Assembly: GCA_030700105.1 (NCBI GenBank)
Contig: JAUYKG010000004.1
Location: 1 to 44,774, forward strand
DNA length: 44,774 nt
Direction: 5' to 3'
DNA from: Candidatus Veblenbacteria bacterium
GTDB taxonomy: Bacteria > Patescibacteriota > Patescibacteriia > Veblenbacterales > UBA10138
Part shown: positions 1 to 44,774 of the stretch, one piece after another
How the letters are laid out: every line of letters begins with the position of its first letter
Numbering within the stretch: position 1 is the stretch's first letter
Notes under the pieces: model-generated
Told to the model about the DNA's origin: nothing
What the model saw: only the letters and a program-made list of their open reading frames with translations
Database searches by the model: none
Translations under genes and position numbers: made by a program

Positions 1-26
1 GCTCTACACTGAGCCTCCGACAGGGC
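1..26 (-). other. possible 5' half of a tRNA-like gene, cut by window edge
   Basis: Read on the minus strand the first bases give a D-arm-like string GCTCAGTGTAGAGC preceded by a possible acceptor strand, as in the 5' half of a tRNA running off the window. The base expected to be U8 is not T, so this may be a degenerate tRNA or chance similarity. No anticodon is visible. Confidence 0.22.
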
Positions 27-90
27 GGCAAATACTAAGCTCATGGAACACTCTTAACCCAGCCCCCAAACAGTCTTGGTTCCTCAAGGG

Positions 91-119
91 TTGACAAATT
101 CAGAGTTTTGATGTATGTT
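91..119 (+). promoter_or_regulatory. sigma70-type promoter for structured RNA and membrane gene
   Basis: A perfect -35 TTGACA (91-96) is separated by 17 nt from TATGTT (114-119). Transcription should start near 126, about 35 nt before the first stem of the structured RNA. It is the only plus-strand promoter seen upstream of the 371 gene. Confidence 0.7.
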
Positions 120-160
120 TATATGATTTGAACATTAACAACTTGAAGAGCAGTGCTTCG

Positions 161-315
161 TTCCCACCACCCTATGGAGGGGAGAAGCGGTTGGCAGCAG
201 CTTACGGGTTGGTTCCCGCCAGAGGGGCGGACACTAACCTTAGGCTACGAGCCAATCGTCCGGTGTACTGGCCTTCGGGCAAAGGTACACCACTTCTCCT
301 TCAGGGTAGTGGGAA
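161..315 (+). ncRNA. structured RNA of unknown class (three-way junction)
   Basis: Pairings visible by eye: a closing stem TTCCCACCACCCT (161-173) with AGGGTAGTGGGAA (303-315); a continuation GGAGAAG (181-187) with CTTCTCC (293-299); arm 2 CGGTTGGC (188-195) with GCCAATCG (251-258), itself containing GGTTGGT/ACTAACC and CCGCC/GGCGG; arm 3 GGTGTAC (262-268) with GTACACC (285-291) and an inner GCC-TTCG-GGC. The whole is a three-way junction of about 155 nt. No terminator lies between it and the gene at 371, so it could be a cis-acting leader, or an independent RNA processed from the transcript. I do not see the conserved cores of RNase P, SRP, tmRNA, 6S or the common riboswitches. Confidence 0.6.
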
Positions 316-370
316 TGAAGGAATTAAATAAATTAAAAACAAAATATAAACAATCTTTGAGGAGTAAAAA

Positions 371-772
371 ATGAAAAAATCATTCAAGAAAGCGGGCGTT
401 TTTTCGCTTGATCTACTGGTCTTCTTGAGCCCTCTAGCTATAGCAGTTGTTGTAGGTTCTATACTTGCGGGTGGATATAACAAGTTCAATAGTACAACCC
501 AAATGTACATAGCCTATGACGCTGCAATTTTAGCTTTTATTCTGTGGGCGGTCGTTACCTACTTAATGACAAAACTCAGGCGGAGTTGGAGATACGCGAC
601 CGGCATGCTAGCAATCAGTTTTATATTAACTGCCTGCCTCTCACTCATTGAGAGATACGAGACTGGTACGGCAATAATATTTGGTATGCTGTTAATATTC
701 GCCATAGCCTCCTTAATAACTGGCTGGAGCGAGATTAAAAATTGGACCTACCACCGAATAAAAAAACAGTAA
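371..772 (+). CDS. small integral membrane protein, function unknown
   Basis: This 133-residue protein has a basic N-terminus (MKKSFKKAGV) followed by about four hydrophobic segments and a basic tail, so it is an inner-membrane protein with no soluble domain. It is one of only two plus-strand protein genes in the window. The start is well supported: GAGGAG sits 7 nt before the ATG, a good Shine-Dalgarno rarely seen elsewhere here. It lies 55 nt downstream of the structured RNA on the same predicted transcript and is followed by a strong terminator, so RNA plus gene form a monocistronic unit. The family is not recognised; the RNA leader suggests control by a ligand or by translation, but that is inference. 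Confidence 0.7.
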   Translation: MKKSFKKAGVFSLDLLVFLSPLAIAVVVGSILAGGYNKFNSTTQMYIAYDAAILAFILWAVVTYLMTKLRRSWRYATGMLAISFILTACLSLIERYETGTAIIFGMLLIFAIASLITGWSEIKNWTYHRIKKQ

Positions 773-780
773 AAAACTCT

Positions 781-818
781 AAAGGATTTCCAACTACCTT
801 GGCGGAAATCCTTTTTTT
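781..818 (+). terminator. rho-independent terminator after the small membrane protein gene
   Basis: AAAGGATTTCC pairs with GGAAATCCTTT and is followed by a run of T. It starts 9 nt after the stop codon at 772. Confidence 0.9.
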
Positions 819-853
819 AATTTTCACAAATTACCACTAAGCGGCCTTAACTC

Positions 854-881
854 TGTACTAACGTGTTAACACGTTAGTACA
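854..881. repeat. perfect 28-bp palindrome between convergent genes
   Basis: TGTACTAACGTGTT is followed directly by its exact reverse complement, giving a 28-bp palindrome with no loop. There is no T-run on either side, so it is not a standard terminator. Its outer arms TGTACTA/TAGTACA match those of the palindrome at 41055-41088, which suggests an operator or a shared element, but no regulator gene is adjacent. Confidence 0.85.
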
Positions 882-921
882 AATGCCAGCCGAAAATATA
901 ACCTCTACTCTCTCAGCCAAT

Positions 922-1605
922 TTAGGTGCCAAACCTACGCTGGCGGTCGCTAAACCAGGCCAAAGCTTTATCCAACTCAACCTCGTTAAAATCAGGGAAC
1001 AACGTAGGCGTAAAATAGAGCTCGGAATAGGCCGATTCCCAGAGCAAAAAGTTGGACAAGCGCTGTTCGCCTGAGGTGCGAATAATAAGGTCGGCTGGCG
1101 GAAGCTCTGCCGTGCTCAGAGCGCTTTTTAATTTTTCAGCTGTAAGCTTTGATAAATCATTATCTGCTTGAGCGAGTTGCTGAACTGCCTCCACAATTTC
1201 CTGCTGACCGCCGTAGTTAATGCATGCCACTACCGTACCCTTGGTACCAGCTCTAGTTTCTTGCTCAGCCGTTACCATAAGCTTAAGTAAACGTGGCGAT
1301 AGCTTTTCCTTGCCGCCGGCAAACATTAAATGTATGGAATCGCGCTTAAAATCCGCTACATCATTGGCCAAGCCCTGTTCCAATAAAGCCATAAGATAAC
1401 TAACTTCCTCCGCGGACCTATTCCAGTTCTCGCGCGAGAATAGGTAAAAGCTCGCCCACCTAACCCCACGGTCGAACAGCCAGCGCGCTAATTCTTTGAC
1501 TCGGGCATAGCCAACCCGATGCCCCTCCAGGGTAGGCAAGCCCTGCCGCTTTGCCCAGCGGCGATTGCCGTCCACTATAACTCCCACGTGAACTGGTGCT
1601 GACAT
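922..1605 (-). CDS. uppS: isoprenyl (undecaprenyl) diphosphate synthase
   Basis: A cis-prenyltransferase that extends farnesyl diphosphate with isopentenyl diphosphate to the lipid carrier used for peptidoglycan and surface glycans. Family motifs in order: VDGNRRWAKRQG (substrate Asp, residue 12), FYLFSRENWNR (about 54-64), INYGGQQEI, and IIRTSGEQRLSNFLLWESAYSEL near the C-terminus. The length of 227 residues is at the short end of the normal 225-255. The usual DGNGRWA reads DGNRRWA, a variant found in many homologues. The ATG follows the stop of the upstream membrane protein gene by 4 nt, so the two are co-transcribed. It faces the 371 gene across the palindrome at 854-881. Confidence 0.95.
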   Translation of the reverse strand: MSAPVHVGVIVDGNRRWAKRQGLPTLEGHRVGYARVKELARWLFDRGVRWASFYLFSRENWNRSAEEVSYLMALLEQGLANDVADFKRDSIHLMFAGGKEKLSPRLLKLMVTAEQETRAGTKGTVVACINYGGQQEIVEAVQQLAQADNDLSKLTAEKLKSALSTAELPPADLIIRTSGEQRLSNFLLWESAYSELYFTPTLFPDFNEVELDKALAWFSDRQRRFGT

Positions 1606-1609
1606 AGAA

Positions 1610-2143
1610 TTAGAATGCTTCTACCGCCAGCCACCACCCAAGCGCCAGTAAACAAGCGCCTGAGAACAATAAGGTAATCTTAGCTACGCCGCGGCCAGGT
1701 GCATCCGCCTCGGTACGCACCAAAACAAACAAGGCCAACGCCACAGCGGCCAACGGCAGCAGTACATTCAAGACTACTACGAGAATAAAGGGCACTGCAG
1801 CTACCAGAACAAGCAGTAAACCCCGAAAGCCGGCCACATACAGAGCGGACGACAGCCAGAATACAACCGAGGGAACCGTCGCGGCCAGGGCCAGCCAAGC
1901 CACTCCGCCATACCCTTTCATACTTGTAGCGAGCGAAACTGGCGCAGTGAAAACCTCGGGCACGAACGCGGCAGGTTCGCTACTGGCATGAGTAGCTGTC
2001 GGCGGCGGAGCAGGTTCGGCTGCCAACACCGGGGCAGGCTCCACCCTTGACGGAGGGGCAGACTCGGTAACCACTGGAGCAGGCCCACTATTCATATCCT
2101 GCTGTAAGCGCCGGGTCACTTGGTTGTTGACGTTCTCAAACAT
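1610..2143 (-). CDS. membrane protein with Pro/Ala-rich N-terminal region
   Basis: This 177-residue protein starts with about 70 residues of low-complexity, Pro/Ala/Glu-rich sequence (repeats like APPP, AEPAP), likely a disordered cytoplasmic segment. Three to four hydrophobic helices follow: roughly 78-100, 105-145 as one or two spans, and 155-175. The layout resembles DUF4190-like small membrane proteins, but no diagnostic motif is seen. It lies between the membrane/sugar dehydrogenase gene (22 nt upstream) and uppS (4 nt downstream) and probably belongs to their operon. Confidence 0.75.
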   Translation of the reverse strand: MFENVNNQVTRRLQQDMNSGPAPVVTESAPPSRVEPAPVLAAEPAPPPTATHASSEPAAFVPEVFTAPVSLATSMKGYGGVAWLALAATVPSVVFWLSSALYVAGFRGLLLVLVAAVPFILVVVLNVLLPLAAVALALFVLVRTEADAPGRGVAKITLLFSGACLLALGWWLAVEAF

Positions 2144-2165
2144 AGAATTCCACCGTCACTGAAAG

Positions 2166-4112
2166 CTACGGTGCGTACCGCACCAGATAGATAAATCCGG
2201 CTGTGTCATCCGAGATGAGCAAACCACCCTGGTAGTTTACCACTCCCACGGGCCGGCCGCGCACCGTGCTACCCTGAAACCATCCAGTAACAAAATCCTC
2301 CACCGCACCGCTCTGACGATTGACCATAAAAACCTTATACCCGTCGGGTGGCTGACGGTTCCATGAACCGTGGGCCGCCACAAACACGTTACCTTGGTAC
2401 TGGGAAGGAAATTCGCTCCCCGTGTACACCGCTAAGCCCAAGGGCGCATTGTGGGCCGGCAGTTTAGCTAAGGGCGCCTGGCTGTCGGCGCAAGGATCAC
2501 GAATGTACACATTCTTATCGAAATCAGAATCGTGCACCCGGTCGCCGTAACAAATAGGCCAGCCATAATTGCCACCTTCTTGAATAACGTTCACCTCTTC
2601 AGGTGGAATAGCATTACCGAGCTCGTCGCGGCCATTATCCGTACCGTAAATAACGCCTTCATATTCCACAAAATCAACCGTGTTCCTGAGGCCCTTGGCA
2701 AAAGTGGCGCACGAGCTGCCGTCTAACTCACAGCGGGTTATGGCCGCTCGCCTTTCGTCTTGCTCGTGGCAGACGTTACAACTCGAGCCCACCGCTACGT
2801 ACAGCTTATCGCCAATCACCTTTACGGTCCTGGTCCAATGGCCGCCAGTGGGGAGTTGCACGATGCGCTGCACTGAACCATCATCGGCCACGTGGTCTTG
2901 ATTATCATCGCGCATACTCCACACGCCATCCTCGGCCGCCACAAAGGCGGTATTACCTTGGAATGCTATGTTGTGCGGCCGCTTGAGCCCGCTCACGAAC
3001 GTGGTAGCCAGGTCAGCACGCCCATCGGCATTGGTATCCCTCAGAACTGCTATCCTGCCTTCGCGCGGTACCCCGAGGTACACAGCCTCGCCGCGCACCG
3101 TCATAAGCCTGGGGCCAGTACCGGGACCAGGTGCGGACACGCGCTGGCTAGACCATTCATCGCTAAAAACGGTAATTACAAACCCTGGCGGAAGCTTAAG
3201 GAACGATAGCGCGGGGTCCGAGGTGGGTTGGGGTGCTGAGGACGAAGGCTCAGCAGGTTGTTCAGGTGTTTCCGCGGTTTCGCCGGGCGCTACAGGAACA
3301 AATGCCGGCGGCACCACAGGGCGCAAGCTCAGGTAGTGGTAACTGTAATACCCTGCGGCCAAAACAACAGCCACCACCACTATAAGCCAAAGCACCACCC
3401 GACCACCAAGTAAATGATGCGGGGAAGATTGGTTTGGTGCCTGAGCCTGGTTACGCTTACGCACAAACTGACTTATGATCATTGAACCACGCAAACCAAT
3501 AACACCCAAATCAATGGCCGATAGCACCAGTCTCCCCGGCGGTAGGCCGGTACCTTGCGCCAGCCAAGCCAACCACACTTCGTGCTCCATAAGATAAGCA
3601 CGAATAACGAACAACACCAAGGCTACGTACCCCAAACGCAAATATTGCCGCCAGCGCGCCGGCCCCAGGACTTGCATCATCTTGGTGTTCGAGATTATCG
3701 CCATGCCAGCCAGGATAGCCATGGCCGCCAACCCCAGAAGCACCTCCGGCTCGTTCCAGTACTGCCACAGGCCCCAGCTGTAACGCTCGGGGTACAAGAG
3801 CACGAGCGAAACCGAATACGCCAGCGCCCCATAAAAACCCACCAGCCCCAGGTACTTGCGGTAGCCAAGCTTGGTATCCAAAAAATCAAAGTAGTAGCAA
3901 AAGCCGGAGAGGACGAAAGAAGCGGCAATGAGTACGCCAGCCGTACTCGCCAACGCTTTGGAGAACATAAACCAGCTCACGGTATCGCCGACCCCGAGCT
4001 GATACAACCAGCTCAACACAAAAACCACTCCGGCCGCCAGGCAAGAATTGCGCCACAAGCGACGTTTTATACCAGAGGCGTGAATACCGACTGGTGCTAC
4101 TCCTAGTTCCAT
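2166..4112 (-). CDS. polytopic membrane domain fused to PQQ-type glucose/sorbosone dehydrogenase-like beta-propeller
   Basis: I place the start at MELGVAPVG (4112) and not at the ORF-track start, because an extended -10 box ends 7 nt upstream of this ATG. Residues about 15-230 hold roughly seven hydrophobic segments, followed by one further TM helix (about 240-262), a Pro/Ser/Glu-rich linker, and a C-terminal domain starting at LKLPPGFVITVFS. That domain has the hallmarks of the glucose/sorbosone dehydrogenase (GSDH) family: GLKRPHNIAF, GGHWTRTV with the likely catalytic His, GLRNTVDF, GGNYGWPICYGD and LLISDDTAGFIY. Two Cys pairs (CNVC, and C...C near ICYGD) suggest an extracytoplasmic domain. 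Family members oxidise sugars using soluble PQQ; substrate and cofactor here are unknown. No PQQ biosynthesis gene is in the window. Confidence 0.85.
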   Translation of the reverse strand: MELGVAPVGIHASGIKRRLWRNSCLAAGVVFVLSWLYQLGVGDTVSWFMFSKALASTAGVLIAASFVLSGFCYYFDFLDTKLGYRKYLGLVGFYGALAYSVSLVLLYPERYSWGLWQYWNEPEVLLGLAAMAILAGMAIISNTKMMQVLGPARWRQYLRLGYVALVLFVIRAYLMEHEVWLAWLAQGTGLPPGRLVLSAIDLGVIGLRGSMIISQFVRKRNQAQAPNQSSPHHLLGGRVVLWLIVVVAVVLAAGYYSYHYLSLRPVVPPAFVPVAPGETAETPEQPAEPSSSAPQPTSDPALSFLKLPPGFVITVFSDEWSSQRVSAPGPGTGPRLMTVRGEAVYLGVPREGRIAVLRDTNADGRADLATTFVSGLKRPHNIAFQGNTAFVAAEDGVWSMRDDNQDHVADDGSVQRIVQLPTGGHWTRTVKVIGDKLYVAVGSSCNVCHEQDERRAAITRCELDGSSCATFAKGLRNTVDFVEYEGVIYGTDNGRDELGNAIPPEEVNVIQEGGNYGWPICYGDRVHDSDFDKNVYIRDPCADSQAPLAKLPAHNAPLGLAVYTGSEFPSQYQGNVFVAAHGSWNRQPPDGYKVFMVNRQSGAVEDFVTGWFQGSTVRGRPVGVVNYQGGLLISDDTAGFIYLVRYAP

Positions 4113-4119
4113 AAAGTTA

Positions 4120-4128
4120 AGTATACCA
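4120..4128 (-). promoter_or_regulatory. extended -10 promoter giving a near-leaderless mRNA
   Basis: The minus strand reads TGGTATACT (TGn plus -10). The predicted start point falls one base before the ATG at 4112. There is no Shine-Dalgarno sequence. A TTGACA lies upstream but is 25 nt from the -10, too far to act as its -35. Confidence 0.6.
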
Positions 4129-4149
4129 CGCCAATTCCACACCTTACCG

Positions 4150-4178
4150 TTGTCAAAGCAGCTAGATTTTGCTAGGCT
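4150..4178 (+). promoter_or_regulatory. promoter of tRNA-Pro
   Basis: TTGTCA (4150-4155), a 17-nt spacer and TAGGCT (4173-4178) with an upstream TGn. The start point would be about 13 nt before the tRNA. It is divergent from the sugar dehydrogenase-like gene's promoter. Confidence 0.55.
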
Positions 4179-4197
4179 AGCTGGTGCTCTGTTGCAT

Positions 4198-4274
4198 CGG
4201 GGTGTGGCGCAGTTGGCTAGCGCGCAGCGTTCGGGTCGCTGAGGCCGTGGGTTCGAGTCCCACCACCCCGACCA
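4198..4274 (+). tRNA. tRNA-Pro(CGG)
   Basis: Full cloverleaf: acceptor CGGGGTG/CACCCCG, D-arm GCGC/GCGC, anticodon stem CAGCG/CGCTG with loop TTCGGGT (anticodon CGG, G37), T-arm GTGGG/CCCAC with loop TTCGAGT, then A and an encoded CCA. It is a single-gene unit with its own promoter and terminator. The last 20 nt recur exactly at 4422-4441. Confidence 0.97.
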
Positions 4275-4280
4275 CGAAAG

Positions 4281-4312
4281 AATGTTTGACCTTTGTGGTC
4301 AAGCATTTTTTT
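4281..4312 (+). terminator. terminator after tRNA-Pro
   Basis: AATGTTTGACC pairs with GGTCAAGCATT (loop TTTGT) and is followed by seven T. It begins 7 nt after the tRNA. Confidence 0.85.
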
Positions 4313-4356
4313 GTTTGTTAACATGGGGTTTGAAGGGCAGGAGCGAAACAAACCAC

Positions 4357-4418
4357 CCTGGGCGGAGCAGTTGAGCGACGCCGAAAGCGAGCGAGCGTAG
4401 CTTTCGGCGCTGCCCAGG
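4357..4418. other. structured segment between two copies of the tRNA-Pro 3' end
   Basis: CCTGGGC (4357-4363) pairs with GCCCAGG (4412-4418), and within it GCCGAAAG (4380-4387) pairs with CTTTCGGC (4401-4408). The long stem lies between the tRNA-Pro terminator and the repeated tRNA 3' end. No convincing ORF is present in 4313-4444 (the ORF-track entry 4318-4626 overlaps the real glycosidase gene). It could be a degenerate second tRNA-like RNA or the remnant of an inserted element. Confidence 0.5.
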
Positions 4419-4421
4419 ACA

Positions 4422-4441
4422 GAGTCCCACCACCCCGACCA
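4422..4441 (+). repeat. 20-bp direct repeat of the tRNA-Pro 3' end
   Basis: GAGTCCCACCACCCCGACCA is identical to tRNA-Pro positions 4255-4274 and includes CCA. The copies are 167 bp apart in direct orientation, the arrangement left when an element integrates at a tRNA 3' end. No integrase is in between. Confidence 0.85.
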
Positions 4442-4444
4442 GAC

Positions 4445-4474
4445 AAAAAGATTTCACCATGGTGGAATCTTTTT
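4445..4474. terminator. bidirectional terminator
   Basis: AAAAAGATTTCACC is followed by GGTGGAATCTTTTT, with A-run and T-run on opposite sides, so it can end transcription in both directions: the plus-strand tRNA/repeat unit and the minus-strand glycosidase operon ending at 4523. Confidence 0.85.
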
Positions 4475-4522
4475 ATATACTTGAATAAAACCGATTTAAC
4501 CTCCTTTAACAATATGGCACCT

Positions 4523-5506
4523 TTATTCTTTAAACAGCTCCCGCGCTGTTTGCCAATAGGCAGGTTCGCCCAAACTATCTTTGGCATAATACCACCATTC
4601 CACCCCCCACAAAAAACCTTCCTCAAAACCAGTACGCCGGAACACGGCTATGTTGTCGTTGAACCTTTCCAGGCTTAGTGAATTCTGAGCCTCTGCCAAA
4701 GAGAGTGAGAGTGGGCCGCGGGGGGCCCAGGGCTCAAGCTGTAACTCGCTCACAACGGTTTTTTTAACAAAAGGGGAAATAAGCGCCGCCTTTAAGCGAT
4801 AGTAGTAAGCTGGCCAAGGATAACTAAAATACCCAAAGACCGGGTTCCACGTTACCCGGTAAAAGGTTACGCCCTGCTCATCCGCCAAACGGCCCGTTTC
4901 CCACCACGAGGACAGCTCGCCTGAATCGGTGAGCATAATGGGTCGGGTTGGGTCCAAGCGACGCAGGAAGGCAATCTCCTGGCGTAGCCGATGCGTATTG
5001 GGTTGCAAACACGTGCCATAAGCAAAAAGCGGCTCGTTCTCCAATTGCCAGCGGGTAATAGCGGGCTCGACGCGGTAGTGCTCCACCACCGCCTCAACCA
5101 TTTTAAATTGCCTCTCGGTCATCTCGTCCGGCGTTAATTCTGCCAGCCACTTCGGGTCGTGGCACTCGGGCCAACGCGGCAACTTCCTACCCACCGCCAA
5201 GGTAACGGTTGCCCCGGCCGCGCGCGCGGCAGCTATGTACCCATCGAGTTCGCCAAAAGTAAATTCTCCTGGCGCGGGTTCGATTTCATTCCAGTTAGCT
5301 TGCAACCTCAGGTGGGAAGGGGAGAAATCGCGAATGATATTACTGAACAGCTCCCCCGGCTCCAGCCCCAGGTACCGTGCGTGCGCCGGCGAAAATGTTA
5401 TCACCCAGCGAGGGGAAGACGTAAACGGCAATTTCCGTTCTAGCACCGCGCCAATCAGCACAGTTACGGCAAGCGGCACCGCTACAATCCAAATCAGGTA
5501 CCGCAT
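4523..5506 (-). CDS. membrane-anchored clan GH-A glycoside hydrolase
   Basis: This 327-residue protein starts with a signal anchor (MRYLIWIVAVPLAVTVLIGA) and continues with a TIM-barrel fold of the GH5/GH42-like clan GH-A type. The early SPSHLRLQANWNEIEP block matches the first barrel strands of these enzymes. The likely acid/base is Glu158 in QLENEP, and the likely nucleophile is Glu254 in VVSELQLEPW. This puts a beta-glycan or beta-galactoside hydrolase on the outer face of the membrane. The substrate cannot be read from sequence. The start is 4 nt from the stop of the EamA gene, giving an operon GH1 - EamA - this gene. Confidence 0.82.
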   Translation of the reverse strand: MRYLIWIVAVPLAVTVLIGAVLERKLPFTSSPRWVITFSPAHARYLGLEPGELFSNIIRDFSPSHLRLQANWNEIEPAPGEFTFGELDGYIAAARAAGATVTLAVGRKLPRWPECHDPKWLAELTPDEMTERQFKMVEAVVEHYRVEPAITRWQLENEPLFAYGTCLQPNTHRLRQEIAFLRRLDPTRPIMLTDSGELSSWWETGRLADEQGVTFYRVTWNPVFGYFSYPWPAYYYRLKAALISPFVKKTVVSELQLEPWAPRGPLSLSLAEAQNSLSLERFNDNIAVFRRTGFEEGFLWGVEWWYYAKDSLGEPAYWQTARELFKE

Positions 5507-5510
5507 AATG

Positions 5511-6398
5511 CTACCAACTTAGCCACCACAGCCCACCTACGATTAATACCGTGCCCAGAACCTTACGCACGAGCGCCGCTCCCGAGAATTGCTCACGGAA
5601 TAAGGTGGGCCAGCGGTATGACACCAAGACTGCCAGCAAGAGGATAAAAACATACTGCATGCCTTGGAGCGCCTCCACTAATGTTACGCTCGCCAGCGAA
5701 ACGGCGTAACTATTTAGCACACCAGCCAAGGCCCCAGCTGCCTGCCCGCCCATAAAGCTAAACCTAAGCCCGTTCGAGGTCTTGCCCACCATATGACCAA
5801 ACGAGGACCAAGTGCCGGGAATGGCCAAGAGTGCCAAGCTGCTCACAAAACCACCCAAGCGTGTAACTACCAAACCAGTCACAAAACTCACCTCACCAAA
5901 GGCCAGCTTAAGGAACACGTAGGCCAAACCGAATAAGGCGCTCGAGGCTGTGGCCAACACGAGTGCCCGCACGCTCAGCCCGCCCGGGCCGCCTACCATT
6001 AAGAACCCACCCAGTACTAGTACCAAGAAGGCCGCTACCTGCGAAGGTTCCAAGCGCTCGCCAATGAGAAAGAACGAAGCCCCAAAAACAAAGAGTGGGT
6101 TCAAACTGCCAATGTAGGCCGGCACGCGCGAAGCCTCCCCTTGCTTGAGGACGGTGAACAAGGACCAAAGCGCGGCGGTGAAACAGGCACCAGAACCCAA
6201 ACCATACCACCAACCGAGCAAGGAGGGATTGTGCCAGCCAAAAGGCACCAGCACAAGCGCCAGGAGCCCGAGGCAGGAAATAGCAAACGTATAAACGGCC
6301 GGGTTGTCCAGGCGCTCACGCTTTAAAAGCGACTTGTCGACAATGGCGACAATCGCATTAAAGAAATATCCAATGGCAGCCCAACCAATCCAACCCAT
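5511..6398 (-). CDS. EamA-family (drug/metabolite superfamily) transporter
   Basis: About 295 residues with ten predicted TM helices in two repeated EamA halves; the first half carries a TLLKQGEAS-like segment (TVLKQGEASRVPAYIGSLNP) and LFVFGASFFLIGERL, typical of helix 3-4 of each repeat. Such proteins export or import small metabolites such as sugars or amino acids. I start at ATG 6398 (MGWIGW), although a GTG at 6407 is in frame. The gene sits between two glycosidases on the same strand, so a role in moving sugars or glycan precursors is possible but unproven. Confidence 0.85.
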   Translation of the reverse strand: MGWIGWAAIGYFFNAIVAIVDKSLLKRERLDNPAVYTFAISCLGLLALVLVPFGWHNPSLLGWWYGLGSGACFTAALWSLFTVLKQGEASRVPAYIGSLNPLFVFGASFFLIGERLEPSQVAAFLVLVLGGFLMVGGPGGLSVRALVLATASSALFGLAYVFLKLAFGEVSFVTGLVVTRLGGFVSSLALLAIPGTWSSFGHMVGKTSNGLRFSFMGGQAAGALAGVLNSYAVSLASVTLVEALQGMQYVFILLLAVLVSYRWPTLFREQFSGAALVRKVLGTVLIVGGLWWLSW

Positions 6399-6429
6399 AA
6401 CGTTCACAGATAGTTTACACCGTTGTAGC

Positions 6430-7665
6430 CTACACCTCTAGGCCCGCTCGCTTAAGCTTGTCTCGCCCACAGTAAGTAGCATACACCTCCGCTGCGGGGC
6501 GGGGCGTGCGGACAAAGCTCTGCCGATCAACTGCTACCAACCCGAACCTAGGGCTAAACCCCTTATCCCACTCAAAATTATCCATAAGCGACCAATAAAA
6601 ATAGCCGCGCACGTCCACACCCTGCTCCTTGACGCGCAACAACGCAGCCAGTGAACGTTCAAGAAAATTCGTACGTTGTGCTTCGCTCACCGGCGCTATA
6701 CCGTTCTCTGTAACGTAGAGTGGCAACCCATAGCGCTGCCAGGAGAACCTTAACAGATCATCTAAACCTTCGGGGTACACTTCCCACCCCAAGGCTGAAA
6801 CCTCATGCCCAAGCTTCTTGGGATCGGCGAACGATACCCACCCGCGTCTGGGGTTCAGGCTCAGCCGAGCGCGCTGGTGAAAGTAGTAATTCAGGCCAAT
6901 AAAATCGTGGCAACCGGCGGTTAAATTCATAAGCCACCGGTTCCAGAACCAATCGGCCCGCTCCGCCGCCCACTGATCCAGCACAAACCGGACTCTCAAG
7001 GGGGCAAGAGAGAGAAAGTTGTGCGCCAAGCCTACCTGAGCTTGGGACAACAATTCGTGAATAATACGGTAGGCAGCCCGGTGCGCCTCAGACAGACGTT
7101 CAACCACCTTGCGCATGCGCTGGCGAGAACGCACGGCTGGCGGCCAATGACCATAGAGGTAGGCCTCGGTAGCCAGCACCAACGGCTCGTTAATGGTAAG
7201 CCACAGATCAACCTGGTCGCCGAACTCAGTCACCACCCGGCGCACGTAACGTTCAAAATACGGCACAGCCTGCGCACACTCCCACCCTCCCTGCCGTGCC
7301 AACCAGGTGGGCAAGGTGAAGTGGTTCAGGGTTAAACATATTTTTAGCCCACACTCACGAAGCGAGTTAAATACCTGGTGGTAGTGGGCAATGGCTTCCT
7401 CACTCCAATTACCCGCCTCCGGCTCCAGCCTGCCCCACTCCAAGGATAAGCGGTGTGCGTTCTGCCCCAAGCTCTTGGCCAAGCGGAAATCTTCGGCAAA
7501 TCGTTCGTAGTGTTGCACGGCCTGGCCGCACTGCTCAAGCCCTTGTCTGTGCTCCCACTCGTACCAATCGCTCCAGACATTGCCGCCCTCCACTTGATAG
7601 GACGAGGTAGCCGCCCCCCACCAAAACGAAGGCTCTCCTCCACCAAACCTGGCTGGTCCCGGCAT
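6430..7665 (-). CDS. GH1 family beta-glycosidase
   Basis: A 411-residue glycoside hydrolase family 1 enzyme that hydrolyses beta-glucosides or beta-galactosides. Motifs: N-terminal FWWGAATSSYQVEGG, HRLSLEWGRLEPE, acid/base Glu160 in WLTINEP, nucleophile Glu320 in YVTENG, and C-terminal GYFYWSLMDNFEWDKGFSPRFGL. It is somewhat shorter than typical family members (440-480), with a trimmed middle region after residue 240. No signal peptide is seen, so it is cytoplasmic, unlike the anchored glycosidase downstream. The ATG is 3 nt after the stop of the cation exchanger gene. Confidence 0.95.
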   Translation of the reverse strand: MPGPARFGGGEPSFWWGAATSSYQVEGGNVWSDWYEWEHRQGLEQCGQAVQHYERFAEDFRLAKSLGQNAHRLSLEWGRLEPEAGNWSEEAIAHYHQVFNSLRECGLKICLTLNHFTLPTWLARQGGWECAQAVPYFERYVRRVVTEFGDQVDLWLTINEPLVLATEAYLYGHWPPAVRSRQRMRKVVERLSEAHRAAYRIIHELLSQAQVGLAHNFLSLAPLRVRFVLDQWAAERADWFWNRWLMNLTAGCHDFIGLNYYFHQRARLSLNPRRGWVSFADPKKLGHEVSALGWEVYPEGLDDLLRFSWQRYGLPLYVTENGIAPVSEAQRTNFLERSLAALLRVKEQGVDVRGYFYWSLMDNFEWDKGFSPRFGLVAVDRQSFVRTPRPAAEVYATYCGRDKLKRAGLEV

Positions 7666-7668
7666 AGG

Positions 7669-8610
7669 CTACAACCACCTCAAACCAATCTCAGTAAACA
7701 AGAACAGAGCATAGAAACCTATCAACACCCAGCCTTCGCGAGGCGTAAGACGACGACCAGTATAGGCCAACAGCACAAAACTCACGAGTAGCCCCACCAA
7801 GACAGCAACAAAAACATAGTACGGTGCGCCCACCGCCAGCTGCATAGGTTTAATGAACGCTAGTAAGCCAACCACGAGTGAATTGGCAAAGGCGCTGCCG
7901 ATCAAATTGCCAAATGAGAGGTCCCGTGCGCCACCCCGCCAAGAACGAAAGGCCAAGGTGAGCTCTGGTAAATTGGTCCCCAGAGAAAAGAAGAGCAACC
8001 CTGCTAAAAATGGACGAATATTGAGCTGTTGAATAAGAGGCAACGACAAATCTAGAATGAACTTGGCCATTACCACCACCGCCACCAAGCCGAGCAAACT
8101 TAACCAGAGCACTTTAAGGTTAGAAGTACCACCCTCCAGTTTAAGCGCGGGATGAGAAGAAGTGTTTGTGCGTATGAGGTAGTACACACACAGGCCGTAG
8201 GTAAGCACTAGTACCAACCCCTCGAACGAGGTAAGCGCGCCGTCGAACATAAACCACAACGGCAGACTAATGTAAGTCACTATCAGTACCAGCTCACGGT
8301 GACGAAAACTCTCTGCCACATCGAGACCGCGATCCACTACAACGCTCACGCCAACAATAAGACCAAGCAACACCACTACCCCACCCATAAGGTTGCCGAA
8401 CGAGAGCTGCCCCACGTTCACAAGCGAAGCCTGCACACCCACAGTGAGCTCAGGCATGCTGGTGAGCACACCCAGTACCAAGCCGAGCCAGAACTGACGT
8501 ATACCTAGGTTAACGCCCAGAGTCTTTACGTTAACCATAACCACGTCAGCGGCCTTGCCGATGAGGTAAAACAACACCAGGAGGAGCGCTACGGTAGCTG
8601 TGACAGGCAT
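7669..8610 (-). CDS. CaCA-family sodium/calcium exchanger-like protein
   Basis: About ten TM helices with the two alpha-repeats of the cation/calcium exchanger superfamily: VLTSMPELTVG in the first half and SLGTNLPELTLAF in the second, each with the ion-binding Glu, plus LSFGNLMGG and LSFGNLIGSA after them. It should exchange calcium or another cation for Na+ or H+ at the inner membrane. The ATG at 8610 is preferred; a GTG at 8619 is in frame. An extended -10 box ends 10 nt upstream of the ATG, so translation is near-leaderless. It heads a run of glycosidase/transporter genes with 3-31 nt gaps. Confidence 0.9.
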   Translation of the reverse strand: MPVTATVALLLVLFYLIGKAADVVMVNVKTLGVNLGIRQFWLGLVLGVLTSMPELTVGVQASLVNVGQLSFGNLMGGVVVLLGLIVGVSVVVDRGLDVAESFRHRELVLIVTYISLPLWFMFDGALTSFEGLVLVLTYGLCVYYLIRTNTSSHPALKLEGGTSNLKVLWLSLLGLVAVVVMAKFILDLSLPLIQQLNIRPFLAGLLFFSLGTNLPELTLAFRSWRGGARDLSFGNLIGSAFANSLVVGLLAFIKPMQLAVGAPYYVFVAVLVGLLVSFVLLAYTGRRLTPREGWVLIGFYALFLFTEIGLRWL

Positions 8611-8620
8611 ATTAACCACA

Positions 8621-8629
8621 AGTATAACA
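8621..8629 (-). promoter_or_regulatory. extended -10 promoter of the exchanger operon
   Basis: The minus strand reads TGTTATACT. The predicted start point is about 4 nt before the ATG at 8610. The box directly follows the hairpin that ends the HU transcript. Confidence 0.55.
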
Positions 8630-8631
8630 CA

Positions 8632-8656
8632 GCCCTCCGACGCATGATCGGAGGGC
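8632..8656 (-). terminator. hairpin after the HU gene, probable terminator
   Basis: GCCCTCCGA pairs perfectly with TCGGAGGGC around a 7-nt loop. The following minus-strand bases (TGTGTTATACTT) are only moderately T-rich, so termination may be leaky. Confidence 0.6.
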
Positions 8657-8703
8657 AGCAGAAGCTCAGACGAGGTAGTGGGCGACTACCCGACTGGTGT
8701 GTA

Positions 8704-8988
8704 CTAAAGGATTGCGTCCTTGGCAGCCTTGGCGACGCGGAACTTGACCACGGTCTTGGCCGGGATCTTGATCGCTTCACCAGTAGCAGGGTTGCGGCCC
8801 ATGCGGGCGGCCCGCTGCTTTTTGACGAGCTTACCAAGGCCTGGAATGGTGAACTCCCCTACTTTCTTGGCCTCGCTGTAGGCCAGGGAAACTAGCGTTT
8901 CCACCACCATCACCACATCCTTGCGGCTGTGGCCGGTCTTCTCCGCCAGAGCGGAGAGAACCTGAGACTTACTCATACCTTTGGCCAT
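8704..8988 (-). CDS. hup: HU/IHF family DNA-binding protein
   Basis: A 94-residue histone-like protein that bends and compacts DNA as a dimer. It shows the family order: helix pair (MSKSQVLSALAEKTGHSRKDV), TIPGLGKLVKKQRAARMGRNPATGEAIKIPAK with the DNA-intercalating arm and its Pro in RNPATGE, then VVKFRVAKAAKDAIL. Two in-frame ATGs exist (MAKGM); the first is preferred because GAGAGGAGCC lies 4-12 nt upstream, one of the few strong Shine-Dalgarno sequences here, in keeping with high expression. It is flanked by its own promoter and a terminator hairpin. Confidence 0.97.
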   Translation of the reverse strand: MAKGMSKSQVLSALAEKTGHSRKDVVMVVETLVSLAYSEAKKVGEFTIPGLGKLVKKQRAARMGRNPATGEAIKIPAKTVVKFRVAKAAKDAIL

Positions 8989-9023
8989 ATAGGCTCCTCT
9001 CGGTTAAATAATTAGCAACCGCT

Positions 9024-9032
9024 AGTATAGCA
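9024..9032 (-). promoter_or_regulatory. extended -10 promoter of the HU gene
   Basis: The minus strand reads TGCTATACT, giving a leader of about 28 nt that contains the Shine-Dalgarno sequence. A short hairpin, CCCCT/AGGGG (9036-9050), sits just upstream and may end the prepilin transcript. Confidence 0.6.
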
Positions 9033-9094
9033 AACCCCCTAAAATAGGGGAAATCCACAGGGTCAAGAGTATGGCCTGGTTCCCTGCCTGATAA

Positions 9095-9631
9095 CTAGTT
9101 CAACTCTAAAAATATATCGTCGCAATCATAGGCGTTCACCCCTGCCTCATTAGGTCCAAAAGAGAACACCGCCGGAGATTCAGTGTGAGCCGTTTGACTG
9201 ACGCAGTTTTCGTACGCCCGGTAATCAGGATCAAAGTAGTACGGATTACCCCAGGGGTCGAGAACCCTATCAATGTACGGCCCCTTCCAACTATCTAGGT
9301 CCTCTTGCGCCCACTCGCAACCATCACCCTGGTCGCCAATAACCGGCGAGGGGATAAGGCCGGCTTGGGTGGTGCTCAAATTTACCTCGGGATTGGCCAC
9401 CTCTTCCGACGGGCAACCGTTCGGCCACTTATAGGTATCGGATTCCAATAGCGCTATGGCGTTACGCAGTGAACGCAAATCCGCTTGCGCTCGCGTGGTG
9501 TACGAACGTTGGCGAGCAACGTTCATGGCTACCACGCCCATGGTGGCTAAGACGCCAATGATGCCTATGACCACTAAAACCTCGATGAGCGTGAATCCTA
9601 CTCCGGTGCGTGGCCGTTTATTATTCGGCAT
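9095..9631 (-). CDS. type II/IV secretion pseudopilin (GspG-like), from an internal start
   Basis: From the internal ATG at 9631 this is a complete 178-residue prepilin: a short basic leader, cleavage site TGVG/FTLIEV with Glu at +5, a hydrophobic helix (VLVVIGIIGVLATMGVVAM), and a globular domain ending with DPWGNPYYF, the conserved major-pseudopilin (GspG) motif. It would be cut by prepilin peptidase and assembled into a pilus-like fibre. TACACT ends 10 nt before this ATG on the minus strand, so it may have its own near-leaderless promoter inside the methyltransferase ORF. No peptidase or assembly ATPase gene is in the window. Confidence 0.8.
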   Translation of the reverse strand: MPNNKRPRTGVGFTLIEVLVVIGIIGVLATMGVVAMNVARQRSYTTRAQADLRSLRNAIALLESDTYKWPNGCPSEEVANPEVNLSTTQAGLIPSPVIGDQGDGCEWAQEDLDSWKGPYIDRVLDPWGNPYYFDPDYRAYENCVSQTAHTESPAVFSFGPNEAGVNAYDCDDIFLELN

Positions 9632-10180
9632 AGTTGCCTGTAGTGTACCGTGAGTCAAAGTTTCCGACAATCCACTACCCACACGGTACAGGTACAATTC
9701 CTGTTCATGCGCCTCGGCCCGCCAACCCGGCACATGAAAACCATTGGAAATAACCACCGCTCCGGCTTTAAGTTCGACAGCCAACTTGGCTGCCAGCCTG
9801 GGCATCATGGAACCAATACCGAACACCACTACCAGATCGACTTCCGCCAGGTTGGCGGACCAAAAATCCTTAAGCCGGACCGTGGACCAGCCAAGGCCCT
9901 GGCGCCACAAACGCCAGCGCGACCACCATACCAGTAAGGGGTTCACCTCGTACCCGGTAACCTCAAAACCTGCTTGCGCCAGGGCCGCCACTATCCTTCC
10001 GTCGCCCGAACCCAAGTCAACCGCCCGTGCCCCCGGAGCCAGGGCGGCTAACTTCAGTAGCGTGGCCAGCTTACGACGGGAGGTGGGCAAGAACGGCGCA
10101 CCGCCGAACACCGCCACAGGCAACACCAGGGCGAGAAATACCAAAATCCCCAACGTCGCCCAATGAACGGCGCTGAACAT
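9095..10180 (-). CDS. class I SAM-dependent methyltransferase reading in frame into a prepilin domain
   Basis: The 361-codon ORF has an N-terminal TM helix (about 5-27), GAPFLPTSRRK, then a Rossmann methyltransferase core with the SAM motif VDLGSGDGRIV (about 54-64) and acidic motif II in GYEVNPLL. This half resembles the small membrane-anchored lysine methyltransferases of the FAM173/ATPSCKMT type and would end near LYLYRVGSG (about residue 168). There is no stop: translation continues for some 15 residues into MPNNKRPRTGVGFTLIEV, a complete prepilin. Either the two are truly fused, or the methyltransferase lost its stop. A +1 shift near residue 175 would meet an early stop. The pilin part is listed separately. 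Confidence 0.75.
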   Translation of the reverse strand: MFSAVHWATLGILVFLALVLPVAVFGGAPFLPTSRRKLATLLKLAALAPGARAVDLGSGDGRIVAALAQAGFEVTGYEVNPLLVWWSRWRLWRQGLGWSTVRLKDFWSANLAEVDLVVVFGIGSMMPRLAAKLAVELKAGAVVISNGFHVPGWRAEAHEQELYLYRVGSGLSETLTHGTLQATMPNNKRPRTGVGFTLIEVLVVIGIIGVLATMGVVAMNVARQRSYTTRAQADLRSLRNAIALLESDTYKWPNGCPSEEVANPEVNLSTTQAGLIPSPVIGDQGDGCEWAQEDLDSWKGPYIDRVLDPWGNPYYFDPDYRAYENCVSQTAHTESPAVFSFGPNEAGVNAYDCDDIFLELN

Positions 10181-10209
10181 ATCACGCTCGGCGGCGAGGG
10201 CTTAGGCTG

Positions 10210-10818
10210 TTATGATTTAAATTTAAAACTTGCCACCACCTGCTCAAAAATATCCTCGGCGCTGGCACTCGCAGCTGGAGTTACCAAAATAAGCCGGAAC
10301 GTTTTACCCGCTGTACTGAACTGGTACTCAACAACCGCTTGCCCATCGCCGCCTGCGTTCTGGCGCTTCCCGGCGTACCGGCTGGCCGACTCTCCTCCCA
10401 CGGTAGCCACGGACTTTGTTAACCCACCCACGGCGTCAGCGTAATCAGCCAACGGCCGTTCCGATACCTCAATTACTATCTGCCCCAGATATTCGCTCCC
10501 CAGACCAGGTAGCGGCTTGGAATCGATAATAAAGTAATCAACAACACCCTCGTTACTCCCGGTAATCTCGTTCTTGATATAGTGACGCCAGTACCAATTG
10601 TCCGGCCGCAAGATGGTGTACCCCTGCACACGGTTCTCGTACGCTACGAATTTTACGCCCACTAAGTCTTCCCCCTCGCCCGAACCTGCCGCAGGCTCGT
10701 TCGTAGCAGGTGAGGTGGATTCTGGGTATACCGGAGCCACAGGTTCGGGCGCACAACGCCCGCCAACAAGAATAAGGGCCGCGCCCAAGGTAACCGCCAA
10801 CAAATAGTGTCGGGACAT
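10210..10818 (-). CDS. secreted or lipid-anchored protein, function unknown
   Basis: Starting at MSRHYLL (10818; AAGGAAAT lies about 9 nt upstream), this 202-residue protein has a signal sequence ending in LILVGGRC and a Pro/Ser/Glu-rich linker, then a soluble domain with GYTILRPDNWYWR and a C-terminal FEQVVASFKFKS. The N-terminus looks like a lipoprotein signal, but Arg precedes the Cys where Gly/Ala/Ser is expected, so lipidation is doubtful. The domain pattern (surface Tyr-rich strand, 'PDNW', closing 'ASFKF') is like PsbP/DUF1795-type extracytoplasmic domains. TGCTATGCT at about 10855 is a plausible extended -10. Confidence 0.7.
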   Translation of the reverse strand: MSRHYLLAVTLGAALILVGGRCAPEPVAPVYPESTSPATNEPAAGSGEGEDLVGVKFVAYENRVQGYTILRPDNWYWRHYIKNEITGSNEGVVDYFIIDSKPLPGLGSEYLGQIVIEVSERPLADYADAVGGLTKSVATVGGESASRYAGKRQNAGGDGQAVVEYQFSTAGKTFRLILVTPAASASAEDIFEQVVASFKFKS

Positions 10819-10902
10819 ATAGATGATTTCCTTTCTAATTTCCAGCATAGCAGAAAAACAGGGCTAAGGTAAACGGTGCCCCACTCTCCATGCTCACGGC
10901 AG

Positions 10903-13113
10903 CTATGTTAGCTTTACCCGACGCAAGCGCAAGGCGTTCACCACCACAGACACGCTCGAGAAGGCCATGGCCAGAGCGCTCACTTTCGGATTCAGGAAGC
11001 CGAGAGCCGCCACAGGAATTCCAACGGTGTTATACACAAAGGCCCAAAATAAATTCTGCTTAATGTTCGTGAGCGTGGCCCGAGACAGCATAATGGCTTC
11101 GCTGGCTTTATGGAGATCACCCTTCACGAGCACGATATCTCCGGATTCCATGGCAATGTCCGTGCCGGTACCAAGTGCTATGCCCACATCGGCCTGAGCC
11201 AAGGCTGGTGAATCATTAATACCATCCCCCACCATCGCCACCACTTCACCTTGCTCCTGCAGCGCTTTGATTACAGCTACCTTGTCAGCCGGCAGCACTT
11301 CCGCCCTAACCTCCTTAATACCAACCTGCCGCGCGATTTCCTTTGCCACTGGCAAAGTGTCGCCGGTTAACATTATGGTTGTAATACCCATCTTGGTACA
11401 GGCAGCCACCGCCGCGGCTGAGGAAGGCTTTAATTTATCTTGAATGGCAAAAAACCCAAGCAGTACCTCATCCTTGGCCGCCACAACCACAGTGTACCCA
11501 CGCCCGGCGTACTCCTGAATCTTGTCGTTTTGCACCCCCGCCACACCGGCGGCCTGCAAAAAACGCGCGCTGCCAACGCGATACGTGCTACCAGATGAAT
11601 AGCCAACGATGCCGCGACCAGGCTCTGCCTTCACTTCGCTTATCAAGACGCCCCGTGCCAAGCCCTCGCGCTTACCCCACGCCACAATAGCTCCTGCCAA
11701 AGGGTGTTCGCTCTGCGCCTCCAGCGAAATAATTTGCGCCAAGTGCTCCCGCGCCCTTGGCGTAAGCTCCACCCAGGCGGTAACTTCCGGCTCGCCGCGT
11801 GTGAGCGTGCCGGTCTTATCGAACACCATGGCAGTAACCCGCTTTAACTTCTCCAGTACTTCAGCACGCTTGATAAGCACCCCCGCCCGTGCCCCGCGCC
11901 CGGTACCCACCACCAACGAAATAGGCGTCGCCAACCCCAGGGCGCAGGGGCAGGCAATAATGAGCACTGCCACCGTGGCCACAAAAGCGGGCGGCAAAGC
12001 GCCGTCCTTTGCATACCAAACCAGGAAGGTTAGTGCCGCCACTGTGAGAACACCCCACACAAAGTACTGCGACACGCGATCTACCAACTTTTGAATGGGC
12101 GCTTTGGACATTTGCGCTTCCTGCACCAAGCGGACAATATGAGCCAGCATGGTGTCGGCCCCGATTTTCTGCGCCCGCATGACAAAGACGCTACTGCTGT
12201 TGATGGTACCACCAATAACAGCGCCTCCAACCGAACGATCTACCGGCATGCTCTCACCGGTAATCATAGATTCATTCAATGTGGCAGTACCCTCCACAAC
12301 CACTCCATCGGTAGGCACCTGCTCACCCGGCTTCACTACCAACAGATCACCGATGTGAACCTCGGCGGTGGGGATATCCTGCACCTCACCTTCCAAGCCA
12401 CGGCGGTGCGCTATCTTAGGAGCCAACTGCAAGAGCTCACGGATGGCGGACGAGGCCTTGCCTTTGGCTCGCGCTTCCAAGTACCTGCCTAAGAGAATAA
12501 AAGTGGTAATAATTCCGACATCCATGAAGTACTCATCGCCGCCAAGTAAAAACAGGATTACCGCGCCGGAGTACAAAAAGGCCGCACCGACCCCCAGGGC
12601 AACCAGGGTGTCCATATCCGGTCGGCCGCGCAACAAGGCGGGCAACCCAGCTTGAAAAAACTCGCGCCCGGCGTAGAGCACACCCAGGGCTAGGAGCAAC
12701 ATAAGCATATCTGCTGAGGGCACCTCCACCATACCCAGTGCCACGATTGCTAGCGTGAGCACCCCCGCCGCGAGCACTTTGTGAAAACGGCGCGTTATTG
12801 CGCTCTCCCCTTCGACCGCTACGTGAGCGGTATGGTCTGGAACGCCACCACCAGTATCGTGCTCATGTCGGTGTCCGGGATTGTTTACCTCGCTACCGAT
12901 TGGCTCCGCATGATAGCCAGCCTTGGCCACCGCGGCCGTGATGTTCTCCAAATTCAGGACTGTATCATCGTAGCTCACCCTACCTTGCTCTAGCACCAGG
13001 TTCACGCTTACCTCCTGAACCCCACGAAGCGCCTTAAGATCGTCCTCAATATGCGCCACACAGCTGGCACAGTTCATACCATGAATACGTAATTGCACAG
13101 TCTGGATAGCCAT
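10903..13113 (-). CDS. copA: copper-translocating P1B-type ATPase
   Basis: A 736-residue P1B ATPase that exports Cu+ from the cytoplasm using ATP. It has one N-terminal heavy-metal domain with GMNCASC, a His-rich linker (HRHEHDTGGG), eight TM helices, TGESMPV in the actuator domain, the CPC metal-site motif in ACPCALGLATP, the phosphorylated Asp in DKTGTLTRG, SEHPL in the nucleotide domain, and GDGINDSPALAQADVG. The Asn and Tyr of the YN motif in FVYNTVG and the MAFSSVSVV segment of the last helix are typical of Cu(I) pumps. It is the last gene of the arsR-YHS operon, with a 37-nt gap from the HMA-TauE gene. Confidence 0.96.
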   Translation of the reverse strand: MAIQTVQLRIHGMNCASCVAHIEDDLKALRGVQEVSVNLVLEQGRVSYDDTVLNLENITAAVAKAGYHAEPIGSEVNNPGHRHEHDTGGGVPDHTAHVAVEGESAITRRFHKVLAAGVLTLAIVALGMVEVPSADMLMLLLALGVLYAGREFFQAGLPALLRGRPDMDTLVALGVGAAFLYSGAVILFLLGGDEYFMDVGIITTFILLGRYLEARAKGKASSAIRELLQLAPKIAHRRGLEGEVQDIPTAEVHIGDLLVVKPGEQVPTDGVVVEGTATLNESMITGESMPVDRSVGGAVIGGTINSSSVFVMRAQKIGADTMLAHIVRLVQEAQMSKAPIQKLVDRVSQYFVWGVLTVAALTFLVWYAKDGALPPAFVATVAVLIIACPCALGLATPISLVVGTGRGARAGVLIKRAEVLEKLKRVTAMVFDKTGTLTRGEPEVTAWVELTPRAREHLAQIISLEAQSEHPLAGAIVAWGKREGLARGVLISEVKAEPGRGIVGYSSGSTYRVGSARFLQAAGVAGVQNDKIQEYAGRGYTVVVAAKDEVLLGFFAIQDKLKPSSAAAVAACTKMGITTIMLTGDTLPVAKEIARQVGIKEVRAEVLPADKVAVIKALQEQGEVVAMVGDGINDSPALAQADVGIALGTGTDIAMESGDIVLVKGDLHKASEAIMLSRATLTNIKQNLFWAFVYNTVGIPVAALGFLNPKVSALAMAFSSVSVVVNALRLRRVKLT

Positions 13114-13150
13114 AGGGTATTAGTTTAGGTAGAAATCAAAGAGTTAGCAG

Positions 13151-14548
13151 CTACGGCCCAACGACCGACACGGTAACCGGCGCCGCCCGCGCTTCACCCT
13201 CAGCTGGCAACACGGTAAAGCTACCGGTATACATGCCCATAGCGCAGTGAAAGGGAAGCTGACCAGCGCCTTGGGGTGTGAACTCAACCACGTTCAGGCC
13301 TGGTTTAATGTACTTGGTAAGATTGAGGGCTGGGAACTGTAAAACGCTCTGGCAGCCGTAGGTATTAACACCCTGAATCTCCCAGCGCACCGGCACACCA
13401 GCGCGAACAGTGAACCGATTGGGCGAATAGCCACGCGCCACCACATCCATCGCCACCACCTGTACGCCGTTCTCTAGGCGTACGTTAGGATCGGCAACCT
13501 CTACACCTTGCCGGCTTAGGGTAATTTTAAAGTTCTCCCGCACGGTGGCAGCCTTGGCCGAGAGCCCGGTTAAGGTAAGGCCAAAGCCCAGGTTCATGAA
13601 CCCGAGCGCTACCACGGCCGCACCCGCCACCATGGCCACTGCCTGTTGCCATCGTCCTTTCAGAAACGACGTCACAGCACCCAAACCAACCAAAGCCGGT
13701 AAGGTGCCGAGCGAAAACACCAGCATAGTTAAAGCTCCTGCCGCGGCATCCCCACGCGTTAACACGTAGAGCTGGAGCGCTTGGGTAAACCCGCAGGGTA
13801 GGAAGAATGTACCGGCTCCCAAGAGAAAAGGTGCCCACGGTCGGGGGTTACCGGCGGCATCATGCAAACGGTGCGCAATGAACTTGGGAGGACGCAAGGT
13901 AACGCGGGCCAAGCTGGGGAATAGATTGAGCAAGCGGAAACCAAGGAAGACCATGGCCAAGCTAGCCAGTAAGGTAATTGTGCCGCTCCACACTGGTGAG
14001 AGCGCCAAGGCCGAGCCCAAGAGCCCGACCGCCCCACCCAAAATACCATACGAAAATACGCGGCCGATATTAAAGAATACATGCGGTCTGAACTTTTGCC
14101 AGCCCGTAGCCTCGGGGTGAGCTTGCGCATGAGCGGTGGACAATGCCACCAGCAACCCGCCAGTTACGGCAATGCAACTTGAGACCGCGGCCACCAGGCC
14201 CATCACGAACACCACACCCAAGGAAAGGTCTTCGCCCGTGCTTATATTCGGCACCAGGCTGAACTTACGGAACAGTACATAGGTAGCCACGATAATAAGC
14301 GCGATACCACCCAAACGCCTCAAACTAAACTTGTTCGCGCCCAGACCGACCTGTACCCGATACCCGTGCGGGGCTAAGCGTTCATTAGCAGCTATGAGAT
14401 TGGGTTCATCTTGCCCCCACACCTCAACGTACCCCGACTGGTAGGCCTTCACGCGCGCCACCGATGGATCGTGCTTAAACGCCCGCTCCACCAGTACCTC
14501 GCAGGCCGCGCAATGCATGCCTTGAACTTGATATGTTCGTTTTGGCAT
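13151..14548 (-). CDS. HMA domain - TauE/SafE-like membrane domain - cupredoxin-like domain fusion
   Basis: This 465-residue protein has three parts: residues 1-70, a heavy-metal-associated domain with GMHCAAC; about 75-325, a six- to eight-helix TauE/SafE (DsbD-like) membrane domain with SSCIAVTGG and FFLPCGFTQALQLY, each with a Cys in a helix; and about 345-450, an outside beta-sandwich with GCQSVLQFP and PFHCAMGMY, matching a cupredoxin site (Cys, His, Met). It lies between the ArsR-YHS regulator (3 nt) and copA. A path that receives Cu on the HMA domain and passes it across the membrane to the cupredoxin, or the reverse, is inferred. Similar fusions are known near copper genes. Confidence 0.88.
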   Translation of the reverse strand: MPKRTYQVQGMHCAACEVLVERAFKHDPSVARVKAYQSGYVEVWGQDEPNLIAANERLAPHGYRVQVGLGANKFSLRRLGGIALIIVATYVLFRKFSLVPNISTGEDLSLGVVFVMGLVAAVSSCIAVTGGLLVALSTAHAQAHPEATGWQKFRPHVFFNIGRVFSYGILGGAVGLLGSALALSPVWSGTITLLASLAMVFLGFRLLNLFPSLARVTLRPPKFIAHRLHDAAGNPRPWAPFLLGAGTFFLPCGFTQALQLYVLTRGDAAAGALTMLVFSLGTLPALVGLGAVTSFLKGRWQQAVAMVAGAAVVALGFMNLGFGLTLTGLSAKAATVRENFKITLSRQGVEVADPNVRLENGVQVVAMDVVARGYSPNRFTVRAGVPVRWEIQGVNTYGCQSVLQFPALNLTKYIKPGLNVVEFTPQGAGQLPFHCAMGMYTGSFTVLPAEGEARAAPVTVSVVGP

Positions 14549-14551
14549 AAG

Positions 14552-15004
14552 CTAGTGCTGGTGATTTTTAAATTCTCTGGCGCAACCCGTACCGCAAAAG
14601 TAGTACGTGCGCTTACCAACCTTGACATGGCCGGCGGCTGATACGGGTGTTAAGCGCATGCCGCACATCGGATCCTTCACCACGGTGAGTAGGGCTGTCG
14701 CGCGGGCGGCAGCGCCGCCCATGTTCTGAATTAATACCTCACGTATCGCGTCCGAAGCGCGCATGAAATTCGGGTGTGCCAAACGGTAGTACATCGCCTT
14801 CCCATTCCGCTCTGCTCGCACCACTCCGAACTTCCGCAACACCATAAGGTGTTGCGATAGGTTGGCCTGCCTAAGCCCCAACATACGCTCCATATCGGAA
14901 ACGGTTAGCCGCCCCTGGCGTAGTAGGTGAATAACCTCCAAACGCTTGGAGTTGGCTAGAGCTTTAAGTAACCCGGCATGCTTGCGGAAAACGACTTGAT
15001 ACAT
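14552..15004 (-). CDS. ArsR-family repressor with C-terminal YHS metal-binding domain
   Basis: About 150 residues. The N-terminal part is an ArsR winged helix (LLKALANSKRLEVIHLL, recognition helix near LRQANLSQHLMVLR, wing NGKAMYYRL). The C-terminal 45 residues form a YHS/TRASH-type domain: VKDPMCGMRL then YYFCGTGCAREFKNH, with Cys in pairs suited to Cu, Hg or other soft metals. It probably senses metal with the YHS part and releases DNA. I use the ATG at 15004; a TTG at 15010 is also in frame. Its own promoter carries the TATTC-N8-GAATA dyad over the -10, the same as at 20870, so it likely controls both operons. Confidence 0.93.
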   Translation of the reverse strand: MYQVVFRKHAGLLKALANSKRLEVIHLLRQGRLTVSDMERMLGLRQANLSQHLMVLRKFGVVRAERNGKAMYYRLAHPNFMRASDAIREVLIQNMGGAAARATALLTVVKDPMCGMRLTPVSAAGHVKVGKRTYYFCGTGCAREFKNHQH

Positions 15005-15044
15005 ATTCAATCATCAGAATACATTGCCGAGCCGACAATGTCAA
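15004..15044 (-). promoter_or_regulatory. promoter and operator 1 of the copper regulon
   Basis: TTGACA (15039-15044), 17-nt spacer, TATTCT (15016-15021). The -10 is the first half of the dyad TATTC-N8-GAATA (15004-15021), so a bound dimer would cover the -10 and start point. The second half touches the ATG at 15004. An identical arrangement is at 20870-20910. Confidence 0.85.
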
Positions 15045-15135
15045 GACTTGGTCCAAATTAATACTCGTCTTTATCTCACGAAAGAGTTGAGTTGGGGTGG
15101 GAGGTACACGAACTAGGTCGCAACCACCCTATGTA

Positions 15136-15399
15136 TCAGCTGCCCAAGCACTGCTGATATTGATCTGGGTGATGGCTCATATGTTCGCGCCATTCCTCAT
15201 CCGTGTAACCAGCAGGTGTAGCGCATGGATTTGATGGATCCTCGGCCTGCTTCGCCTGGGTATAGTTGAGCGGCTGACCACCAAGTGTACCGAGAGTGTT
15301 CAAATTCCCCCAATTCTGCCACCCCTGGAGTACCCAGACTGTTCCAAGTACGAGCACCAAACTCAGAAGTGAGAATAATATTTTTTCAACCTTTGACAT
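15136..15399 (-). CDS. small membrane-anchored protein with HMSHHPDQYQQC motif
   Basis: An 87-residue protein: one N-terminal TM helix (about 6-25) and a short outside tail. The tail carries NPCATPAGYTDEEWREHMSHHPDQYQQC, with two Cys, three His and a Met close together; I recognise the GYTDEEWREHMSHHP pattern as a small family seen near metal-resistance genes, without assigned function. The cluster of soft ligands suggests metal binding outside the membrane. It is the last gene of the long operon, 5 nt after the tandem thioredoxin gene. Between its end and the arsR promoter (15045-15135) no clear terminator is seen. Confidence 0.75.
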   Translation of the reverse strand: MSKVEKILFSLLSLVLVLGTVWVLQGWQNWGNLNTLGTLGGQPLNYTQAKQAEDPSNPCATPAGYTDEEWREHMSHHPDQYQQCLGS

Positions 15400-15404
15400 A
15401 TGAG

Positions 15405-16220
15405 TTAAGGAGATGATGTATTAGGTTGAGCTATTACCGCGCGCTGTAACTGTAGATCGTAGTAAGTACCCATCAACCTTACGCCATCACGCAGAATGTA
15501 CGTGCCGTCATCTTCCTTGCTACCCACCTGCGGCCATACTTCTTGTAACCCTGGGTAAACCCCTAGATCTCCTACTAAGATAATCGTAGGTAGGTAACGG
15601 ATCTTGTACTGCTGAATCAATTCTTGACCCTCAGAACTTTCAGCCGTTACTACCTTATCTTCTGTGACATTCACACCCAGGTTCTTAAGTGCTCCAGCGT
15701 TCCCCGTAACATCATAACAGCCACTGCAGTTTGAGCTAGCGAGGTAGGTAGCACGAAAGATCCCGCGTACCTTATCGCTGGTTACCTCATGGTAAGGGGC
15801 TGGCACAGCGTAGTTAAACTGGCTCTCACCCCGCGTACTGGTCTGCGTTAGGAATTGCTCAAGCCCGGAACTGCGTGAGGTTTCTCCACTTACCACTACT
15901 GCGGGGAAACGCTCCAACTTTTGCTCTGCTAAGTAGCGTTTACCCTCTTCTGTGGTACCGTCAATCTGTTTGATAGTACTAAATACCACCTGTTGCTTCT
16001 GCAATGCATCAAGGAAGGGCTGTGTACTGGTACAGGTGGGGCAGGTACCATCTGCTACCACAACCACGTCCAGCCGAGCGGGACGAACCGACTCTTGCTG
16101 CGTGCTCACACGTGCCACAACCGTAGGCACGTTATTTAGCAAAGTCGCCAACCGTACCCCCGCCAGTACAATAAGTCCGTCGAGCACTGCCACGAGAACT
16201 ACATTAGATAGCCACTTCAT
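15405..16220 (-). CDS. membrane-anchored tandem thioredoxin-like protein
   Basis: I start at MKWLSNVVL (16220), because the ORF-track extension overlaps the upstream gene and precedes the TM helix. Residues about 5-25 are a TM anchor. Two thioredoxin-like domains follow outside: the first with ADGTCPTCTSTQPFLDALQ and a cis-Pro-type FPAVVVSG, the second with SSNCSGCYDVTG and YLPTIILVG. Both keep a CxxC and a cis-Pro candidate, so both could be redox-active. The gene is in the same operon as ccdA, which would pass electrons from the cytoplasm; a reductive thiol relay is therefore likely. Eleven nt separate it from the upstream stop. Confidence 0.85.
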   Translation of the reverse strand: MKWLSNVVLVAVLDGLIVLAGVRLATLLNNVPTVVARVSTQQESVRPARLDVVVVADGTCPTCTSTQPFLDALQKQQVVFSTIKQIDGTTEEGKRYLAEQKLERFPAVVVSGETSRSSGLEQFLTQTSTRGESQFNYAVPAPYHEVTSDKVRGIFRATYLASSNCSGCYDVTGNAGALKNLGVNVTEDKVVTAESSEGQELIQQYKIRYLPTIILVGDLGVYPGLQEVWPQVGSKEDDGTYILRDGVRLMGTYYDLQLQRAVIAQPNTSSP

Positions 16221-16231
16221 ACACGGCGTGT

Positions 16232-16543
16232 TTAACAACCACCCACCTGGGATGGCAGCTCTGTTCCGCCTGAGACTGGCGCTGGGGCGGCGACGGCAGT
16301 GGGAGCACCCGCAGCTGGTAGTGTCTGCCAAGTGCCCAAAGCCTGGTGGAGGCGTGTAAGTTCAATGGTTTCAAACACCGATATAACCAAGAGCATGGCG
16401 AGCGCAGATACGACGAGCGTCTGGCGGTTTACCTTAAATGAGATTACGCCGCTCTCGGCAGGTACCGAGATACTAACTTCTGATTCAACTGAGACCTCTG
16501 GCTGTGGCGTTTGGTCTTCGTGAGTATGGTGATGAGTAATCAT
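16232..16543 (-). CDS. single-pass membrane protein with His-rich N-terminus and LPSQVGGC tail
   Basis: This 103-residue protein starts with MITHHHTHEDQ, likely metal-binding in the cytoplasm, followed by an acidic/Ser region, a TM helix (about 43-62), and an outside Ala/Pro-rich segment that ends in LPSQVGGC-stop. The last eight residues are identical to those of the next upstream protein (16582-17223), although the bodies are unrelated and the codons differ at several third positions. This points to selection on the tail. The C-terminal Cys is outside the membrane if the N-terminus is inside. The family is not recognised. Confidence 0.7.
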   Translation of the reverse strand: MITHHHTHEDQTPQPEVSVESEVSISVPAESGVISFKVNRQTLVVSALAMLLVISVFETIELTRLHQALGTWQTLPAAGAPTAVAAPAPVSGGTELPSQVGGC

Positions 16544-16581
16544 AGGTTTGGTAAATTTAGAGAAAAAGAATTAAGGAATTA

Positions 16582-17223
16582 CTAGCAACCACCTACCTGG
16601 GACGGGAGCGAACCTGATGCGCTGGCAGGCTGAGCGGAAACCGAGCCGCCCTTCTGCGCCGTAGGACCAGGGAAGAAGGCAGCTTTCCATCTATTCACCT
16701 CGCTGAGTATTTCAACATCGGTCATCTCGGGGTACTGCTGTAATAAATAGAGAGCTACCCCTCGCATGGCAGCTGAGTGTGCACAGCCACAAGCGGGTTT
16801 ACCATCTGGAAACACCAGCGTTGTCGCACCGCAGCAAAACTCACAGGAAGTCTGGCTAGCGATAGAAATGTAGCGCTGCTGGAGATCACCAGTTAAGGTG
16901 ATCGCTCCGGAACCACGGTCAAAGTTCTCTAAGATGGGCATGGCGGCGGCGGCATCATCGAAATTCACCCCGAGTTCTGCACCGTAGCGTTCTGGCATAC
17001 CGTGGGGAAGCATATCCGCACCAGCGGTAGTGCTCCCACTATAAGGTGATGCCACAGCGGTCGAACTACTATTTCCCGCGGCTACCGCCGCAGCTGGTAA
17101 TAAATTATGCATTGCTACCATGTGCCATTGATTCAGCAAGAGTAACCCACCGGCCACGAGCAAGAGGATTAGCTCCAGGCTCCGACCAACTGTGTGCTGT
17201 AATAAAGAATATTTCATGGACAT
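16582..17223 (-). CDS. membrane-anchored Cys-rich protein with CCG/CGCAHS motifs and LPSQVGGC tail
   Basis: A 213-residue protein with one N-terminal TM helix (about 14-32), a Ser/Thr/Ala-rich linker, then a compact domain: TSCEFCCGATTLVF, PACGCAHSAAMRGVALYLL and MTDVEILSEVNRWKAAFFPG. Seven Cys and a His lie within about 40 residues, as in a metal centre or a multi-disulfide site. I recognise the CCG...CGCAHSAAMRG arrangement as conserved in uncharacterised proteins, without known activity. A flexible Ser/Ala/Gly linker ends with LPSQVGGC. It is encoded mid-operon with ccdA and thioredoxin genes, so its Cys may be their substrate. Confidence 0.8.
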   Translation of the reverse strand: MSMKYSLLQHTVGRSLELILLLVAGGLLLLNQWHMVAMHNLLPAAAVAAGNSSSTAVASPYSGSTTAGADMLPHGMPERYGAELGVNFDDAAAAMPILENFDRGSGAITLTGDLQQRYISIASQTSCEFCCGATTLVFPDGKPACGCAHSAAMRGVALYLLQQYPEMTDVEILSEVNRWKAAFFPGPTAQKGGSVSAQPASASGSLPSQVGGC

Positions 17224-17247
17224 AAGTAAGGTAATTAACGATTAGAA

Positions 17248-17775
17248 TTACTCATTGCAGCAATCGACCAGTTTGCTGACAATGTCTTCTTTACTCCAAG
17301 GTATCGCTGTTTTACCAGCGTCATGGATATTGAGCTGCTGTACACCGACCTTTTTTACACCTGATAGATCAATGAGTTTCAAGCGCAAAGCCCAGAACAG
17401 CGAGTACACTTCATAAGCTCTATCGAACATGAGTTTAGCCTCGTCGGTTTTGCCATCCGAATGTAATTTGGTGCCAACCTCCATGAGGCGCATAGTGGCG
17501 GCCAAGAGGTGCTTGGCTATGCACCAGGTTTCGCCCTCATTTTGGGGCACCATGCGCGCCAAAAGTGATTTTCTGATTTCCCTGGTTTGACTAAGCAGAT
17601 CAAGGTAAGTTGGCTTATTTGTTTTCTGTGCCGTAAAGAAGAAATGCTCCTCCAGGCTCACCAGGTTCATGATAGCCAGGCTGAGGTCTTCTTCTGTAGA
17701 TAGATCTACGGTGCCAGAAGCTTTCAGTTTGTTAACTTTTTTGATTAGTTCGCTTTGATTAATAATAGTAGTCAT
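17248..17775 (-). CDS. cytoplasmic helical protein, function unknown
   Basis: Starting at MTTIINQSEL (17775, 5 nt after the ccdA stop), this 175-residue protein has no signal or TM segment. It is predicted to be mostly alpha-helical: LATIMNLVSLEEHFFFTAQK, a segment with ETWCIAKHLLAATMRL, and an amphipathic helix around TDEAKLMFDRAYEVYSLFWALR. A Cys and a His one turn apart (CIAKH) and the C-terminal DCCNE could bind metal. It is the only clearly soluble cytoplasmic protein in an operon of membrane proteins. A partner or cytoplasmic metal carrier role is a guess. Confidence 0.72.
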   Translation of the reverse strand: MTTIINQSELIKKVNKLKASGTVDLSTEEDLSLAIMNLVSLEEHFFFTAQKTNKPTYLDLLSQTREIRKSLLARMVPQNEGETWCIAKHLLAATMRLMEVGTKLHSDGKTDEAKLMFDRAYEVYSLFWALRLKLIDLSGVKKVGVQQLNIHDAGKTAIPWSKEDIVSKLVDCCNE

Positions 17776-17780
17776 AAGTT

Positions 17781-18569
17781 CTACATATAAAAGATAAACA
17801 GACCAAGCAGTACGGTAATTACTCCGCCCCATAGCCTGACCGCATTAAGATTATCTTGTTTCCAAGCCTGCAGTTTTTCCAGCACTGTACGCTGGCCAGC
17901 GAGCAGCAATACAACCACCAAGGGCGACACAAACAGTAAGTTGTACCACAGGAGGTAACCGATTCCGCGCAACTTAGTTTGAGCATCATGGAGCAATCCC
18001 AACACCATGAGGTACGGTCCGCCGGTGCATGGGAACTCGCACAAGCCTACGAGAATCCCGAGGAGGAATACGGCTGGAATCGACGTTTTATGCATCAGTT
18101 CGGCTATCTTGCTGTGGGCCGCACGCGGGATTTGGAGCTTCAATGGAAAGGCTGGGAAAAAGTAGTTAATCAGGTTAATGACGCCTAGACCGATGAGTAA
18201 CAGCGCGCCGAGCCTGCCCATGAAGTGCGGGGTATTGAAGAGGTGGAGAGCCTGTAGGATCCCCAAACCAATAGCAAGGTAAGCCGCGAAGATACCGAAC
18301 AAGTAGGTAGCGCCAATCTGCAGAATACGTACGCGGCTAAAGGTACCTAGGGAAAACAAGAAGGCTATGGTGAGAAGTAGGATGGAGAAGGCACACGGAT
18401 TGATGCTATCAATGAGCGCGGCCAACGAGACCAGGGGAAATAGCTTTGTTCCGCCGGCTGATAGGTTCCAAATAACGGCCGTAGCGCTGCTGGAAGACTT
18501 AAGGAACAGCAGAATGGCGAAGACGACGAGCGCGAGGGCTATGAATAGTGTGAGCTTTCGGTACTTCAT
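17781..18569 (-). CDS. ccdA: CcdA/DsbD-type transmembrane thiol-reductant transporter
   Basis: I start at MKYRKLTLF (18569), 4 nt after the DUF1573 stop; the ORF-track start adds 40 basic residues from the upstream gene. The 262-residue protein has an N-terminal TM helix and then the six-helix CcdA core: SINPCAFS in the first core helix and CEFPCTGGPYL in the fourth, giving the two redox Cys (PCA and FPC) that carry electrons across the membrane, with TYLFGIFAAYLAIGLG and LLWYNLLFVSPL between. It likely reduces outside proteins such as the tandem thioredoxin encoded four genes later. Confidence 0.92.
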   Translation of the reverse strand: MKYRKLTLFIALALVVFAILLFLKSSSSATAVIWNLSAGGTKLFPLVSLAALIDSINPCAFSILLLTIAFLFSLGTFSRVRILQIGATYLFGIFAAYLAIGLGILQALHLFNTPHFMGRLGALLLIGLGVINLINYFFPAFPLKLQIPRAAHSKIAELMHKTSIPAVFLLGILVGLCEFPCTGGPYLMVLGLLHDAQTKLRGIGYLLWYNLLFVSPLVVVLLLAGQRTVLEKLQAWKQDNLNAVRLWGGVITVLLGLFIFYM

Positions 18570-18573
18570 ACCG

Positions 18574-19110
18574 CTACGGCGTAACCTGGGCTTTAATTTC
18601 GAAGACGAGCTTCTTGTCGTCCGTTGTTTCCACGAACACGTTGCGGGCGATAGACCCGACTCCCGCTGGGCCATGAGCCGCCGGGTCAAACGTTACTTCG
18701 ACTTGCGCTTCTTGGCCGGCAGCTAGCTCCTCGCTGATGGTTGGAATGGGACCCCCGTGGCCCTCCATACTGAACGGGCCAACACGCCTATCCCCCAAGA
18801 CCAACGTAGCGCTCGTGCACATACACGAGGTGTAGAACTTACGCACGGTGATAGAGGCTGGCGTAGAGTTATTGATCTTGAAGAATTTAGTTACTTTACC
18901 ATTCGCCATAGAGATGGTGCCAAAATCATACGACATCTCCGGCGCTACTAAGGCGCTGTCCGAAACTGTGGACTTCTGGCTTTGGGCAGAGGGTGGCGAA
19001 AAGGCTATAACCGCGCCCACTGCCAGGAGCATAACAGCGACTACGCCAACAACCATCCACGTTGTGCTCCTGTAATTACTCGCTGAGCGATGATGTGATC
19101 GATGCGTCAT
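18574..19110 (-). CDS. membrane-anchored DUF1573 (Ig-like) protein
   Basis: A 178-residue protein with a His/Arg-rich N-terminus, a TM anchor (about 18-38) and an outside DUF1573/ASPM-SPD-2-Hydin-type Ig-like domain: SYDFGTISMANGKVTKFFKINN, SITVRKFYTSCMCTSA, a Met/His-containing loop (FSMEGHGGP), and GQEAQVEVTFDPAAHGP. The conserved SCxC (SCMCTSA) is the family's typical 'SCGCT' site. Such domains are often encoded with cytochrome or disulfide biogenesis genes. It lies directly upstream of ccdA, and a terminator-like hairpin separates it from the gene before it. Confidence 0.88.
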   Translation of the reverse strand: MTHRSHHRSASNYRSTTWMVVGVVAVMLLAVGAVIAFSPPSAQSQKSTVSDSALVAPEMSYDFGTISMANGKVTKFFKINNSTPASITVRKFYTSCMCTSATLVLGDRRVGPFSMEGHGGPIPTISEELAAGQEAQVEVTFDPAAHGPAGVGSIARNVFVETTDDKKLVFEIKAQVTP

Positions 19111-19130
19111 AGGTTATTCTAATAAATACT

Positions 19131-19155
19131 AAAAAGCACCACCGTATCGTGGCGC
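19131..19155 (-). terminator. internal terminator or attenuator within the long operon
   Basis: On the minus strand GCGCCAC pairs with GTGGTGC (loop GATACG) and is followed by TTTTTAG. It would reduce transcription from the first four genes into the DUF1573-ccdA part. TAGAAT lies just before the 19110 start and could restart transcription. Confidence 0.6.
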
Positions 19156-19190
19156 TGCGGGAACCTATGCCTCAAGCTAGGTACAGTAAC

Positions 19191-19661
19191 CTAGGTAATC
19201 GATACAGGTAAAACCCTCAGCACCACTAGGCCAATTGGTGCTGGGTCGCGCTTCTCATGAAGTATGAGCCACTGCCCTATCTTCTCGGGTAAAACATAAA
19301 GATGAGCCATGAACTTCTGCAATCGCAAACGGAGCCGGGACAGCGCATCAGGCTCGCTTCCTCTCCACTTAAACCTAAACCATAGTACGACCGCTACAAC
19401 GAGAAAGAGGAGTAACTGGCTAACGTACGTTGGAACGGCTTGTGAAATCGCCTGGAGTACTCCCATATGAACACGCAAGCACTCTGTAATATCAGCCAGA
19501 GCCAAGCAGGGCGGCGCGGCGGCGCTTAAGCCAACACAACCATGTCGTTCCGTAGTATTGTGGCCCATGTACCAGATACTTACTAAGCCAACGCCCAATA
19601 GCCCAACTAGGAGGACGATACCGATAATCGGCTTAAGCTTTGAAAAAACTCGTACGCTCAT
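19191..19661 (-). CDS. membrane protein with Cys/His-containing outside loop
   Basis: A 156-residue protein with two TM helices: about 11-31 and 77-96. Between them is an outside loop of about 45 residues with GHNTTERHGCVGLSAAAPPC and ITECLRVHMG, holding three Cys and several His. A cytoplasmic basic helix follows (RLRLRLQKFMAHLY). The topology puts the Cys/His on the cell-envelope side. The family is not recognised; the operon context suggests metal or thiol chemistry. The start is 12 nt after the previous stop. Confidence 0.7.
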   Translation of the reverse strand: MSVRVFSKLKPIIGIVLLVGLLGVGLVSIWYMGHNTTERHGCVGLSAAAPPCLALADITECLRVHMGVLQAISQAVPTYVSQLLLFLVVAVVLWFRFKWRGSEPDALSRLRLRLQKFMAHLYVLPEKIGQWLILHEKRDPAPIGLVVLRVLPVSIT

Positions 19662-19673
19662 ATAAATACCATA

Positions 19674-20153
19674 TCACACGGTAAGTAGCTGGCCATGATC
19701 TACATTCGGTACGTGTTTTCTGAAACTAGCAAGCTGACTCACGAGATAAATGATGCCAACAAGATTAAACAGTATGCCTACCCAAGACAGCTGACGCTGG
19801 TACTGGCCAATAAAACTAACGACACCAACAATCCCCAGCAGCGACGCCACATTCGCCAAGTAATGGGCGCAGCAAGCGATCATAGCGGCAGTGGAAGTAG
19901 TGCCTGAGGTTACTACCACCCTACCATTGGTGTGCTGGGCGGCTATTCGCTGTTTAAGATAAGCATAAAGACCAACTTGAATGCCAAAACCTGCCGCCAG
20001 ACTGACTACAAAGTACCAAGTGGAGATAAATTGACGCTCGACAAACGTCCACCCCGATACGGCAACCACCACCACTGCATAGATAGTAAGCAGGGCAGTT
20101 GCGGCCAACAGGCCTAACACAGTAGCAATTAAGATTTGTTTTTTGTAAGACAT
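19674..20153 (-). CDS. polytopic membrane protein with CCAHY motif
   Basis: A 159-residue protein with about four TM helices (near 8-32, 42-66, 88-115, 122-142). The third begins with MIACCAHYLANVASLLG: two adjacent Cys and a His inside or next to the membrane, which could be a metal-transfer or transport site. I recognise the CCAHY/CCAHH pattern as recurring in uncharacterised membrane proteins near copper genes, but no function is known to me. It sits third in the operon, between the His-rich and the Cys/His-loop membrane proteins. Confidence 0.72.
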   Translation of the reverse strand: MSYKKQILIATVLGLLAATALLTIYAVVVVAVSGWTFVERQFISTWYFVVSLAAGFGIQVGLYAYLKQRIAAQHTNGRVVVTSGTTSTAAMIACCAHYLANVASLLGIVGVVSFIGQYQRQLSWVGILFNLVGIIYLVSQLASFRKHVPNVDHGQLLTV

Positions 20154-20182
20154 GGCATTACCGTGCGAACGATAGGGTATTA

Positions 20183-20530
20183 CTAGCAGCAGCCGTGCTT
20201 ATGACCACCTTTCGTAGCGTCAGAATTTACCACAGGCTGCTGATTACTGGGATAAGCTTGACTGGCGGTAGAGGGAAACACTGGCTGATTGCCAGCCACA
20301 CCTGCGCCGGCGTTACCCTGATGCCCATAGCTACCGTGACCGCGCATAGCAAAAGCATGCATGCCTAACATGACCACCCCAGCGCCAAGTAGCCACCAAA
20401 CCGAATTATGACCCTCTCCTCCCCCACTGAACACCAAAAAAATAATGGGAACAAAACATGCCAGCATCATCATCCACATTATCTTGGAATCGTGACCGCC
20501 GGAACTAATGTTGTTGCCGTGATTGTGCAT
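20183..20530 (-). CDS. His-rich small membrane protein ending in GHKHGCC
   Basis: A 115-residue protein: His-rich N-terminus (MHNHGNNISSGGHDSK), two hydrophobic helices (about 17-35 and 43-60), MHAFAMRGHGSYGHQG, a low-complexity Ser/Gln/Pro linker, and a C-terminal GHKHGCC. The two ends with several His and a CC pair resemble metal chaperones that bind Cu, Ni or Zn. DUF2933-like small proteins have a similar first half. It is the second gene of the operon, 23 nt after the DUF5676-like gene. Confidence 0.75.
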   Translation of the reverse strand: MHNHGNNISSGGHDSKIMWMMMLACFVPIIFLVFSGGGEGHNSVWWLLGAGVVMLGMHAFAMRGHGSYGHQGNAGAGVAGNQPVFPSTASQAYPSNQQPVVNSDATKGGHKHGCC

Positions 20531-20553
20531 ATGAAAAATTTGAAGATGCCTGG

Positions 20554-20823
20554 CTACTGCTTTTCAGGCTTAATCAAGCTTGAGTTATGCATCCAAACCA
20601 TGTACGAACCGAACAACCACGCAAACACGAATACGTAGGAAGCGCCCAGGAACACGCTGCTGAGATTGATCCAGGTAAAACCTGGCAGCGTTTCCAAGAG
20701 GGCATGGTGGAGCTCAGTACCACGCGCACTCCGCCACGGCAGAAAACCGCCCAAAAGGCAGAGGACGTACAATACCTCACCACCAAGCACACACAACCAA
20801 CGGTATCGTTTAAGCAACAACAT
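20554..20823 (-). CDS. DUF5676-like two-helix membrane protein
   Basis: An 89-residue membrane protein with two hydrophobic helices joined by LPGFTWINLSSVFLGASYVFVFAWLFG, which matches the PGY-(x)n-G-x-x-YGF-(x)n-AWLYN pattern of DUF5676 proteins found with copper and mercury resistance genes. I place the start at ATG 20823 (MLLLKRYR). It is 2 nt after the stop of a 14-codon leader ORF, with no Shine-Dalgarno sequence, so translation may depend on ribosomes ending the leader. It is the first gene of the long operon controlled by operator 2. Confidence 0.75.
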   Translation of the reverse strand: MLLLKRYRWLCVLGGEVLYVLCLLGGFLPWRSARGTELHHALLETLPGFTWINLSSVFLGASYVFVFAWLFGSYMVWMHNSSLIKPEKQ

Positions 20824-20825
20824 AG

Positions 20826-20870
20826 TCAATCAAAATTAAGGGTTAACTTAGCAAATCTTTCTCTTAACAT
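20826..20870 (-). CDS. 14-codon leader ORF upstream of the long operon
   Basis: The ATG (20868-20870) lies at the same distance from the promoter as the arsR ATG at operator 1, 5 nt after the predicted start point, so it would be read as a near-leaderless message. The peptide is MLRERFAKLTLNFD and the TGA is followed by CT and then the ATG of the DUF5676-like gene. It may couple translation. It is not in the ORF track and could be a chance ORF. Confidence 0.45.
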   Translation of the reverse strand: MLRERFAKLTLNFD

Positions 20871-20910
20871 ATTCAATTATTAGAATATATTAATTCAAGC
20901 AGGCTGTCAA
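20870..20910 (-). promoter_or_regulatory. promoter and operator 2 of the copper regulon
   Basis: TTGACA (20905-20910), 17-nt spacer, TATTCT (20882-20887), with dyad TATTC-N8-GAATA (20870-20887) on the -10, the same design as operator 1 at 15004-15044. It drives the eleven-gene operon down to 15136. Confidence 0.85.
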
Positions 20911-20933
20911 GGGGCTATGAACGATTCCCCACC

Positions 20934-22445
20934 CTAACCCAAGCTGTGCCGCAGAACACCTCCTTGGGCAATCAAGCGGCTCAGCTGGTGCGGATGCTTG
21001 AGGCTCGCAGCTACGCGCCGGGCAAGGATTGCGTGCTCCTGTTCTACTACCGTACGCGGCCCTAAAGTAATGTTTAGGAGACGTGCAGCATACTCAATCT
21101 CCCGTACTAAACGCTTAAGCGGTGCACAGCGCCGCGCCAGCATACTCACTGACTCGCGGCAGTAAAACCGGGCGGCGCAAGAAATATCGCGATGCAAATT
21201 GCCGTAGTAACGCTCCAGTGTTACGAGTTCAGCTGGGCTAAAAGATTGTAGTGCGCGCCCCAAACCAATGAACTCGGGAGGTAAACCCAAACTGTAACAA
21301 GCCGCAGCAAAGGTGATAGCGCGCGGCAAAGCCTTCTTACCTAACTGGCGGCTGTATGATAGTAAACCAACGTGTAGTCTGCGCTCACGCCGACTTGGCA
21401 CAGCAGCAAAAGCTGGCGCCAATAGGGGTAGTAAGGGCGCCAAAGAACTCACGTAAGCGCGGCTAGCCTTGTCCACAATTCTATCCAGGTGCGGCCGGTC
21501 TGCCGAGGCTATCGGCATGGCTTTGGTTTTTGGCAAAAGACGGACCAATTCTTGCAACGCGGCCCGCACGCGGGGCAGAGGAAAATCATACCTAAAAGCT
21601 GATTGAATTGTGACAGTATGAACACCGGCGTACTGAGTAGCAAATTGTGGCACGGTAAAAGGGGTAAGCCCACCACGGAACGGTAAGCTACCAACTCCGA
21701 TCATGGGATACACCGGGATGTGGTGTTCACGGGAAAATTTTGCTAGGTCAGCCAGCGCGACTCGCGTGGCCAACACCGAAGCCACGAGCCCTGAAACTAA
21801 AGCTGGGTCGCTCCGCGCCAAAAAGACTCGCAGGTATGGCGGAGGCTGTTTGAATAAACGAACGTGCCTGCGTATGTATTCACGGAGCAGTTCAGGAATG
21901 CGTAGTTGGTCTAATACGCCCTCCACCAGCGGAATTACCCCCAGATAAGGTATATTATGATGTTCGCGGTGCGTAAAGGTGCGACGTTTAAAGCTAACCA
22001 GGTCGCGGTAGGCATGTTGAATGTAAACCAACTGGTCAGCAGTGCGTGTCATGGGCAAGATCACCTCTATAACCGGCCGGGCGGCCAACCGCAAGTCCCG
22101 CGCCAAATCCTCCGCGGTAACAATAGCCATCATGGCGCGCAAAAGACTGTACCCCTTCTCCTCCCACACGTTCGGTATGCGAAAGGTCAAGAAAATATCG
22201 CGCCCCAACCGCCGACGACGAAACAGGTTATAAGTCCGCGTAAGCAGCTTATCTACCACCGCCTCGTCCGCATCCTTACCTTCCCAATCCCACATGAACT
22301 CATCCACCCCGAGGTCACGGAAAGCCGACACGCACTCGGTTACCTCCTCCTGTACGCTCACAAAACCATCGCCATCGCGCTCCCAATAAGGCGCACCGGC
22401 GTTATCCGGGTGCTGCGTAGCGGTAGTAACAGGGATGCGACGCAT
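20934..22445 (-). CDS. ppcA: archaeal-type phosphoenolpyruvate carboxylase
   Basis: About 503 residues, the size of the archaeal-type PEP carboxylase (about 500) as opposed to the 850-930 of the bacterial type. It converts PEP and bicarbonate to oxaloacetate. The start at MRRIPVTTATQHPDNAG (22445) fits the family N-terminus. Other family blocks: DEFMWDWEGKDADEAVVDKL, IEVILPMT, GVIPLVEG, LARSDPAL, PMIGVGSLPFRGG with the catalytic-loop Gly-rich segment, and the C-terminal Gln/Arg region. The gene starts 7 nt after the aminotransferase stop; together they make aspartate from PEP. Confidence 0.92.
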   Translation of the reverse strand: MRRIPVTTATQHPDNAGAPYWERDGDGFVSVQEEVTECVSAFRDLGVDEFMWDWEGKDADEAVVDKLLTRTYNLFRRRRLGRDIFLTFRIPNVWEEKGYSLLRAMMAIVTAEDLARDLRLAARPVIEVILPMTRTADQLVYIQHAYRDLVSFKRRTFTHREHHNIPYLGVIPLVEGVLDQLRIPELLREYIRRHVRLFKQPPPYLRVFLARSDPALVSGLVASVLATRVALADLAKFSREHHIPVYPMIGVGSLPFRGGLTPFTVPQFATQYAGVHTVTIQSAFRYDFPLPRVRAALQELVRLLPKTKAMPIASADRPHLDRIVDKASRAYVSSLAPLLPLLAPAFAAVPSRRERRLHVGLLSYSRQLGKKALPRAITFAAACYSLGLPPEFIGLGRALQSFSPAELVTLERYYGNLHRDISCAARFYCRESVSMLARRCAPLKRLVREIEYAARLLNITLGPRTVVEQEHAILARRVAASLKHPHQLSRLIAQGGVLRHSLG

Positions 22446-22452
22446 GAATGTG

Positions 22453-23604
22453 TTAGACACGGTAGCTACGGATAAAACGTACCAAGCGCTTTGTGCCAAG
22501 CGAAAGCTGAATACGCGAAGCTGCTAAGGAGAGCCGCACACACCCAGGACTCCGGAAAGCCGAACCCGGCACCAGCATAACTCGCTCCGCCTGGATGAGG
22601 CGCCGGCAGAACCGCTCATCATCCTTATCGCACTTGGCAATGTTGAGAAAAAGGTAAAACGCACCCCGCGGCTGCACCCACGATACTTCCGGCAAGCCGG
22701 CCAAACCCTTAAGCACTAAGTTCAGACGGGCGGCCAATTCGGTACAAAAAGCCTGAGTGGGCTCGCCGCGTGCGAGGGCTGCCAAAGCCGCGTATTGCGC
22801 CGGCAAAGAAGTATTACCGCTCGTGTGGCCCTGGAGCTTGTCCAAGGCGGCAATGAGCTCAGGCTGGGCCAATACGTAACCTATGCGCCAGCCAGTGAGC
22901 GCTTGGCTTTTAGAAAACCCATTCACCACCACGGTTGAAGTCCCAAACAGTTTAACCGACGAGGGTAGCCTAACCCACCCGAACGTTAGTGAACGATACA
23001 CGTCGTCGGCTATCACCCGCACGTTTGTGCGCTTTAATCGCCGCGCCAACTGCCGCAACCTCGTAGTACTGAACACAGCACCTGTGGGATTGTGCGGAGA
23101 GTTTATAATAATGGCGCGCGTACGCGGGTGTATGGCACGGCCGATGGCTTCTACGTCCAGGTCATACCGGCTGTTGAGCGGAACGAATACCGGCTTGGCG
23201 CCAGCTAGGCGCACCATGTGCTCATACGAAACCCAGGCTGGCACGGGTATAATAACCTCGTCGCCTCGGCGAACCACAATGCGCAACATCTCGACCAAAC
23301 CAGATTTGCTACCGGCGGTTACGCCCACCTGCCCTGAGGTAAAAACCCTGCCGTACGTATGGCTGGCCGCCCGCGCAATCCTTTGCCTAAGCTTAAGTAA
23401 TCCGAGCGTGGGGGTGTATTGGTTCTCGCTCAAGTGCTTGGCTACCGCTGTGCGTATGTAGCTGGGCGTGGAAAAATCAAGCTCCCCCGCCGTTAAATTG
23501 ATCACATTAATGCCAGCGGCCTGCAGCCGCTTGGCCTCGGTGTTTACTCGTAGGGTAGCGCTCTCTTCTAACCTGGCGATTTCGGGGTTAATTACTACGC
23601 GCAT
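22453..23604 (-). CDS. aspC: class I aminotransferase, probably aspartate aminotransferase
   Basis: A 383-residue PLP enzyme of the class I/II aminotransferase fold: INLTAGELDFSTP near the N-terminus, AGSKSGL, YEHMVRLAGAKPVFVPL, INSPHNPTGAVF, the PLP-binding IADDVYRSLTF, and the Schiff-base Lys in NGFSKSQALTGWRIGY, with Arg of RLSLAAS for the alpha-carboxylate. The subgroup Ib aspartate/prephenate aminotransferases have this layout. Pairing with the PEP carboxylase gene supports oxaloacetate as acceptor. TACAAT ends 7 nt upstream of the ATG, so the message is near-leaderless. Confidence 0.9.
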   Translation of the reverse strand: MRVVINPEIARLEESATLRVNTEAKRLQAAGINVINLTAGELDFSTPSYIRTAVAKHLSENQYTPTLGLLKLRQRIARAASHTYGRVFTSGQVGVTAGSKSGLVEMLRIVVRRGDEVIIPVPAWVSYEHMVRLAGAKPVFVPLNSRYDLDVEAIGRAIHPRTRAIIINSPHNPTGAVFSTTRLRQLARRLKRTNVRVIADDVYRSLTFGWVRLPSSVKLFGTSTVVVNGFSKSQALTGWRIGYVLAQPELIAALDKLQGHTSGNTSLPAQYAALAALARGEPTQAFCTELAARLNLVLKGLAGLPEVSWVQPRGAFYLFLNIAKCDKDDERFCRRLIQAERVMLVPGSAFRSPGCVRLSLAASRIQLSLGTKRLVRFIRSYRV

Positions 23605-23611
23605 ACTACAT

Positions 23612-23617
23612 ATTGTA
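23612..23617 (-). promoter_or_regulatory. -10 element of the aminotransferase/PEP carboxylase operon
   Basis: TACAAT on the minus strand is seven nt from the ATG at 23604, which puts the start point at or one base before the codon. No Shine-Dalgarno sequence is present. The interval 23618-23738 between this operon and GH130 has no ORF; it includes a short AT-rich stretch and no clear terminator. Confidence 0.5.
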
Positions 23618-23738
23618 AAACAGTTCGGCCGTAAGAGCTAAAACTACTACAGTCACCGGACAATCCCGTTGGTGGCATCAACCTCTACCGGGTATTTTAT
23701 TGGCAGGGGCTTAGTGGAGCCTGCCTCCCGCTCCCCTA

Positions 23739-24686
23739 TTAAATATTGCTATCCAAGGCAGGGGACCGACGCAGGGCATCGAGGAGAGTGGCCTTGGCGA
23801 TGCGTGCCCCGGCGAGTACCTTATCAGCCCCACCGTAATAGATGAAGTAGTCTGCACCAAGCTCAACCAAACCACACGTAAATACGACGTTTGGTACCAC
23901 CCCCACGCGCTCGTAGACTTCACGCGGCTCAAGCAGTGGCTCAGCTAGCCGTGCTACCACACGACGAGGATCATGGGCATCCACCACCAGGGCGCCCAAC
24001 CGGTACACACCCTGACTGTCACGCGCATGATACATGACCAGCCAACCTAGCTCTGTAAGTACCGGCGGGGCACCAATGCCAACGCGATCGTTCTGCCAGC
24101 CTGAATGAGCTGGCTCAAGTATTCGTCCCTCTTCTTGCCAATGCTGCAAATCGGTCGACGACGCCAACACCACAGCTAAATCGCGGCGGTGAAAAATATA
24201 GTACCTACCGTTTATCTGCTCAGGGAACAGCGCAGCATTTTTGTCGTCTATTTCGTCAGAAAAAACCAAACCATGACGTACGAACGTTTTAAAATCAACT
24301 GTGGTTAAGCGAGCCACCCTCGTGCGCCACGGGGCGGTGTACGAAATTTTCTTCGAATGGGAGTAGAGGGAGGCAGCTGTGTAGATAACGTGGTAGGTAC
24401 CGTCTAACAATGTAATACGGGGGTCCTCACATCCACACCACTCATACGGGTCATTGTAATCCGGCTCAACGGTTGGTACTAATGTCCGTTCATCAATGGT
24501 CACGCCGTCGCGGCTAACTGCCAGCCCGAACCGCGACGCGCCATCCTTGCCCACCGCTCGATACAGCAGATGCACCTTACCTTGATGCTGAGTTACTCCG
24601 GCATTAAAAACAGCTCGACACTCCCACCAATTTGTGGTGGGCATGAGGAGTGGATTGGTCGGAAAACGTTCTAATTGCACTACCAT
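23739..24686 (-). CDS. GH130 family glycoside phosphorylase-like enzyme
   Basis: A 315-residue five-bladed beta-propeller of family GH130, whose members phosphorolyse or hydrolyse beta-mannosides. Motifs in order: FPTNPLLMPTTNWWECRAVFNAG (N-terminal Glu/Arg), LLYRAVGKDG, RFGLAVSRDG, NDPYEWCGCEDPRITLLDGTYHVIYTA with the catalytic Asp (EDPR), KNAALFPEQINGRYYIFHR, and HARDSQGVYRLGA, YYGGAD. The ATG overlaps the stop of the GT4 fusion gene by 7 nt, so translation is coupled. Function with a glycosyltransferase suggests making or trimming a mannose-containing glycan, which is inference. Confidence 0.92.
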   Translation of the reverse strand: MVVQLERFPTNPLLMPTTNWWECRAVFNAGVTQHQGKVHLLYRAVGKDGASRFGLAVSRDGVTIDERTLVPTVEPDYNDPYEWCGCEDPRITLLDGTYHVIYTAASLYSHSKKISYTAPWRTRVARLTTVDFKTFVRHGLVFSDEIDDKNAALFPEQINGRYYIFHRRDLAVVLASSTDLQHWQEEGRILEPAHSGWQNDRVGIGAPPVLTELGWLVMYHARDSQGVYRLGALVVDAHDPRRVVARLAEPLLEPREVYERVGVVPNVVFTCGLVELGADYFIYYGGADKVLAGARIAKATLLDALRRSPALDSNI

Positions 24687-26917
24687 AATTTACTACTTAT
24701 ATAGGTGAGTGCGGGGACACTTGCACTCTGCAACGAATAGAAAGCTAAATGGTGGCTCAAAACCGATTCAGCCCCTTGATTCTTGTTTCGACCCGAGGGC
24801 GTTAATCCGTCAAAAATACCACCTGATCGACTATCAATGAGCCTTTGGTGTAATATATTGTCTCCATCGTACCAGGCGAAGGCTTTTTCAGCTAGGCTAC
24901 GGTACTTTTCATCTTTCGTAACACGGTGCGCAGCTACGCAGGCTTCCACCACCGCATCAGCTTCCACTGGTTGCTGATCAAATATGGCCTTAAGTTTGCC
25001 ACGGAAATACCAACCATTACAGCCAATGAACGAGAAGCACCCTCGCTCTTGGTCGAAGAGCTCGTGCATTAGCCAATCTAAAGATTGCTGGCCTACGGCA
25101 CGCATATCACTATTATTACAAACGCGCGCGGCCGTTAAGAGAGCCTGCGGCAAGCGTGCACTGTCATAGGTAAGATAATTTTCAAACCACTGCCAATTAT
25201 TGTTAGCTACCGAGGTAAACATGGTAGTAAGCTTTTTAGCCATATCATCAACGATTGCCTTAAGGTTATGCCCTAAACCCGGCACCGCCACCTGATTTGC
25301 TTCCAACACACAGAGTCCAAGCAATGCATAACTCACTGTCCGGGGTGAACTCAGATTAAGCAAGTGTTGGTACATCTTGGTGAGTAGCTGAATGCCCCTC
25401 TTATATAGGAGCGGGCTAGGTCGGACAGCAACCAGGCAGCTTACTGCCCAAAAAGCTTTCCCCCACCAATCACCGGTACCCGGCTCCCCCTGCCAATCGC
25501 CGATGGCTGACCGATCATTGTACAAAAGTCCATTCTGCTCGGCTTGCAGAATGAATGTAAGGTAGCAGCGAACTAGAAAACGGTCCCCGCGACAGAGCGC
25601 TACAATGAGCGCTTTCGCGTTATCATCAACGGTATAGCCTTCGCTTTCCTGAGGAATTCTAAACGCACCGTGCTCAAGTATACCCCACCGGGTGGTTAAC
25701 GTTCGAACGTAATCGAGCGTAGGTGGAACAACGAATGAAATCGGAGAAGATGGAGGCTGCGCTAACACAGAGGTAAAGATCTCAAGGTAGTTAAGCGCCA
25801 CACGGTGCCAAGTCATAAGACGGCCCTGCGCGTACGCTCGTTGCTCAAGCAAATGCCTCTTCTCAGCCTGTCGCAAAAGTACGAGGAGTGCCTGGCTTAA
25901 GGCCGAGCTATTCCGGAAGGGCACCAAAATACCCCTGCCGCCTCGCAGCATTTCGCGCGCATAAAAATACGAAGTCGATATACAAACCTTACCAGCACCC
26001 ACTGCGTAGGCCAGTGAACCAGAGGCTGCCTGTTCAGGGTTTAAGTAGGGCGTAACGTAGTAATCACTGGCCTGAACATAGCGCACCAGCTCAGCTAGCG
26101 AGAGGTACCTATCAATAAACTGAACCGATGATTGCAGCCCGAGTTCTTGTACTAACCGTTCTAGTTTCGCACGGTAACGTTCCCCCTCCTCACGGCGTAC
26201 GTTGGGGTGGGTTTCACCAATTACCAAGTACAGAAAGTTCGGGAATTTTTCCACCACGGGAGGTAAAGCCGCAATGGCATATTCTATACCCTTAGATTCA
26301 CTTAACAGATTAATACTCGACATTACTATGTGCCCCTCAAGCTTAAGCTCTGGTTTTGCCACATCGGGAGATTGGCGCGGGAAATCTGGCACACCGTGGT
26401 GTATGACCGCCACCTTACTCGGGTCCACACCATACTCACGCCGCAAAAGATCCGCCGCCGCCCGCAGCATAACCACAACCGCACCGGCGCGCTGGCACAG
26501 GTAGTTCATAATTTCTCGCTGGTGCGTTGCAGGGTTAGATAGCACCGTGTGAAACACAACCACACACGGTTTTTTTAACTTTTCCAAAAATTTTACGACC
26601 AATTCACCGTCTTTCCCGCCCCATATGCCGAACTCGTGCTGCACGACGACCAAATCAACGTTGCTCCTGTTGAGGTAACGCAAAACACGGTCATAATCTG
26701 GCCACTCCTGCTGGCGAATACGGTACTTGACTTCCCATGGATACCCCAATTGCTCACCCTCGGAGTTATCCAGCGCAATTACCTCTGCCAGGTGTTCTGG
26801 ATTAAGCAGGTTAAGGGCGTTGGTTAGGTCCTTAGTGAAAGTTGCAATTCCACATTTGCGTGGGATGTATGTAGAAATGTAAACAACACGGGGACTTGTA
26901 AGTTTTACCCGAGCCAT
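24680..26917 (-). CDS. GT4 glycosyltransferase fused to an alpha/alpha-toroid domain
   Basis: A 745-residue protein. Residues 1-370 are a GT-B glycosyltransferase of family 4: YIPRKCGIATFTKDL at the N-terminus, VVVQHEFGIWGG, VIHHGVPDF, NLLSESKGIEYAIAALP, YVTPYLNPEQAASGSLAYAVGAGK for the nucleotide-sugar site. Residues about 390-740 are helical repeats with EGYTVDDNAKALIVAL, GEPGTGDWWGKAFWAV, WFENYLTYDSARLPQAL and DGLTPSGRNKNQGAESVLSH, as in six-hairpin glycosidase-like toroids. The toroid might trim or bind the product. The pair with GH130 is an arrangement I have seen in other genomes, without an assigned product. TGTTATACT lies about 45 nt upstream. Confidence 0.88.
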   Translation of the reverse strand: MARVKLTSPRVVYISTYIPRKCGIATFTKDLTNALNLLNPEHLAEVIALDNSEGEQLGYPWEVKYRIRQQEWPDYDRVLRYLNRSNVDLVVVQHEFGIWGGKDGELVVKFLEKLKKPCVVVFHTVLSNPATHQREIMNYLCQRAGAVVVMLRAAADLLRREYGVDPSKVAVIHHGVPDFPRQSPDVAKPELKLEGHIVMSSINLLSESKGIEYAIAALPPVVEKFPNFLYLVIGETHPNVRREEGERYRAKLERLVQELGLQSSVQFIDRYLSLAELVRYVQASDYYVTPYLNPEQAASGSLAYAVGAGKVCISTSYFYAREMLRGGRGILVPFRNSSALSQALLVLLRQAEKRHLLEQRAYAQGRLMTWHRVALNYLEIFTSVLAQPPSSPISFVVPPTLDYVRTLTTRWGILEHGAFRIPQESEGYTVDDNAKALIVALCRGDRFLVRCYLTFILQAEQNGLLYNDRSAIGDWQGEPGTGDWWGKAFWAVSCLVAVRPSPLLYKRGIQLLTKMYQHLLNLSSPRTVSYALLGLCVLEANQVAVPGLGHNLKAIVDDMAKKLTTMFTSVANNNWQWFENYLTYDSARLPQALLTAARVCNNSDMRAVGQQSLDWLMHELFDQERGCFSFIGCNGWYFRGKLKAIFDQQPVEADAVVEACVAAHRVTKDEKYRSLAEKAFAWYDGDNILHQRLIDSRSGGIFDGLTPSGRNKNQGAESVLSHHLAFYSLQSASVPALTYISSKLW

Positions 26918-26961
26918 GGAGAAAATGGTTTACTGCAAACGGTTACTAATGCCATTGGATA

Positions 26962-26970
26962 AGTATAACA
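26962..26970 (-). promoter_or_regulatory. extended -10 promoter of the GT4/GH130 pair
   Basis: The minus strand reads TGTTATACT, directly after the T-run of the terminator at 26971-26999. The leader is about 40 nt with no clear Shine-Dalgarno sequence. Confidence 0.6.
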
Positions 26971-26999
26971 AAAATCTCTCAATAAATCACTGAGGGATT
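26971..26999 (-). terminator. terminator of cassette 3 (maf-like gene)
   Basis: On the minus strand ATCCCTCA pairs with TGAGAGAT with one mismatch and is followed by TTTTTG. It begins 3 nt after repeat copy A. Confidence 0.75.
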
Positions 27000-27001
27000 G
27001 T

Positions 27002-27040
27002 TGGCGGGCCTTGTGGAACGATGTTCGAACAATTGTTGAA
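27002..27040 (-). repeat. 3' repeat, copy A
   Basis: A 39-nt motif in the 3' untranslated region of the maf-like gene, between its stop and its terminator. On the minus strand it includes CAATTGTTCGAACATCGTT and ends GGCCCGCCA, like a tRNA T-loop and CCA end. It matches copy C at 36 of 39 bases and copy B at 30 of 36. Confidence 0.85.
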
Positions 27041-27049
27041 TTCTATAAC

Positions 27050-27622
27050 TTACGAAACTTTGATACCAAATTCTCTTAACCTACGTGTAAGTGTATCAAG
27101 TGGCAACGCTCTCTCAGCGCCAGACTCTCCCTCAAATCTCTCAAGAAATTCTTGGCCTAATCCTTCTGGTCCCCACCCAATAGACATAGCGGTGGGATCA
27201 ACTTGACTTAGGTATCTCTCCACTAAGTCTTCACTATACTTTTTAAAAATAAAACGTGAGTGATTAAGGTCAACTGTCTGCCTACCTAATGTATGGTGTG
27301 TAACTACTAGAGCTGTGTAAAAATCTATAGGTTTACCAGCCATAGCAAGAAGCCATTCTCTGGCTTGCTCACGTGAAGCCGGCTTGCCATACTTTTTACC
27401 TTCAAAAAAACTATTTGAATCAGCCGTTATCACTACGGCATCTGGGTACTGCGGCGCCAACACGGCTGCCTTACCCTTAGCTGTTGCAACAACGAGATCT
27501 TTGACATCTTCCGCTTTCGTCTCTTCCTCATTAAAATTTGAATGTACTACCCGAAAAGGTATTCCTAAAGATTCCATAACTCTAAAACGCAGCTTTGAAG
27601 AAGTGCCGAGAATTATATCCAT
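27050..27622 (-). CDS. maf: Maf-family nucleotide pyrophosphatase
   Basis: A 190-residue protein of the Maf/YhdE/YceF family, which hydrolyses non-canonical or modified nucleoside triphosphates. It begins MDIILGTSSKLRFRVMESLG, like the usual ILASxSPRRxELL, then SNFNEEE, ATAKGKAAVLAPQYPDAVVITADSNSFFEGKKYGKPAS (typical DxxVxxxxxxxGKP), and WLLAMAGKPIDFYTALVV. The SPR of the N-terminal loop reads SSKLR and the usual catalytic Asp in 'GADTVV' reads ADSNSF, so substrate range may differ. It is leaderless: TGGTATACT ends 6 nt before the ATG. It is AT-rich, unlike the neighbouring glycan genes, and is the last of three cassette-like units. Confidence 0.88.
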   Translation of the reverse strand: MDIILGTSSKLRFRVMESLGIPFRVVHSNFNEEETKAEDVKDLVVATAKGKAAVLAPQYPDAVVITADSNSFFEGKKYGKPASREQAREWLLAMAGKPIDFYTALVVTHHTLGRQTVDLNHSRFIFKKYSEDLVERYLSQVDPTAMSIGWGPEGLGQEFLERFEGESGAERALPLDTLTRRLREFGIKVS

Positions 27623-27628
27623 GATTTT

Positions 27629-27637
27629 AGTATACCA
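27629..27637 (-). promoter_or_regulatory. extended -10 promoter of the maf-like gene
   Basis: TGGTATACT followed by exactly six bases and then ATG, so the start point is the A of the ATG: a textbook leaderless layout. It overlaps the T-run of the preceding terminator. Confidence 0.7.
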
Positions 27638-27662
27638 AAAACTGTCCGAAAATGGACAGTTT
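27637..27662 (-). terminator. terminator of cassette 2 (98-residue gene)
   Basis: On the minus strand AAACTGTCC pairs with GGACAGTTT and is followed by T. It lies 4 nt after repeat copy B. Confidence 0.85.
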
Positions 27663-27666
27663 CAGA

Positions 27667-27704
27667 TTCGGGTCTTATGGAACGATGTTCAAACAATATT
27701 AGAA
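27667..27704 (-). repeat. 3' repeat, copy B
   Basis: The most diverged of three copies, about 30 matches in 36 to copy A. It lies 30 nt after the stop of the 98-residue gene and just before its terminator. It keeps ATCGTTCCATAAG but lacks the CCA end of copies A and C. Confidence 0.75.
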
Positions 27705-27734
27705 CACAATTTGGTTGAAGGTGGTGGAGGATGA

Positions 27735-28031
27735 TCAAATTCGCTTCACCAGTAATTGACCTCTAATTGCCTCGACCAAAAATTCCGCCGTAACCTTATA
27801 GGACTCTTGAAAATCAGCTGCTTGAATTACTTTTTTAAGCTGCTCTAACTTTACAATTAATTTATCTTTATCTTCAATTTGGTAGTTAGAAATAATATTA
27901 CTAATTTTATTTAACCTATCAACCACTTCATTATCATTTACTTCTTCCGCGGCTCTTATAATATTATCCAGTTCGTCTTCTAGATTATTAATTTTTTCTT
28001 CTTGAATTGGTATTTCGCTTTCATTAGTCAT
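27735..28031 (-). CDS. small acidic coiled-coil protein, function unknown
   Basis: A 98-residue protein rich in Glu, Asp, Asn and Ile, with heptad-like spacing over INNLEDELDNIIRAAEEVNDNEVVDRLNKI and KLIVKLEQLKKVIQAA, and a basic C-terminus (RGQLLVKRI). No signal, TM or enzyme motif is visible. It is strongly AT-rich in coding sequence, unlike the flanking regions, and is the middle one of three units that each have promoter, ORF, repeat motif and terminator. It could be an antitoxin-like or structural protein, but no partner toxin is identified. Confidence 0.65.
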   Translation of the reverse strand: MTNESEIPIQEEKINNLEDELDNIIRAAEEVNDNEVVDRLNKISNIISNYQIEDKDKLIVKLEQLKKVIQAADFQESYKVTAEFLVEAIRGQLLVKRI

Positions 28032-28066
28032 AATTTGGAAGCTTTAATAATTATTTACTAAGATCA

Positions 28067-28072
28067 ATTATA
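28067..28072 (-). promoter_or_regulatory. -10 element of the 98-residue gene
   Basis: A consensus TATAAT on the minus strand, right after the terminator of the upstream unit. The leader is about 29 nt, AT-rich, without a Shine-Dalgarno sequence. Confidence 0.6.
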
Positions 28073-28076
28073 TACC

Positions 28077-28100
28077 CAAAACCGCTCCTATGTGGAGCGG
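28077..28100 (-). terminator. terminator of cassette 1 (211-residue gene)
   Basis: On the minus strand CCGCTCC pairs with GGAGCGG (loop ACATA) and is followed by TTTTGGG. Hairpin and following AAAATGCTGGCGGG (plus strand) resemble the tRNA-Trp terminator and 3' end at 28930-28967. Confidence 0.8.
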
Positions 28101-28109
28101 CTAAAATGC

Positions 28110-28148
28110 TGGCGGGCCCTGTGGAACGACGCTCGAACAATTGTTGAA
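28110..28148 (-). repeat. 3' repeat, copy C
   Basis: The copy nearest tRNA-Trp; it differs from copy A at 3 of 39 positions and lies 71 nt after the stop of the 211-residue gene. On the minus strand it ends GGGCCCGCCA, with the same final CCGCCA as tRNA-Trp. Confidence 0.85.
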
Positions 28149-28218
28149 AGAAATTTTGCTAACTCTTGTAGAGGATGTTAGAACCATGATTATGGTGAAA
28201 TGTGTGACTCTAGTCTAA

Positions 28219-28854
28219 TTATTCCTCATCAAGCGGCTTGATCTCGTTTATGAATCGGAAATCTTCAGGAACGACACCCAACTTTGCAATCGGCCTCACG
28301 GCTGTTTCTGCCGCCCATTCGTCCACTAATTCTCCCTTATCATTAACGCCCTGCGCAAACGAGCTGTGGTCTAGAATGTAAACTGCGCCGCGTGTCCAGG
28401 GTTTTGCTTCAATCGCTTCTCGAGACATACGAAATTCATACTTGGCCTCCCCCGTTTCTGCATCGGCCTCATAACCACTTATAATCGCGCCGCGTATCTT
28501 AGTTCGGTCTCGAATGGCATAAAAAATGGGTAGCACAGAATCGGTTACCGCATACACAGCCTTTTTGTTTCCAAACTCCTTCGCGCCATCGTTCGTTTGT
28601 TGGGGTGCTAAAACCTCAAGGTTTTGATTTGAAGAACCGTGTAAGAGAAGGTGTTTTTCTTCAACCAAAAACTTTAGGAATTCTTCCTTAGGATAAGGAA
28701 GATTATAGTCAATAACAGCTATGGCTTCTTTGCTATGAGACTCGAAAAAATTCGAGTAGAGTTGGGCGAAATCGGCACGCCGCCTCACTTCCTCTTCTTG
28801 TCGTGCAGTTCCTTCCATACCCATGGCTTCTCTAGGATGCATAATAGCGTACAT
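28219..28854 (-). CDS. uncharacterised protein, possibly ADP-ribosyltransferase-like fold
   Basis: A 211-residue soluble protein. The stretch HLLLHGSSNQNLEVLAPQQTNDG followed by KKAVYAVTDSVLPIFYAIRDR resembles the first strand (R/H-G-S), substrate loop and STS-like region of ADP-ribosyltransferase-type folds, where a Tyr/His nucleotide pocket is followed by 'vYaT.D...A.fyA'. The later AVYILDHSSFAQG could be a third strand. No clear catalytic Glu motif can be assigned, so this is a weak call. It is the first of three cassette-like units downstream of tRNA-Trp, with TGTTAGGCT about 24-32 nt upstream. Confidence 0.55.
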   Translation of the reverse strand: MYAIMHPREAMGMEGTARQEEEVRRRADFAQLYSNFFESHSKEAIAVIDYNLPYPKEEFLKFLVEEKHLLLHGSSNQNLEVLAPQQTNDGAKEFGNKKAVYAVTDSVLPIFYAIRDRTKIRGAIISGYEADAETGEAKYEFRMSREAIEAKPWTRGAVYILDHSSFAQGVNDKGELVDEWAAETAVRPIAKLGVVPEDFRFINEIKPLDEE

Positions 28855-28929
28855 CGTGATCTAAACTTACAGGCTTAGCCTAACAGAATAAGCTAGTCTT
28901 TTCTATCTTATTTGTAAAGGGGTATACCA

Positions 28930-28953
28930 AAAGCCGCTCAGGTGAGCGGCTTG
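28930..28953 (-). terminator. terminator after tRNA-Trp
   Basis: On the minus strand AAGCCGCTCA pairs with TGAGCGGCTT (loop CC) and is followed by TTGG. It starts about 7 nt after the CCA. Confidence 0.85.
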
Positions 28954-28960
28954 AAAATGC

Positions 28961-29034
28961 TGGCGGGGGCGGTAGGAATCGAACCCACGTTACTGGTTTT
29001 GGAGACCAGAGTCCTACCACTGAACGACGCCCCC
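28961..29034 (-). tRNA. tRNA-Trp(CCA)
   Basis: Cloverleaf: acceptor GGGGGCG/CGCCCCC, D-arm GTTC/GGAC, anticodon stem CTGGT/ACCAG with loop CTCCAAA (anticodon CCA), T-arm GTGGG/CCTAC with TTCGATT, discriminator G and encoded CCA. It is 24 nt after rpmG. In many bacteria secE-nusG follow this tRNA; here a terminator and three cassette-like units follow. Confidence 0.97.
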
Positions 29035-29058
29035 ACGCGCCAAGGCAACCAGACAAAA

Positions 29059-29214
29059 CTACTTGGTTTCCTTGTGCAGGGTGTGCTTTTTGCACCACTT
29101 GCAGTGCTTCTTTGTTTCCAACCGGTTCTTCACCTTTTTCTTATTCCGATAGGTGTGGTAGGTGATACGGTGGCACTCCGAGCACTCAAGCTTGACGAGG
29201 TTATCTTGTGACAT
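29059..29214 (-). CDS. rpmG: 50S ribosomal protein L33
   Basis: Not in the ORF track because of its size. The 51 residues begin MSQDNLVKLECSECHRITYH and end HTLHKETK. It is the zinc-binding form of L33: CSEC and CKWC give the four Cys, with the conserved YRNKKKVKNRLETKKHC between. The place between tRNA-Thr/Tyr/Thr and tRNA-Trp is the classical bacterial context of rpmG. No Shine-Dalgarno sequence precedes the ATG. Confidence 0.95.
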   Translation of the reverse strand: MSQDNLVKLECSECHRITYHTYRNKKKVKNRLETKKHCKWCKKHTLHKETK

Positions 29215-29244
29215 AGGAAATATAAAATCAAAATAAAAAGATGC

Positions 29245-29319
29245 TGGAGCCAGCGGTCGGATTTGAACCGACGACCTACTGTTTACAAAACAGTTGCTCT
29301 ACCACTGAGCTACGCTGGC
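29245..29319 (-). tRNA. tRNA-Thr(TGT)
   Basis: Acceptor GCCAGCG/CGCTGGC, D-arm GCTC/GAGC, anticodon stem ACTGT/ACAGT with loop TTTGTAA (anticodon TGT), T-arm GTCGG/CCGAC with TTCAAAT, discriminator T, encoded CCA. It precedes rpmG by 30 nt on the same strand. Confidence 0.97.
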
Positions 29320-29385
29320 GAGCATAGCTGGCTAAAAAATCCGACAGCTTCACAATGACCGACTTAACAATGAACTACTGTTACC

Positions 29386-29472
29386 TGGTGGGTGGGGAGG
29401 GATTCGAACCCCCGAAGCCACGAGGGCGACTGGTTTACAGCCAGTCCCGTTTGACCACTTCGGTACCCACCC
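29386..29472 (-). tRNA. tRNA-Tyr(GTA)
   Basis: An 87-nt class II tRNA: acceptor GGGTGGG/CCCACCC, anticodon stem ACTGG/CCAGT with loop CTGTAAA (anticodon GTA), a long variable arm around CGTGGCTTCGG, T-arm GGGGG/CCCTC with TTCGAAT, discriminator A, encoded CCA. The 5' base at 29472 abuts the CCA of tRNA-Thr(GGT). Confidence 0.97.
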
Positions 29473-29548
29473 TGGAGCCGTTGGCCGGAATTGAACCGGC
29501 GACCTACTCCTTACCATGGAGTTGCTCTACCAGCTGAGCTACAACGGC
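29473..29548 (-). tRNA. tRNA-Thr(GGT)
   Basis: Acceptor GCCGTTG/CAACGGC, D-arm GCTC/GAGC, anticodon stem ACTCC/GGAGT with loop ATGGTAA (anticodon GGT), T-arm GCCGG/CCGGC with TTCAATT, discriminator T, encoded CCA. It is 12 nt after the TPR gene stop, so it may be co-transcribed with that gene. Confidence 0.97.
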
Positions 29549-29560
29549 AAGTTGTATTGG

Positions 29561-30502
29561 CTAACGCCTTCCGGTCGGCAAGTTAAAGCTGGTGCTCCCC
29601 TTACTACTCTTGGAGCGTTTTGGTTTTGTCTTGTGTTCAAGTTCGCGAATGGCGCGCGCGAACTCGGCTATCTTCTGATTCTCAGGATTTGCCTCCCGCA
29701 AGGCAGCCAAACCTTCCTGCGCCAGATTTGATTGCCCATTCAATATACTGACTTCTATGAAAAAGTCAAGAGTTTTGGGGTTCTGAGGCTCTATCTTCCT
29801 AGCCTCCTTAAGGTACTTGAGGGCGCTGGCCGCGTCCCCGAGCTCGCACAGTATATGTGCCAATTCCAACCTGGGCTGAGCCAGGCTGGTAAGCTGCATG
29901 GCGCCCAGATACTCATCACGCGCTTCTTCCAGCCTGCCCTGGCCCGAGGCCACCCGAGCCAAACCAAGACTGGAGGTGGCGGTGCGGCCTTGCTGCAATA
30001 GGTACTCGTATACCTCCCGGGCCGCTTCAAAATCACGCTGTTCCAGATACACCTCGCCCAGCCCTTGGTACGCTAGCAAATGGTGCGGATCCAAGCGCAA
30101 TACCTCAAGGTACGCCTCCTCGGCTGGGATGTACTTCTCCTGAGCCAACGCTTCTTCGGCGCGCCGAAGATAGTCGGCCATGGTGCGTTTGGGCGAAGTA
30201 CGCTCTAAAATACTTTGTTGCAGATGCTCCCCCAGTTCCCCCAGGCGCTGTGGTAAGGATCTGACTGTGCCTCTCTTACGCCCCGAGGACGAGCCGAAGA
30301 CGGCTACTACACGGCGGCCTAAAGTTACAAGTTGGCGCTTGAGGCGACCAGCCACTAGGTGCTGCTTCACCTCCTGCTCCCTGAACTTAACCACCTCAGA
30401 AGGATTAGTAAGCCGCAGTACCGGTAGCTTGCGTACCACCAAAGCGATAAGTCCTGCCAGACCGCCGAGAAAAAGGAGCCCCAGAACCGCGTCCAAAGCC
30501 AT
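29561..30502 (-). CDS. membrane-anchored TPR-repeat protein
   Basis: A 313-residue protein with an N-terminal TM helix (about 3-22), a basic linker (to about 110), then four to five tetratricopeptide repeats: MADYLRRAEEALAQEKYIPAEEAYLEVLRLDP, LAYQGLGEVYLEQRDFEAAREVYEYLLQQG, LGLARVASGQGRLEEARDEYLGAM, LELAHILCELGDAASALKYLKEARKIEPQNP. The C-terminal tail is Lys/Ser-rich. It is a protein-interaction scaffold on the inner face of the membrane; the partner is unknown. The ATG is 3 nt from the aldolase stop. Confidence 0.88.
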   Translation of the reverse strand: MALDAVLGLLFLGGLAGLIALVVRKLPVLRLTNPSEVVKFREQEVKQHLVAGRLKRQLVTLGRRVVAVFGSSSGRKRGTVRSLPQRLGELGEHLQQSILERTSPKRTMADYLRRAEEALAQEKYIPAEEAYLEVLRLDPHHLLAYQGLGEVYLEQRDFEAAREVYEYLLQQGRTATSSLGLARVASGQGRLEEARDEYLGAMQLTSLAQPRLELAHILCELGDAASALKYLKEARKIEPQNPKTLDFFIEVSILNGQSNLAQEGLAALREANPENQKIAEFARAIRELEHKTKPKRSKSSKGSTSFNLPTGRR

Positions 30503-30505
30503 AGC

Positions 30506-31360
30506 TTAACGCGCCAGGCGCCTGAGCTTTTGAACAGCCAAGGCTGTGAGGGCCGCCACCACTGGCCCAAACACCACCCGGGGGTCATATTCATTCCGCT
30601 GACGAGCAAGCTCACGCCGCATGGCCGCCAGATAGGCCAGCCTAAGCTCGGTATCAATGTTTACCACTGTTACCCCTAACTTGGCCGCCCGCTTGAGATC
30701 GGGCACAGGCACGCCCGAACCGCCATGCAGCACCAAAGGCACGCGCACGAATTCGTGAATGACTCGCAAGCGCTTAAAATCTATCTTGGGCAGTTTGCGG
30801 AACATCTTTATGGGCCCATGCAAAGTGCCTACTGCCACCCCCAGACTATCCACTCCGGTTAAACGCACGAACTCGCGCGCTTGTACTGGATCGGTCATAA
30901 GTTCGCTCGCCACCCGCAGGTGTGTGAGCCGGCGGCGTGGTACCAGCGCACCAACCTCGCCTTGCACCATCACGCGATGTCGTCGGGCAAAATCCACCAC
31001 CCGCTTCGTCAGCTGTACATTAGCCTTAAACGGGAGGGCTGAACCGTCTATCATCACCGAGGAAAAACCGGCACGAATAGCGCTGGCACACAATTTAAAA
31101 CTCCGGCCATGGTCCAGGTGAAGCCCCAGGGGCACACGGCCACCTGCTTCGTGGCTGGCCGCCCTTACCAGGGCTACCACCGTTTCCAAACCGAGGTACA
31201 CTATGGTCTTCTCGCTGATCTCGAACAACGTAGGGGCACCCACCTGGCGCGCGGCCCGCGCCACCGCCAACGTGGTCTCGGCGTTCATGGTGTTAAAAGC
31301 CACCACCAAGCGGTGCTGACGATAGGCTTGGGTGATAATTCGACGTACGGAGGTAAGCAT
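30506..31360 (-). CDS. fba: class II fructose-bisphosphate aldolase family protein
   Basis: A 284-residue zinc aldolase of the Fba/GatY/KbaY type: VAFNTMNAETTLAVARAA (N-terminal 'AFNV' region), GLHLDHGRSF with the metal-binding His and catalytic Asp (HLDHG), VMIDGSALPF, EVGALVPRRR, LGVAVGTLHGP with a metal His, VLHGGSGVP with the third metal His, and VVNIDTELR for the phosphate. The usual substrate is fructose-1,6-bisphosphate, giving the two triose phosphates; the adjacent tpiA supports glycolysis. GatY/KbaY-type substrates cannot be excluded. It begins 5 nt after tpiA. Confidence 0.92.
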   Translation of the reverse strand: MLTSVRRIITQAYRQHRLVVAFNTMNAETTLAVARAARQVGAPTLFEISEKTIVYLGLETVVALVRAASHEAGGRVPLGLHLDHGRSFKLCASAIRAGFSSVMIDGSALPFKANVQLTKRVVDFARRHRVMVQGEVGALVPRRRLTHLRVASELMTDPVQAREFVRLTGVDSLGVAVGTLHGPIKMFRKLPKIDFKRLRVIHEFVRVPLVLHGGSGVPVPDLKRAAKLGVTVVNIDTELRLAYLAAMRRELARQRNEYDPRVVFGPVVAALTALAVQKLRRLAR

Positions 31361-31365
31361 ACTAC

Positions 31366-32145
31366 TTAAAGTTTCTTCATCAAGTTGGTGAACCGCTTGG
31401 CCTCCAGACTGGCGCCGCCCACCAACACGCCGGCGAGCAGGCCTCGGCCCACGAAGTTACCGATGTTGACAGGGTCCACGCTACCACCGTAAATAATCCG
31501 TACCTGCCTCGCGATGGTGCTCTCCGAAAACACATCAAGCAAGGTGTGCCGAATGACAAGTGCTGTTTCCTGGGCCTCGTGAGTTTCCACCGCCTGCCCA
31601 GAACCTATCACCCACACTGGTTCATAGGCAATAACGAGCCCCAAACCGCTCGTGAGCGTAACACCCGCCAGGGCCGAAGCAACTTGACGCGCAATCACCA
31701 AATACTTCTGCCCGGTCTGACGCTCGGAAAAAGTTTCACCCACGCACAGCACCGGCGTAATCCCTTCAGCCAGGGTGGCTAGCACCTTCTGCTGCACCAT
31801 GGCGTCGGACTCTTTCAAAAATTGCCGCCGCTCCGAGTGGCCAATAATGACGTGCGTAACTCCCAGCTCTTTTAATACGCGTGCGCTCACCTCGCCAGTA
31901 TACGGCCCCACAGGCTTCCAAAATACGTCCTGCGCGCCCAAGCACACACTTTGGCGTTTAAGCACCTCCGCCACGGGCGCCAGCGCTGGAAAGGTGGGGC
32001 AAAGCACGAGTTCCAGATGTTCCTTGAGCTTAAGCTTACTGTAGGCCGCCGCCAGATTACGCGCCAAAACCACGCTCTCTTGCACCGAGAGATTCATCTT
32101 CCAATTGGCGAGTACCAGCGGCTTAGTGTGCGCCGTCGTGGGCAT
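31366..32145 (-). CDS. tpiA: triosephosphate isomerase
   Basis: A 259-residue TIM barrel that interconverts dihydroxyacetone phosphate and glyceraldehyde-3-phosphate. Motifs: NWKMN with the substrate Lys, VIIGHSERR with the catalytic His, IAYEPVWVIGSG with the catalytic Glu in loop 6, IIYGGSVDPVN and GVLVGGASLE for the phosphate. The start is well set: GGAGGAACT lies about 10 nt upstream of the ATG. It is the first gene of the glycolytic pair with fba. Confidence 0.97.
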   Translation of the reverse strand: MPTTAHTKPLVLANWKMNLSVQESVVLARNLAAAYSKLKLKEHLELVLCPTFPALAPVAEVLKRQSVCLGAQDVFWKPVGPYTGEVSARVLKELGVTHVIIGHSERRQFLKESDAMVQQKVLATLAEGITPVLCVGETFSERQTGQKYLVIARQVASALAGVTLTSGLGLVIAYEPVWVIGSGQAVETHEAQETALVIRHTLLDVFSESTIARQVRIIYGGSVDPVNIGNFVGRGLLAGVLVGGASLEAKRFTNLMKKL

Positions 32146-32193
32146 AGAAAGAGTTCCTCCTCACTTAAGCTTAGGCGAATTCCAAGCTTCCAG

Positions 32194-32790
32194 CTAGCCC
32201 TTGGCCACGGGCTCGGTGGGAGCCGGCTCGCTAACTATCCCCACAATAGCCTGCCCCAAGTTCTCGTCGCGTGAGAGCGTATCATACTCCGGCAGCTCAC
32301 TGGTGGCGGACAAGCCTAGATAGCGAATAAAATCCACCGTCACCTGGTAGTGTGGTACTGGGCCATCCTCGCCCACCACCTCCACCAAACCGCGGATCAT
32401 GAGATTGCGCAGAATAAGGCTGCAGTTCACGCCCCGCACCTGCTCCAGTTCGGGCTTGCTCAAAGGGCCACGGTAAGCCAGTACAGACAAAGCTTCGAGC
32501 TGCGGGCGGGTAAGCTCCCCCAGCTCCTCGACTTTTAAGAACTGGCGCACGAGGTCGGAGTATTCCGGACGCGTGACCATAAGGGCCTCACCTTGGTGCA
32601 AAATAACCTCCAACCCGTGCCCGGCCTCGCGATATCGTTCATTAAGCTCTCGCGCCGCCGCTTCCACATCTCCCACGGTTACCCCGAGCATGTCGGCGAG
32701 CTTCTTAAGGGCGAGCGGCTTACCGGCGGCGAACAGGATACTCTCAAACTTGCCGCGCAGAGCTTCGGTTATTGGGGTGGGGGTCGACAT
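32194..32790 (-). CDS. scpB: segregation and condensation protein B
   Basis: A 198-residue tandem winged-helix protein. ScpB dimers bind ScpA and with SMC make the bacterial condensin. Family blocks: LRGKFESILFAAGKPLALKKLADML, LNERYREAGHGLEVI, LTRPQLEALSVLAYRGPLSKPELEQVRGVN, LMIRGLVEVVGEDGPVPHYQVTVDFIRYLGL. The start at 32790 is 2 nt after the ScpA stop, so translation is coupled. The C-terminus is short and Pro/Ala-rich. Confidence 0.95.
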   Translation of the reverse strand: MSTPTPITEALRGKFESILFAAGKPLALKKLADMLGVTVGDVEAAARELNERYREAGHGLEVILHQGEALMVTRPEYSDLVRQFLKVEELGELTRPQLEALSVLAYRGPLSKPELEQVRGVNCSLILRNLMIRGLVEVVGEDGPVPHYQVTVDFIRYLGLSATSELPEYDTLSRDENLGQAIVGIVSEPAPTEPVAKG

Positions 32791-32792
32791 AG

Positions 32793-33497
32793 CTAGTTCT
32801 CTAGACGGGTAAGGTTAATATCTTGAAACAGCGCCGACTGTTCGGCAATGAGCTGTCGTTGTTTCACGAGCTCTAAGAGCGCCAGGAATGAAACTATGAT
32901 CTCGGTTTTGTCCTTAGCACCCTTAATCAAGCTCTGCCAGTTCAAGTGCGCCTTTTTTAGGATCATGGCCTTAAGGGCTTGTATTTTCTCCGTGATAGAA
33001 ATGACTTTTAGCAACGTAACTTGCGGAAGCTTAATAATTGGTTCAAGAGCGGCAATCACGCGCCCCAAAGCCTGCCGCAAACCATCGACACTCAAGTTCG
33101 GCGGTGGCCCTTCTGGTTCCTCGCGCTTTAGGATAAGGGGTTTTGGGCGCACCCAGGCCACGTGGCCCGCTCGCCACAACTTATCTATCGCCCGCCCGGC
33201 TGCTATAAAGCGCTGGTACAACCGTAACTGACGCTCAAGCTCCGAGGCCTCCTCTTCCCCGCCCAAATCAAGTGTAGGCAAGAGCAAGCGGGACTTAATC
33301 AGCAAAAGCTTGGCCGCCACCACCAGAAAGTCTGCCACCTCTTCCGGGTTCAGCTCTTCCACTTGCTTAAGGTATTCCAGGTACTGATCCGTTACCTGCG
33401 CCAGGGAAACCTCGGTAATATCAAGCTCCTCCTGTTCTATGAGCTGCAACAGGAGGTCTAGGGGCCCTTGAAACTTTTCTATCTTGATTTCGTACAT
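32793..33497 (-). CDS. scpA: segregation and condensation protein A
   Basis: A 234-residue kleisin that bridges the SMC heads. The N-terminus IEKFQGPLDLLLQLIEQEELDITEVSLAQVTDQYLEYL is diagnostic; EVADFLVVAAKLLLIKSRLLLP follows, and the C-terminal winged helix includes IVSFLALLELVKQRQLIAEQSALFQDI. Both kleisin ends are present, so it should be functional. It lies directly upstream of scpB and 13 nt after the YbaK-like gene. Confidence 0.97.
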   Translation of the reverse strand: MYEIKIEKFQGPLDLLLQLIEQEELDITEVSLAQVTDQYLEYLKQVEELNPEEVADFLVVAAKLLLIKSRLLLPTLDLGGEEEASELERQLRLYQRFIAAGRAIDKLWRAGHVAWVRPKPLILKREEPEGPPPNLSVDGLRQALGRVIAALEPIIKLPQVTLLKVISITEKIQALKAMILKKAHLNWQSLIKGAKDKTEIIVSFLALLELVKQRQLIAEQSALFQDINLTRLEN

Positions 33498-33510
33498 GAA
33501 GCCACCAAAC

Positions 33511-33990
33511 TCACTTCTTCTTGGAAAAATTCGCCAGTTTGCCCTCCACCGCTTTCAACAGGTCTTTGGTTTTCATATGCACCGACTCTTCAAAACTTCC
33601 GGCCTGCACCACTGCTTTCTGTGCTCGCATTACGGCCCTATCCACATACACCGGTAGCTTGTAGAGCGGTCCGTGGAAAGGCGAAAGCGCACCGGCTTTG
33701 ATCTTGAACAGCTTCACCATGGTGTTCTCGCGATCAATATCCACACTCTTGGCGCCAGTAACCTTCTTGAGAACCTTAAAATCCACCTGGCGCGAAGCAG
33801 GTAGTACTAGAATGGCATGGCCCTTGTCCACCTTAACCACCAGTGTTTTGGCAACCTCGCCGAGCTTGCGCCCCAGGGTTTGCGCCAGATCATAGGCCGT
33901 GTACACCGTACGGTGACCAATTATCTCATGCTTAATTTTGTTCTTTTTTAAAAAGTTCAAAACTTTGGCGGGTATTTTCATGTGGCGCAT
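33511..33990 (-). CDS. YbaK/EbsC-type aminoacyl-tRNA deacylase
   Basis: A 159-residue YbaK/ProX-fold protein: KVLNFLKKNKIKHEIIGHRTVYTAYDLAQTLG, KTLVVKVDKGHAILVLPASRQVDF with the conserved Lys, and the TMVKLFKIKAGALSPFHGPLYK loop with the family GxxSPFG-like motif. Such proteins remove mischarged amino acids from tRNA-Pro or tRNA-Cys. The first ATG is 33990; MKIPAK at 33981 is also possible. The Lys-rich C-terminus (FSKKK) is unusual. It precedes scpA in a tight gene run. Confidence 0.87.
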   Translation of the reverse strand: MRHMKIPAKVLNFLKKNKIKHEIIGHRTVYTAYDLAQTLGRKLGEVAKTLVVKVDKGHAILVLPASRQVDFKVLKKVTGAKSVDIDRENTMVKLFKIKAGALSPFHGPLYKLPVYVDRAVMRAQKAVVQAGSFEESVHMKTKDLLKAVEGKLANFSKKK

Positions 33991-34011
33991 AAGCGTACGG
34001 GGGATTAATTA

Positions 34012-34278
34012 TTAGCTACCGATGTTGGCGATAATATCAAAAATAGGAACGTTGAAGGATTGCAGGATAATGAAGAAAATAATAATGAGCGCTAACCACA
34101 GAATAATCTTAAAAATAACGCTCGTTACCAATTTTAGTATGAAAGCCAGGATAACGGCCCCACCCAAGCCAATGGCCCAGGCCGGCAGGGTGCGCTCCAA
34201 ATCGGCCACAAATTCGGCTGGTAAGAACTTAATGACGAATCGACCAATAATCGTGAGCCAATTGAGTACGGTTTCCAT
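34012..34278 (-). CDS. small membrane protein, function unknown
   Basis: An 88-residue protein with two to three hydrophobic helices: about 33-52 (AWAIGLGGAVILAFILKLV) and 53-72 (VIFKIILWLALIIIFFIIL), preceded by an amphipathic start. No conserved polar motif is seen. It sits 6 nt after the winged-helix gene in the aspS-scpAB strand run. Confidence 0.65.
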   Translation of the reverse strand: METVLNWLTIIGRFVIKFLPAEFVADLERTLPAWAIGLGGAVILAFILKLVTSVIFKIILWLALIIIFFIILQSFNVPIFDIIANIGS

Positions 34279-34284
34279 AAGTGG

Positions 34285-34614
34285 TTAGTGGTTACTATTT
34301 ACTCTCTGCTTCTTAAGCCGCAACGGCAGCGCCTGTTGCTCGCCCAACAGCTTGCGCGCGATGCGCCGGCCGTCCGGCAGCAACCGCACCTCCTTAATGT
34401 ACCACTTCTCCCGCGTTCTGACACCGTAACCTACCATAAGCCCCTTATCTACGAGTGATTCCAAACTTTTGGTGATTATGCTCACCATATCACCTGCTTT
34501 AGGCTTTAACTTTTGCCCTTCGTAAAACCTGGCAAAGCCACCCCGCCCCACTACTTTAGCCGAAGAAGTGTAGCAAGCCCTTAGGAGATATTTTTGTAAC
34601 GGGGAGAGACGCAT
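34285..34614 (-). CDS. winged-helix-like protein, function unknown
   Basis: A 109-residue basic protein: LSPLQKYLLRACYTSSAKVVGRGGFARFY, DMVSIITKSLESLVDKGLMVGYGVRTREKWYIKEVRLLPDGRRIARKLL. The last part reads as recognition helix plus a two-stranded wing, as in winged-helix DNA-binding proteins such as MarR or PadR type, though the family is not certain. It follows the GNAT gene by 4 nt. It may regulate nearby genes, but no operator is seen. Confidence 0.6.
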   Translation of the reverse strand: MRLSPLQKYLLRACYTSSAKVVGRGGFARFYEGQKLKPKAGDMVSIITKSLESLVDKGLMVGYGVRTREKWYIKEVRLLPDGRRIARKLLGEQQALPLRLKKQRVNSNH

Positions 34615-34618
34615 ACAG

Positions 34619-35173
34619 TTATATATAACCCTGTTTCTTAGCTACTTTAAACCAATCCTGTTTTAAAACCGCCAGAATAATGGAATCGTAAAACTTACCT
34701 TTCTTGCACAAGTTCTGGCGCAACAGCCCCTCTTTTTTGTACCCGCACTTTAGGCTGTAACGGGCGCTGCGCGGATTGTGCGGGAACACATGACTCACTA
34801 CCCTGTTGAGTTTGAGTTTTAGGAAAGCGTACTTCAGTAGCGCCATTTTCGCGTCCGAACCATACCCCTTGCCCCAGTACTTCTCATACGCGATGTAGGC
34901 TCCGGTAGTGGCCTTCTTGTTGTGGATATCAATGTGGTGCAGGCTCATCATGCCAATGGGTTCAGCCGTATCTTTCCGCTCAATAATGAAGTGCTTGGTG
35001 TATTTTATTTTGGTAACCATGTCGCGCACCTTCTTGCGCTCCTTAACCAAACTAATAGGAATTTCCACGCCCAGGAAACGGTTCAAACGTTTGTTGTTTA
35101 TCCAGCGATACAGCATCATGGTATCGCTCAGCCTTACCGGCCGCAGGCGCGTAGTTTTGCCTACCAGAACCAT
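34619..35173 (-). CDS. GNAT family (RimJ/RimL-type) N-acetyltransferase
   Basis: A 184-residue acetyltransferase: TTRLRPVRLSDTMMLYRWINN at the N-terminus (RimJ/RimL layout), IGMMSLHHIDIHNKKATTGAYIAYEKYWGKGYGSDA with the acetyl-CoA pyrophosphate loop (Q/RxxGxG/A reads GKGYGSDA), LKLNRVVSHVFPHNPRSARYSLKCGYKKEG with the family 'N.rs...ekcGF..EG'. It acetylates an amine, perhaps a ribosomal protein or metabolite. TTACTAT ends about 9 nt from the ATG. Confidence 0.88.
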   Translation of the reverse strand: MVLVGKTTRLRPVRLSDTMMLYRWINNKRLNRFLGVEIPISLVKERKKVRDMVTKIKYTKHFIIERKDTAEPIGMMSLHHIDIHNKKATTGAYIAYEKYWGKGYGSDAKMALLKYAFLKLKLNRVVSHVFPHNPRSARYSLKCGYKKEGLLRQNLCKKGKFYDSIILAVLKQDWFKVAKKQGYI

Positions 35174-35215
35174 ACTTTTCTCATAGTAACATTCGTACGA
35201 ACATTATAATGAAGA

Positions 35216-36631
35216 TTAACCTATATCTTTTATACCCAATTCTTTCAACTGCTCCTTGCTCACCTCCGCCGGCGCGCCCATAAGAGGATCGCGCACATCA
35301 CCAGTCAAAGGAAAGGCAATAACCTCGCGGATGTTCTTCTCGCCGCACAGAATTGAGACCAACCTATCCAAGCCAGGTGCAATACCACCGTGCGGCGGCA
35401 CGCCGTACTGGAAAGCCTCTATGAGGTGAGCGAACTGCTGTTTTTGCTCCGCGCTAAAGCCTATTAAATCCCAAATCTTTTCCTGAACTTTCGGATCGTG
35501 AATCCGGAGACTCCCCCCGCCTACCTCCAAACCATTCAGTACTAAATCGTGCTGGTACGAACGCGCCTTGCCCGGCTCGGTCTCTAGCAACGGCAAGTCC
35601 TCCTCTTTGGGGCGGGTGAACATGTGGTGCGATGGCGCCCATTTGCTAGCCCCAGAACCGTGAAAAAAATCCTCGTCCGACTGTTCAGTAAAGAGCGGGA
35701 AATCCACTACCCAGACAAAGGCCAGTTCATTAACATCATTCTTGTCCTGGCGCAGATCCGGCTTGTCGGTACCGTACTTTTCTACTACCTCGGCATGCTT
35801 TAGCCTGGGCCAGGGTTCGAAGGTGAGGTGCTTCTCCGGAAAAAGTTTTTTCACCATGGAAGTGAACATACTCTCCGTAATGACCAGGATATCGTCCTGG
35901 CTGACGAACGACATTTCCATATCAATCTGATAGAACTCCCCGGGGCTCCTATCGGCCCGGGCGTCCTCGTCCCGAAAGCAGGGCGCAATCTGGAAATAGC
36001 GCTCGAACCCAGCCACCATCAAGAGCTGTTTGTACTGCTGAGGCGACTGCGGCAAGGCGAAGAACTTGCCCTTATGAACACGAGAAGGTACCAGGTAATC
36101 GCGCGCGCCCTCGGGCGTGGATTTGGACAGCATGGGAGTCTGTATGTAAGTAAAGCCGTGATTCGTTAGGTAATCAATTACGTAACTAATTACGTTACTA
36201 CGTTGTTGTATATTCTTGGCCATACGCTCGTGCCGCAGGTCAAGGTAGCGGTACTTAAGCCTAAGCTCTTCCGAGGCTTGCCGGTCCTCGTTCTCTATTT
36301 CGAACGGCGGGGTTTTGGCGGTGTTTATTATTTCCAACTTCTCGGCTAATACCTCCACCTGGCCGGAGGGTAATTTATCGTTCTCACTGCCCGCCTTTCT
36401 GGCCTGCAGCTTGCCAGTAACCGCCACCACGTATTCGGGGCGAATTTCTTTAGCTGCTGCCAGCGTTTCCTCGCTTGCGGAGGGCAAAATAACTACCTGC
36501 ATTAAGCCTGTCCTGTCGCGCAGATCAAAAAATACCATTTTGCCGAGGTTTCGGCGCACATGCACCCAACCCTTAAGCAGGACTTCCTCGCCAACTTTTC
36601 CTATAGCTTCTGAAATAGAAATTCGCGACAT
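35216..36631 (-). CDS. aspS: aspartyl-tRNA synthetase lacking the GAD domain
   Basis: A 471-residue class IIb synthetase that charges tRNA with Asp. The N-terminal OB fold (LLKGWVHVRRNLGKMVFFDLRDRTG) and all three class II motifs are present: motif 1 near FTYIQTPMLSKSTPEGARDYLVPSR, motif 2 YFQIAPCFRDEDARADRSPGEFYQIDMEMSF, motif 3 GIAPGLDRLVSILCG. Bacterial AspRS is normally about 580-600 residues; here the GAD insertion between YGTDKPDLR and VWVVDFPLF is gone, only about 12 residues bridging. tRNA-Asn versus Asp discrimination is not decided by sequence, but AsnRS is also encoded here. Confidence 0.96.
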   Translation of the reverse strand: MSRISISEAIGKVGEEVLLKGWVHVRRNLGKMVFFDLRDRTGLMQVVILPSASEETLAAAKEIRPEYVVAVTGKLQARKAGSENDKLPSGQVEVLAEKLEIINTAKTPPFEIENEDRQASEELRLKYRYLDLRHERMAKNIQQRSNVISYVIDYLTNHGFTYIQTPMLSKSTPEGARDYLVPSRVHKGKFFALPQSPQQYKQLLMVAGFERYFQIAPCFRDEDARADRSPGEFYQIDMEMSFVSQDDILVITESMFTSMVKKLFPEKHLTFEPWPRLKHAEVVEKYGTDKPDLRQDKNDVNELAFVWVVDFPLFTEQSDEDFFHGSGASKWAPSHHMFTRPKEEDLPLLETEPGKARSYQHDLVLNGLEVGGGSLRIHDPKVQEKIWDLIGFSAEQKQQFAHLIEAFQYGVPPHGGIAPGLDRLVSILCGEKNIREVIAFPLTGDVRDPLMGAPAEVSKEQLKELGIKDIG

Positions 36632-36633
36632 AG

Positions 36634-37038
36634 TTATTTGGCGGTATGAAACTTACGTGAAACCAGCCATCCAATAATTACCAACAACACAACTGGAACG
36701 ACAATTCTGAACCAAAAGTAGTTAAAAGTATAGCTCGAGCCACTGTGTATAGGAAAAAGACAAAACAACTGCCAGTGGGGCTTCGTTTTATGTGCCAAAG
36801 AAACTTGCTGGTAACCTGCGGGACAACCACCCATAGTGCTCCCGTCACCAACCTCCTGGTATTTCCAGCCTGCCGGAATATCATAGGTAATTGTTGAACA
36901 TTCATCACCTCCGTTTAACACCGCACACTGTTGTGTTGCTTCATTAACAGCATAACTCCGCATCATGGGTGCCGCTCCTACGGGCAACGCGCTGCTTAGT
37001 AATAAATAGACTACTGTGCTAATCAATAATTGTCTCAT
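36634..37038 (-). CDS. secreted protein with C-terminal TM anchor, function unknown
   Basis: A 134-residue protein with a signal peptide (MRQLLISTVVYLLLSSALPVGA), a small outside domain with Cys pairs (QQCAVLNGGDECS, MGGCPAGYQ, LFCLFP) and a C-terminal TM helix (about 108-126) followed by RKFHTAK. The ATG overlaps the AsnRS stop by 3 nt (ATGA), so it is coupled. The paired Cys could form disulfides. The family is not recognised, and the association with synthetase genes seems merely operonic. Confidence 0.7.
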   Translation of the reverse strand: MRQLLISTVVYLLLSSALPVGAAPMMRSYAVNEATQQCAVLNGGDECSTITYDIPAGWKYQEVGDGSTMGGCPAGYQQVSLAHKTKPHWQLFCLFPIHSGSSYTFNYFWFRIVVPVVLLVIIGWLVSRKFHTAK

Positions 37039-38324
37039 GGCCTTAACCTATTAAGTAGCCTCGGGAACGGAATGCTCTCGCGCACGTGCTTCAATCCGCA
37101 AATCCAAGCCACCAGCCTTTCCAAACCAACGCCGAAACCTGAGTGCGGCACACTGCCGTACTTGCGCAAATCCAAGTACCACTGGAAATCGGCGATATTG
37201 AGCTTTTGCTCTTTCATGCGCTTAAGCAGTTCATCGTAATCGTCCTCGCGCTGCGAACCGCCAATTATCTCCCCATACCCTTCCGGCGCCAACAAATCCG
37301 CGTTCAGCACGCGCGTGGGGTCCGCCGGGTCGCGCTTCATATAGAACGCCTTCACCGCGGCCGGGTACTTTTCCACAAAAATCGGCTTGTCATAGAGTTC
37401 CGTAAGGAGCGTTTCGTCGTCCGCACCCAGGTCGTCCATATCGCCAATATCGCTCCCCCGTTCGCGCAATTTCTGAATAGCCTCGGTGTGGGTGAGGTGA
37501 TAAAACGGCGGTTTTACACGCTCCAAAATAGTGGTGTCGCGCTCAAGTAGTGAAAGCTCTACCTTGTTACGCTCCAACACCGCCGCCACGATATATGAAA
37601 TTAATGCTTCCTGAATTTGTAAGTTCTCCTCGTGCTCCACAAAAGCAGCTTCGGCATCCATCATCCAAAACTCAATAAGGTGGCGCCTCGTCTTGCTCTT
37701 TTCGGCGCGGAAGACCGGCCCAAAATCGAACACACGGCCGTGCGCGAAAATGGCCGCCTCAAGGTAAAGTTGTCCTGACTGCGTCAGGTAAGCTGGCTCA
37801 CCAAAGTAATCAACTTGAAACAAGGTTGTGGTGCCTTCGCAGGAAGTGGGTGTAAGAATAGGCGCGTCGATCTTTATGAATCCCTCGCGGTTCAGGTACT
37901 CGTACGTGGCGTTTATAATGGTGTTGCGAATACGCTGAATAGCCCACTGCCGCGAGCTCCTAAGCCACAGGTGCCGGTTATCCAGCAAAAAGTCGGGCCC
38001 GTGCTCTTTCTTGCCAATGGGGTACTCCGGAGAGGCTCCCACTAAGGCTACCGACTTAGCCTTAACCTCGTACTCATTCTTCTTGGGGTGCTTGGCCACC
38101 GTACCGGTAACCAGCGCCGAGCTCTCCAGGGTAAGCGCTTCCACCACCTTCAAGCTGGCAGCATCAACCGTGCCGGCATCCACTATTACCTGCGTAAAAC
38201 CCGTACCGTCGCGAAATTCCAAAAACCAAATCTTGCCCGAAGACCGTACATTGGCTGCCCAGCCTGCCAGGGCGACTTCCTTGCCCTCGTAACCGGATAG
38301 TTGGTTAATAAATACTTTAGACAT
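37035..38324 (-). CDS. asnS: asparaginyl-tRNA synthetase
   Basis: I start at MSKVFINQLSGYEGKEVALAGW (38324); the ORF-track start adds 16 residues. The 429-residue class IIb enzyme has an OB fold, motif 1 around IKIDAPILTPTSCEGTTTLFQVDYFGEPAYLTQSGQLYLEAA, motif 2 FGPVFRAEKSKTRRHLIEFWMMDAEAAF, motif 3 GFGVGLERLVAWICG. The SCEG and TQSGQLY segments separate AsnRS from AspRS. It is a direct route for Asn-tRNA. TGGTACATT lies about 12 nt upstream. Confidence 0.96.
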   Translation of the reverse strand: MSKVFINQLSGYEGKEVALAGWAANVRSSGKIWFLEFRDGTGFTQVIVDAGTVDAASLKVVEALTLESSALVTGTVAKHPKKNEYEVKAKSVALVGASPEYPIGKKEHGPDFLLDNRHLWLRSSRQWAIQRIRNTIINATYEYLNREGFIKIDAPILTPTSCEGTTTLFQVDYFGEPAYLTQSGQLYLEAAIFAHGRVFDFGPVFRAEKSKTRRHLIEFWMMDAEAAFVEHEENLQIQEALISYIVAAVLERNKVELSLLERDTTILERVKPPFYHLTHTEAIQKLRERGSDIGDMDDLGADDETLLTELYDKPIFVEKYPAAVKAFYMKRDPADPTRVLNADLLAPEGYGEIIGGSQREDDYDELLKRMKEQKLNIADFQWYLDLRKYGSVPHSGFGVGLERLVAWICGLKHVRESIPFPRLLNRLRP

Positions 38325-38414
38325 AATAATGAACAAAATGTACCATTTTTGCCTTTGTTTGGCAAAAAACACCCGAACTTACCAAAGTACTCCGCGACGT
38401 GTTACCCTTACTGA

Positions 38415-38888
38415 ATGTCTATGCGCCTACTGCTTGAGCGTTTTAAGAAATTCTGTTGGAAAATATTCGAACCATTCTTCCCCACCGTACGCGACGCCTG
38501 GGTGGCGCTCGGGTTAATAAATCACAACCTTAGGCAGCCCTACCTCTACGGCGCACTAAAAGCCGAGTTTACCCATAACGATCTGCGGACGTACCTCAAG
38601 GCTGCTGGTTTTACCAACGACTACCTGGCCTGGGTGGACCCGGACGAGATTTTGAATATGAGAAAAGTAGTGGACGTAATCTACCAGTACCACGTCAGAC
38701 TATTTGTTGATGGCGAGGTACGAGGCCACCATGAATTCGCAGCCGAGAGCCACCCCTTTAAGCACCTGCACGACATTGGCTTAACGGACGGCTCCCCCTA
38801 TCTTACGCCGCTGTTGGCTGGTATGGTGGATGAATTACCTGCGCCCGAGGAATCTTTGCGCAGCACCACCCAGGGCGAAACATCCTGA
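38415..38888 (+). CDS. protein of unknown function, leaderless start
   Basis: A 157-residue soluble protein: FKKFCWKIFEPFFPTVRDAWVALGL, LKAEFTHNDLRTYLKAAGFTNDYLAWVDPDEILNMRKVVD, YQYHVRLFVDGEVRGHHEFAAES, ending in a low-complexity tail. No family is recognised. It is the second plus-strand protein gene in the window and diverges from asnS. TGTTACCCT ends exactly six bases before ATGTCTATG, so the message should be leaderless. Its 3' end overlaps the convergent zinc-ribbon gene by 91 nt. Confidence 0.68.
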   Translation: MSMRLLLERFKKFCWKIFEPFFPTVRDAWVALGLINHNLRQPYLYGALKAEFTHNDLRTYLKAAGFTNDYLAWVDPDEILNMRKVVDVIYQYHVRLFVDGEVRGHHEFAAESHPFKHLHDIGLTDGSPYLTPLLAGMVDELPAPEESLRSTTQGETS

Positions 38889-39151
38889 GCCTGGTAAAAA
38901 GCCTTTACTAAATCGCTGCGCGTCACCACGCCACTGGTGGCATGCCGGCTGACGCCGCGATATAAGGGTTCTACTATAACGGGCGGACCGTAAGAATCGT
39001 AAAATTCAAGCGCTTTTTTTACCAGCATCATCCGCTGGCCACCCGCACGCGGGCGGCCCAATATGCGCCCCACGAAGCTTTGCAGCCAAAGCAGTATGTG
39101 CACCGGCATAGGCCGGCCGCACCGTGGGCATGTTCCCTTAAGCCGCCACAT
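38798..39151 (-). CDS. small zinc-ribbon-like protein
   Basis: A 117-residue protein beginning MWRLKGTCPRCGRPMPVHILLW: one CxxC and a His, half of a zinc ribbon, then a basic middle region (GRILGRPRAGGQRMM), and a Ser/Val-rich end. The start is 1 nt after the DedA stop, so it closes the DedA operon. The last 91 nt overlap the convergent 38415-38888 gene, so one C-terminus may be constrained by the other. The family is unknown. Confidence 0.55.
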   Translation of the reverse strand: MWRLKGTCPRCGRPMPVHILLWLQSFVGRILGRPRAGGQRMMLVKKALEFYDSYGPPVIVEPLYRGVSRHATSGVVTRSDLVKAFYQAQDVSPWVVLRKDSSGAGNSSTIPANSGVR

Positions 39152-39152
39152 A

Positions 39153-39785
39153 CTACTTTCGCCTTTCCAAAGCCTCCTTAATACTGGTTTTCATACGCTC
39201 ACGATGATTACGATTGAAAGTTACTTTCCACAAACTAGGCAAGAGCGAAGCGATGACAATAAAACCCACCAACGGCAGTAAGTACTTGTCCACGCCAGGA
39301 ATGGTATTACCCAAAAAATACCCCAACGAGGTTAAGCCTACTGCCCAGAGCAGGCCGCCCAGGAGATTGTAAGCCAAAAAAGTAGGGTAGTGCATATCCC
39401 CTACACCGGCGAGAATTGGTGCCAATGTTCTAATGCCAGGTAGAAACCTGGCCAAAACTATGGCTTTGCCGCCGTGCTTGGCATAAAACGCCTGGGCCTT
39501 TGTTACATTCTCAGGGTGGAAAAAAATGGAACGTTCACGGGTGAAAAAGCGCTTGCCCACTCTCTTGCCAAAAGTATAGCCAACGCTATCGCCAGTAACG
39601 GCCGCGATAAAACAGACGGCGACTAAAGGCACAATACTGAAGAGGCCCTGGGCGCTCAAAAAGCCAGCGGTAAAGAGCAAGCTATCGCCCGGCAGAATTA
39701 TACCGAAGAGCAAGCCGGATTCGGCAAAAATAATAACAAAAATACCAATGTAACCGGCCGCCATAATGATACTTTGCAAATCCAT
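39153..39785 (-). CDS. DedA/VTT family membrane protein
   Basis: A 210-residue DedA-type protein: FAESGLLFGIILPGDSLLFTAGFLSAQG, FIAAVTGDSVGYTFGKRVG, FFHPENVTKAQAFYAKHGGKAIVLARFLPGIRTLAPILAGVG with the family (F/Y)xxR(F/I)xPxxR motif, and MHYPTFLAYNLLGGLLWAVGLTSLGYFLG. Members are thought to be lipid scramblases or flippases important for membrane homeostasis. It follows the BASS-type transporter by 3 nt in the ArsR-controlled operon. Confidence 0.93.
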   Translation of the reverse strand: MDLQSIIMAAGYIGIFVIIFAESGLLFGIILPGDSLLFTAGFLSAQGLFSIVPLVAVCFIAAVTGDSVGYTFGKRVGKRFFTRERSIFFHPENVTKAQAFYAKHGGKAIVLARFLPGIRTLAPILAGVGDMHYPTFLAYNLLGGLLWAVGLTSLGYFLGNTIPGVDKYLLPLVGFIVIASLLPSLWKVTFNRNHRERMKTSIKEALERRK

Positions 39786-39788
39786 AAG

Positions 39789-40715
39789 CTAGATCTTAAT
39801 GAGCTTGCGCGCTGCCAATCCGCTCAAGGGCAAAAATATGGTCCAAGGCACCACCGACAAAATCACTGGCACAGTCACGGCCGCCTGCGGGAAAAAAGTA
39901 TCTGCCAGGTAAATGGCCAGGAGAAAATTCATGTACGTGAGGCAGAGGGAAATTGTGAAGCGGTCGCGCACTGGCCGCCAAAAAATCGCCCAGTAACCTA
40001 AGACATGAAAAGCCGCGAACAGCAACATCAACCAACCAAGCCAACGTAATGTTTGGCCGCCGGACAAGGAACCTATAATAGCGGGCGCCTGCCGCGCTGA
40101 CACTGCGGCTATGATGGCTCCCAGCAGTACCACCGAAAGGGGCGAACTTACCAGAGAAACCTTCGTGCTTAAACGCGGCCAAATGTACTTAACCACTTCA
40201 GCCAAAGCAAAAGGCAGGAATATCACTTTGGCTAAGGAGATAAACATACTGCCGAAGGGCACTACAACTTGGGCACCAGCTAGCAACGAAAGCACGAACG
40301 GCACGGTGAGCGGTGCCAGCAAGGAAGTGGTAACGGTAGCCACCAGCGCTAGGCTTTGCCGACCGCCCAGCAACTCAGCAATCAAGGGCGCAGCCATGGC
40401 CGTAGGCATGGCTGCCAAAATGAGAAAAGGCAGGGCAAGCTCCGGTTTAGCTACCAGCATCACGTAATACACCACAGCTGGCAAAGCCACCAACATTAAG
40501 ACATTGGTCTCCAGCACCATGCGCCAATCGCGCAGGTAACTCGCCACCTCTTTAAAATCAACCTTGAGCGCGGTTAAAAAGAACACCACCGAAAGGAAAA
40601 ACGTGCTGTAAGGCGAAAGCAATCCAGCCACGCCCGGTACAGTCAGCCCAAATACCAGCGCCGCGAGCGCCACTAGCAGGTAAGACTGGCCTAAACGATG
40701 TACCACTTGGGACAT
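39789..40715 (-). CDS. bile acid:sodium symporter (BASS) superfamily transporter
   Basis: A 308-residue protein with about nine to ten TM helices in two inverted halves: FFLSVVFFLTALKVDFKEV, LALPFLILAAMPTAMAAPLIAELLGG, and LVATVTTSLLAPLTVPFVLSLL match SBF-family helices with the crossover region. BASS proteins include sodium:organic-acid symporters and the arsenite exporter ACR3. It lacks an obvious ACR3 Cys. The ArsR-type regulator upstream and cutA favour a metal or metalloid role, but the substrate is open. Confidence 0.85.
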   Translation of the reverse strand: MSQVVHRLGQSYLLVALAALVFGLTVPGVAGLLSPYSTFFLSVVFFLTALKVDFKEVASYLRDWRMVLETNVLMLVALPAVVYYVMLVAKPELALPFLILAAMPTAMAAPLIAELLGGRQSLALVATVTTSLLAPLTVPFVLSLLAGAQVVVPFGSMFISLAKVIFLPFALAEVVKYIWPRLSTKVSLVSSPLSVVLLGAIIAAVSARQAPAIIGSLSGGQTLRWLGWLMLLFAAFHVLGYWAIFWRPVRDRFTISLCLTYMNFLLAIYLADTFFPQAAVTVPVILSVVPWTIFLPLSGLAARKLIKI

Positions 40716-40717
40716 AT

Positions 40718-41059
40718 CTACTTCAGCTCTCCTTTAACCCAGCGAGTAAAACTCGCTTCAACCTCAAGCTTAATACTTCCGATAAAAGGCAATGTATCGC
40801 TATGATTTGCTTTTACCAAACGTCTCAACTTAGCCACATGCGTCGGCATGGTTTCCAGCACCAACAGCGCCCCCTTAGCCTGCTCGGTCCGGCCCGACTT
40901 AGGCGGCCAGTAGTACATAGACCGCTCGCGTTTAAAAACGTCAAAGCAAGAGGATAACCGCGCTTTTAGACAAAGCCGGCCAATACGGCTGGCCTCGGTA
41001 ACACTATTACAATTCACCAATACCCAAAGCACTCGCGCCATAAATTTCATTTCTGCCAT
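40718..41059 (-). CDS. cutA: CutA-like divalent cation tolerance protein
   Basis: A 113-residue CutA1-fold protein: LWVLVNCNSVTEASRIGRLCLKARLSSCFDVFKRERSMYYW, LLVLETMPTHVAKLRRLVKANHSDTLPFIGSIKLE, FTRWVKGEL match the trimeric ferredoxin-like family (VxxTxxSxExAxxIAxxLVExRLAACVNI; YxWxG). The ATG lies at the edge of the 34-bp palindrome (41055-41088), so repressor binding or RNA hairpin would directly hide the start codon. It is between arsR and the BASS gene. Confidence 0.85.
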   Translation of the reverse strand: MAEMKFMARVLWVLVNCNSVTEASRIGRLCLKARLSSCFDVFKRERSMYYWPPKSGRTEQAKGALLVLETMPTHVAKLRRLVKANHSDTLPFIGSIKLEVEASFTRWVKGELK

Positions 41060-41088
41060 TGTACTATTCTATAGAATAGTACAATGGC
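41055..41088. promoter_or_regulatory. 34-bp perfect palindrome between arsR2 and cutA (operator candidate)
   Basis: GCCATTGTACTATTCTA is followed by its reverse complement. The centre ACTATTCTATAGAATAGT is identical to the centre of the palindrome at 41372-41415. One end contains the cutA ATG and the other overlaps the arsR2 stop. Confidence 0.8.
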
Positions 41089-41348
41089 TATATGAAAGGT
41101 AAAAGCCGATTAACTACACGCGGCAAACGGGCTGCTAAACGGTAAAAAACCAACAATCCCACCTTATCGGATTCAACTATCTCAGCGGCACTTAGACGTG
41201 CTAAATGATTTGAAGTCGCCTTGAATGATAATTTAACTTCGGCCGCAATATCACCAACGTTCGCCCGCTTAACGTGCTTGAGGTAGCGCACCATAGCCAA
41301 TCGGCGCCGATTGGCTAAAGCTTTCAACGTTCGTTCTAGTTCGTTCAT
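41088..41348 (-). CDS. ArsR-type winged-helix regulator
   Basis: An 86-residue regulator from MNELERTLKALANRRRLAMVRYL, typical of ArsR starts. Helix-turn-helix: NVGDIAAEVKLSFKATSNHLARLSAAEIV, wing VGLLVFYRLA. No ELCVC metal motif is present on the alpha-3 helix, so the inducer is unclear. A TTG at 41363, 7 nt after GGGAGGT, could be an alternative start. The gene lies between two perfect palindromes with a shared 18-bp centre, which it probably binds. Confidence 0.9.
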   Translation of the reverse strand: MNELERTLKALANRRRLAMVRYLKHVKRANVGDIAAEVKLSFKATSNHLARLSAAEIVESDKVGLLVFYRLAARLPRVVNRLLPFI

Positions 41349-41371
41349 ACTTCCATGACACAATAATGACA

Positions 41372-41415
41372 CCTCCCTTATAGGACTATTCTATAGAATA
41401 GTCCTATAAGGGAGG
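41372..41415. promoter_or_regulatory. 44-bp perfect palindrome containing the arsR2 -10 (operator candidate)
   Basis: CCTCCCTTATAGGACTATTCTA followed by its exact reverse complement. On the minus strand TTGACT (41418-41423), a 17-nt spacer and TATTCT (41395-41400) form a promoter whose -10 lies in the palindrome, the same design as the copper operators but with TATTC-N4-GAATA. It also follows the tfoX-like stop by 4 nt. Confidence 0.85.
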
Positions 41416-41419
41416 GAAG

Positions 41420-41746
41420 TCAATTAGAACCGTTGCTTACCCCCAAACCGGACGCTTCCTGAGCCCAGACCACAAGTTCCACTTTATCCTCCAGTACTTC
41501 AGGTGGCACTTCATAGTAATTCTTGAGCACCTGGTCGGCGCTGGGCGCGAACGGTTTCATACCAGTAGCTTGGAACTTAGCGCGGGTATGGCTATTAGTC
41601 TTAAAGAAAAGCTGGCCCGAGGAAATAATACCGAAAAACCTCTCCCCTGAATAAAGGCCGTAGCCGGAGAACATTGGCCGCACCGTAAGTTGCGGCAAAC
41701 CAGCTAGCTGTTCGGTAACGTAGTCCCGAAATGAATCATGCTTCAT
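41420..41746 (-). CDS. TfoX N-terminal domain protein
   Basis: I start at MKHDSFRDYVTEQL (41746), inside the end of msrB; the ORF-track start adds 30 residues that are msrB in another frame. The 108-residue protein matches the TfoX N-terminal domain alone: VRPMFSGYGLYSGERFFGIISSGQLFFKTN, FAPSADQVLKNYYEVPPEVLEDKVELVVWAQEA. These small proteins are widespread and of unknown activity; no competence genes are in the window. It overlaps msrB by 11 nt and so is translationally coupled. Confidence 0.87.
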   Translation of the reverse strand: MKHDSFRDYVTEQLAGLPQLTVRPMFSGYGLYSGERFFGIISSGQLFFKTNSHTRAKFQATGMKPFAPSADQVLKNYYEVPPEVLEDKVELVVWAQEASGLGVSNGSN

Positions 41747-42140
41747 GAATAAAGCGCAAACAAGCGGAGTTGATGCAATACCGCTCGCCCGATTCTCCTG
41801 GCCCGTCGGAGAACACGTGCCCCAAGTGCGAGCCACAACGCTTACAGCGGACCTCGGTACGCTTCATGCCGTGGCTTACGTCATCCAATAACTCAACCTG
41901 TTCCAAATTCACCGGATCGGTAAAGCTCGGCCAGCCGGTGCCGGAATCAAATTTAGTAGCGGAAGAAAACAATTCTTGCCCACAGGCGCGGCAGGAGTAC
42001 CTACCTACCTCGTGATTATTCCAGTGCTCACCAGTAAAAGGAGTCTCGGTACCCTGCTCGCGCATAATCTTGAACTCTTCCGGCGCCAGTTCACGTTGCC
42101 ACTCTGCCTCGGTTTTTTGTAGCTGCTGTGGTTTGGCCAT
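41736..42140 (-). CDS. msrB: peptide methionine-R-sulfoxide reductase
   Basis: A 134-residue MsrB that reduces methionine-R-sulfoxide in proteins. Motifs: YSCRACGQELFSSATKFDSGTGWPSF, a second zinc pair VRCKRCGSHLGHVF, and the catalytic Cys in RYCINSACLRF. The two CxxC bind structural zinc. The resolving Cys may be Cys in CINSAC, as in other enzymes. It is 21 nt after the metK stop and overlaps the tfoX-like gene. Its position after metK links methionine metabolism and repair. Confidence 0.96.
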   Translation of the reverse strand: MAKPQQLQKTEAEWQRELAPEEFKIMREQGTETPFTGEHWNNHEVGRYSCRACGQELFSSATKFDSGTGWPSFTDPVNLEQVELLDDVSHGMKRTEVRCKRCGSHLGHVFSDGPGESGERYCINSACLRFIHEA

Positions 42141-42161
42141 ATCATCAGTATAATTAACACC

Positions 42162-43217
42162 CTACCCAAGAACCACCAGTTCCTCCCATGGTAATCCAGC
42201 TTTGCCGAAGTGACCGTAGGTGGCCGTGGCGCGGTAAAGGGGGCGCCGTAAACCCAAGCGCTCAATGATAGCCTGAGGGCGAAAATCAAATCGCTGGCGT
42301 ACGTAATCGCTCAAGCTTTCCTGCTTCTCGTTAACCGCTTCAACCATTAGTGGTTCGGCTCGGCCGATGGCATAAGCCACCGAGACTAGACATTCCTTGC
42401 CTAAACCAGCCGCTACCAGATTCTTGGCCACGAACCGACACATGTAGGCACCAGACCTATCCACTTTAGTTGGGTCCTTCCCTGAAAAACAACCCCCACC
42501 ATGTGGAATCAATCCGCCGTAAGTATCTACCATTATTTTGCGGCCGGTAAGTCCGGCGTCGGCCTCAAAACCGCCGGACGTAAATGTACCAGTCGGGTTT
42601 ACCAGCACTTCTATACCCCCCATATCTTGAACTAACGGGGCGATGAGTTTAGCTGTGAGCACCGACCGTAATTCATCCAAGCCAACCTCAGGTGTATGCT
42701 GGGCGCTCACTAAAACCGTGAGCGTGCGGCCATTCTCAGCTGTTACCTGAGTTTTACCGTCAGGCTTAAGCCAGATGATCTCCCCCACGGTGCGCAACTG
42801 CTCCAGCCGACGCGCTAAAGCATGAGCCAATACCACGCCCCGGGGCAAAAATTCCGGCGTTTCGCTCGTGGCATAGCCGTACATAATACCCTGGTCGCCC
42901 GCGCCACCCGTATCCACACCACGCGCTATCTCCGGAGCTTGCTCACTTACGTGCGCCTTAACTTCTATGACATTGCTATAGCCAACCTCAGTATGAATTT
43001 GGCGGGCAATAGCTTCGTAATCAACTTTAGCGCGAGTAGTCACCTCGCCGCCTATAACCACCAAACCATGACTACCCATTACCTCCACACCCACGCGTGA
43101 GGTGGGGTCCTGCCGCAAACATTCGTCCAATACCGCGTCTGAAATTTGGTCGCAGACCTTGTCCGGATGTCCTGAGGTAACGCTTTCCACGGTATATATT
43201 TTTGGCTCAAAACGCAT
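42162..43217 (-). CDS. metK: S-adenosylmethionine synthetase
   Basis: A 351-residue MetK that makes SAM from Met and ATP; I start at MRFEPKIYTVESVTSGHPDK (43217). Motifs: GHPDKVCDQISDAVLDECL with the metal Asp, GAGDQGIMYGYATSETPEF, VRSV-like core LDELRSVLTAKLI, GGCFSGKDPTKVDRSGAYMCRFVAKNLVAAGL with the P-loop-like GGGxFSGKDxxKVDRS (here GGGCFSGKDPTKVDRS). It is somewhat shorter than the usual 380-400. The ATG has no Shine-Dalgarno sequence. A SAM-I-type riboswitch and terminator precede it. Confidence 0.97.
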   Translation of the reverse strand: MRFEPKIYTVESVTSGHPDKVCDQISDAVLDECLRQDPTSRVGVEVMGSHGLVVIGGEVTTRAKVDYEAIARQIHTEVGYSNVIEVKAHVSEQAPEIARGVDTGGAGDQGIMYGYATSETPEFLPRGVVLAHALARRLEQLRTVGEIIWLKPDGKTQVTAENGRTLTVLVSAQHTPEVGLDELRSVLTAKLIAPLVQDMGGIEVLVNPTGTFTSGGFEADAGLTGRKIMVDTYGGLIPHGGGCFSGKDPTKVDRSGAYMCRFVAKNLVAAGLGKECLVSVAYAIGRAEPLMVEAVNEKQESLSDYVRQRFDFRPQAIIERLGLRRPLYRATATYGHFGKAGLPWEELVVLG

Positions 43218-43226
43218 GTTATATAT

Positions 43227-43250
43227 AAAAAATCTTCCCTGGCGGGAAGA
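43227..43250 (-). terminator. riboswitch-controlled terminator upstream of metK
   Basis: TCTTCCC pairs with GGGAAGA (loop GCCA) and is followed by TTTTTT on the minus strand, 10 nt before the metK ATG. The same CTTCCC can pair instead with GGGGAAGATAAT of the riboswitch end (antiterminator). Confidence 0.9.
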
Positions 43251-43261
43251 ATAATACATTA

Positions 43262-43375
43262 ATTATCTTCCCCGGGTAAACCTGGGGCTAGAGGGAGCAC
43301 CTTATCCGCCCAAGGCGAACAGGTTGCTGAAGCGCTCAAACGGGCTAGGTCCCTCGCGCCTACTCTTGATAATAT
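43262..43375 (-). promoter_or_regulatory. SAM-I (S-box) riboswitch controlling metK
   Basis: On the minus strand ATTATCAAGAG, GAGGGAC, GCCCG-TTGAG, CAGCAACC and AAGGTGCT appear in S-box order. P1 is ATTATC (43368-43373) with GATAAT (43262-43267). The 3' strand of P1 can alternatively pair with ATTATTCTTCCC, which opens the terminator. High SAM should stabilise P1 and end transcription before metK. The region 43218-43425 has no other gene. Confidence 0.92.
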
Positions 43376-43394
43376 CCGATTGTTAAGCTTTTTC

Positions 43395-43422
43395 ACTATA
43401 GCACCCGCCGCTCCCGCGTCAA
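43395..43422 (-). promoter_or_regulatory. promoter of the SAM riboswitch-metK unit
   Basis: TTGACG (43417-43422), 16-nt spacer and TATAGT (43395-43400) with TGC upstream (extended -10). The start point is about 15 nt before the riboswitch P1 stem. It lies directly after the ZIP gene stop at 43426. Confidence 0.7.
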
Positions 43423-43425
43423 TCC

Positions 43426-44166
43426 CTACTCAAGAAAACTCAATAGCACCATGAGCGCTACACCAGCCACGAGGAACAAAAGCTGTAAGGCCGATTTATC
43501 CAAACGCACTTCTTTGTGTAATTCGGGGATAAGGTCCACCGTGGCGATGTAGATGAACCCCCCGGCTGTAAGCGCTAAGAGTGCCGGCAAAGCACCTGCT
43601 ACCGCTTGGCTGAACCACAGCGCCAGCACCGCCCCCACTACGGCCACCATAGCCGAGAGAAAATTAAACAGCAGCGCCTGGCTGCGCTTAAAACCACTGT
43701 GTATTAAAATCGCATAATCACCGATCTCCTGTGGGATTTCGTGGAATATTACCGCCAAGGTGGTGGCAAAGCCCAACTTTATATCCACCAAGTACGAAGC
43801 GCCGATAATTAGCCCGTCGATCAGGTTGTGAAAACCATCACCAACCAGGTTAAGGGTTCCCACTGGGTGCCGGTCTTCCTCGGCTACGTGGTGGTAGTGG
43901 TGCCAATGAATACCGTTCTCGAGCACATAAAACAATATGAATGCGCCAAGCAGCCACAAGCTAAGCTTGAGTTCAAAACCAACCTCTTCCACGAGTTCGG
44001 GAAGAATATGTATGAAGGTATCACCAAGCAATGTGCCAGCGGCAAAGCTGATGAGTATGAACATCAGCCGTTTTAAGGTTGGCACCGAAAGCGAAAAAGC
44101 GAACACACCCACGAATGAGATGAGGCTGACCACCAGCACGCTCACTATGGTGGGAAACCAGGGCAT
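43426..44166 (-). CDS. ZIP family metal transporter
   Basis: About 246 residues with eight TM helices; ZIP proteins move Zn2+ or other divalent metals into the cytoplasm. The start MPWFPTIVS (44166) is preferred to the upstream TTG. Helix IV has GDGFHNLIDGLIIGASYL and helix V HEIPQEIGDYAILIHSGF, with the binuclear metal site residues H, N, D and H, E. A His-rich loop HWHHYHHVAEEDRH lies between helices III and IV. TGCTATACT ends 9 nt upstream of the ATG. Confidence 0.95.
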   Translation of the reverse strand: MPWFPTIVSVLVVSLISFVGVFAFSLSVPTLKRLMFILISFAAGTLLGDTFIHILPELVEEVGFELKLSLWLLGAFILFYVLENGIHWHHYHHVAEEDRHPVGTLNLVGDGFHNLIDGLIIGASYLVDIKLGFATTLAVIFHEIPQEIGDYAILIHSGFKRSQALLFNFLSAMVAVVGAVLALWFSQAVAGALPALLALTAGGFIYIATVDLIPELHKEVRLDKSALQLLFLVAGVALMVLLSFLE

Positions 44167-44175
44167 AATGGGCTC

Positions 44176-44184
44176 AGTATAGCA
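44176..44184 (-). promoter_or_regulatory. extended -10 promoter of the ZIP gene
   Basis: The minus strand reads TGCTATACT with start point about 3 nt before the ATG. No Shine-Dalgarno sequence. It abuts the end of the partial gene at 44192. Confidence 0.6.
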
Positions 44185-44191
44185 CAACCTT

Positions 44192-44774
44192 CTACTGCCC
44201 CAGAACCTGCATGCCAGCGAGTACCGCTTGGTATAAATTATCGGGCAGAGTAGGGTTCTTCGCTACCACATAGAACCTAGCGTAGTTCGGCCCGGTTTTA
44301 AAATCTGTCACCGTATGGCGTTGGTTGCGCCAGGAGGGTTGGTAAGCAAAATCGGCTACCCCCGGCTTCTTTTCAATATCATAACGGCGGGCCGGATAGT
44401 TGCCCTCGCCCACATTCATATCATCTTGCGAATGAATGGTAACTGTGGAGAGGGTTTGAAAGTCTACAGCGTCAAAGTAGCGAATGAATATTTGCGAGCG
44501 CTCCCGCGCCGTGCCTTCGCCTACCAATGTAAAAACATTCAGCGCTTGGATTTGTGGGACGTACTCCACCTCCATACCTCCCGGAACGGCAAAACGTATT
44601 GGAAAGACATTGCTCCCCAGGTCCGCCAGCACGTACGCACGCGAATAGTCTTCCAGCCCGGCACTATGTTCTTCAAAAAAATCCGTTGGATTTATCCAGT
44701 CGCGTACCTTAGCCGCATCTTTTTCGTAACCATTAAGCCTAAGCTCGTCACCTTTGTACAGGGCAAAATGCAGG
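44192..44774 (-). CDS. partial protein of unknown function, 5' end outside window
   Basis: The reading frame is open to the window edge beyond the ORF-track start (a GTG), so this is the 3' part of a longer gene; the visible 193 residues begin near HFALYKGDELRLNGYEKDAAKVRD. The middle holds WINPTDFFEEHSAGLEDYSRAYV and NVFPIRFAVPGG, and the C-terminus ends with TLPDNLYQAVLAGMQVLGQ. No TM segment is visible. The strand-rich part with VFTLVGEGTARERSQIFIRYFDAVDF could be a PsbP/DUF1795-like fold, comparable to 10210-10818, but this is weak. Confidence 0.65.
   Translation of the reverse strand, partial: LHFALYKGDELRLNGYEKDAAKVRDWINPTDFFEEHSAGLEDYSRAYVLADLGSNVFPIRFAVPGGMEVEYVPQIQALNVFTLVGEGTARERSQIFIRYFDAVDFQTLSTVTIHSQDDMNVGEGNYPARRYDIEKKPGVADFAYQPSWRNQRHTVTDFKTGPNYARFYVVAKNPTLPDNLYQAVLAGMQVLGQ

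Follow-up and report, generated by a model that had tools for sequence, protein, structure and literature searches.

A structured RNA upstream of an orphan membrane protein gene

The window (the whole 44,774-nt stretch of Candidatus Veblenbacteria DNA analyzed in this study) starts at a contig end, and just inside that end lies a copy of a structured RNA, preceded by a promoter and a boxA-like motif and followed by a small open reading frame (ORF) (Table 1). The predicted fold of positions 120-370 had an energy of -102.7 kcal/mol compared to a mean of -64.5 kcal/mol for dinucleotide shuffles (sd 4.8, z -7.9), and 0 of 200 shuffles folded as well. In this fold the two P1 strands form 26 bp with interruptions, and the tip of P2 carries an insert, CCCGCCAGAGGGGCGGA (215-231, 17 nt), that homologues lack. 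The original prediction had described a three-way-junction RNA of about 155 nt with a perfect -35 element at 17-nt spacing, no terminator before the gene at 371 and an unusually good Shine-Dalgarno sequence. The junction was recovered with helices P1 to P3, although the length had been set slightly short. The -35 element, the spacing and the Shine-Dalgarno sequence were found as described, and inspection of the sequence between the RNA and the ORF confirmed that no terminator is present. Judging from the DNA, the transcription start would be expected near 125-127.

Table 1. Features at the start of the window
Feature	Position	Strand	Details
Sigma-70-type promoter, TTGACA - 17 nt - TATGTT	91..119	+	TTGACA 91-96, TATGTT 114-119
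boxA-like motif GAACATTAACAA	130..141	+	9/12 identity to GTTCTTTAACAA
Structured RNA element, three-way junction	153..320	+	About 165-168 nt; folding, covariance search, covariation
P1 5' strand	156..184	+	Pairs with 294-320; invariant core GGAGGGGAG at 176-184
P2 arm	187..259	+	187-220 paired with 226-259; length variable
P3 hairpin	262..291	+	262-269 paired with 284-291, 271-273 with 278-280; GCC-UUCG-GGC cap, 3' AAA bulge
P1 3' strand	294..320	+	UUCUCCUUCAGGGUAGUGGGAAUGAAG
Shine-Dalgarno sequence GAGGAG	359..364	+	Sequence
Orphan small membrane protein, 133 aa, about 4 transmembrane segments	371..772	+	No Pfam family above cut-off

Distribution of the RNA

By DNA similarity, another copy (98%) was located on contig C44 of the same assembly, and a further one in a relative. 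A covariance model of these first three copies led to 24 places, including two further ones in the window's own genome, and a rebuilt model of 19 sequences matched 8 of 8 genomes of the taxonomic family, with 1-5 clear copies each (copies in these genomes are called family copies below). Using strict filters, the 19-sequence model matched 24 of 381 genomes of the class, and a third model, class-wide in scope and run with fuller scoring, detected the RNA in 13 of the 38 class genomes sampled. Several matches of the class-wide model outside its training set fold to the same core. When this model was applied at the same filters and sensitivity to 37 genomes from elsewhere in the phylum, outside the class, the RNA was found in none of them; as the genomes were comparable and the model and filters unchanged, this result serves as a useful negative control. 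Phage, plasmid and IMG/VR sources gave no matches to the RNA in tests made at the sequence level only. It should be noted that the E-values of the covariance models are rough, that sampling of the class and phylum was partial and that three loci (L040, L046 and L050) are doubtful members. Matches on the reverse strand at the same sites, which arise because P1 is palindromic, were not counted. Tandem copies, 2-3 within about 2 kb, were seen at L076 (G048), L037 (G081), L042 (G126) and L099 (G068), and those in G081 are only 11 nt apart. At another locus, L036 (G313:C3), the sequence about 30-105 nt past the RNA resembles a tRNA or tmRNA 3' end (GTGGTTCAACTCCAC...CACCCA).

Covariation and novelty

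In the 19-sequence alignment, which was fitted to the model, changes on both sides were present in 54 of 60 pairs, and 90.4% of cells were paired compared to 36-47% when partners were slid by 1-3 columns. A separate class-wide MAFFT alignment (n=20, mostly other sequences) was not fitted to a model, and loop inserts were removed by hand in some sequences; here 85.9% of cells were paired compared to 38-54% in the slid controls. MAFFT could not align P2 across the class, which leaves P1, the P2 tip and P3 as the basis of the class-wide covariation. GGAG/CUCC was invariant in 20 of 20 class-wide sequences, and this pairing rests on conservation alone because it never varies. The consensus P1 consists of a variable part, an A.G-type mismatch, UGGAGG/CCUCCA, another mismatch and about 3 further pairs. 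Of the two arms at the junction, P2 has a GG..ACU tip, and P3 has a UUCG-type loop together with an AAA bulge. Some members have extra hairpins at the junction, and hairpin inserts in the loops (17 nt in P2 of the window copy, 20 nt in P3 of G007:C26) leave the remaining fold unchanged. Palindromic inserts of the CCGCC..GGCGG or CCTGCC..GGCAGG type were noted in loops at window positions 216-230, in L051 (about 1212-1252) and in the P3 loop of L009, and CCGCC-N-GGCGG occurs 4 times in the window compared to 0.9 expected. Perhaps these inserts are small dispersed palindromes that are tolerated in loops.

A scan of the whole window against Rfam 15 at gathering scores found only tRNAs and one SAM riboswitch, all elsewhere than the RNA. 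When positions 1-500 were searched at E<10 the best match was AfaR, which was rejected as an identity since its 21 bits fall far below the cut-off of 100, and the 16 homologous loci gave no match up to E 0.5. One could still ask whether the RNA is a divergent member of a known housekeeping RNA such as 6S RNA, given that 6S was not detected in five genomes of the family, so that by this test a 6S-like role is unfilled there. However, the 6S model (RF00013) did not match the RNA, no Rfam family was matched by the window copy or the 16 homologous loci, the fold is a three-way junction and not one rod with a bubble at its center, and up to 5 copies are present. A divergent housekeeping RNA is very hard to credit on this evidence. 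A search of open-access papers turned up no description of such an RNA in candidate-phyla bacteria; subscription papers were outside the search.

The original prediction that known classes do not fit was upheld by the Rfam scans, in which nothing credible appeared in the window copy or the homologous loci, and the stems were found to covary strongly across homologues, above the slid controls in both alignments. It had also left a choice between a new cis-regulatory RNA and a free RNA co-transcribed with the membrane protein. The RNA is absent from Rfam 15, covariation in relatives strongly supports its structure, and the free RNA fits better for reasons given below. On sequence grounds this is a new structured RNA, with the novelty at the level of the RNA family and the functional kind undetermined. 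The SAM riboswitch at 43260-43375 (minus strand; 46.1 bits, cut-off 44.4) lies directly upstream of an apparent S-adenosylmethionine synthetase gene (42162-43259, minus strand), which is followed by an MsrB-like ORF.

Promoters and boxA-like leaders

A single such promoter site per kilobase is not significant by itself, and the support for it comes from recurrence upstream of homologues. A promoter with at least 10/12 consensus was present upstream of 16 of 21 family copies compared to 6.7% of shuffles. These have the form TTGACA-16/17-TATnnT, with an exact TTGACA in 14 of the 16 and a 17-nt spacer in all but one. Copies outside the taxonomic family had a promoter in 34.6% of cases compared to 4.0% of shuffles; a clear promoter was more often missing among them, and boxA was weak, with none clear. 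Within the family, a boxA-like motif at 10/12 or better preceded 11 of 21 copies compared to 0.8% of shuffles, and the window copy reaches only 9/12. The same genomes have this motif in the 16S leader and at a site just before 23S rRNA. However, it is not unique to untranslated RNAs because it also precedes a few protein genes.

Downstream genes change while the RNA is kept

The window ORF and its homologue on C44 were 64.5% identical, with a dN of 0.46 and a dS of about 2.6 (saturated), and this comparison indicates a real protein under purifying selection. An ORF follows the RNA in about two thirds of family copies, with linkers that vary in length and sequence. A transmembrane segment was present in 11 of 15 downstream ORFs in the family compared to 11 of 41 background small ORFs (p = 0.002), which points to an association with small membrane proteins that is real, if not universal. 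The enrichment keeps a cis or paired role possible. In most copies, too, a start codon with a good Shine-Dalgarno sequence follows the RNA at 20-76 nt, and G081 and G126 carry tandem copies, as is the case for some riboswitches. All of this would suit a cis-acting leader, meaning a 5' UTR that acts like a riboswitch or binds a protein and in this way governs how the small membrane or secreted protein next to it is translated. However, the 9 downstream ORFs tested had no Pfam match above cut-off and were unrelated between loci, and the linkers are unlike one another. Additionally, four family copies (G003:C22, G006:C1, G006:C6 and G004:C51) have no ORF and instead have a good terminator 4-18 nt after the RNA. 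A riboswitch or other cis leader would be expected to have one pathway downstream consistently, and the unrelated ORFs and ORF-less copies do not agree with this.

One version of the leader explanation has a conserved pyrimidine strand, UUCUCCUYC, pairing with either the purine strand of P1 or the Shine-Dalgarno sequence of the ORF. Pairing of this strand with a Shine-Dalgarno sequence is weak evidence because any CU-rich strand pairs so. The terminator-ended copies retain the strand without a Shine-Dalgarno sequence to regulate, and sequestration as a general mechanism was rejected for both reasons. A cis-acting leader is regarded as somewhat unlikely, and the originally proposed cis-regulation of the membrane protein is weakened by the unrelated or replaced ORFs and by the terminator-ended copies.

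Four syntenic sites recur between genera: murB-RNA-murC, rarA-RNA-uppS, rpmF-RNA-gyrA and the RNA upstream of prfB. The names of these genes were read from translations, and only UppS was confirmed by Pfam. At these sites the RNA is kept and the downstream ORF is replaced or missing. Between murB and murC (four genomes) the RNA is accompanied by a pair of ORFs of 113 and 118 aa, an unrelated 79-aa ORF or no ORF. Between rarA and uppS, the window genome has an ORF after the RNA where G003 has a terminator.

Within a genome, copies from separate loci were 97% alike (C14 and C22 of G003, C2 and C12 of G005) whereas the nearest copies in other genomes were about 65-78% alike. This pattern indicates concerted evolution of the copies within a genome, as for multi-copy RNA genes. 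The promoter and RNA of window positions 1-320 were 98.8% identical to G000:C44:7952-8271 beside the diverged ORF, which suggests recent homogenization or transfer. Alternatively, the likeness may come from an assembly that mixes two strains; for C24 and C44, both paralogy and an origin from two strains are possible. Near-identical copies at different loci, and the contrast between promoter plus RNA and the ORF, could also be produced by a dispersing non-autonomous element, in which promoter and RNA are copied between intergenic sites with the short genes riding along, and transposase-like genes do adjoin one copy (G005:C12). However, the retention of syntenic positions between genera suggests long residence with homogenization, and one fold kept by covariation over great distances would be unexpected for a mere repeat. 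A dispersing element is considered improbable.

Discussion

The data presented in this study establish an RNA family together with its fold, covariation, copy number, promoter sequences and genomic context, but not its transcription, on which the promoter and terminator sequences bear only indirectly. The description that fits best, and that is held with modest confidence in the absence of expression data, is a multi-copy, class-restricted structured noncoding RNA gene whose transcripts often run into short orphan genes. A trans-acting RNA fits better than a cis-regulator because the RNA is conserved, the ORF changes, a terminator occasionally follows and the copies evolve in concert; action in trans is thus inferred to be probable, if not by much. 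In the model proposed here, each copy would have a strong promoter of its own, in most cases together with a boxA-like leader, and the RNA would fold to a stable three-way junction that most likely serves as a trans-acting scaffold. The invariant core helix (UGGAGG/CCUCCA) and the UUCG/AAA element of P3 may be where one or more proteins bind. Protein binding is an inference and can only be put forward tentatively, with no biochemical partner known. At many loci the transcript would extend through to a short orphan gene that uses the promoter of the RNA and often encodes a membrane or secreted protein.

A fuller version of the trans-acting model, in which a class-wide RNA with several homogenized copies is co-transcribed with fast-changing small membrane proteins, is rather speculative and on present evidence unlikely. 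If it is true, the RNA and protein could be an exchangeable pair, pointing to a membrane RNA scaffold or to cell-surface diversification in small-genome bacteria. Given genomes of only about 0.7-1.3 Mb, the strong conservation of an RNA in several copies suggests an important role, and it is inferred that few RNA classes beyond housekeeping ones have been catalogued in reduced-genome bacteria of this kind. The covariance models and the list of copies make the role of the RNA directly testable.

The nearest known systems resemble the new RNA only in part. raiA and OLE occur mainly in Gram-positive groups. Like the new RNA, raiA/ModT and OLE are covarying and highly structured with an undetermined biochemical role, but the new RNA has no Rfam match, is found in other bacteria and has several copies per genome. 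It is also about 165 nt long compared to about 600 for OLE. raiA is a conserved noncoding RNA (PMC11706538) and OLE forms a membrane ribonucleoprotein (PMC12265935); the resemblance of the new RNA to them is one of kind only. As in riboswitches, many copies of the new RNA place a three-stem junction ahead of an ORF, and some genomes carry copies in tandem, but the new RNA differs from riboswitches in having no shared downstream function, terminator-ended copies without a gene, and concerted evolution. Transcripts of rRNA led by boxA share with it the order of promoter, boxA-like motif and stable untranslated RNA. However, the new RNA is short and no sequence relation to rRNA was seen; there are no data on antitermination. 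A different boxA-led hairpin leader, GTTTATAGTTCTTTTC...GAAAGAACTATAAACC, was observed in two genera at L112 (G005:C15:79765, minus strand) and L119 (G007:C58:142, plus strand), and is possibly a second uncatalogued structured leader.
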